Shown here one piece after another: positions 1 through 33,809 of a stretch of 33,809 nucleotides of DNA. The translations under genes and the position numbers were made by a program. The notes beneath the pieces are model-generated. The model saw only the letters and a program-made list of their open reading frames with translations. It made no database searches and was not told the DNA's origin. Position 1 is the first letter of the stretch. Each line of letters opens with the position of its first letter. The DNA lies in assembly GCA_945903545.1 (NCBI GenBank), contig CAMDOO010000035.1, positions 1-33,809 of the forward strand, written 5' to 3'. This DNA comes from Opitutus sp. GAS368 (GTDB taxonomy: Bacteria > Verrucomicrobiota > Verrucomicrobiia > Opitutales > Opitutaceae).

Positions 1-10
1 GACACCATTC

Positions 11-25
11 GCGGCGTAAAGCCGC
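11..25. repeat. Short palindrome, probable arm of a dispersed repeat
   Basis: GCGGC and GCCGC flank a GTAAA loop, just before a CTCCTACAG tail. The pattern resembles REP-like intergenic elements, but the left side is cut by the window edge, so the full element cannot be judged. Confidence 0.35.
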
Positions 26-45
26 TCCTACAGCTTTCGTCAGAC

Positions 46-50
46 GGAGG
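46..50 (+). promoter_or_regulatory. Ribosome binding site of nuoM
   Basis: GGAGG lies nine bases before the ATG at 60. It is one of the few clear Shine-Dalgarno sequences in this window and supports that start. Confidence 0.6.
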
Positions 51-59
51 ATCTGCCGC

Positions 60-1589
60 ATGAGTTCCCTCCCCCTGCTCTCCCTCCTGATCCTGGCCCC
101 CTGGCTCGGCGCCCTCGTGCTCACCTTAATGGGCAATGCCGGCGCCAAGGCCAGCCGGGGTGTCACGCTGCTGTTCAGCCTCTCGACGCTCGCGCTCGGC
201 CTCGCCGCGCTCTCCGGCTTCGACCCGGCCGCCACCGGTCCCCAGTTCAGCGAGTCGCACACCTGGATCCGCGCCCTCAACGTGCGCTATCACCTCGGCC
301 TCGACGGCATGAGCCTGCTGCTGGTGCTGCTGACCGGCATCGTCTCGCCGCTCGCGCTGCTCTCCGGCTGGAAGAACGAGCGCGACGTCCACCTCTTCGG
401 CGCGCTCTTCCTCCTCCTGCAGGGCGCGGCGCTCGGCGTCTTCCTCGCGCTGGATTTCTTCCCCTGGTTCCTCTTCTGGGAACTCAGCCTCGTGCCGGCG
501 TATTTCCTGATCCGCCTCTGGGGCGGACCGGGCGGCACCGCCGCCGCGTACCAGTTTGTCATCTACACCATCGGCGGCAGCGCCTTCATGCTGCTGGGCT
601 TCGCGGCGCTCTTCGCGGCGACCGGCACGATGGACTTCCGCGAGCTCGCCGCCCTGGCCGCCGACGGCCGGCTCGCCCGCCTCCTCCCGGGCGCCGCGGG
701 CACCGCGATCTTTTTCGGCGTGCTCCTCGGCCTCGCGGTCAAGGTTCCCCTCTTCCCCTTCCACACCTGGCTCCCCTCGGCGTATGCCGAGGCCCCGGCC
801 GGCGTGACGATGTTCCTGACCGCCATCATGTCGAAGATGGGTGTCTACGGTTTCCTCCGGATTCTCTGGCCGATCTTCCCCGCTCAGCTCCACGCCGCCG
901 CTCCCGTCCTGATGTGGCTCGCCCTCGGCGGCATCGTCTTCGGCGCGTGGGCCGCCATGCGCCAGACCGACCTCAAGCGGATGATGGGCTACTCCTCCAT
1001 CAACCACCTCGGTTACTGCCTGCTGGCACTGTTCGCCGTGGCCCATGCCACCGGCCGCGACGGCCTGAGCAGCGAGGCCGCGGGCGCCGCCCTGGCCGGC
1101 ACGCTCCTCCAGATGTTCAACCACGGCCTCTCCGCCGCCGCGCTGTTCTTCGCCCTCGGCATCATCGAGGAGCGCAGTGGCGGGAAGCGCGGGATCGCCG
1201 ACTTCGGCGGCCTCCGCACTGCCGCGCCGGTCTTCGCCGGCCTCTGCGGTATCGCGATGTTTTCCTCGATCGGCCTGCCCGGACTGAATGGCTTTGTCGG
1301 CGAATTCCTCATCTTCCGCGGCGCCTGGGGCCTGGCCCCGCTGCCGACCGCGGTCGCGACGCTCGGCCTGCTCGGCACCGCGCTGTTCCTGCTCACCTTC
1401 TGGCAGCGCGTCTTCCACGGCCCGGCCAAGGGCGCCACCGTCGGCTTCGCCGATGTCGCGGGCCGTGAGCGCCTCGTCCTCAGCCTGCTCGCCGCGCTGA
1501 TGCTGCTCTTCGGCGTGCTGCCGGGGCTGCTGACCCCGTTGATCAACCCGCTTGTGACCGCCTGGGCGGGACACCTCACGCTGCCATGA
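60..1589 (+). CDS. nuoM: NADH-quinone oxidoreductase subunit M (first copy)
   Basis: This is an antiporter-like membrane subunit of respiratory complex I, one of the proton channels in the membrane arm. The 509-residue protein has the expected length and is hydrophobic throughout. All key channel residues of the family are present: Glu141 in FWELSLVP (TM5), Lys228 in AVKVPLFPFHTW (TM7), Lys259 in IMSKMGVYG (TM8), His316 in YSSINHLGY and Glu415 in GFVGEF (TM12). The ATG at 60 is supported by GGAGG upstream. It is followed in the same direction by a second nuoM and nuoN, so it belongs to the 3' part of a nuo operon whose earlier genes lie outside the window. The gap to the next gene holds a palindromic repeat rather than a clear terminator. 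Confidence 0.95.
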   Translation: MSSLPLLSLLILAPWLGALVLTLMGNAGAKASRGVTLLFSLSTLALGLAALSGFDPAATGPQFSESHTWIRALNVRYHLGLDGMSLLLVLLTGIVSPLALLSGWKNERDVHLFGALFLLLQGAALGVFLALDFFPWFLFWELSLVPAYFLIRLWGGPGGTAAAYQFVIYTIGGSAFMLLGFAALFAATGTMDFRELAALAADGRLARLLPGAAGTAIFFGVLLGLAVKVPLFPFHTWLPSAYAEAPAGVTMFLTAIMSKMGVYGFLRILWPIFPAQLHAAAPVLMWLALGGIVFGAWAAMRQTDLKRMMGYSSINHLGYCLLALFAVAHATGRDGLSSEAAGAALAGTLLQMFNHGLSAAALFFALGIIEERSGGKRGIADFGGLRTAAPVFAGLCGIAMFSSIGLPGLNGFVGEFLIFRGAWGLAPLPTAVATLGLLGTALFLLTFWQRVFHGPAKGATVGFADVAGRERLVLSLLAALMLLFGVLPGLLTPLINPLVTAWAGHLTLP

Positions 1590-1609
1590 TCAATCAGGCC
1601 CAGAATTTC

Positions 1610-1677
1610 TTACAGGAGGACACGGAGAGCACGGAGGACATCCGTTCCGTCTCCATGACCTCCGCGGCCTCCTGTAA
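1610..1677. repeat. Palindromic element, ACAGGAGG family, copy 1
   Basis: TTACAGGAGG at 1610-1619 is matched by its exact reverse complement at 1668-1677. The left arm continues as degenerate 10-nt units (ACACGGAGAGC, ACGGAGGAC) and the right side carries matching TCCATGACCTCCGCGG. A related element is nested at 16654-16745. It lies between two co-directional nuo genes, so a transcription terminator is unlikely. Confidence 0.7.
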
Positions 1678-1701
1678 AACCGGGTTTGCTTCCGGATTCC
1701 G

Positions 1702-3204
1702 ATGAACCTGCTTCCCTGGACGATCTACCTCTCCTTCGCGGGCGCCCTGCTGGCGCTCGTGGCGGGAGCGCGCTCGGCGGCCGCGGCCCGGGGCATCGCC
1801 CTGGTCACGGCGCTCGCTTCGTGGGGCGTGGTCCTGGTCGCCGCGACCGGTTTCACGCCGGCGCCAAAGATGGTCACGCTCGTGGACGCCCCTTGGATTG
1901 AATCGCTGGGCATCCACTACCATCTCGCGGCCGACGGCATCAGCCTCGTGCTCCTCGTACTCACGGGCCTCGCGGCCACGGCGGGCGTGCTCTTCTCCTG
2001 GAACATCAAGGAGCGGACCGGCGAGTTCTTCGCGTATTTCCTCACCCTGATCGGCGGCGTGTACGGCGTGTTCCTCAGCGCGGACGCCTTCCTCTTCTTC
2101 GTCTTCTACGAGATCGCGATCGTGCCGAAGTATTTCCTGATCGCGAACTGGGGCTCCACCAACCGCGAGTACGGCGCGATGAAACTCGTGCTCTACTCCT
2201 TTGCGGGCAGCGCGCTCGTCCTCGCCGCCCTGCTTTGGATCTACGCCGCGGGCGGTGCCAGCGGCTTCGGCCTCGGTGAGCTCACGGCCGCCGCCGCCAC
2301 GCTGGGCCGCCCGGAGCAGCTCGCGGTCTTCGCCCTGCTCTTCCTCGGGTTCGCAGTCCTCGCGGGTATGTTCCCCTTCCATACCTGGGCGCCGACCGGC
2401 CACGTCGCCGCGCCGACCGCCGTGTCGATGCTCCTCGCCGGCGTGGTGATGAAGCTCGGCGCCTACGGCTGCCTCCGCGTGGCCCTGCCGCTGGTGCCCG
2501 ATGCGCTCGCATTCTGGCAGCCCGCCATCCTCGCCCTCGCCGTGATCGGCATCGTCTACGCCGGCCTGATCGCGCTCGTGCAGGACGACTTCAAGTTCGT
2601 CATCGGCTACTCCAGCGTGAGCCACATGGGCTTCGTGCTGCTCGGCCTCGGCGCCGGCAACGTGCGCGCGGCGAGCGGCGCGGTGCTGCAGATGTTCTCC
2701 CACGGCGTGATCGCCGGCCTGCTCTTCGCCGTGGTCGGCCGCATGGTCTACGAGCGCACCCACACCCGGAAGCTCGCCGACCTGCGCCAGCTGCCGCTGC
2801 ACAAGCTCCTGCCCTTCGCCGCCGTGGTGTTCGTCATCGCCGGCCTCGCCTCCATGGGTTTGCCCGGCTTCAGCGGTTTCCCCGCCGAGCTCGCGATCCT
2901 GATCGGCGCGTGGCAGACCTCGCCCTTCTGGGCGCTCGGCGCCGCGCTCGGTGTGCTGGTGGCCGCCGCCTTCACGCTTAGGGCCATCCAGGTCTCGTTC
3001 TTCGGCAAGGATGACCGCGATCCCGTCGCCGCGGACGCGCACCATCACTACGAGCCGATCTCCGTCCCGGAGAAAGCCGGCGCCTTCCTGCTTATCGCCG
3101 CGAGCCTAGTGGTCGGCCTCAAGCCGGACCTGCTCTTTGACTGGATCACCCCCGCGCTGCAGTCGCCGGCCTTCCAGGCCGTGCTGAAGGGAGGCACCCC
3201 TTGA
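1702..3204 (+). CDS. nuoM: NADH-quinone oxidoreductase subunit M (second, divergent copy)
   Basis: A second NuoM-like antiporter subunit of 500 residues follows directly after the first. It keeps the TM5 glutamate (Glu137, FFVFYEIAIVP), the TM8 lysine (Lys251, VVMKLGAYG), the histidine in GYSSVSHMG (His308) and the TM12 glutamate (Glu396, GFPAELAIL). The central TM7 lysine is missing. Where the first copy reads AVKVPLFPFHTW, this one reads AVLAGMFPFHTW, so Leu220 replaces lysine. The ATG at 1702 has no strong Shine-Dalgarno sequence. Its stop overlaps the nuoN start by four bases, indicating translational coupling. Complexes with an added NuoM ('2M' complex I) are known in some bacteria. Whether this copy still pumps protons is open. 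Confidence 0.92.
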   Translation: MNLLPWTIYLSFAGALLALVAGARSAAAARGIALVTALASWGVVLVAATGFTPAPKMVTLVDAPWIESLGIHYHLAADGISLVLLVLTGLAATAGVLFSWNIKERTGEFFAYFLTLIGGVYGVFLSADAFLFFVFYEIAIVPKYFLIANWGSTNREYGAMKLVLYSFAGSALVLAALLWIYAAGGASGFGLGELTAAAATLGRPEQLAVFALLFLGFAVLAGMFPFHTWAPTGHVAAPTAVSMLLAGVVMKLGAYGCLRVALPLVPDALAFWQPAILALAVIGIVYAGLIALVQDDFKFVIGYSSVSHMGFVLLGLGAGNVRAASGAVLQMFSHGVIAGLLFAVVGRMVYERTHTRKLADLRQLPLHKLLPFAAVVFVIAGLASMGLPGFSGFPAELAILIGAWQTSPFWALGAALGVLVAAAFTLRAIQVSFFGKDDRDPVAADAHHHYEPISVPEKAGAFLLIAASLVVGLKPDLLFDWITPALQSPAFQAVLKGGTP

Positions 3205-4655
3205 ACATCGACTACTCCCTGTTCTTCCGGGCCATGCAGCCCGAGTCGCTGCTGATCGAGGCCGCCCTCGCCATCATCATCCTCGACCTGACGGTCATGC
3301 GCCGGAAGGACCTGTCCGCCCGCCTCAACGTCGCCAGCCTGGTCGGCGCCCTCGCCGTGGCCCTCGCTGCGGTCCTCGCGCTCCGGAACGGCGCGATGGG
3401 CGAGATCCTCAACGGCGTGCTGAATCTCGATACCCTCGCCGTCGCCACCCGCGTCGGCGTGCTGGGCCTGACCCTGTTGGTCCTCGGGATCGGCACCGGC
3501 GGAGCCAGGATCCGGAATCCGGCGGAATATGTCGTGATCGTACTCTGCGCCGCCGTGGGCTTCATGTTGATGGCCTCCGCGCAGCAGCTGCTGCTGGTCT
3601 TTCTCGCCCTCGAACTGGCGAGCCTGTCGCTCTACGTCCTCGCGGGGTTCGACAAGAGCCGGCCGGAGTCGGCCGAGGCCGGCCTCAAGTATTTCCTCTT
3701 CGGCGGCATGGCCGCGGCGTTCCTGCTCTTCGGCTTCAGCCTGCTTTACGGCCTCACCGGCACGCTCGATCTGCCCGGCATGTCCGTGGTGATGGCGGCG
3801 ACCGGTTTCCATCCCATGCTCGCGGTGGCGATGGTCATGATCCTCGTCGGCTTCGGCTACAAGGCCGCGGCGGCCCCGTTCCACCTCTGGGCGCCCGACG
3901 CCTACCAAGGCGCACCCGCCCCGGCCGCGGCGTTCATCGCTTCGGCTTCCAAGCTCGCCGGCTTTGTCCTCTTCACCCGCCTGCTCTGGGGTTCGGCCAG
4001 CCAGGGCCAGATGCTCGGCGCCACCCCCGGCTGGGTGCCGGTGGTCTGGTTGCTCGCCGGCGCCTCGATGCTCGTCGGCAATCTGGCCGCGCTCGCCCAG
4101 AGCAACGTCCGCCGCCTGCTCGCCTACTCCGCCATTGCCCATGCCGGCGCCCTGCTCCTCGGTGTGATCGCCAGCGGCCGCTCCGGCCCGGGCCCGCTGT
4201 TCTTCTACCTCACGACCTACGGTATCGCGACCGCCGGCGCGTTCGGCGTATTCCACGTCCTCGAGAACCAAGGCGGAGCGCAGAAACTCAAGGACCTCGC
4301 CGGCCTGCACCGCCGCTCGCCGCTGCTGGCGGGCTGCCTGATGGTGTTCATCCTCTCGCTCGCGGGTGTGCCGCCCCTCTCCGGCTTCTTTGGCAAGTTC
4401 GCCGTCTTTGCCGCGGCCCTCAGCCCCGCCGGCCTCGGTTCACCCACCGGCTGGCTGGCGGTCTTCGCCATCGCGATGAGTGCGGTCGGCCTGTATTACT
4501 ATCTCCTGATCCTGAAGGAGGCACTCGTGCGTCCCGCCGCCGCCGGTGCGACGGCCGTCAAGGTGCCAGCCGCCGCCGCGCTGACCCTGGTCGCCGCCGC
4601 TGGGCTCACGCTGATCTTCGGGATGTTCCCCTCGCTGCTGCTGCGCTGGTTCTAA
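3201..4655 (+). CDS. nuoN: NADH-quinone oxidoreductase subunit N
   Basis: This is the third antiporter-like subunit of the complex I membrane arm, 484 residues long, which is normal for the family. The channel residues are intact: Glu138 in LALELASLSLY (TM5), Lys221 in GFGYKAAAAPFHLW (TM7), Lys251 in SASKLAGF (TM8) and Lys399 in GFFGKF (TM12). The Lys at TM12, where NuoM has Glu, is the usual NuoN feature. The start is taken as TTG at 3201 within a TTGA overlap with the preceding nuoM stop. An in-frame ATG at 3234 is possible but would trim the first residues. NuoN is commonly the last gene of nuo operons, and no further nuo gene follows here. Confidence 0.95.
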   Translation: MNIDYSLFFRAMQPESLLIEAALAIIILDLTVMRRKDLSARLNVASLVGALAVALAAVLALRNGAMGEILNGVLNLDTLAVATRVGVLGLTLLVLGIGTGGARIRNPAEYVVIVLCAAVGFMLMASAQQLLLVFLALELASLSLYVLAGFDKSRPESAEAGLKYFLFGGMAAAFLLFGFSLLYGLTGTLDLPGMSVVMAATGFHPMLAVAMVMILVGFGYKAAAAPFHLWAPDAYQGAPAPAAAFIASASKLAGFVLFTRLLWGSASQGQMLGATPGWVPVVWLLAGASMLVGNLAALAQSNVRRLLAYSAIAHAGALLLGVIASGRSGPGPLFFYLTTYGIATAGAFGVFHVLENQGGAQKLKDLAGLHRRSPLLAGCLMVFILSLAGVPPLSGFFGKFAVFAAALSPAGLGSPTGWLAVFAIAMSAVGLYYYLLILKEALVRPAAAGATAVKVPAAAALTLVAAAGLTLIFGMFPSLLLRWF

Positions 4656-4730
4656 GCCACCGGATTGGTTTCACGCGAAGAAGGCGCTGCGCGCCAAGGC
4701 AAAGAACGCGAAGGTTCGAACCTCAAACCG

Positions 4731-4852
4731 GGTTGGCCGCAAAAAGGCGCAGAAGGCGCAAAACTGAAGATCGGAGGATCAGAGGGTCGGAGACTCGGAG
4801 GATCAGGAATCCGCTGTCCGTTTTTGCGCCACTTGCGCCTTTTTGCGGCAAC
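4731..4852. repeat. Palindromic element, GGCGCAAAA family
   Basis: The left arm (4731-4763) contains CCGCAAAAAGGCGCAGAAGG and continues to GCGCAAAA. The right arm (4820-4852) is its near-complete reverse complement. The spacer is itself made of ~10-nt units related to TCGGAGGATCAG. A lone arm of the same family lies at 6184-6219. Just before it (4671-4724) is an unpaired stretch resembling the CACGCCAAGACGCGAAG family seen at 15635 and 26797. Confidence 0.75.
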
Positions 4853-4877
4853 CATTCCGGGTTCTGAACCGGCCCGA

Positions 4878-5236
4878 CTACCTCAAATACCAGCGGCCAT
4901 CCTCCAGGTAGAACTTGATCGTGACCGGAACCTTGCCCTCGAGTATGGCCGGGGCGGCGATGGGAATGCGGAACGTCGCGATGTCAGCGACATTGTTCAT
5001 CTCGGGCTCCAGCGTTTGGATCGCGTGCAGCGTCCGGATCAGGTGCTGCACCCGTTCGTACTCGATCGTCCCCGGACGGGACGCCGGCTCAAAGCTCTTC
5101 TCCAATCACCGCCGACCTTGCGCAGCGCCACGCCGTACACCCGCCCAAGGTGCCGGTGCACCAGCTCGGCAAAGGCCGCCTCCGAGCGGTCGGCCACAAA
5201 CCTCCGCAGCAATCCGGCATCCGAATCCGTTTCCAT
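4878..5236 (-). pseudogene. Chimeric remnant: ECF-type sigma factor N-terminus joined to an unknown C-terminus
   Basis: Read on the - strand, ATG at 5236 opens about 44 residues typical of an RNA polymerase sigma-70 (ECF-type) N-terminus, including LLRRFVADRSEAAFAELV and VYGVALRKVGGD. After VGGD the frame leaves the family and stops soon after (5039). From about 5105 a different frame carries another protein-like stretch ending FYLEDGRWYLR at 4878. That stretch contains IEYERVQHLIRTLHAIQTLE, and I do not recognise its family. The simplest reading is an internal deletion that fused the 5' end of a sigma-factor gene to the 3' end of a downstream gene out of frame. No functional product is expected. 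Confidence 0.65.
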
Positions 5237-5322
5237 ACCCTTCTATCTGCCGCCGATCCTCAAACCGCACAAGAAACGTCAGGTTGAGCGGAGGATTCAC
5301 CCCCTGACTTCGTGACTCTGTC

Positions 5323-5502
5323 TTAACGCTGAGCCAGTGCAGCAGAACGGCTCTTCGGCTTCTCGGCAAAAAACGTCTCCATGACGCGCTGCAAATGAGC
5401 CTGCTGTTCGGCAAACGTCATCTTACTCAGCCGCTTGCTCGAAGCACGCCGCCACCGGCGTGATTCCGCAACTGCATCAAAGGTTTTCTTCTTTGTAGCC
5501 AT
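5323..5502 (-). CDS. Small basic protein, possible partner of the PIN-domain toxin
   Basis: A 59-residue lysine- and arginine-rich protein begins with ATG at 5502 and contains a helical stretch around MTFAEQQAHLQRVMETFF. Its start lies inside the end of the PIN-domain gene (26-bp overlap), so the two are probably translated together. Small proteins paired with PIN toxins are usually antitoxins, which is the basis for this suggestion. No known antitoxin DNA-binding fold is recognised. The gene order here is toxin first, the reverse of most VapBC pairs. It could also be a conserved accessory protein without antitoxin activity. Confidence 0.6.
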   Translation of the reverse strand: MATKKKTFDAVAESRRWRRASSKRLSKMTFAEQQAHLQRVMETFFAEKPKSRSAALAQR

Positions 5503-5956
5503 GCACGAGGAAGGTTGGGGATACGATGCGCACCGGCGGGTAACCTTGCAAGGCATTCACGGCATTGAAGCCAGACTCGCGACGTACATTTGCCAGATGC
5601 TTGAAATTCCAACTCACGAGATAATCCATCCGAGCCACAGAGCACACAGCAACATGTTGGGCGTCATTCGAGACTGAGAGGGGTACGATCTTTTGCGCTA
5701 GGTATACTGCGGCAAGGACCTTCATCTCTGCACTCACAAGAAGCACCCTATCCGAGAAAATGACCGCCTGAAGCAATTGTCTAACGTGTAGCGGTGCCCC
5801 CACAGCCTCATCGAAAACAATCCGCGAAGTGAAAAACCGAAACCGGCCCGCCTCGGCCAGCCGCCACAGGGCGCGGGTATCGGCCATGAACTCGGCATCG
5901 TAGTAGCCGCCGATCACAGAGGTATCGAGGTAAAGGGAGGGAGCGTATGGGGTCAT
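5477..5956 (-). CDS. PIN-domain protein, probable VapC-like toxin/ribonuclease
   Basis: A 159-residue PIN-domain protein. The family is Mg-dependent ribonucleases, often toxins that cleave tRNA or rRNA. The acidic residues expected for the active site are visible: Asp in YLDTSVIGGYYD near the N-terminus, Glu in IVFDEAVG in the middle, and Asp in SNDAQHVAVCSVARMDYLV near residue 115, followed by SWNFKHLAN, a common end motif of this subfamily. ATG at 5956 is preferred, and a GTG two codons upstream (5962) is possible. The stop overlaps the downstream small gene. Base composition is clearly less GC-rich than in the neighbours, with codons rare here, which suggests horizontal acquisition. Confidence 0.8.
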   Translation of the reverse strand: MTPYAPSLYLDTSVIGGYYDAEFMADTRALWRLAEAGRFRFFTSRIVFDEAVGAPLHVRQLLQAVIFSDRVLLVSAEMKVLAAVYLAQKIVPLSVSNDAQHVAVCSVARMDYLVSWNFKHLANVRRESGFNAVNALQGYPPVRIVSPTFLVHGYKEENL

Positions 5957-6105
5957 TGGCACGGTTTCGCGCGGAACCGTCAGCCGACAATCCCCCGCTA
6001 ACCCCTATAACGCAGTTTCGGACCCCAATCTTTCACCCAATCGCTCGGGCGAAGCATTTTTTTCGCGAGTTTTCCGATCTGACCCGCAAGGCCCCACGGA
6101 AGGGA

Positions 6106-6170
6106 TTCCGAGTGAGGGCACCCGGACTACAAAAGGAGATCTTGATGGCGTCGGGTGCTCCTCACTCCGA
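6106..6170. repeat. Palindromic element, GTGAGGGCACCCGG family, copy 1
   Basis: AGTGAGGGCACCCGG at 6111-6125 faces TCGGGTGCTCCTCACT at 6151-6166 in inverted orientation, with flanking TCCG/CGGA also matching. A second member with the same core lies at 33649-33708. Confidence 0.65.
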
Positions 6171-6183
6171 GTTCAACGGATCA

Positions 6184-6219
6184 GTTTTTGCGCCTTCTGC
6201 GCCTTTTCGCGGCCAACCA
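6184..6219. repeat. Solo arm of the GGCGCAAAA palindrome family
   Basis: The sequence TTTTTGCGCCTTCTGCGCC and the following GGCCAACCA closely match the arms of the 4731-4852 element, but no inverted partner is seen nearby. It may be a decayed or half element. Confidence 0.5.
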
Positions 6220-6245
6220 ATTCCGACGAAAACCACCCAAAGCCC

Positions 6246-7004
6246 CTACTCCAAGGGCGCGACTTTGACCTTGCCCAGCTCGTAGCGGGAAATGCCGCCC
6301 TGGTCGTTGAGGTACATGCTGGCGTACTGGCCCCAAGCGACCCGCTTGCCGTTCTCCTCGCGCTGGCCGAGGTGGTTGAGCTGGACGAACCACGCGTCAC
6401 CCATGCGTTCCGGGCGGAACACCTTCACCCCGGCATCCCAGCCCTCACGCTTCATGACCTCGGCCACGGCGAGGAGCGCCGCCCGATGCTCCGTCACGGC
6501 CCCGTCCTCCGGCACCTTGGTCAGGGCGGCGCTCGCATAGGTGGCCAGTTCCGCCCCCCACTGCACGGTTTCCTGCGGCGTCGGCGGCCCGTAAGGCCGG
6601 GGCGCGACATTCTCCAGGACGACCTCGATGCCATCCGCCGCCGTCACCGCCAGCCTCGCGCTGCCTAGGTCGAGGCGCGTGTAAACCTCGCCATTCACGG
6701 CGGTGAGTGCCGGCACCGCTCCGCCCGGACCAACGAGTTCGTCGAGCGAGGCGGGCAACCTCCCTTTCTCCTTCAGGAACATGTTCCGGGCCACGGTGAG
6801 CGTGCGGAGGTTGTTCCGGATCTGGTTCTGCATGGCCGTCGACGTCACCGGGATCCCCTGGTCATTCAAACGCACGCCGGCCTGCGGAACCGGCGGCACG
6901 ACGGGCGCAGGCTGGGCGCTGGCGGCCCGGGCCGGCGTAGTCTCGGGCAGGGAACCGCCGCGCCGCATCAACTCCGCCGCCCGGGTAAGCGCGGTCGCAT
7001 CCAC
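6246..7004 (-). CDS. Hypothetical protein, probably frameshifted from an N-terminal membrane anchor
   Basis: I do not recognise this protein. From GTG at 7004 it is 252 residues: an Ala/Pro-rich linker (about 20-45), a segment with NQIRNNLRTLTVARNMFLKE and GRLPASLDELVG around 60-90, and a mixed C-terminal domain ending in YELGKVKVAPLE. The middle segment resembles the part of pseudopilin-like proteins that follows the hydrophobic helix, but this is weak. The opening lacks a signal or membrane segment. A different frame just upstream (ATG at 7069) encodes MTNLRFVIGLGFVGGFLAAA, an ideal anchor, before running into a stop. A one-base change would join the two. The gene is divergent from mreC. 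Confidence 0.7.
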   Translation of the reverse strand: MDATALTRAAELMRRGGSLPETTPARAASAQPAPVVPPVPQAGVRLNDQGIPVTSTAMQNQIRNNLRTLTVARNMFLKEKGRLPASLDELVGPGGAVPALTAVNGEVYTRLDLGSARLAVTAADGIEVVLENVAPRPYGPPTPQETVQWGAELATYASAALTKVPEDGAVTEHRAALLAVAEVMKREGWDAGVKVFRPERMGDAWFVQLNHLGQREENGKRVAWGQYASMYLNDQGGISRYELGKVKVAPLE

Positions 7005-7069
7005 ATGACCGCGGCGGCGAGGAAGCCACCAACAAAGCCCAGGCCGATGACAAAGCGAAGGTTGGTCAT
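7005..7069 (-). other. Out-of-frame N-terminal anchor of the 6246-7004 gene
   Basis: ATG at 7069 begins a short frame with a strongly hydrophobic helix (FVIGLGFVGGFLAAAVM) that stops at 6968 after 33 codons, overlapping the larger gene in another frame. It reads as the true 5' end of that gene displaced by a frameshift, either mutational or a sequencing error. Confidence 0.5.
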
Positions 7070-7130
7070 AAATCGTCCCGATATCTGACGCTGAATCCCT
7101 GGCCGCTCAAGCGAGGTCTTTTTCGACCAA

Positions 7131-7163
7131 CCCAGAGTTTCATCCAATAGATGAAACTCTGGG
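7131..7163. repeat. Perfect hairpin in the mreC upstream region
   Basis: CCCAGAGTTTCATC (7131-7144) and GATGAAACTCTGGG (7150-7163) are perfect inverted arms around a 5-nt loop. No T-tract follows on either strand, so a simple intrinsic terminator is unlikely. It lies between two divergent genes and would fall in the mreC leader or act as an operator. Confidence 0.7.
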
Positions 7164-7263
7164 CACAGCCCCGTTCAGGGAATCGCGGGCAGCACTGGCC
7201 CCCTCCGGTTTTTTCGTGTCTTTCGGGGAAGCGGTGGGCTATGTCATCACTCCGTCCCCCACC

Positions 7264-8103
7264 GTGTCCTCCCGCAAACGCTTCGACCAAGCCCGGCCCT
7301 TTGCCACCCTGGGAATCGCCCTCGCCGTCTGGCTCGTCGTTCCGGCCGGGCTCCGGGGATTCCTGCGGGCCAGCTTCTTCGAGTTCCAAGCCCCGCTGGA
7401 GTACACCGCATCGCACATCCGCGACCTCCAGTCGTACTGGGGCCTGCGGCTGCACTCCGAGGATGAGCTGATTGAGGCCGGCCGCGACCAGGGACGCCTC
7501 ATCGCCAGCTACGAGGCCCTCGCGCAGTCCAACACCCAGCTGCGCGCCGAACTCGCCCGCTGGGAAACGGAACTCCGCATCCCGGCCCGGCCCGGCTTCC
7601 GCCCCGAGCCGGCCCGCGTGGCCAGCCGTGCCCAATCGGGCTGGTGGCAGCAGATCGTCATCCGCAAGGGCCGCAATTACGGTGTGCTCGTCAACTCCCC
7701 CGTGATCTTTTCCGGCGGCCTCGTCGGCGTGGTCCGCGAGGTGCGCGCCTACGAGTCCGTCGTCGACCTGATCAGCAGCCCCTCCTTCCGCCTCGCCGGC
7801 GCCGTCGAGGGCGACCACCGCCCGATCACCTACGTCGGCGGGATCAATTCCGCTTTCGCCAACCCCCGCGGCCAGATCGAGTTCGTGCCGCTCGACATCT
7901 ATGTGAGCGACACTGCCCCGAAGCAGCTCGTTACCTCCGGCCTCGGCGGCACCTACCCCCCTGGTCTCACCATCGGTCGTATCGTCCGGATCGAGGCCAC
8001 CAATGACGGCGTGTACTCCTCCGGCGAGGTCCAGCTCGATCCCCGGCTCAATGCCCTGAGCGAGGTCACCGTGCTCGTCCCGCTCGACCCGACAACCCCC
8101 TGA
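7264..8103 (+). CDS. mreC: Rod shape-determining protein MreC
   Basis: MreC is a bitopic inner-membrane protein that links the MreB cytoskeleton to the peptidoglycan synthesis machinery. The product has a short cytoplasmic start, one hydrophobic helix (PFATLGIALAVWLVVPAG), a predicted coiled region (IASYEALAQSNTQLRAEL) and a beta-rich periplasmic domain with WWQQIVIRKGRNYGVLVNSP and GLGGTYPPGLTIGRIV, both typical of the family. The start is uncertain: GTG at 7264 gives 279 residues and places the basic SSRKRF before the helix, while GTG at 7216 would add 16 unconvincing residues. Neither has a good Shine-Dalgarno sequence. mreD and mrdA follow. No mreB is adjacent. Confidence 0.88.
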   Translation: MSSRKRFDQARPFATLGIALAVWLVVPAGLRGFLRASFFEFQAPLEYTASHIRDLQSYWGLRLHSEDELIEAGRDQGRLIASYEALAQSNTQLRAELARWETELRIPARPGFRPEPARVASRAQSGWWQQIVIRKGRNYGVLVNSPVIFSGGLVGVVREVRAYESVVDLISSPSFRLAGAVEGDHRPITYVGGINSAFANPRGQIEFVPLDIYVSDTAPKQLVTSGLGGTYPPGLTIGRIVRIEATNDGVYSSGEVQLDPRLNALSEVTVLVPLDPTTP

Positions 8104-8110
8104 ATTTTCT

Positions 8111-8259
8111 GCCCGCGAATGAACGCGAATAAGCACGAATTCCCAGAGCGGGCTCCTGACCTGAGTTTCACCCAAACCCTCACTGCCTTGCCGGAATCGG
8201 ATTTGGCCGGAATGGAATGGGCTGCCGTTATTCGCGTCCCTTCGCGTTCATTCGCGGGC
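8111..8259. repeat. Palindromic element, CGCGAATGAACGCGAA family
   Basis: GCCCGCGAATGAACGCGAA (8111-8129) and its exact reverse complement (8241-8259) form 19-bp perfect arms. The left arm continues as TAAGCACGAAT, another degenerate unit. It lies between mreC and mreD and must be transcribed with the operon. Confidence 0.8.
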
Positions 8260-8282
8260 AAAACCCGCCGTTTGTCCTGACC

Positions 8283-8792
8283 ATGCCGGCCATCCTCATC
8301 CTCTTCGCCAGCGCCCTGCTGCTGGGCTTGGTCACGGGCCAGGTAAACCATGCCCTCGCACCGTACCAGCTGCACGTTTTCGCCGGCGGACTGGCCGTGA
8401 CCTTCGCCGGCCTGCAGTTCCCGCACGGCCGCGGGCTGGCCGCCGCACTCCTCATGGGACTGCTCGCCGACGCCACGACGCCCGTGCCCTTCGGCACCCA
8501 CGCCGTGCTCTACGCCGCCGCCTTCCTGCTGGTGCAGCGGGTGAGCGACCGGGTGCCGACGGACCTCGCGTGGCCCCGGGTCGGCGTCGCGCTCCTCGCC
8601 AATTTCGGGATCTTCCTCAGCCTCTCGCTGCTCCGCTCCCGCTCCTTTGCTGCGCCCGGGCAGGCCTGGGGCCGCCTTTTCTGGGACCTGCTCTGCTCCC
8701 AGGCCCTGATCGCGCTCATCGGGCCCTGGTTCCTGGAACTCCAGGCGCGCTCGCTGCAGCTCGTCCGCTTCGAGACCCAGCGCCCGCGCTGA
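8283..8792 (+). CDS. mreD: Rod shape-determining protein MreD
   Basis: A 169-residue, almost entirely hydrophobic protein placed between mreC and mrdA, as expected for MreD, the small polytopic partner of MreC in the elongasome. The sequence is poorly conserved in this family, and the call rests on size, about five membrane segments, the internal GLLADATTPVPFGTHAVLYA segment (the usual DA..P.P.G motif region) and gene order. ATG at 8283 is chosen because upstream codons fall inside the palindromic repeat. It has no clear Shine-Dalgarno sequence. It ends 13 bases before mrdA. Confidence 0.82.
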   Translation: MPAILILFASALLLGLVTGQVNHALAPYQLHVFAGGLAVTFAGLQFPHGRGLAAALLMGLLADATTPVPFGTHAVLYAAAFLLVQRVSDRVPTDLAWPRVGVALLANFGIFLSLSLLRSRSFAAPGQAWGRLFWDLLCSQALIALIGPWFLELQARSLQLVRFETQRPR

Positions 8793-8805
8793 CCGCATCC
8801 CGACC

Positions 8806-10758
8806 ATGGCCAAGTCCGGATCCAACCGCCCCGAGCAGCCCGCGACGCTGATCGAGACCCAGAAAGGCTACGATGCGCGGATCATCGTCTTCTATTTCAT
8901 CTTCGTCGTCCTGATCGCCATCCTCGTCGGCGGCCTCGTGAACCAGCAGATCGTCCTCGCCGAGAAACACGCCTCGAGCGGCGACCGCCAAAGCCAGCGA
9001 CGCATCGTGATCCCGGGCCAACGCGGCGAGATCTACGACCGCAACGGCGTGGTGCTGGTCACCAACCAGTCGCGCTTCTCCGCCGTGCTCTACGTCGACG
9101 AGCTCCGCAAGGAACTGGCCCAGGAGATGACCGCCATCTCCAAGAATTACGGTGCGGACCGGCCGAACTACGACCAGCGCCTCCGCATCGCCCGCCTCGC
9201 GGTGGTCCAGCGCTACCTCGACCAGCTCAACGGGCTGCTCGGACGCACCCAGCCCGTCACCCTCGACCCCAAGGCCCTCGCCACCCACTTCAGCCGCGAC
9301 CTCCTCATCCCCTTCACGCTCGTCGACGAGCTCACCCTCGACGAGTACGCCCGCCTCATCGAGCGGCTGCCCGTGGGCTCGCCCCTCCAGGTCTACGCCA
9401 CCACGCGGCGCTACTATCCCCACGGCGCCAGCGCCGCCCATGTGCTGGGTCGCGTCAAGATCGATTCCGAGGTGGAGATCGAGGACTTCCACGACGGCCT
9501 GCGCACCTTCAATTTCCCCGGGATCGTGGGCGACGAGGGACTCGAGAAGCAGTTCAACACCGAGCTCGACGGCCGGGCCGGTGGCCGGATCATCCTGGTC
9601 GATCCCCACGGCTACACCCTCAAGCAGGCGCTCGCCGAGCGGAAGCCGGTCCAGGGCAAGAGCCTCACCACCTCGCTCGACATCGAGCTGCAGCAGATCG
9701 CCGAGGAGGCGATCGGCGATCGCAAGGGAACCGCCGTGGCGCTCGATGTGAACACCGGCGAGGTCCTCGTCCTCGTGAGCAAGCCCGACTATGACCTGAA
9801 CGAGGTCTCCCCCCGCATCTCGAACACCAAGTACAACGAGATCGAGGAGCAGGGCGGCTGGTACAACCGGGCGCTCAAGGGGCTCTACCCCCCCGGCTCG
9901 ACCTTCAAGATCCTCAACGCCATCGCCGGGCTGCGCAGCGGCGTGCTCACACCCGACAAGGTCCTCGTGGACTGTGACGGCGTGGTCCGGATCGGCGGCC
10001 GCGCGTTCTTCTGCGACAACGGCGACGGCCACCACCACGAGATCACGCTGGCCGACGCGATCACCCTCAGCTGCGACATCTATTTCTACGAGGCGGGCCG
10101 GCTGATCACCCCGGAGAAGATTGCCGCCGAGGGCCGGCGCTTCGGCATGTTCCAGAAGACCGGGATCGAGCTGCCCGACGAGACCAGCGGCATGTTCATC
10201 CCCGAGCCCGCCTGGAAAAAGCGGGTGCGCAGCGAATCCTGGTACGCCGGCGACACCGCCAACATGTCGATCGGCCAGGGCGACAACCTCGTCTCGCCGC
10301 TCGAGATGGCGACCTTCATGGCGTCGGTCGCCCGCAACGAGGTCAGCACCAAGCCCACCCTGCTGCACAATCCCAATGCCCCGCGCCAGCACACCGAATC
10401 GATCGGGCTAACGACGGAACAGCGGGCGACCCTGCTCAAGGGCATGGAAGGCGTCGCGACCGTCGGCACCGCCAAGGTGCTGGCGAATCCAAGGGCACCG
10501 TACCACGTCCCGGGCCTGCGGATCGCCGGCAAGACCGGCACGGCCCAGAAACGCGTCGTGATCAACGGCGAGCTCGGCACGATCAATTTCGCCTGGTTCG
10601 TGGGCTTTGCGCCCGCGGAGAACCCGCAGATCGCCTTTGCCGTGATGATCGAGGGCGAGGACTTCGGCGAACTCTCCGGCGGCCTGAACTCCGGTCCCGT
10701 CGCCGGCCAGATTCTGAAGAAGTACTTCGAGAAGAAGAACCCGACCGCAGCCAAGTGA
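8806..10758 (+). CDS. mrdA: Penicillin-binding protein 2, peptidoglycan DD-transpeptidase
   Basis: This is the class B PBP of the elongation complex, which cross-links new side-wall peptidoglycan in the periplasm. The 650-residue product has a short cytoplasmic tail, one N-terminal membrane helix (IVFYFIFVVLIAILVGGL), the pedestal-domain motif GQRGEIYDRNGVVLVTNQ, and a transpeptidase domain with the active-site serine in PPGSTFKI (Ser365, Lys368), the second motif Ser422-Cys-Asp in LSCDIYFYE, and Lys576-Thr-Gly in AGKTGTAQK. All three catalytic motifs are intact. The third gene of mreC-mreD-mrdA, it is followed by palindromic repeats and a convergent gene. The usual partner rodA is not in the window. 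Confidence 0.95.
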   Translation: MAKSGSNRPEQPATLIETQKGYDARIIVFYFIFVVLIAILVGGLVNQQIVLAEKHASSGDRQSQRRIVIPGQRGEIYDRNGVVLVTNQSRFSAVLYVDELRKELAQEMTAISKNYGADRPNYDQRLRIARLAVVQRYLDQLNGLLGRTQPVTLDPKALATHFSRDLLIPFTLVDELTLDEYARLIERLPVGSPLQVYATTRRYYPHGASAAHVLGRVKIDSEVEIEDFHDGLRTFNFPGIVGDEGLEKQFNTELDGRAGGRIILVDPHGYTLKQALAERKPVQGKSLTTSLDIELQQIAEEAIGDRKGTAVALDVNTGEVLVLVSKPDYDLNEVSPRISNTKYNEIEEQGGWYNRALKGLYPPGSTFKILNAIAGLRSGVLTPDKVLVDCDGVVRIGGRAFFCDNGDGHHHEITLADAITLSCDIYFYEAGRLITPEKIAAEGRRFGMFQKTGIELPDETSGMFIPEPAWKKRVRSESWYAGDTANMSIGQGDNLVSPLEMATFMASVARNEVSTKPTLLHNPNAPRQHTESIGLTTEQRATLLKGMEGVATVGTAKVLANPRAPYHVPGLRIAGKTGTAQKRVVINGELGTINFAWFVGFAPAENPQIAFAVMIEGEDFGELSGGLNSGPVAGQILKKYFEKKNPTAAK

Positions 10759-10794
10759 TTTCAGATTTCAGATCTGAAATTTGAAATCTGAAAT
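10758..10794. repeat. AT-rich perfect palindrome after mrdA
   Basis: ATTTCAGATTTCA (10758-10770) and TGAAATCTGAAAT (10782-10794) are perfect 13-bp arms, with a second 14-bp palindrome TTTCAGATCTGAAA (10766-10779) overlapping. The arms are made of ~8-nt GATTTCA units. It begins on the last base of the mrdA stop codon. Confidence 0.75.
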
Positions 10795-10824
10795 TCAGCA
10801 GGGAGGGCGCGCCAGTTCGATTCC

Positions 10825-10900
10825 GAGGTAGGGGCGCGTGTCCCACGCGCCCTGGCTCGCCCTCAATCGAGGACGCGTGAGGACACGCGGTCCCTACCTC
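10825..10900. repeat. GAGGTAGGG palindrome between convergent genes
   Basis: GAGGTAGGGGCGCGTGTCCC starts the left arm, and a right arm ending GGTCCCTACCTC mirrors it. It sits between the convergent mrdA and transglutaminase genes, where it could also terminate transcription from both sides, although no T-tract is present. It shares GTAGGG ends with elements at 22047, 26947 and 33167. Confidence 0.7.
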
Positions 10901-10902
10901 AT

Positions 10903-13161
10903 TCAGCGCCCCACCCGCCCCCGCCGGCGGGCGTCCTTCCACGCCAACCTGGCCCGCTGGAAGACCGCGCGTGGCTCGGGCCAGCTCGCCCGCGGACCGT
11001 AGCGCAGGCGCTCCAGTTCGTGGACTGAAAGCGAGGTCTCGCCGTCCGGGTTGTCCCGCAGGCGCGCCAGCCAGCGGCCGGCCTCCATCCGCACTGGATC
11101 CGGACGGCCGCGGGTTTCAAGCCCGCCGCGCCGCCAGCGCCAGCGTCCCGCCAGCACCCGCCCGCCCCAGGCGAGCCCAGCCAGTGCGACGAGCGCGGCC
11201 ACCGTGCGCAGCACGCGTGGCACATCCCACGGCGAGGTCAGCCAGTCCTTCAAAGCCTTGGCCGTGCGGTCGAAGGTCGCCTGCAGGCGCTGCCCGCTGG
11301 CGCGGGTCGCGTCGCGCACCGAGCGCACCGCATCCACCTGCGTGCGCTGGTCGAAGTTCACGATCCGCCGGTACCAGAGGATGCGGAAGCTATCGAGCCG
11401 CGCCGACCAGCTGCTGTCGGTCCGCCGCGCCAGCGCCGCCCCGCCCTGCGCCTCGTCTCCCGTCGCCACGGCCTGCGAGCCCGGCGTCGGATCCACCCGG
11501 ATCCATGAGGCCGTCGCCGCGTCCCAGATCTCGCACCACGCGTGGGCGTCGTTGTTGCGCACGGTGAGGTTGCCGGTGAACGCATTCCAGGAGCCGCCGC
11601 GGAAGCCGCTGATGAGCCGCGCCGGATAACCCGCCGCGCGGGCCAGCAGCACAAACGAACCGGCGAACAACTCGCAGTGTCCCGGCGTGCTCCCGCCGAT
11701 CCAGCGCACGAGGCCGTCGCCCCCGCCCGCCGGCAGCTCCGACTGCAGCGAATAGGTGTGGCGCTCCGCCAGCCAGGCCGCCGCCTTGCCCGCGAAGTCG
11801 GAGGCGCTCAGGCGCCCGGGGCCCGCCCCGGCGCCGGCAAAGGTCGTCACCGCCGCCGCCAGCGCGCGCCGGTCGGCGTCGCCGACTGTCAATCCCATCT
11901 GCACCCGGTCCGGCTCCAGCGGGCGCCCGTCCGCCGCGCGCGGGGCCGCCGCGTGGACCTGGGCAAAGGCCGGGTCGTTCAGCACGCCGGACGTCACCAC
12001 CCGGTCCATCAGGTAGGCCGTCATCGTCGCCGGCTCGTTGCGCAGCGCCACGAGGCGCAGCAGCGGGCTCGTGGACACCGTCTGCAGGTCGCGGAACTGC
12101 AGGATCTCGAACGAGCCCGGCACCGGCAGGAAACGGCTGATGCCCGGCTCGAAGTAGAACGTCCACAGCACCCGCTCCCCGCGGCGCGGCGGCTGCGTGC
12201 CGTAGACCTTGAAGCGGGCCTGCTCGCCCTCGAAGGCGTCGCGCCGCAGCCGGGCCGAGAGCTTGAAGCCGCCGTCGCGGTACTCGTCGAGCACCACCAT
12301 GCGCAGGTAGACGGTGCCCGGCACCTCCGCAGGATTCGAGATGTCCACGCTCAGCGCCAGGGCGTTGTCGCCGATGATGTCGGTGACGTCGCCGAAGCGG
12401 ACATTCTCCGTGAAACCCGAGCGCGCCTTGCGGGAGATGAACCGCTCCAGGAAAAGGCTGTTCTCGAGCTGGAAACGCGGGATCGCGACGAAGAGCAGCG
12501 CCGACACCCCGACCACGCCGGCAAAGAGCAACGCCCAGAGTCCGGCCAGCCGCCAGTCCACCGTCCGGAGCACGCGGCGGAAAAAGCCCGGCCAGTCGGA
12601 GTGATGCGTCCAGGCCGGCCGCGGCACCGTGATGCCCCAGGTGAAGAGCGGCGTCTTCACCGGTGGATCCTGCGCCTCGGCCGCGTCGACCAGCGTGATC
12701 ACGAGCAACAGCGCGAGTGCGCAGGCCGTGAAGGCCAGGATCTGGAGGGCAAAGGCGAACGACACAGTGAGCACACCCGTCACCACTACGAGGAAGAGCC
12801 CCAGCACGATCAACTGCAGGTCGTCGCGCCGCTGCCGGTAACTGATGCCGCGGTAGAGGATCAGCATCAGGTCCAGCCGGATCATCGCCGGCAGCGTCTG
12901 CCCGCCGAGCCAGAGGTCCGCGCCGAACACCACCACGATCACCGGGAACGCCATCGCGTGCACCCAGCCCGGGATCAGGTCGGGCAGGCCCGGCCGCCAG
13001 AGTACCGCGCCCACCGCCAGCGTCGTGGCGAGCAGCAGCGTGAGCGCGTCCACGTCGACGTAGAACACGGTCCAGACCGACGACAGCGCGAGCACGCCGC
13101 CGAGCAGCCACTTGAGCTGGTGCAGCTCGTCGAGGTTAAGTTGCGGCCGTCCTCTTTCCAT
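10903..13161 (-). CDS. TgpA-like membrane transglutaminase (DUF3488 plus transglutaminase core)
   Basis: A 752-residue membrane protein of the TgpA type. The N-terminal third is a bundle of hydrophobic helices (DUF3488-like region). A long extracytoplasmic part follows, with a transglutaminase-like domain whose catalytic triad is intact: Cys496 in TPGHCELFAGSF, His540 in NNDAHAWCEIW and Asp557 in RVDPTPGS. A last membrane helix near WGGRVLAG precedes a basic cytoplasmic tail. The start is ATG at 13161, overlapping the end of the DUF58 gene by 26 bp. The open frame continues upstream only as a shadow of that gene. MoxR, DUF58 and this family are often found together, but the substrate is unknown. 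Confidence 0.9.
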   Translation of the reverse strand: MERGRPQLNLDELHQLKWLLGGVLALSSVWTVFYVDVDALTLLLATTLAVGAVLWRPGLPDLIPGWVHAMAFPVIVVVFGADLWLGGQTLPAMIRLDLMLILYRGISYRQRRDDLQLIVLGLFLVVVTGVLTVSFAFALQILAFTACALALLLVITLVDAAEAQDPPVKTPLFTWGITVPRPAWTHHSDWPGFFRRVLRTVDWRLAGLWALLFAGVVGVSALLFVAIPRFQLENSLFLERFISRKARSGFTENVRFGDVTDIIGDNALALSVDISNPAEVPGTVYLRMVVLDEYRDGGFKLSARLRRDAFEGEQARFKVYGTQPPRRGERVLWTFYFEPGISRFLPVPGSFEILQFRDLQTVSTSPLLRLVALRNEPATMTAYLMDRVVTSGVLNDPAFAQVHAAAPRAADGRPLEPDRVQMGLTVGDADRRALAAAVTTFAGAGAGPGRLSASDFAGKAAAWLAERHTYSLQSELPAGGGDGLVRWIGGSTPGHCELFAGSFVLLARAAGYPARLISGFRGGSWNAFTGNLTVRNNDAHAWCEIWDAATASWIRVDPTPGSQAVATGDEAQGGAALARRTDSSWSARLDSFRILWYRRIVNFDQRTQVDAVRSVRDATRASGQRLQATFDRTAKALKDWLTSPWDVPRVLRTVAALVALAGLAWGGRVLAGRWRWRRGGLETRGRPDPVRMEAGRWLARLRDNPDGETSLSVHELERLRYGPRASWPEPRAVFQRARLAWKDARRRGRVGR

Positions 13162-14431
13162 CGGCGTAGGCGGCCACCCCGGTGGGTCCATCGGGGGCGA
13201 ACGTGAGCAGGTTGCGACGCGTGGGGGCAGGCTGGTGCGGATCGGGGCTGGGGGCGGCCAGCGGCACGGGCTCGGCGACGGCCAGCCGGTCGAGGAACGC
13301 CTCGAGGTCCGGTACGCGCGCCACCGCGCGGGGCGGCTCGTCGTTGAGGGCGACCGAGCCGAGCTTGCCGGCGCGGAACAGGTCCTCGGCGAGCGTGGCC
13401 GCCAGCCCGAGCAGCAGCTCGAACTGCTCGGGTTTCGTCCAGACCTCCGCCGCGGTCTGCACCCAGAGCGAGAAGCGGTCATGGCTCTCCGCCGAGAACT
13501 GCCGCACCACGAGTTCCCCGCTGCGGGCGCTGGCCTTCCAATGCACCAGCCGGTGCGAGTCGCCGGTCCGGTAGGGCCGCAGCGCAAAGAGGTCGTCGCC
13601 CTGCCCGGCGCGCGAGACATGCACGCCGGCCGGGCGCGGCCGCGACGACGCCTCACCCCAGGCGCGGTACTCGACCGGCGCCGGCCAGACCACCAGCTCG
13701 TGGCGCATGCCGCTGCTGAGGTGCTTGCGGAGGAAGCCGAACGGGAAAAGCGAACCGACTCCCTCCAGCGCAAAGCGGTGCCGGCCGCGCTTGGGCGGGG
13801 AAAACGTCCATTCCAGCCGGGCCTCTCCTCCCGGCGGGAGTTTGCTGCGAAGAAAAAGCCGGCCGGCGACGCGGCCCTTCCCGACCGCATCCAGGATCGC
13901 CCGCACCGACCGTTTGTCGCCTGGGCCCCGACCCATGAGTGCCCCCAGGGGCGAGCGCGGCTCCTTCGCGGCGGACTTGTCGACGGCGGGTGCCGCCGGC
14001 ACCGGCACCGCCGCGAGCTCGAACCAGAGCCCATAGCTCGGCAGCCATTTCTTGGTGTTCGCGAGTTCGACCGTGGCCACCGCGGGCCGGCCGACCCGGA
14101 AAGGCGGCGCAAGCAGCACCCGCCAGCGCACGCCGCGGAAATTCAGGTGTGAAAGCACGCCGCTCAGGATCAGGCACGCCAGCAGGAGCGAGAGCGTGAT
14201 GAACAGGATGTTGTTGGCCGTGTTGTAGGCCGCCGAGCCAACCGCGAACGCGAGCGCGATCAGGATCGCCCCGGACATCGTCGGCAGGATCCGCGGCCCG
14301 CCCTGCGGATACACCAGCGTCCAGAGCACGTCGCTCCAACGGAATTTCCGCCAAGTGCGCCGCCGTGGCACCCCCGGCCCGGACCAGTCCCCGCCCCCCC
14401 TGGAAGCCTCAACGATCATGCTGTGCGCCAT
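13136..14431 (-). CDS. DUF58-domain protein
   Basis: A 431-residue protein with two adjacent membrane helices near the N-terminus (ILIALAFAVGSAAYNTANNI and ILFITLSLLLACLILSGVL) and a C-terminal DUF58 domain. The domain is recognised by FALRPYRTGDSHRLVHWKAS followed by ARSGELVVRQF, the family signature. DUF58 proteins are structurally related to VWA domains and are usual partners of MoxR ATPases. Their biochemical role is not settled. The start is uncertain: ATG at 14431 is chosen, with ATG at 14419 and TTG at 14482 as alternatives. The TTG would place the start within a palindrome. It is the middle gene of the moxR-DUF58-transglutaminase operon. Confidence 0.88.
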   Translation of the reverse strand: MAHSMIVEASRGGGDWSGPGVPRRRTWRKFRWSDVLWTLVYPQGGPRILPTMSGAILIALAFAVGSAAYNTANNILFITLSLLLACLILSGVLSHLNFRGVRWRVLLAPPFRVGRPAVATVELANTKKWLPSYGLWFELAAVPVPAAPAVDKSAAKEPRSPLGALMGRGPGDKRSVRAILDAVGKGRVAGRLFLRSKLPPGGEARLEWTFSPPKRGRHRFALEGVGSLFPFGFLRKHLSSGMRHELVVWPAPVEYRAWGEASSRPRPAGVHVSRAGQGDDLFALRPYRTGDSHRLVHWKASARSGELVVRQFSAESHDRFSLWVQTAAEVWTKPEQFELLLGLAATLAEDLFRAGKLGSVALNDEPPRAVARVPDLEAFLDRLAVAEPVPLAAPSPDPHQPAPTRRNLLTFAPDGPTGVAAYADGKRTAAT

Positions 14432-14476
14432 TGCCGACCCCAGGACCGGCTCTCCACCGCGACTGGCACCGAGATA

Positions 14477-14495
14477 TGTCAACTAACAGTTGACA
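14477..14495. promoter_or_regulatory. Perfect operator-like palindrome between moxR and the DUF58 gene
   Basis: TGTCAACT and AGTTGACA are perfect 8-bp arms around AAC, in a short AT-rich gap. The size and symmetry fit a dimeric helix-turn-helix regulator site. It contains TTGACA on both strands, but no convincing -10 box follows at the right spacing. The regulator is unknown. Confidence 0.45.
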
Positions 14496-14547
14496 TGTAT
14501 CCGCCATTATTGACGTGAGAATTTTCCTGAAATTCATCGCGCCCATT

Positions 14548-15519
14548 TCAGACCGGGGCGGGAATCGCCGCGAGGATCCGCTTCAGGATCATGGCCACGG
14601 TGCGGCGTTCCTCCATGGCGTCGCTCGTCTGGCGGGCGAGGCCCAGGCGGTGGGCCAGCACCGGGCGCACCAGCTCCGCCACATCCTCCGGGATCACGAA
14701 GTCGCGCGCCGAGGCGAGGGCCCGCGCCTGCGCCGCGACCTTCAGCGCCAGGCCGCCGCGCACGCTCGCGCCGGCCCGGAACTCCGACTCGGTCCGGGTC
14801 GCGGTCACGATCCGCAAAATGTAATCCAGCACCGAGTCCTCGATGAAGACCTGCTGCGCCAGCGCCTGCAGCTTGAGAATGTCGCCCCGCGTGACCACCG
14901 GGTTGAGCACGATGCCGTCGTAGGCTAACTTCGCCGCCCGCAGGATCTCGAGCTCGTCGACCGGCTGCGGGTAACCCATCTGCAGGCGCATCAGGAAGCG
15001 GTCCATCTGGCTTTCCGGCAGCGGGAACGTCCCCTCGTAGTCCACCGGATTCTGCGTGGCGAACACCATGAAGGGCGCGCCCACCGCGTGAGCCTCGCCG
15101 TCGACCGTGACGCGCGAGCGGTCCATCACCTCGAGCAGCGCCGACTGCGTCTTCGGCGTGGCGCGATTGATCTCGTCCGCCAGCACGACGTTGGCGAAGA
15201 CGGGGCCTTTTTTGAACACGAACTCCTTGATCGTCTCGTCGTAGATCGCGACCCCGGTCACGTCGCTCGGCAGCAGGTCGCTCGTGAACTGGATGCGCGA
15301 GAAGGCGCAGTCCATCGAGCGGGCCAGGGCGTAGGCCAGCGTGGTCTTGCCAACGCCCGGGAGGTCCTCGATCAGCAGGTGCCCGCCCCCGAGGAGGCAG
15401 ATGATGACCTGCTCGATCACGTCGTCCTTGCCCTTGATCGACACGCGCATGTTCGCGCGCAGCCGGTCCAACGCCTGTTTCGCCTCGGTAATCTGCGCCG
15501 CCTGCACAAAGTCGCTCAT
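14548..15519 (-). CDS. MoxR-family AAA+ ATPase
   Basis: A 323-residue AAA+ ATPase of the MoxR group, chaperone-like enzymes that use ATP to activate or assemble partner proteins. Walker A is [13 protein letters not shown] in [11 protein letters not shown], and Walker B is [20 protein letters not shown]. The sensor region has [20 protein letters not shown], the hallmark of MoxR, followed by a C-terminal lid region with [10 protein letters not shown]. The start at ATG 15519 gives the usual MSDF-type N-terminus; the frame is open upstream but encodes a basic non-family stretch. A small hairpin sits directly before the start. It leads an operon with the DUF58 and transglutaminase genes. Confidence 0.92.
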
Positions 15520-15522
15520 GGG

Positions 15523-15545
15523 GCCGGAGGCTATGCGCCTCCGGC
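15523..15545 (-). promoter_or_regulatory. Hairpin overlapping the moxR translation start region
   Basis: GCCGGAGG and CCTCCGGC are perfect 8-bp arms around a 7-nt loop, ending three bases before the moxR ATG on the - strand. In mRNA it would enclose the position of the ribosome binding site, so it may limit translation. It could also be a small repeat. Confidence 0.4.
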
Positions 15546-15634
15546 CGAGGCGCAAGCGCGGGCGGCGGTGCGGGTTGGGTAGGAATCCTACTCGTTCTCT
15601 CACTCATTCTCATTCTCGGATATCCGGATGGGTG

Positions 15635-15735
15635 CACGCCAAGACGCCACGACGCGAAGGTCGATCCCAGGATTGGTTTGGGTTTCCGAACCAACCATCT
15701 CTTCTCCGACCTTGGCGTCTTCGCGTCTTGGCGTG
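15635..15735. repeat. Palindromic element, CACGCCAAGACGCGAAG family, copy 1
   Basis: Two 29-nt arms (15635-15663 and 15707-15735) are reverse complements with three mismatches. The arms read as degenerate units of CACGCCAAGACGC type. The spacer shares GGTCGATCC and TTTCCGAACC with the second copy at 26797-26915, so the whole element, not only the arms, is related. Confidence 0.85.
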
Positions 15736-15753
15736 CCAAACTTCCGGCCAGCC

Positions 15754-16590
15754 CTACCTCGGATTCTGCAGCATCTTCAGCAGCACGGAGAAATCCTCTT
15801 CACCGAAGCCGGCCCGCTCGGCGGCGGCGAGGCAGTCGCGAACGGTGGCGAGCGCCGGGAAGCCCTTGGTGGCTTCCATCCCCGACGCGAGGCGCATGTC
15901 CTTCAGCATGTGCTTCACCGAGAACTGCGGGGCGTAGTCGCCCGCCCGGAGCTTCGGCTCCTTCAGCGGGGCGAGGCCGGAGTAGCTGACGTTGCGCTTG
16001 AGCGTGCCGAAGAAGACGTCGTCGGAGATCCCGGCGCTGCGCGCGAGGGTCAGCGCCTCGGCCAGCGCCTGCATCTGCGCGGCGATGTTCAGGTTCATCG
16101 CGAGCTTGATGGTCGTTGCCTGGCGGTGGTCGCCGATGTGCAGGCGCGTCTCCGAAATCAGCGCGAGCACCGGCTCAAGCTCGGCCACGAGCGCCGCGTC
16201 GCCCCCGAGGAAAAAGACCGTCTTGCGGGCCTCCGCCGCGGGTTTGCTCCCGGTGAACGGCGCCTCGAGGTAGCGCGCGCCGGTCGCAACCACGAGGTCG
16301 CGGAACTCCGTGCTGCTCGCGGGATCGATCGTGCTCGACTGAACCACGACCTTGCCCGGCCCGAGCGCCGGCCGCAGCCGCGCAAGGATCGCCCGCACCG
16401 CCGGCGGGTCGGCGATCACGATCTGCACGATGTCGGCCGCGGCCGCCACCGCCTCGGGCGTCGGCAGGAGCTGGGGGAAATCCGCCGGCGGCGTGCGGTT
16501 CCACGCCCCGGCCAGCACGCCGGCCGCATGATAATGCCGGGCCCAGACCGAGCCGATGATGCCGAGACCGATGACGCCGGTGGTTTTCAT
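15754..16590 (-). CDS. NAD(P)-dependent beta-hydroxyacid dehydrogenase family protein
   Basis: A 278-residue oxidoreductase of the 3-hydroxyisobutyrate dehydrogenase/6-phosphogluconate dehydrogenase-like family. The N-terminus has the Rossmann nucleotide-binding motif GVIGLGIIGSVWARH, and the substrate-binding stretch resembles the family signature at SSTIDPASSTEF and EAPFTGSKPAA. The catalytic lysine is likely in TTIKLAMNLNIAAQMQALAE, which matches the usual KxxxNxxxxxxxxxxxE pattern. The start is ATG at 16590, giving MKTTGVIGLG; upstream codons in frame look non-coding. The exact substrate cannot be told. It stands alone between palindromic elements, divergent from nothing and not clearly in an operon. 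Confidence 0.87.
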   Translation of the reverse strand: MKTTGVIGLGIIGSVWARHYHAAGVLAGAWNRTPPADFPQLLPTPEAVAAAADIVQIVIADPPAVRAILARLRPALGPGKVVVQSSTIDPASSTEFRDLVVATGARYLEAPFTGSKPAAEARKTVFFLGGDAALVAELEPVLALISETRLHIGDHRQATTIKLAMNLNIAAQMQALAEALTLARSAGISDDVFFGTLKRNVSYSGLAPLKEPKLRAGDYAPQFSVKHMLKDMRLASGMEATKGFPALATVRDCLAAAERAGFGEEDFSVLLKMLQNPR

Positions 16591-16616
16591 GGAGAATGAG
16601 CTGATCAGAGGAATTG

Positions 16617-16822
16617 AACCACGGATTACACGCATTGCACGGATTCCAATTCCGGCAAAACGATTTTACAGGAGGCCACGGAGGACATAGGACCCAAGCC
16701 CTCGGTTTCGGACAACCTCCATGTGCTCCGCGACCTCCTGTGAAAGCGGGTTGAAGACGATCACGGCCGGGTCGTCGACCCAGCCCTACCTTATATACGT
16801 GTAATCCGTGAAATCCGTGGTT
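16617..16822. repeat. Palindromic element, CCACGGATT family, enclosing another repeat
   Basis: The left arm at 16617-16645 is a run of exact 9-nt units: CCACGGATT, ACACGCATT, GCACGGATT. The right arm (16798-16822) is the reverse complement of CCACGGATT, TCACGGATT, ACACG. Between the arms lies a complete element of the ACAGGAGG family and a GTAGGG-type fragment. Confidence 0.8.
16654..16745. repeat. Palindromic element, ACAGGAGG family, copy 2 (nested)
   Basis: TTTACAGGAGGCC at the left and CCTCCTGTGAAA at the right are inverted, with CACGGAGGAC and CTCCATGTGCTCCGCG continuing the arms. It matches the element at 1610-1677 and lies wholly inside the CCACGGATT element. Confidence 0.75.
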
Positions 16823-16852
16823 AAAAACTTCCGGAAATCGAAAGATCGAGCC

Positions 16853-17551
16853 TCACCCCAAAATCTCCAGCATCCGCGTGAACAGCTGGTTCACCTTCGC
16901 CTGGTTGTCCTTCACGAGGTCCTTGAACTTGGTGAAGTCGATCTCGGTGCCCGCGAGGCCGTTCGCGTAGTTGTCGATGATCGCGAGGCTGTTGTAGTTG
17001 AGGGCGAGCTCGCCGCAGAGGTCGGCCTCGTGGGCCGCCGTCATGCCGATCACGTCGCCCCAGTGGCGCACGATCGCGATCTCGGCCTTGGTCTCGAAGC
17101 GCGGGCCGCGCATCTGCACGTAGACCTTGCCGCCCTGGATGTTGAACTCGGGGGCGAGGCCCGCGAGCAGCTTGGGGATGAGGTTGTTGGCGATCGCGGG
17201 CGCCCCGCCTTTCAGCTCGGTGTCGTGGAAGGTGGCCGGGCCCTGCTGCAGGCCGACATAATCGCTACACGACACGATCGTACCGGGCGGGAGCTCGGGC
17301 TTTAGCGAGCCGACGGAATTGAGCGAGACTATGTCCTTGAAGCCGAGGTCGGCGAGGGCGCGGATGTTCGCCCGGTAATTGATCGCGTGCGGCGGCAGCG
17401 GGAAGCCATCGCCGTGGCGGTTGATGATGACGTGCTCGCCCCGCGCCCGATAGGCCACCGGCCCGTGGGGGGTCGCCGCGGTGCGCTTCTCCCACGCGGC
17501 AAACAGGTTTGAGTTCACGATGCTGGTGCCACTGATGAACGCGACCTTCAT
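16853..17551 (-). CDS. Nucleoside phosphorylase, MTAP/PNP family
   Basis: A 232-residue phosphorylase of the methylthioadenosine/purine nucleoside phosphorylase family, which cleaves nucleosides with phosphate in purine or methionine salvage. Family features in order are the N-terminal phosphate loop (FISGTSI), INRHGDGFPLPPHAINYRAN, VGSLKPELPPGTIVSCSDYV, QMRGPRFETKAEI and GMTAAHEADLCGELALNY. Where typical MTAPs have MT..PE and a D-Y-D, this protein has MTAAHE and IIDNYANG, so the base and ribose specificity cannot be assigned. The start is ATG at 17551 (MKVAFISG). The protein is shorter than many MTAPs (about 260-290). It stands alone with repeats on both sides. Confidence 0.82.
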   Translation of the reverse strand: MKVAFISGTSIVNSNLFAAWEKRTAATPHGPVAYRARGEHVIINRHGDGFPLPPHAINYRANIRALADLGFKDIVSLNSVGSLKPELPPGTIVSCSDYVGLQQGPATFHDTELKGGAPAIANNLIPKLLAGLAPEFNIQGGKVYVQMRGPRFETKAEIAIVRHWGDVIGMTAAHEADLCGELALNYNSLAIIDNYANGLAGTEIDFTKFKDLVKDNQAKVNQLFTRMLEILG

Positions 17552-17637
17552 GGTCTTATCGTCCAACAGGCGGACATCCACCCGCAACCCATTTCCCCCC
17601 GGACGGCCGCCGCGGGCCCGCAATCCCTTTTATCCCA

Positions 17638-17746
17638 GGTGACGAGTGACGGGTGACCAGTGACGGCAACGAAGCCGCTCGCCTCGGGCGTCCGATGCTT
17701 CCGGACAATGCCTTGTCTCGTCACTTGTCACCCGTCACTCGTCACC
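17638..17746. repeat. Palindromic element, GTGACGA 7-nt unit family
   Basis: Two 27-nt arms (17638-17664, 17720-17746) are reverse complements with a single mismatch. Each arm is a tandem of 7-nt units: GTGACGA, GTGACGG, GTGACCA, GTGAC. It lies in the gap between divergent genes, upstream of uppS. Confidence 0.85.
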
Positions 17747-17799
17747 CCGTAAGGCTGCTTGTCAAATCCCCCGCCGGGGCCTAACTCATCCTCTTCGAG

Positions 17800-18576
17800 A
17801 TGCCTCCCGCCGCTCCCGCCAACCCCGCCCTGCCCCCCGGCACCTCCCTGCCGGGGCACATTGCCATCATCATGGACGGCAACGGCCGCTGGGCGCAGCA
17901 GCGCGGGCTGCCCCGCCTTGAGGGCCACCGCCGCGGCGTCGAGACGGTCCGCACGATCGTCGATGCCACCCGCGAGCTCGGCATCCGCGTCGTGACCCTC
18001 TACGCCTTCTCGGTCGAGAACTGGAAGCGCCCGCAGGACGAGGTCGGCGGCCTGATGAACCTCCTCGATTTCTTCCTCAAGCGGGAGACCGACGACCTGA
18101 TCAAGAACAAGGTCCGCCTGCTCACGATCGGCCGCACCGAGGACCTGCCCGAGGTGGTGCGCAAACGCCTCGAATCCACGATCAAGGTCACCGAGACGTT
18201 CAGCGACTACACCCTGGTCCTCGCCCTGAACTACGGCGCCCGCACCGAGATCGTCGACGCCGCCCGCGCCTACGCCGCCGCCGTGGCCGCCGGGAAGGAA
18301 AAGCTCAACGACAGCTCCTGGGCGACGTTCAGCCGTTATCTTTACACCGCGGGCCTGCCGGACCCCGACCTGATCATCCGCACCTCCGGCGAAACCCGCG
18401 TGAGCAACTTCCTCCTCCTGCAGGGCGCCTACGCGGAGTACTACTTTGCCCCGGTCCTCTGGCCGGACTTCTCCCGGGCCGACCTCGTCACCGCGATCAC
18501 CGAGTACTCCAAGCGCGAGCGGCGCTACGGCCAGACCGGCGAGCAGGTCAAACCGGTGTCGGCGTCAGCCAGCTGA
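17800..18576 (+). CDS. uppS: Isoprenyl transferase (undecaprenyl diphosphate synthase)
   Basis: A cis-prenyltransferase that extends farnesyl diphosphate with isopentenyl diphosphate to make the C55 lipid carrier for cell-wall synthesis. The 258-residue sequence has the family blocks: HIAIIMDGNGRWAQQ with the catalytic Asp, RLEGHRRGVE, TLYAFSVENWKRP and DLIIRTSGETRVSNFLLLQ near the C-terminus, followed by FAPVLWPDFSRADL. ATG at 17800 is chosen; there is a Pro/Ala-rich leader of about 17 residues. It heads the run uppS-cdsA-dxr-rseP, with only 3 bases before cdsA. Confidence 0.96.
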   Translation: MPPAAPANPALPPGTSLPGHIAIIMDGNGRWAQQRGLPRLEGHRRGVETVRTIVDATRELGIRVVTLYAFSVENWKRPQDEVGGLMNLLDFFLKRETDDLIKNKVRLLTIGRTEDLPEVVRKRLESTIKVTETFSDYTLVLALNYGARTEIVDAARAYAAAVAAGKEKLNDSSWATFSRYLYTAGLPDPDLIIRTSGETRVSNFLLLQGAYAEYYFAPVLWPDFSRADLVTAITEYSKRERRYGQTGEQVKPVSASAS

Positions 18577-18579
18577 CGC

Positions 18580-19404
18580 GTGAGAAACCGCCTTCTCAGC
18601 TTCATCGTACTCTGGGGCTCGGTCCTCGGGGTCCTCTGGTTCTTTCGCGCGCCCGGCGCCCTGGTGATCATCACCCTCCTTTCGGCCCTGACCCTGCGCG
18701 AGTTTTACGAGCTGCTGCGCGCGGCCGGGCACCAGCCGATCGTCGGCGCCGGCGTAACCCTCGGCGCGCTGATCACCGCCGCGCCGTGGATCGAGCCGAT
18801 CTGCCCCGCCGCCCATTATATCGTTCCGGTCTGCGTCGCCGCGGTGGCCTGCATGGTGCTCGCGCACCCGCCGGAAAACCGCGTCGACACCCTCGGCTCC
18901 ACGCTCTTCGGCCTGCTCTACGTGTCCGCCATGCTGGCCTTCCTCGTGAAGATCGTGCGGCCCTTCCCGGGTGATGTCGTTCAGCCCGACGGCCGCCTGA
19001 TCCTCGGGCTCTGGCTGATCGCCGTCACCAAGTTCTGCGATGTCGGCGCCCTGCTGTCCGGCATGGCTTTCGGCCGCCACAAGATGGCGCCGGTCATCAG
19101 CCCGAAGAAGACCTGGGAAGGCGCGATCGGCGGCGTGCTCATTTCCGCCGGGCTCGGCGCGCTCATCGCGTGGCTCTGCCGCGATTCGTTCCCGGCTCAT
19201 TTTACCCCGACCTTCGCCGCGCTCGCCGCGGTGCCGGTGGCCGTGATCGGCGTGGTTTCCGACCTGATCGAGTCCGTCATCAAGCGCCGGGCGAACCGCA
19301 AGGACTCCGGCAACACCATCCCCGGCATCGGCGGGGTGTTCGACCTGACCGACAGCCTGATCCTGACGGCCCCGATCGGTTTCCTCCTGTTCGGCCTCGA
19401 CTGA
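18580..19404 (+). CDS. cdsA: Phosphatidate cytidylyltransferase
   Basis: An integral membrane enzyme that makes CDP-diacylglycerol from phosphatidate and CTP, the entry point to phospholipid synthesis. At 274 residues with about eight hydrophobic segments, it matches the family in size. The C-terminal half has TKFCDVGALLSGMAFGRHKM, SPKKTWEGAIGG and the CdsA signature region SDLIESVIKRRANRKDSGN followed by PGIGGVFDLTDSL. The start is GTG at 18580, three bases after the uppS stop. Eight bases separate its stop from dxr, so the genes are almost certainly co-transcribed. Confidence 0.95.
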   Translation: MRNRLLSFIVLWGSVLGVLWFFRAPGALVIITLLSALTLREFYELLRAAGHQPIVGAGVTLGALITAAPWIEPICPAAHYIVPVCVAAVACMVLAHPPENRVDTLGSTLFGLLYVSAMLAFLVKIVRPFPGDVVQPDGRLILGLWLIAVTKFCDVGALLSGMAFGRHKMAPVISPKKTWEGAIGGVLISAGLGALIAWLCRDSFPAHFTPTFAALAAVPVAVIGVVSDLIESVIKRRANRKDSGNTIPGIGGVFDLTDSLILTAPIGFLLFGLD

Positions 19405-19411
19405 TTTCACC

Positions 19412-20590
19412 GTGGCGCCGCCCCCCCACCTTCCCCGCCGCCGCGTGGTGCTGCTTGGCGCCACCGGCTCGATCGGCGAAAACACCCTTCGGGTCATCGC
19501 CGCGCACAGCGACCGGCTGGAGCTCGTCGGCATCGCGGCCCACGGCAAACACGAGCAGCTCGCCGGGATCGCACGCCAGTTCGGCGTCCGGCATGTCGGG
19601 CTCTACGATCCGGCCGCATGCGCCGCCGCGAAGTCAGGCGGCCAATTCCCCGCCGGCACCGTATTTTACGACGGACCCGACGGCCTGCGCTCCCTCGCGA
19701 CCCTGCCGGAGGCCGACACCGTGTTGGTGGCTGTGGTGGGCACGGCCGGACTCCAGCCGACGCTCGACGCCATCGCCGCGCGGAAGACCATCGCCCTCGC
19801 CTCGAAGGAGATCCTCGTCCTCGCCGGCAAATTCGTGATGGCCGCGACCCGCGCCAGCGGCAGCCCGCTGCTGCCAGTGGACAGCGAGCACAATGCCGCC
19901 TTCCAATGCCTCGAGGGCCGCCCTGCCTCGCACGTCCGCCGCCTCGTGCTCACCGCCTCGGGCGGTGCCTTCCGCGACTGGCCGCTCGAACGGCTGACCG
20001 AGGTCAAACCGGCCGACGCCCTCAAGCACCCCATCTGGGCCATGGGCCCCAAGGTCACGGTCGATGCCGCCACGATGGCCAACAAGGGCCTCGAACTGAT
20101 CGAGGCGCAGGCCCTCTTCGGCCTGCGGGCGGATCAATGCCAGGCGGTCCTGCACCCCCAGAGCATCGTGCACTGCCTCGCGGAGTTCACCGATGGCTCG
20201 ATGCTCGCCCACCTTTGTCCGCCCTCGATGACGTTTCCGATCCAGCACGCGCTGCTCTATCCCGACCGGGCTGCGAGTGGCACCGACCAGTCACTCCCTC
20301 TCGACAAGGCCTTCTCGCTGGATTTCCGCCCCGTTGAGGCCGCGCGCTATCCGATGCTGGGGCTCGCCCGCCGGGCGATGGAAGCCGGCGGCGGCGCCCC
20401 GGCGATCTACAACGCCGCCAACGAGGTGGCCGTCGCCGCCTTTCTAAAATGTAAAATTACATTTCTTGAGATCCCCCGGGTGGTGGAGCAGACTCTGTCT
20501 GCCATGAATCACTCCGATCCCGCCGACTTGGCTGCCGTCCTCGCGCTCGATGCCGAGGCCCGCCGGGTGGCGTCCGAGCGGATCGACTGA
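19412..20590 (+). CDS. dxr: 1-deoxy-D-xylulose 5-phosphate reductoisomerase
   Basis: The second enzyme of the MEP isoprenoid pathway, converting DXP to methylerythritol 4-phosphate with NADPH in the cytoplasm. The 392-residue protein has the NADPH-binding LLGATGSIGENTLRVI near the N-terminus, a variant ASKEILVLAGKF (usually ANKE), the metal-binding VDSEHNAAFQCLEG, and the substrate-loop region LTASGGAFRDWPLERL. HPIWAMGPKVTVDAATMANKG follows. GTG at 19412 is the start. The AT-richer stretch AAAATGTAAAATTACATTTC at 20446-20465 encodes FLKCKITFL and is unlike the surrounding codon use but remains in frame. Confidence 0.96.
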   Translation: MAPPPHLPRRRVVLLGATGSIGENTLRVIAAHSDRLELVGIAAHGKHEQLAGIARQFGVRHVGLYDPAACAAAKSGGQFPAGTVFYDGPDGLRSLATLPEADTVLVAVVGTAGLQPTLDAIAARKTIALASKEILVLAGKFVMAATRASGSPLLPVDSEHNAAFQCLEGRPASHVRRLVLTASGGAFRDWPLERLTEVKPADALKHPIWAMGPKVTVDAATMANKGLELIEAQALFGLRADQCQAVLHPQSIVHCLAEFTDGSMLAHLCPPSMTFPIQHALLYPDRAASGTDQSLPLDKAFSLDFRPVEAARYPMLGLARRAMEAGGGAPAIYNAANEVAVAAFLKCKITFLEIPRVVEQTLSAMNHSDPADLAAVLALDAEARRVASERID

Positions 20591-20623
20591 GCGCCTGGCG
20601 CTCTCCCTTTTCTCCCCTTCGCC

Positions 20624-22039
20624 GTGTCCCTCGACTCCGTCTCCGCCCTGTTTTCCAACGTCTGGTCGATCTTCCTGATCGTCCTGTTTTTCGGCGGCTC
20701 GATCTTTGTCCACGAGCTCGGCCACTTCCTGGCCGCCCGGAAGCGCGGCCTGAAGGTCGCCCGGTTCTCCATCGGCTTCGGCCCCAAGATCTGCGCTTGG
20801 ACCGGCAAGGACGGCGTCGAGTATCGCCTCTCCTGGCTGCCCCTCGGCGGCTACGTCGCCCTGCCCCAGCTCGCCGACATGCGTGAGATCGAGGGTGGCG
20901 ACACTGACACCACCGAGCCGCTCCCGACCATCAGCTACGCCGACAAGTTCATCGTCTTTGTGATGGGCGCCGTCTTCAACGTCCTCTTCGCTTTCGTCCT
21001 CGCCTGTGTCCTCTGGATCATGGGCCAGCCGCTGAGCAACGACGCCGCCACCACCCGGGTCGGCCACGTCAGCGCCACCCTCCCCGGCACCACCCTCCCC
21101 AGCCCGGCAATGGAAGGCGGCATCAAGGTCGGCGACACCGTGCGGGCCATCGACGGCATCTCCGTGAAGGACTGGAGCGGCTTCAAGCAGGCCCTTGTGA
21201 TGAGCTCCGGCCGCACTCCCGACGGCAAGCCCAAGACCGTTTTCACCATCGAGCGCGAGGGCCAGACCTCGGATTTCGTCCTCTACCCGCGCCTCTCTGC
21301 CGACGAATCCCTGCGGATGGTCGGCATCAGCCCCTACTACGACCTGTCCGTCCAGGTGGTCGACCCCAACTCCTTCGGCGCCAAGGCCGGCTTCCAGGTC
21401 GGCGACGAAATCGTCAGCGCCGACGGCACCCCGATCCATAATGCCGCGCTCCTGAGCGAGATCCTCTCCCGCCAGCCGGCGAACCCGCTCGCCGTCACCG
21501 TCAAACGCGGCGGCAACATCGTGGCCCTGACCGTCCCGCCGCGCACCGAGGCCAGCAACGCGATGATCGCCGGCGTGGGCTTCACCGTCGGCTACAAGCT
21601 CATCCACCTCTCCCCGTTCACCCAGATCAGCGAGATGGTCGTCACCACCTTCCGCACCCTCGGCAGCCTGCTCAATCCCAAGTCCGACATCGGCCTCTCC
21701 AAGGTCTCCGGCCCGGTCGGCATCGTGACCATTTTCTACAGCGCCGCCGGCGCGGGCATCGCCGCCGTCCTCTGGTTCACAATCCTGATCAACATCAACC
21801 TCGCGATCTTCAACCTGCTGCCGATTCCCGTGCTCGACGGCGGCCACATCCTCTTTGCCACGATCGCCAAGCTCCGCGGCCGGGCGCTGCCGCAGAATTT
21901 CATCATGTCCACCCAGCAGGTCTTCATCGTGCTGCTTTTCTCCATGATCCTGTACGTGAGTTTCTTCGATGTCCGCCGCCTGTGGGGCGACGTGAAGGCC
22001 AGCCAGGAAGCCGCCGCCCCGGCCAAGCCGGCGAAGTAA
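20624..22039 (+). CDS. rseP: RseP-like site-2 zinc metalloprotease
   Basis: A membrane-embedded protease of the site-2 family, which typically cleaves anti-sigma factors or remnant signal peptides within the membrane. The 471-residue product has HExxH in the first helix (IFVHELGHFLAARKR), GFGPKICAW and LPLGGYVALP after it, two PDZ-like regions (around VGDTVRAIDGISVKDWSGF and VGDEIVSADGTPIHNA) and the third metal ligand motif NLLPIPVLDGGHI in a late helix. Two PDZ regions are usual for RseP. It starts with GTG at 20624, 33 bases after dxr. The gene order dxr-rseP is widespread. A remnant sigma factor is present in the window, but no anti-sigma gene is visible. Confidence 0.94.
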   Translation: MSLDSVSALFSNVWSIFLIVLFFGGSIFVHELGHFLAARKRGLKVARFSIGFGPKICAWTGKDGVEYRLSWLPLGGYVALPQLADMREIEGGDTDTTEPLPTISYADKFIVFVMGAVFNVLFAFVLACVLWIMGQPLSNDAATTRVGHVSATLPGTTLPSPAMEGGIKVGDTVRAIDGISVKDWSGFKQALVMSSGRTPDGKPKTVFTIEREGQTSDFVLYPRLSADESLRMVGISPYYDLSVQVVDPNSFGAKAGFQVGDEIVSADGTPIHNAALLSEILSRQPANPLAVTVKRGGNIVALTVPPRTEASNAMIAGVGFTVGYKLIHLSPFTQISEMVVTTFRTLGSLLNPKSDIGLSKVSGPVGIVTIFYSAAGAGIAAVLWFTILININLAIFNLLPIPVLDGGHILFATIAKLRGRALPQNFIMSTQQVFIVLLFSMILYVSFFDVRRLWGDVKASQEAAAPAKPAK

Positions 22040-22046
22040 CGGCGCC

Positions 22047-22137
22047 GGGTAGGGCGTGGACTCCGTCCGCGCCGGGATAGGATGTAGCGCCGGCAGACCT
22101 CTGCCGGCTTCGATCCCGGGGTGGAGGTCCACCCCGG
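22047..22137. repeat. GTAGGGCG-type repeat cluster between rseP and ispG
   Basis: The first part (22047-22075) closely matches the left arm of the element embedded in the TPR gene at 33167-33193, including GGTAGGGCG and GGACTCCG. Two perfect hairpins follow: GCCGGCAG/CTGCCGGC at 22089-22108 and CCGGGGTGGA/TCCACCCCGG at 22116-22137. No T-tract is present. Confidence 0.75.
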
Positions 22138-22207
22138 CTACAACCGGAATCGAAGATCCCAACCCCGGCGTTGACGGCAGGCACCGGAAAAGCGCCAATT
22201 CCCCAGC

Positions 22208-24247
22208 ATGTCCTACTGCCTGTCGCGTTTCCAGACCCTCCGCCGCCACACCGTCGAGGTGAAGGTCGGCTCCGTCGGGGTCGGCGGGGCCAACCCGATC
22301 CGCGTGCAGTCGATGACGACCAGCGACACGCAGGACATCGACGCGACCGTGAAGCAGTCGATCGCCCTCGCCGAGGTCGGCTGCGAGATCGTCCGCGTCA
22401 CCGCCCCCAATGTCGCCGCCGCGCAGTGCCTGCGCGACATCCGCCGGAAGTTCACCGCGGCCGGCTTCGGCCACATCCCCCTCGTGGCGGACATTCATTT
22501 CCTCCCCTCCGCCGCGATGGAGGCCGTGGAGCACGTGGAGAAGGTCCGCGTCAACCCGGGCAACTACGCCGACAAGAAGAAGTTCGCCGTGAAGGAGTAC
22601 AGCGACGCGGACTACGACCGCGAGCTGCAGCGCCTGCACGAGACGTTCTCCCCGCTGGTCCGTCGCGCCGCCGAGCTCGGCCGCTCACTCCGCATCGGCA
22701 CCAACCACGGCTCCCTCTCCGACCGGGTCATGAACCGCTACGGCGACACGCCCCTCGGCATGGTCGAGAGCGCCCTCGAGTTCCTGCGCATCGCCCGCTC
22801 GCACAATTTCCACGCCCTCATCCTCTCGATGAAGTCGAGCAACCCGAAGGTCATGATCGAGGCCTACCGCCTGCTCGTGGACCGGATGAACGGCGAGGAT
22901 ATGCACTACCCGCTGCACCTCGGCGTGACCGAGGCCGGCGACGGCGAGGATGGTCGCATCAAGAGTGCCATCGGCATTGGCTCGCTCCTGCTCGACGGCC
23001 TCGGCGACACCATCCGGGTGTCGCTGACCGAGGACTCCGTCTACGAGATCCCGGTCGCCCAAGCGATCGCGAACAAGGTGATGTCGCTCTGGCCGGCCGC
23101 CAAGCCGGTGGCCAACGAGCTGGCTGATTCCGTCGATCCCTTCCACTTCGCCCGGCGCACCACCACCACGCTGGAGCTGTCGCCCCGCTGCCGGGTGGGC
23201 CCGGAGCAGCCGCCCCGGGTGATCGTGGCCCTGCCGTCCCTGGCCGATCTTCCCGCCGCCATCACTGCCCTGGCCTCGCCCCGGCTCAAGGACACCCCCG
23301 CCGAGGGCATCATGGTCCCGGTGCAGGGTCCCGCCGATCTCGCCGAGCTCTGCCTCGCCCTCCCGGCCCAGGGCCTGCCCTGCGAATTCCTCGGCCTCGA
23401 TCTCGCCCCCAGCGTCCACATCGAGCTGCTGCGACCCCTGCTGGCAATGAGCCCCGGACGCATCCTGCTGGCGCGGACCTTTGCCGCCGACCGCCCGGGC
23501 GAACTGGCGGAGTTTGCCACGCTGGTCCGCGAGACCGGGCACTTCCTCGCCGTGGCCGTGGATCCGGCGGAATTCGCCGCCTTCGCCCCCGGCCTCGGCG
23601 GCCCGGGCGACAAAAACCTGCTCTTCACCGTGGCCCCCACAGCCGTGCGCACTGGTGCCGGCCATAGCATTGGCTTGTACCGTCACTTGGCCGCGGGCCT
23701 CGCCGCCGCGGGCTCCGCCGCCCCGATCTGGATCCGCAACACCGCGGCCAGCACCGTCAACAACGGACCCGACTTCCTTTCCCGCCTCACCGAGGCGAGT
23801 TTCCTCACCGGCGCGTTGCTCTGCGACGGGCTCGGCGACTTGGTGAGCGTCGAGACCGAGTCCGACCCGACCCGGGCAACCCGGCTCGCCTACAATGTCC
23901 TCCAAGGCGCCGGCGCCCGCATTTCCAAGACGGAGTTCGTGGCCTGCCCGAGCTGCGGCCGGACGCTCTTCGACCTGCAGACCACCACCCAGCGCATCCG
24001 CGCCCAGACCGGTCACCTCAAGGGGGTGAAGCTCGCCATCATGGGATGCATCGTGAACGGCCCCGGCGAAATGGCCGATGCCGACTTCGGCTACGTCGGC
24101 GGCGCGCCCGGCAAGATCAACCTCTACGTCGGCAAGAACTGCGTGCAGTACAACATCCCCGAGGCCGAGGCCGACGCGCGCCTGATCGCGCTGATCCGCG
24201 AGCACGGCAAGTGGGTCGATCCGGACCCCGCGACCGCGCCGGCGTGA
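22208..24247 (+). CDS. ispG: 4-hydroxy-3-methylbut-2-enyl diphosphate synthase, long form
   Basis: The iron-sulfur enzyme of the MEP pathway that reduces methylerythritol cyclodiphosphate to HMBPP. At 679 residues it is the long form with an extra middle domain, as in Chlamydiae and plants, rather than the common ~370-residue form. The N-terminal TIM barrel shows ANPIRVQSMTTSDT, VADIHFLPSAAMEA, VRVNPGNYADKKKF and LRIGTNHGSLSDR. The inserted domain spans about 330-560. The C-terminal [4Fe-4S] domain has the cysteines in EFVACPSCGRTLFDLQ and MGCIVNGPGEMADADFGYVG. ATG at 22208 gives the standard opening. It follows rseP after a 168-base repeat-rich gap, so it may have its own promoter. Confidence 0.95.
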   Translation: MSYCLSRFQTLRRHTVEVKVGSVGVGGANPIRVQSMTTSDTQDIDATVKQSIALAEVGCEIVRVTAPNVAAAQCLRDIRRKFTAAGFGHIPLVADIHFLPSAAMEAVEHVEKVRVNPGNYADKKKFAVKEYSDADYDRELQRLHETFSPLVRRAAELGRSLRIGTNHGSLSDRVMNRYGDTPLGMVESALEFLRIARSHNFHALILSMKSSNPKVMIEAYRLLVDRMNGEDMHYPLHLGVTEAGDGEDGRIKSAIGIGSLLLDGLGDTIRVSLTEDSVYEIPVAQAIANKVMSLWPAAKPVANELADSVDPFHFARRTTTTLELSPRCRVGPEQPPRVIVALPSLADLPAAITALASPRLKDTPAEGIMVPVQGPADLAELCLALPAQGLPCEFLGLDLAPSVHIELLRPLLAMSPGRILLARTFAADRPGELAEFATLVRETGHFLAVAVDPAEFAAFAPGLGGPGDKNLLFTVAPTAVRTGAGHSIGLYRHLAAGLAAAGSAAPIWIRNTAASTVNNGPDFLSRLTEASFLTGALLCDGLGDLVSVETESDPTRATRLAYNVLQGAGARISKTEFVACPSCGRTLFDLQTTTQRIRAQTGHLKGVKLAIMGCIVNGPGEMADADFGYVGGAPGKINLYVGKNCVQYNIPEAEADARLIALIREHGKWVDPDPATAPA

Positions 24248-24384
24248 GCGCGCCCCGCGGAATTTTCCCTCTGAAAACCGACCGGGCGGGACGTTCCGAG
24301 GCCACCGGCCTCCTGTCGCTGATCAGCGATACAATTTCCGGCTCCATTTTTTTGCCAGCGAAGCAACCCATTTCTCGCAAAAAG

Positions 24385-24393
24385 TTATGCCCA
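24385..24393 (+). promoter_or_regulatory. Near-consensus DnaA box
   Basis: TTATGCCCA differs from TTATGCACA at one base. It lies 8 bases from the perfect box at 24401, in the AT-rich part of the dnaA upstream region. Confidence 0.35.
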
Positions 24394-24400
24394 AACCGGG

Positions 24401-24409
24401 TGTGAATAA
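24401..24409 (-). promoter_or_regulatory. DnaA box
   Basis: On the - strand this reads TTATTCACA, a perfect match to the TTATNCACA consensus. It is about 300 bases upstream of the dnaA start. Confidence 0.6.
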
Positions 24410-24510
24410 GTTGTTGGAAAGTTGCTCTTGAAATGCCTTTTTCGTTCGCCGTTACTCCGGTCTCGTTCGTTGTTTATCCCGCCTCCGGTTCGCTCTTTCA
24501 TACGTCTTTC

Positions 24511-24524
24511 GGGGAACGTTCCCC
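24511..24524. promoter_or_regulatory. Perfect 14-bp palindrome, possible operator
   Basis: GGGGAACGTTCCCC is its own reverse complement. It sits about 45 bases upstream of the promoter-like sequence for dnaA. It could bind a dimeric regulator, which is not identified. Confidence 0.4.
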
Positions 24525-24567
24525 AGTTGCGCAGTAGTTCAGGCCCGAGCCCTTGGCCCCCAATGGT

Positions 24568-24595
24568 TTGCCCGGTGGAGATCCAAGTGTAAAAT
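24568..24595 (+). promoter_or_regulatory. Candidate sigma-70 promoter of dnaA
   Basis: TTGCCC and TAAAAT are separated by 16 bases, fair matches to the -35 and -10 boxes. It lies about 115 bases upstream of the ATG, which leaves room for the DnaA box at 24682 in the leader. This is a consensus match by eye only. Confidence 0.4.
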
Positions 24596-24681
24596 GGTTG
24601 CATTATATCCACCTAATTTCTTCGGCGCAGTGCAGCGAACGTGTTCCCGGCTGGCGTTTGATTTTTACTCCGGAACGGTTG

Positions 24682-24690
24682 TGTGAATAA
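24682..24690 (-). promoter_or_regulatory. DnaA box close to the dnaA start
   Basis: A second perfect TTATTCACA on the - strand, 21 bases before the dnaA ATG. Its place between the likely promoter and the start suits autoregulation of dnaA by its own product. Confidence 0.6.
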
Positions 24691-24711
24691 TTCCGACTTT
24701 TCCTGCAGTTC

Positions 24712-26103
24712 ATGCCCGCCACACCACTCACCTCCAATCTCTGGGAAGCCGTTAAATGCGACTTCAAGGGCCTCTTCCCCGAGGACGTATTCCAGATGTG
24801 GTTCGAGCCGGTGGTCTGTGTCGAGTCGACCGACGACACGATCGTGCTGGGCGTCCCGAACGATTTTGCCGCGATCTGGATCCACGACAATTATCTGGAT
24901 CTGATCACTCAGCGCCTGCGCCTCAACGCCGGCCGTATGGTCAACGTGACCCTCAAGAAGGCCGATTCGCCGGCCGAGCGCCATCATGCCGCCGCCAAGC
25001 CGGCCCCCGAGGTCCACCATGGCCGGGTCAAGGCCGCCACCGCCACCCGCCGCGGGGGTAAGGGCGACGACCGCGCCAACAACGGCACGCTCAATCCCCG
25101 GAACACCTTCGCCACCTTCGTCGTCGGCAACAACAACCAGATGGCCCACGCCGCCGCCCTCGCGGTGGCCCAGTCGCCCGCGCAGGCGTACAACCCGCTG
25201 TTCATCTACGGCGACACCGGCCTCGGGAAGACCCACCTGATGCAGGCCATTGGCCATGCCATCATCCAGCACAACCCGGAATCCCGGGTCGCCTACCTCT
25301 CCACGGAAAAGTTCACCAATGAATTTATCCAGGCCCTCCAGGAAAACGCGCTGACCAAGTTCCGCCAGCGCTACCGGCATGTCGACGTGCTGCTGATCGA
25401 CGACGTCCAGTTCCTCGCCAACAAGGAGCGCATCCAGGAGGAGTTCTTCCATACTTTCAACGACCTGTTCGAGTCCGGGAAGCAGATCGTCCTCTCCAGC
25501 GACCGTCGCGCCAGCGAGATCACCAAGCTCGAATCCCGCCTCGTCTCCCGCTTCGAGTGGGGTCTTCCGGCCGACATCCAGCCGCCCGACTTTGAAACCC
25601 GCGTGGCCATCCTCCGGACCAAGGCCGCCACTCTGAAGTGCGACATCCCGGCCCCGATCATCAATTTCATCGCCCAGAACATCTCGAAGAACGTCCGCCG
25701 CCTCGAGGGCGCGCTGATCAAGGTGGCCAGCTACGCCTCCCTGACCAACAAGCCCCTCGACCTCGCGACCACCGAGATGCTCCTGCAGGACGTGCTGATG
25801 GAGCAGGCGCAGAACGTCCTGACCATCGAGACGATCCAGAAGCGCGTCGCCGACCACTTCCAGATCCGGCACAGCGACATGACGAGCAAGCGCCGGCCCA
25901 ACAACATCGCCATCCCCCGCCAGATCGCGATGTACCTCACCCGTTCGCTCACCAAGCACTCCCTCCAGGAAATCGGCGACGCCTACGGCGGCCGCGACCA
26001 CGGGACCGTGATCCACGCCTGCAAGGCCGTGGACAACATGATGGAGCAGGACACCTCGATGCGCGGCAGCGTCGAGTTCCTCCGGGCGCAATTGTCCCGC
26101 TGA
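24712..26103 (+). CDS. dnaA: Chromosomal replication initiator protein DnaA
   Basis: DnaA binds boxes at the origin and opens the duplex to start replication. The 463-residue product has the four usual parts: an N-terminal domain (LWEAVKCDFKGLFPEDVFQM), a basic Ala-rich linker around 85-125, the AAA+ core with Walker A in YGDTGLGKTHLMQAIGH and Walker B in VDVLLIDDVQFLANKERIQE, with sensor SSDRRASEI and the arginine motif LESRLVSRFEWGL, and the C-terminal DNA-binding domain with SLQEIGDAYGGRDHGTVIHA. In the signature, Gly stands where E. coli has Thr (GRDHTTV). ATG at 24712 has no strong Shine-Dalgarno. A hairpin and a palindromic element follow at once. Confidence 0.97.
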   Translation: MPATPLTSNLWEAVKCDFKGLFPEDVFQMWFEPVVCVESTDDTIVLGVPNDFAAIWIHDNYLDLITQRLRLNAGRMVNVTLKKADSPAERHHAAAKPAPEVHHGRVKAATATRRGGKGDDRANNGTLNPRNTFATFVVGNNNQMAHAAALAVAQSPAQAYNPLFIYGDTGLGKTHLMQAIGHAIIQHNPESRVAYLSTEKFTNEFIQALQENALTKFRQRYRHVDVLLIDDVQFLANKERIQEEFFHTFNDLFESGKQIVLSSDRRASEITKLESRLVSRFEWGLPADIQPPDFETRVAILRTKAATLKCDIPAPIINFIAQNISKNVRRLEGALIKVASYASLTNKPLDLATTEMLLQDVLMEQAQNVLTIETIQKRVADHFQIRHSDMTSKRRPNNIAIPRQIAMYLTRSLTKHSLQEIGDAYGGRDHGTVIHACKAVDNMMEQDTSMRGSVEFLRAQLSR

Positions 26104-26127
26104 GCCGTCTGCGCCCACGCAGACGGC
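26104..26127 (+). terminator. Hairpin directly after dnaA
   Basis: GCCGTCTGC and GCAGACGGC are perfect 9-bp arms around a 6-nt loop, the first base following the dnaA stop codon. No T-run follows, so it may be a weak terminator or an RNA 3'-end stabiliser. Confidence 0.45.
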
Positions 26128-26211
26128 AGTTGAAAGTTGAAGGCTGAAAGTTGAAAGTGGGGTGTCTTTCCGCCCGCCGGTCTTTCAACCTTCAACTTTC
26201 ATCTTTCAACT
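26128..26211. repeat. Palindromic element, GTTGAAAGTTGAAGG family
   Basis: Two 30-nt arms (26128-26157 and 26182-26211) are inverted copies with a few mismatches. Each is a series of roughly 10-nt units related to TTGAAAG. The right arm ends 6 bases before the start of the next gene, leaving no room for a normal ribosome binding site. Confidence 0.85.
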
Positions 26212-26217
26212 ATCCCG

Positions 26218-26784
26218 ATGTCCCTGACTCCCGAACAAAAAGCCGCCGTCGCCTCCTGGGTGGAGGCCGGTGACAACCTTTCCGCCGTCCAGAAGAAGCT
26301 GGCCGACCAGTTCAAGGTGAACCTCACCTACCGCGACGTCCGTTTCCTCGTCGACGACCTCGAGCTCGCCCTCAAGGACCCCGCGCCCAAGGTCGACACC
26401 ACCGACGTGTCCAAGGCCGCCGCCCCGGCCCCCGCCCGCCCGGCCCCGGCCGCCCCGGAGAAGAAGGGGTTTCTCGACAAGGCGAAGGAAAAGCTCGGGC
26501 TCGGCAATCCAGCCACCGCTGACGACGAAACCGACGCGCTGGACGAGGCCGCCCCCGCCGGCAGCTCCGTCAAGGTCGAGGTCGACAAGGTCACCCTCCT
26601 CCCCGGCGCCCTCGCCAGCGGCTCCGTCACCTTCGGCGATGGCGTCACCGCCAAATGGATCATCGACCCGCAGGGCCGCCCCGGCTTCACCGAGGTCAGC
26701 CAGCCCGGCTACCGCCCCAGCCCCGAGGACGGCCAGGCCTTCATGCTGGAACTCAGCGCCCAGCTCCAGCGCCGGGGGTTCTGA
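26218..26784 (+). CDS. Conserved-looking hypothetical protein, 188 residues
   Basis: I do not recognise this family. The product is soluble and has three parts: an N-terminal helical region (EQKAAVASWVEAGDNLSAVQ onward, about 1-55) with a helix-turn-helix-like layout, a disordered Ala/Pro-rich linker (about 65-90) with a Lys-rich DKAKEKLGLG segment, and a C-terminal beta-rich domain (about 115-188) with VTLLPGALASGSVTFGDGVT and AKWIIDPQGRPGF. No signal peptide is seen. Codon use is like the neighbours, so it is probably a native gene. ATG at 26218 lies right after a palindromic element and lacks a Shine-Dalgarno sequence. It may be read with dnaA. Confidence 0.8.
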   Translation: MSLTPEQKAAVASWVEAGDNLSAVQKKLADQFKVNLTYRDVRFLVDDLELALKDPAPKVDTTDVSKAAAPAPARPAPAAPEKKGFLDKAKEKLGLGNPATADDETDALDEAAPAGSSVKVEVDKVTLLPGALASGSVTFGDGVTAKWIIDPQGRPGFTEVSQPGYRPSPEDGQAFMLELSAQLQRRGF

Positions 26785-26796
26785 GTCGGATTTTGG

Positions 26797-26915
26797 CACG
26801 CCAAGACGCGAAGACGCCAAGGTCGATCCAGAGCGGGTTTGTGGCCGGTTCGCCGAGCGCACCCGCCACAAACCCATCTTGTTTCCGAACCTTGGCGTCT
26901 TCGCGTCTTGGCGTG
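26797..26915. repeat. Palindromic element, CACGCCAAGACGCGAAG family, copy 2
   Basis: The arms at 26797-26822 and 26890-26915 are perfect 26-bp reverse complements. An inner perfect hairpin GGGTTTGTGGC/GCCACAAACCC lies at 26835-26875. Spacer words are shared with the copy at 15635-15735. It lies between convergent genes. Confidence 0.9.
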
Positions 26916-26946
26916 AAACCAATCCGAATGGATCGGAATTACCCAA

Positions 26947-26977
26947 GGTAGGGCGGAGATGACATCTCCGCCCTACC
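26947..26977. terminator. Perfect GGTAGGGCGGAGATG hairpin after ligA
   Basis: Two 15-bp arms (GGTAGGGCGGAGATG and CATCTCCGCCCTACC) are perfect inverted copies around a single base. It lies 3 bases beyond the ligA stop on the - strand. It lacks a U-tract, so it may be a repeat of the GTAGGG type rather than an intrinsic terminator. Confidence 0.55.
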
Positions 26978-26980
26978 CCT

Positions 26981-29641
<2,661 letters not shown>

Positions 29642-29680
29642 TCATCCGACCCGAAAAGGCGGGTTCGGCAACGGGGAAAA

Positions 29681-29757
<77 letters not shown>

Positions 29758-29870
29758 AACAAGGAAGGGTCACAAAGCGGCAACGCTCTCGGTGATGCAA
29801 GTGCTTTTTCCGGGAGCCAAAACCTCGGAATTGAAACCGCGAAGTCCGCCAGGGAACGCGAAGTTCAAGG

Positions 29871-30347
29871 CTACCACCACGGCTTCACCAAGCCCGGATC
29901 ATCCCCGTTGCCCGCCCAGTTGAATTGGGAGTCGATGTTCACCTGGCCCTTGGTTGTACCCGCCGGGGTGTAGCGGATTTCGGCCCGGGGCGTGTACCAG
30001 TCCCCCTTCCAGATGAAGTGGAACGGGCCGCTCAATTGCTGCGGTTTGGTCCGGTTCGTCGTGGGGCTCGGGAACAGCAATTCGATCTCGGCGCTGCCGT
30101 CGATCTCGCCGGAAACCCGGATCCAGAGGTTCGTGACACTCCTGTCCTTATCCCAGTGCGAGGGTACGCGCAGGACCAAAGTCTCAGCCCGGGACACTTG
30201 GGGGACGGCCACCCGGATCGGGGAAGCGGAGGGAAAGAAGAACCACACCACCACGGCGATTAGGGTCGCCACGCCCGCGCAGAAAGTCACCCCGGTCAGA
30301 ACGACCACACGAAGCAGAAGCGCCCGGGCCTTGTCTTGGGGTTCCAC
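29871..30347 (-). CDS. Hypothetical single-pass membrane protein
   Basis: I do not recognise this family. From GTG at 30347 the product is 158 residues: a short basic start, one strong membrane helix (VVVLTGVTFCAGVATLIAVV into VWFFFPS), and an extracytoplasmic beta-rich domain with VPSHWDKDRSVTNLWIRVSG and GPFHFIWKGDWYTPRAEIRY, ending GLVKPWW. The frame stays open to 30497, but that extra stretch is Gly/Arg-rich and overlaps a run of repeat units, so the shorter start is preferred. The C-terminal domain could bind a ligand or a partner outside the membrane. It lies just upstream of tRNA-Pro on the same strand. Confidence 0.7.
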   Translation of the reverse strand: MEPQDKARALLLRVVVLTGVTFCAGVATLIAVVVWFFFPSASPIRVAVPQVSRAETLVLRVPSHWDKDRSVTNLWIRVSGEIDGSAEIELLFPSPTTNRTKPQQLSGPFHFIWKGDWYTPRAEIRYTPAGTTKGQVNIDSQFNWAGNGDDPGLVKPWW

Positions 30348-30665
30348 ACCCCGCGCTCCCGGATTGGGTGCACCGCCGCAAGGCTGATGCTGCCGCCAAT
30401 ATCGCGTCAGGGCCACGGCCCCGCGCGCGACACCCATCGAACCAATCCGTCCCATCCGACTGATCGGTCCGATCCCTCGCCCTCCCCATCCGCGCAATCT
30501 GCCTTACCGAGCGAAGCGACAGGGCTCCAAATCTGCGGTTAAGAGCGACATCGTCATCGCGGCCGCCTCGGCGAGGCAGCCCTACCCCGGAGCCATCCGT
30601 GCCAGCCCTCCGCCGTCCCGCATCCGGGACTTTGGAGGGTTCGTCCCGACGCCATGCGTCAGGCG
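30348..30665. other. Gene-free stretch with repeat-like units
   Basis: No gene is visible if the downstream start of the 29871-30347 gene is right. From about 30431 to 30475 the - strand reads as a series of 9-10-nt units (GATCGGACC, GATCAGTCG, GATGGGACG, GATTGGTTC), like the arms of the palindromes elsewhere. No clear inverted partner is seen. An AGCCCTACC fragment lies near 30579. Confidence 0.4.
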
Positions 30666-30697
30666 AAAAAAAAGGCGTCCCGCGGATGCGGGACGCC
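30666..30697 (-). terminator. Rho-independent terminator of the Gly/Ala-rich secreted protein gene
   Basis: On the - strand, GGCGTCCCGC, loop ATCC, GCGGGACGCC form a perfect 10-bp stem followed by eight T residues (30673-30666). It lies 24 bases after the stop at 30722. It is the only textbook intrinsic terminator in the window. Confidence 0.92.
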
Positions 30698-30721
30698 TTG
30701 GAAGATTAGCTTGAGGGCAGC

Positions 30722-31279
30722 TTAGTTGCCACGAGCCGCGGGCATCGCGGGAGCCGCACCGCCAGCAGCCGGAGCCGCCGCACCGCGACCGCCGCCGCCG
30801 CCGCCACCACCAGCGCCGCCACGGCCAGCGGCCGGGAGGGCACCACCAGCGGCGATGAACGCCGTGACCTGGGCCTCGTTGAACTTCTCAGCGGAACCCT
30901 GGAGGGTCGCGAAAGCCGCCGCGCGCTTGTTGGCGAGGGCGAGCTCGGCCGCCTGGACCTTGCCCACGGCCGCCTTGATGGCCGCATCGTCTTTCTTGTC
31001 GGCGAACGTCGCGGTCGCGAGCTCGGCACGGGCCGCGGTCACCGCGGCGGTCTCGGCCGCGAGGCCGGTCGTGAAGAGTTCGTTAACCTTGGCGGTCTGC
31101 TCGGCCGTGATGCCGGGGATGCCACCGCGGCCACCACCACCAGCACCGCCACGGGCGCCACCAGCGGCGGCACCGCCAGCAGCCGGAGCCGCCGGGGCTT
31201 GGGCGAAAGCGGAGAATGCGCTGAGCGCGAAGGCCGCCACGACAGAGGCGACGCGAATTGAGCTATTGGACTGTTTCAT
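30722..31279 (-). CDS. Secreted Gly/Ala-rich protein with helical core
   Basis: A 185-residue exported protein that I cannot assign to a named family. A clear signal peptide (MKQSNSSIRVASVVAAFALS, then AFSAFAQA with cleavage likely after AQA) is followed by an Ala/Pro/Gly/Arg-rich tract, a charged helical core (ITAEQTAKVNELFTTGLAAE to about residue 145) and a second Gly/Arg/Ala-rich tail. The core, with TAEQ near its start, is distantly like Spy/CpxP-type periplasmic proteins, a tentative reading. Two similar low-complexity tails flank the core. A strong terminator follows and long untranslated sequence precedes, suggesting a well-expressed single gene. ATG at 31279 has a modest AAGG upstream. 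Confidence 0.82.
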   Translation of the reverse strand: MKQSNSSIRVASVVAAFALSAFSAFAQAPAAPAAGGAAAGGARGGAGGGGRGGIPGITAEQTAKVNELFTTGLAAETAAVTAARAELATATFADKKDDAAIKAAVGKVQAAELALANKRAAAFATLQGSAEKFNEAQVTAFIAAGGALPAAGRGGAGGGGGGGGRGAAAPAAGGAAPAMPAARGN

Positions 31280-31627
31280 AGGTAACCTTGCGGTGTTGTT
31301 GTTGGATCTGAACCGTTTTTAAAGACGGCGAAGGATGGGTTTGGGATCTGCGAGTTTGGACTGCTCCTCCCCTGGAATGATCGACCGGGTGTTGATTTCG
31401 TTTCCGAGGTCAGGGACCCACGGGAGCAAAGGACAGCAACTCGGCTGGCAATAGGGGGGTAATCTGGGGGAGGGATCTAACGACTGACATTCACTGGATT
31501 AGATTCGGCATCGGGCGGCGCAAGGCAAAATTCCGGGAATTCCTGACGCCTTTCCGCCTCGATCCAAAATGGCTGGATCCATTTTGGCATCCAGCAGCGG
31601 GCGGCAAAGCCCAACACCCGGCTGGCG
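31280..31627. other. Gene-free region between the secreted protein and TPR genes
   Basis: This 348-base gap contains no recognisable gene. It should hold the promoter of the secreted protein gene, but no convincing -35/-10 pair is visible. Near the TPR gene end there is a perfect hairpin, listed separately, and a short TTCCGGGAA palindrome near 31532. Confidence 0.45.
31564..31587 (-). terminator. Hairpin downstream of the TMTC-like TPR gene
   Basis: CCAAAATGG and CCATTTTGG are perfect 9-bp arms around a 6-nt loop, 41 bases after the gene's stop. There is no T-tract, so its role as terminator is only possible. Confidence 0.35.
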
Positions 31628-33625
31628 TCAGAGTCCACCCGTCAGCGCATTGAGCAGCGTGCGGGCAGGGACCGAGGCCGGGTCGAGCCGCAGCGCCGCG
31701 CGGGCGTGGGTGGCCGCGTCGGCATTGCGGCCGAGCCCGCGCAGGACGATGGCCAGGCCGAGATGCGTGCCGGCCGAATCGGGCCGCAGCGCCAGCGAGC
31801 GGGTATAGGCCTCCACCGCCTCGGCCGGGCGGCCCGCGATGGCCAGCGTGGACGCCAGGTTGGCTAGAGAGACCGGATCGTTCGGCTGCAACCGCACCGC
31901 CTCCGCCAGCGCGTCCACCGCCTCGCCGGCCCGGTCCTGCTTCACCAGCAGCAGGCCCAGGCTGTGGCGCACCTCGGCGGCGGCCGGCCGCAGCCGCACC
32001 GCCTTTTCCCAGGCCGGCACCGCCTCGGCGTTGCGCCCGGTCTTCTCCAGCAGGCGCGCGTAGTTCACATGGGCGTCAAAGTCCTCCGGGCGCAGCCGGA
32101 GCAGCTCCGCGATCGCCGCCAGTCCGCCGGCCGTGTCGCCCTGCTGCAGCAGCACCAAGCCGAGGTTGCTCAGCGCGCGCAGGTAATCGGGCCGCAGCCG
32201 CAGTGCCTCCCGGTACTCCGCCGCCGCCCCGGGCAGGTCTCCCTGCTCCATCAGCAGCGCGCCAAGGTTGTTGTGCGCCCGGTCGCTGCCCGGATGATTT
32301 TGGATCGTGTCGCGCCACAGGCCGATCGCGTCCCGGTAAACCACGTTCCGCCGCAGGGTCGCGACGGCGAGGAGCGGGACCGCCACCGCGGCCACGATCA
32401 GCCCGCGCCGGCCGAGCCAGTGCTGGAGTCCCGCCAGGGCCAGCACGACCACGGCCAGCAGCGGCAGGTACATGCGGTGCTCGGCCATCACCTGCGACAG
32501 CACCGGCAGGAAACTCGAACTCGGGGCCAGCACCGCGAAGAAAAGCGCGCCGAGGAAACCGAGCGCCGGCCGGCGCACCAGCGCCCAACCGGTGACGCCG
32601 AGCAGGGCCAGCACGACCAGCCCCTGCCACCAGACCGCACCGAGTCCCGTCACCATCCGCGTCCCGTAGTCGAACACCTGCCCCGTCGGCAGCACGCTCA
32701 GCCGCAGGTAGCGCACCAGCGCACCGGCCTGCGTCAGCAGGTAATGCCACGACGAGGCGTCGCCCGCCACGGCCGTACCGCCGCGACCCGCGCCCGCGAA
32801 CAGCAGCACCGCCAGCACGACCCAAGTCGCAGCCAGCGCTGCGTGCTGGCGCCCGCGTTGCTTCCAGGCGGCGTGAAAAGTCCCGCCGACAAACGTCCGG
32901 TCGTATAACAGCACCAGTAGCGGCGCCGTCACCATGACTTCCTTCGCCGCCATGCCAACCGCGCACGCGGCCACCGCGGTCGCCTGCCAGCGAAGCGGCG
33001 CGGACGATTCCACGGACCGGACAAAGGCGTAAAGCGTGAGCAGGTAGAATAGCGCCACGAGCGATTCCGCCCGCTGCGAGATGTAGGTGACCGATTCCGT
33101 CTGCAGCGGATGCAGGCTCCAGAGCAGGGCCGCCACCAAGGCGAACCAGCCGGCGTCCTGCCCGAACCGGTAGGGCGCGGACTCCGCTCCGCGCCGCGCT
33201 GGGGCAACAGGCTCTGATCCCACCTCAAGTTTGCCCGGCGGTCGCGGAGCGACGCGCCCTACCGGATCCTCGGTTCGGCTCAGCGTCCGCGCCAGCAACC
33301 CGTACACCAGCAGCGCGCTCGCGGCGTGGATCAGGATGTTCAGCAGATGATACCCCCAGACCTCGAGACCGCTCAGGGCGTGGCTCAGCGCGAAGCTGAC
33401 ATTCAGCACCGGCCGGCCCGACACCGTGTCCCCGCCCGCCGGCGGCTGCAGCGCGCTCCAAAGGCTGCCGAGTGTCGGGTTTGTCTGGATCGACCCGAAG
33501 TCGTCGAGCAGGAACGGCACCGAAAAGCTGTTGGCGTAGACCAGCAGCACCGCCGCCGCGATGAGGGCGGGCGGCGCCCAGCCGGGCAGGCCGGAGGTCG
33601 AGGCTGGTTTCGCCGGGGGTTTCAT
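31628..33625 (-). CDS. TMTC-like polytopic membrane protein with C-terminal TPR repeats
   Basis: A 665-residue protein with about 400 residues of membrane helices followed by about seven tetratricopeptide repeats. The membrane part resembles bacterial homologues of TMTC-type (GT-C fold) proteins: FLLDDFGSIQTNPTLGSLW near the start has the paired Asp typical of GT-C glycosyltransferase loops, then SGRPVLNVSFALSHALSGLE, GYHLLNILIHAASALLVYG and SLHPLQTESVTYISQRAESL. TPRs include AHNNLGALLMEQGDLPGAAA and ALSNLGLVLLQQGDTAGGLA. Activity as a sugar transferase is an inference. Residues about 121-153 are encoded by a palindromic repeat of the GTAGGG type, inserted in frame between helices. The start is ATG at 33625. 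Confidence 0.85.
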   Translation of the reverse strand: MKPPAKPASTSGLPGWAPPALIAAAVLLVYANSFSVPFLLDDFGSIQTNPTLGSLWSALQPPAGGDTVSGRPVLNVSFALSHALSGLEVWGYHLLNILIHAASALLVYGLLARTLSRTEDPVGRVAPRPPGKLEVGSEPVAPARRGAESAPYRFGQDAGWFALVAALLWSLHPLQTESVTYISQRAESLVALFYLLTLYAFVRSVESSAPLRWQATAVAACAVGMAAKEVMVTAPLLVLLYDRTFVGGTFHAAWKQRGRQHAALAATWVVLAVLLFAGAGRGGTAVAGDASSWHYLLTQAGALVRYLRLSVLPTGQVFDYGTRMVTGLGAVWWQGLVVLALLGVTGWALVRRPALGFLGALFFAVLAPSSSFLPVLSQVMAEHRMYLPLLAVVVLALAGLQHWLGRRGLIVAAVAVPLLAVATLRRNVVYRDAIGLWRDTIQNHPGSDRAHNNLGALLMEQGDLPGAAAEYREALRLRPDYLRALSNLGLVLLQQGDTAGGLAAIAELLRLRPEDFDAHVNYARLLEKTGRNAEAVPAWEKAVRLRPAAAEVRHSLGLLLVKQDRAGEAVDALAEAVRLQPNDPVSLANLASTLAIAGRPAEAVEAYTRSLALRPDSAGTHLGLAIVLRGLGRNADAATHARAALRLDPASVPARTLLNALTGGL
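33167..33265. repeat. Palindromic repeat inside the TPR gene coding sequence
   Basis: CCGGTAGGGCGCGGACTCCG begins the left arm (33167-33193). The right arm (33243-33265) is the inverted CGCGGAGCGACGCGCCCTAC plus CGG. The left arm matches intergenic sequence at 22047-22075. The 99-nt element keeps the frame open and encodes a Pro/Arg-rich 33-residue linker. Confidence 0.8.
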
Positions 33626-33648
33626 GCGGGGTCTCGGGCCATCATCTC

Positions 33649-33708
33649 CCGGGTGAGGGCACCCGGGCTAGACCAAATCTCATCTGTGGTCCGGGTGACC
33701 TCACCCGG
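33649..33708. repeat. Palindromic element, GTGAGGGCACCCGG family, copy 2
   Basis: CCGGGTGAGGGCACCCGGG (33649-33667) faces TCCGGGTGACCTCACCCGG (33690-33708) in inverted orientation. It shares its core with the element at 6106-6170 and lies between two co-directional TPR genes. Confidence 0.75.
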
Positions 33709-33723
33709 AAATTCCGCGGCGGT

Positions 33724-33807
33724 TCATTTATTGGGGCCTCCCGAGGCTCGCAGGCTGGCCAGCAGATCGCGCGCCGGCTGCAGGTCGGGCCTGAGCTCGA
33801 GTGCCCG
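33724..33807 (-). CDS. C-terminal end of a TPR protein (partial, cut by window end)
   Basis: The - strand frame entering from the window edge reads RALELRPDLQPARDLLASLR and ends shortly after in GGPNK and TGA (33726-33724). ALELRPDL followed by an amphipathic helix is the typical last half-repeat of a TPR protein, and closely resembles the end of the adjacent TMTC-like protein. It is probably a related gene lying upstream in the same direction. Only 27 residues are visible, so nothing more can be said. Confidence 0.6.
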   Translation of the reverse strand, partial: RALELRPDLQPARDLLASLRASGGPNK

Positions 33808-33809
33808 CT

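Follow-up and report, generated by a model that had tools for sequence, protein, structure and literature searches.

The window (the whole stretch of DNA analysed, 33,809 nt) is the entire contig C35 of a 3.08-Mb assembly of 122 contigs (G000) from an uncultivated Opitutaceae lineage. An open reading frame of 665 aa on its minus strand contains a 99-nt palindromic element, which codes in frame for residues 121-153; the preliminary description had both its coordinates (33167-33265) and the residues exactly. The features discussed here, with the evidence for each, are the following.

33167..33265, no strand: GTAG-REP doublet (two inverted REPs and a spacer), inserted in frame, residues 121-153; fold, genome-wide copies, empty site in G002.
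33170..33195, plus strand: REP arm 1, GTAG tag and hairpin (GTAGGGCGCGGACTCCGCTCCGCGCC); sequence, and found as a GTAG hairpin in the hairpin count of the family ORFs.
33237..33262, minus strand: REP arm 2, the other subtype (GTAGGGCGCGTCGCTCCGCGACCGCC); sequence, similar arms elsewhere.
33196..33236, no strand: 41-nt spacer between the hairpins; sequence, common to the G001 orthologue.
31628..33625, minus strand: host gene, 665 aa, with a GT-C-like membrane half and a TPR half (TMTC-like); translation, Pfam TPR, models, Foldseek.
22049..22073, plus strand: solo copy of the same REP, outside predicted genes and just 3' of a stop codon; match to arm 1, upstream gene end near 22039.
16765..16789, minus strand: one arm from a second family of GTAG REPs, in a gap between predicted genes; exact pattern match, predicted genes ending at 16608 and beginning at 16856.

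The element starts with CCGGTAGGGCGCG and ends with the reverse complement of CCGGTAGGGCGCG. It is made of two inverted GTAG-tagged hairpins facing each other, with the GTAG adjoining a short hairpin on both arms and the 41-nt spacer in between. Its predicted fold as a single DNA strand, with 7 nt of flank per side included, reaches -40.6 kcal/mol (z = -5.45), and none of 200 shuffles folds as well. In an ungapped comparison the 33-nt arms are identical to each other at 21 of 33 positions, so the palindrome first described is a GTAG-type hairpin pair but an imperfect one, whose arms are two subtypes of one repeat. The left arm had been said to match 22047-22075 over nearly 30 bases; this solo copy, which starts ∼9 nt past the stop codon of the upstream gene, agrees with arm 1 in 26 of 27 paired bases plus a 1-nt gap (28 columns).

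Searching G000 with the 99-nt element found 43 places at E ≤ 1e-3, with scores computed for 40 of the 103 initial candidates. Matches to the pattern GGTAGGGCGNNGACTCCG in this genome number 54 when exact and 90 at up to one mismatch, compared with 0 for the reversed pattern; a shorter 12-base pattern was rejected, as with one mismatch it barely discriminates (328 matches versus 243 in the control). Exact matches to GGTAGGGCGNNGACTCCG are found in nine of 95 genomes and eight of 81 genera: G000 (54), G001 (38), G019 (36), G055 (36), G030 (11), G041 (5), G005 (4), G036 (2) and G038 (2); the reversed control has one match each in G003 and G060. There is no exact match in G002, an assembly that is only 75% complete. 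A second GTAG family, GTAGGGCTGRSYCGMYGRSYCRGCC, has 153 matches in G000 at up to two mismatches (control 0). By our own pairing rule, inverted pairs account for 39 of 65 first-family elements in G000 and 28 of 33 in G001, and a model of the arm has 216 matches on the examined DNA of these two genomes (with overlap among loci) and none when that DNA is reversed. With many copies, inverted pairs and a location mainly outside genes, in addition to its GTAG hairpins, the repeat belongs with the GTAG REPs that form BIME-REPIN doublets.

From about residue 430 to its C-terminus the host protein consists of TPR repeats (Pfam and model). The first loop has an acidic pair, D41 and D42, that is invariant across 46 sequences. 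The AlphaFold model of the full protein has a mean pLDDT of 89.2; across residues 121-150, however, the block values are 49, 53 and 46 (85 before, 73 and then 98 after), so the REP-encoded segment is predicted to be disordered in an otherwise confident model, in keeping with the earlier suggestion that the repeat is tolerated in a loop. Foldseek with the full protein had TPR proteins in its first 50 rows, and the membrane half, modelled alone (mean pLDDT 86.3), was hence searched alone against the PDB: the titles at ranks 1-16 are ArnT, oligosaccharyltransferase, Pmt, GPI transamidase, Emb and OST translocon. Only rank 1 is at E ≤ 0.001 and the rmsd is high, so we take these matches as a resemblance of fold to GT-C enzymes. 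The modelled fold, the acidic pair and the TPR half together suggest a TMTC-like GT-C/TPR membrane protein (TMTC is a name that we assume for it). In GT-C enzymes the loop with the acidic pair is extracytoplasmic. By analogy, the loop with D41 and D42 would be extracytoplasmic and the next loop, residues 119-153, which bears the insert, would be cytoplasmic, on the side opposite to the acidic pair. TMTC-like/TPR genes have expanded strongly, in part as tandem copies, with 29, 37 and 33 stretches matching the host protein in G000, G001 and G002, respectively.

Both the element and its spacer are also present in the G001 orthologue (81% identical), and the G002 orthologue (78-79% identical) has an empty site, where 36 residues are absent: from one anchor motif to the other, the loop is 88 aa in the window protein versus 52 aa in the G002 protein. 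Among 88 family loops between these two motifs, 70 are under 62 aa, and the loop was not found conserved in homologues without the repeat DNA. Judged from these alignments, the window segment is an inserted REP doublet, for which gain in an ancestor shared by two species of this Opitutaceae genus is the simplest account; a target-site duplication was not established at the insertion. An in-frame insertion into a membrane protein gene, as initially proposed, thus holds, as does the proposal that the repeat family is or was mobile, for which the insertion itself is the support.

Further in-frame coding copies exist, several of them in paralogues and homologues of the host gene. For example, in the corresponding loop of a G000 paralogue (C98:7718-7790) the doublet is a different one and is read in another frame (SGRAGTPLP versus PVGRVAPRP in the window protein), and the most similar aligned genes of G001 and G002 are short at that loop. 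In another example, a tandem paralogue in G001 (C341; L057, L194) has a doublet in the same loop with both tags GTCG, not GTAG, inside a perfect 30-bp inverted repeat; its G002 counterpart has no doublet. The arms of this tandem copy look as if one had been corrected against the other after mutation. L080, from another Verrucomicrobiota assembly, has a GTAG doublet in the same loop and a second doublet near residue 207; L029, from another genus of the family, and L081 each have one GTAG hairpin in the same loop. These inserts begin at codons a few positions apart, so they do not share one fixed target. In more distant family members, second-family doublets lie near residue 207 and immediately ahead of the TPRs (two in G000 C29, two in G002 C47 and one in G001 C73), and second-family arms lie before the TPRs in G000 C98:4373. 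A first-family doublet is found in G001 C350 where the G000 and G002 counterparts have second-family ones. The three genes with these doublets in the same loop before the TPRs (G001 C350, G000 C29 and G002 C47; L315-L317) are closely similar, yet the doublets belong to different families, which looks like replacement of one by another.

GTAG hairpins were counted in 114 family ORFs: 18 were found, versus 4, 6, 8, 2 and 3 in codon shuffles. Other tags in the same ORFs gave 11 (GATG), 13 (GGAT), 14 (GTCG), 8 (GTGG) and 1 (CTAG); as the GTAG count is not far above these, we put weight on the GTAGGGC start (13 out of 18 hairpins) and on position rather than on the count. An inverted-repeat score of p < 0.03 is reached by three of 18 long loops versus one of 70 short loops, with the G001 orthologue and L080 just outside (0.033). 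Long loops such as those of L031, L032, L038, L047 and L055 have no inverted-repeat signal and probably were not made by REPs.

A census of in-frame copies was made with a codon model seeded on the host gene, which was right for 99.4% of 172 windows (the same windows as those used in training) and replaced a model trained on the longest ORFs, right for 65% of windows. The final in-frame rule was applied to G000 only, and copies in G001 were chosen by eye. Of 65 first-family elements in the G000 DNA examined, two are in frame within genes, both of the TMTC-like family, 60 fail the rule (which does not prove each of them intergenic) and three are at contig edges. Of 104 second-family elements, four are in frame, five are at edges and 95 are other; of the four, two are in the TMTC-like family, one splits a helicase HA2 domain and one is in an AcrB-type transporter. 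The last two are doublets, C90:414 (L391) and C36:7897 (L361), respectively. The other C29 insertion is a further in-frame second-family copy, seen outside the automated census. In all, five out of seven in-frame intragenic REPs found in G000 are in the TMTC-like family, about a dozen genes whose matched spans make up 0.72% of the assembly. Binomial P values are 9e-10 for these copies and 8e-8 by genes (four out of six), calculated for independent events and an assumed coding share of 85%; they are only indicative, as the paralogue events may not be independent and the census is uneven (it covers part of the 153 second-family arms, its script can miss copies and the TMTC-like family was examined hardest). 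Among 33 first-family elements in G001, two in-frame copies are clear by eye (C341 and C350); the tandem copy was detected by homology only. One more is probable in a glycosylase-like gene (C248), a fragment matching no named Pfam family, for which no clean empty site was found, the loop being variable in relatives. G019 has one in-frame copy outside the TMTC-like family, according to a first classification that missed one arm subtype.

TnpAREP/RAYT enzymes bind and cut single-stranded GTAG hairpins, according to the parts of PMC8266576 used here. A Y1/HUH transposase of this kind (RAYT), acting on single-stranded hairpins, would have copied the doublet into the host gene. None of the three Y1_Tnp genes in G000 is directly flanked by the first-family repeat, and two of them are flanked by other GTAG repeats; with no cognate transposase found, we only infer mobility by a RAYT. 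A RAYT in G041 has a repeat similar to the first-family one (GTAGGGCGGGG) on each side. G019 has 36 exact repeat matches and no Y1_Tnp hit, and is thus a genome with the REP family and no detected RAYT. Missing REPtrons are noted in the sections of PMC3733652 used here, and a cognate RAYT is not required of every genome.

The doublet may have survived in the gene for three reasons: its net length left the frame intact, it is read in a frame that avoids the TAG of the GTAG tag, and the resulting Arg/Pro/Gly-rich unstructured peptide would fall in a cytoplasmic loop under little constraint on length. This account does not require that the protein benefits. In 67 doublets from G000 and G001, the spans are distributed over the three phases as 24, 24 and 19, and two or three of the six frames are open in 46 of the 67. 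Peptides from the 174 open frames have a mean net charge of +3.73 and 92% are positive, although the charge of the window insert is only about +2. Positively charged peptides suit cytoplasmic loops (the positive-inside rule). Our reading of the recurrence is that a disordered peptide with positive charge is selectively tolerated where it falls in a cytoplasmic loop. Overall, we consider it very likely that the feature is a REP doublet (BIME/REPIN-like inverted GTAG hairpins) inserted in frame into the gene of a TMTC-like putative glycosyltransferase, probably copied by a RAYT and tolerated in the loop.

Three other histories of the insert can be weighed against this one. The window does contain many weak repeats from GC-rich coding DNA, but the probability that the element is merely a chance palindrome of such DNA is negligible: the G002 empty site and the genome-wide copies with no control matches exclude it, and the fold (z = -5.45) is against it as well. 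It is rather improbable that the REP was ancestral to the genus and that G002 lost it by an exact in-frame deletion, which would make the empty site a secondary state. The comparison covers just three species of the genus, one of them the 75% complete G002; most loops of the wider family are short, however, G002 has zero exact repeat matches, and the segment would be an inserted REP under either order. Gene conversion between family members, instead of separate insertions, could explain why an arm of the G001 tandem paralogue is nearly identical to its neighbour's and part of the flank (ATCC) is common to both, and that copy, which shares its arm subtype with the neighbour, could be a conversion product. 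As an account of the paralogue inserts in general, conversion seems quite improbable: the C98 paralogue differs in arm type, spacer and reading frame, the L080, L029, C29 and C47 genes have other REP sequences, and the insertion codons differ by a few positions.

A further alternative to an insert that is simply tolerated is one that is kept for use, whether the useful part is the charged extension of the loop or an intragenic hairpin of DNA or RNA. Between G000 and G001 (L027), the outer two thirds of the insert are identical at 63 of 66 positions, compared with 81% for the gene outside the insert (binomial P = 7.5e-4), and the insert has four synonymous changes versus 11.8 expected (P = 0.009). 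Plain neutral tolerance does not predict arms that are better conserved than the gene, and a useful insert would also fit the recurrence within one gene family. However, the central third (28 of 33 identical) is near the rate of the gene, arms versus centre alone is not significant (P = 0.11), and the dN/dS of the insert (0.43, on 4 + 4 changes) falls within the bootstrap range obtained for the remaining gene (median 0.21, 97.5% at 0.63). In addition, G002 manages with no insert, and homogenisation between copies would likewise keep the arms alike. We therefore regard a useful insert as unlikely; the excess identity of the arms may reflect constraint on them, homogenisation among copies or chance. 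A broader idea, which we offer tentatively and consider unlikely, is that several GTAG-REP families use the cytoplasmic loops of this expanded TMTC-like GT-C family of Opitutaceae as permanent landing sites. Repeated in-frame inserts would extend the loops with positively charged, disordered peptide and so make paralogues more diverse, and the arms would afterwards be kept as functioning REPs within the gene.

Opitutus terrae, of the same family as the source genome, is the species in which reported intragenic GTAG REPs are most numerous (Di Nocera et al. 2013). In-frame intragenic GTAG REPs are therefore already known, and the present case is a further example in an uncultivated Opitutaceae. 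In the portions of that paper (PMC3733652) used here, more than half of the intragenic inserts are dimers or groups coding for 20-30 aa, and flexible linkers or loops are proposed as neutral insertion sites. The window element resembles these inserts in its GTAG hairpins, the opposite orientation of the pair, its location within an ORF and the loop as a tolerant site; it differs in that it codes for 33 residues within a net gain of 36, and an empty-site orthologue is available. Those portions stress replication and repair genes, whereas here several inserts are in the same loops of one paralogous membrane family. Recurrence of this kind was not found in the literature searched, although it may already be recorded in the supplementary gene list of PMC3733652, which was outside the scope of the search. 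With BIME/REPIN elements and their RAYT (TnpAREP), as described in part of PMC8266576, the element shares two inverse REPs, each led by GTAG, and a linker; it differs in that no cognate RAYT is beside the repeat in G000 and in that the role described there is mostly intergenic. The Rickettsia RPE, with which the preliminary description compared the element, are likewise palindromic repeats in frame within genes and translated (reviewed in PMC10969869). The comparison holds to that extent only: in the parts of that review used here, RPE are ∼150 bp long, have a conserved peptide and lie in ORFs in almost half of cases, whereas ours is a GTAG REP doublet of 99 nt, in frame in two of 65 elements and with at least two frames used. 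Membership in RPE, compared by description only, was thus rejected.

At this locus an empty site gives evidence that a REP inserted in frame in an uncultivated Opitutaceae lineage, and the homologues amount to a natural series in which a single protein family received different insertions. What turns a mobile DNA hairpin into protein sequence (frame, charge, membrane side and palindrome constraint) becomes a testable question.

The window also contains repeats of other kinds. A palindromic repeat without the GTAG tag (CGCCAAGACGCGAAGACGCCAAGG type) is found at 15629-15740 and 26787-26926, each with inverted arms. Other inverted repeats of 28-40 nt, with unrelated sequences, are at 4731-4849 and 6186-6218, at 8107-8263 and at 17638-17746, and are perhaps other repeat families.
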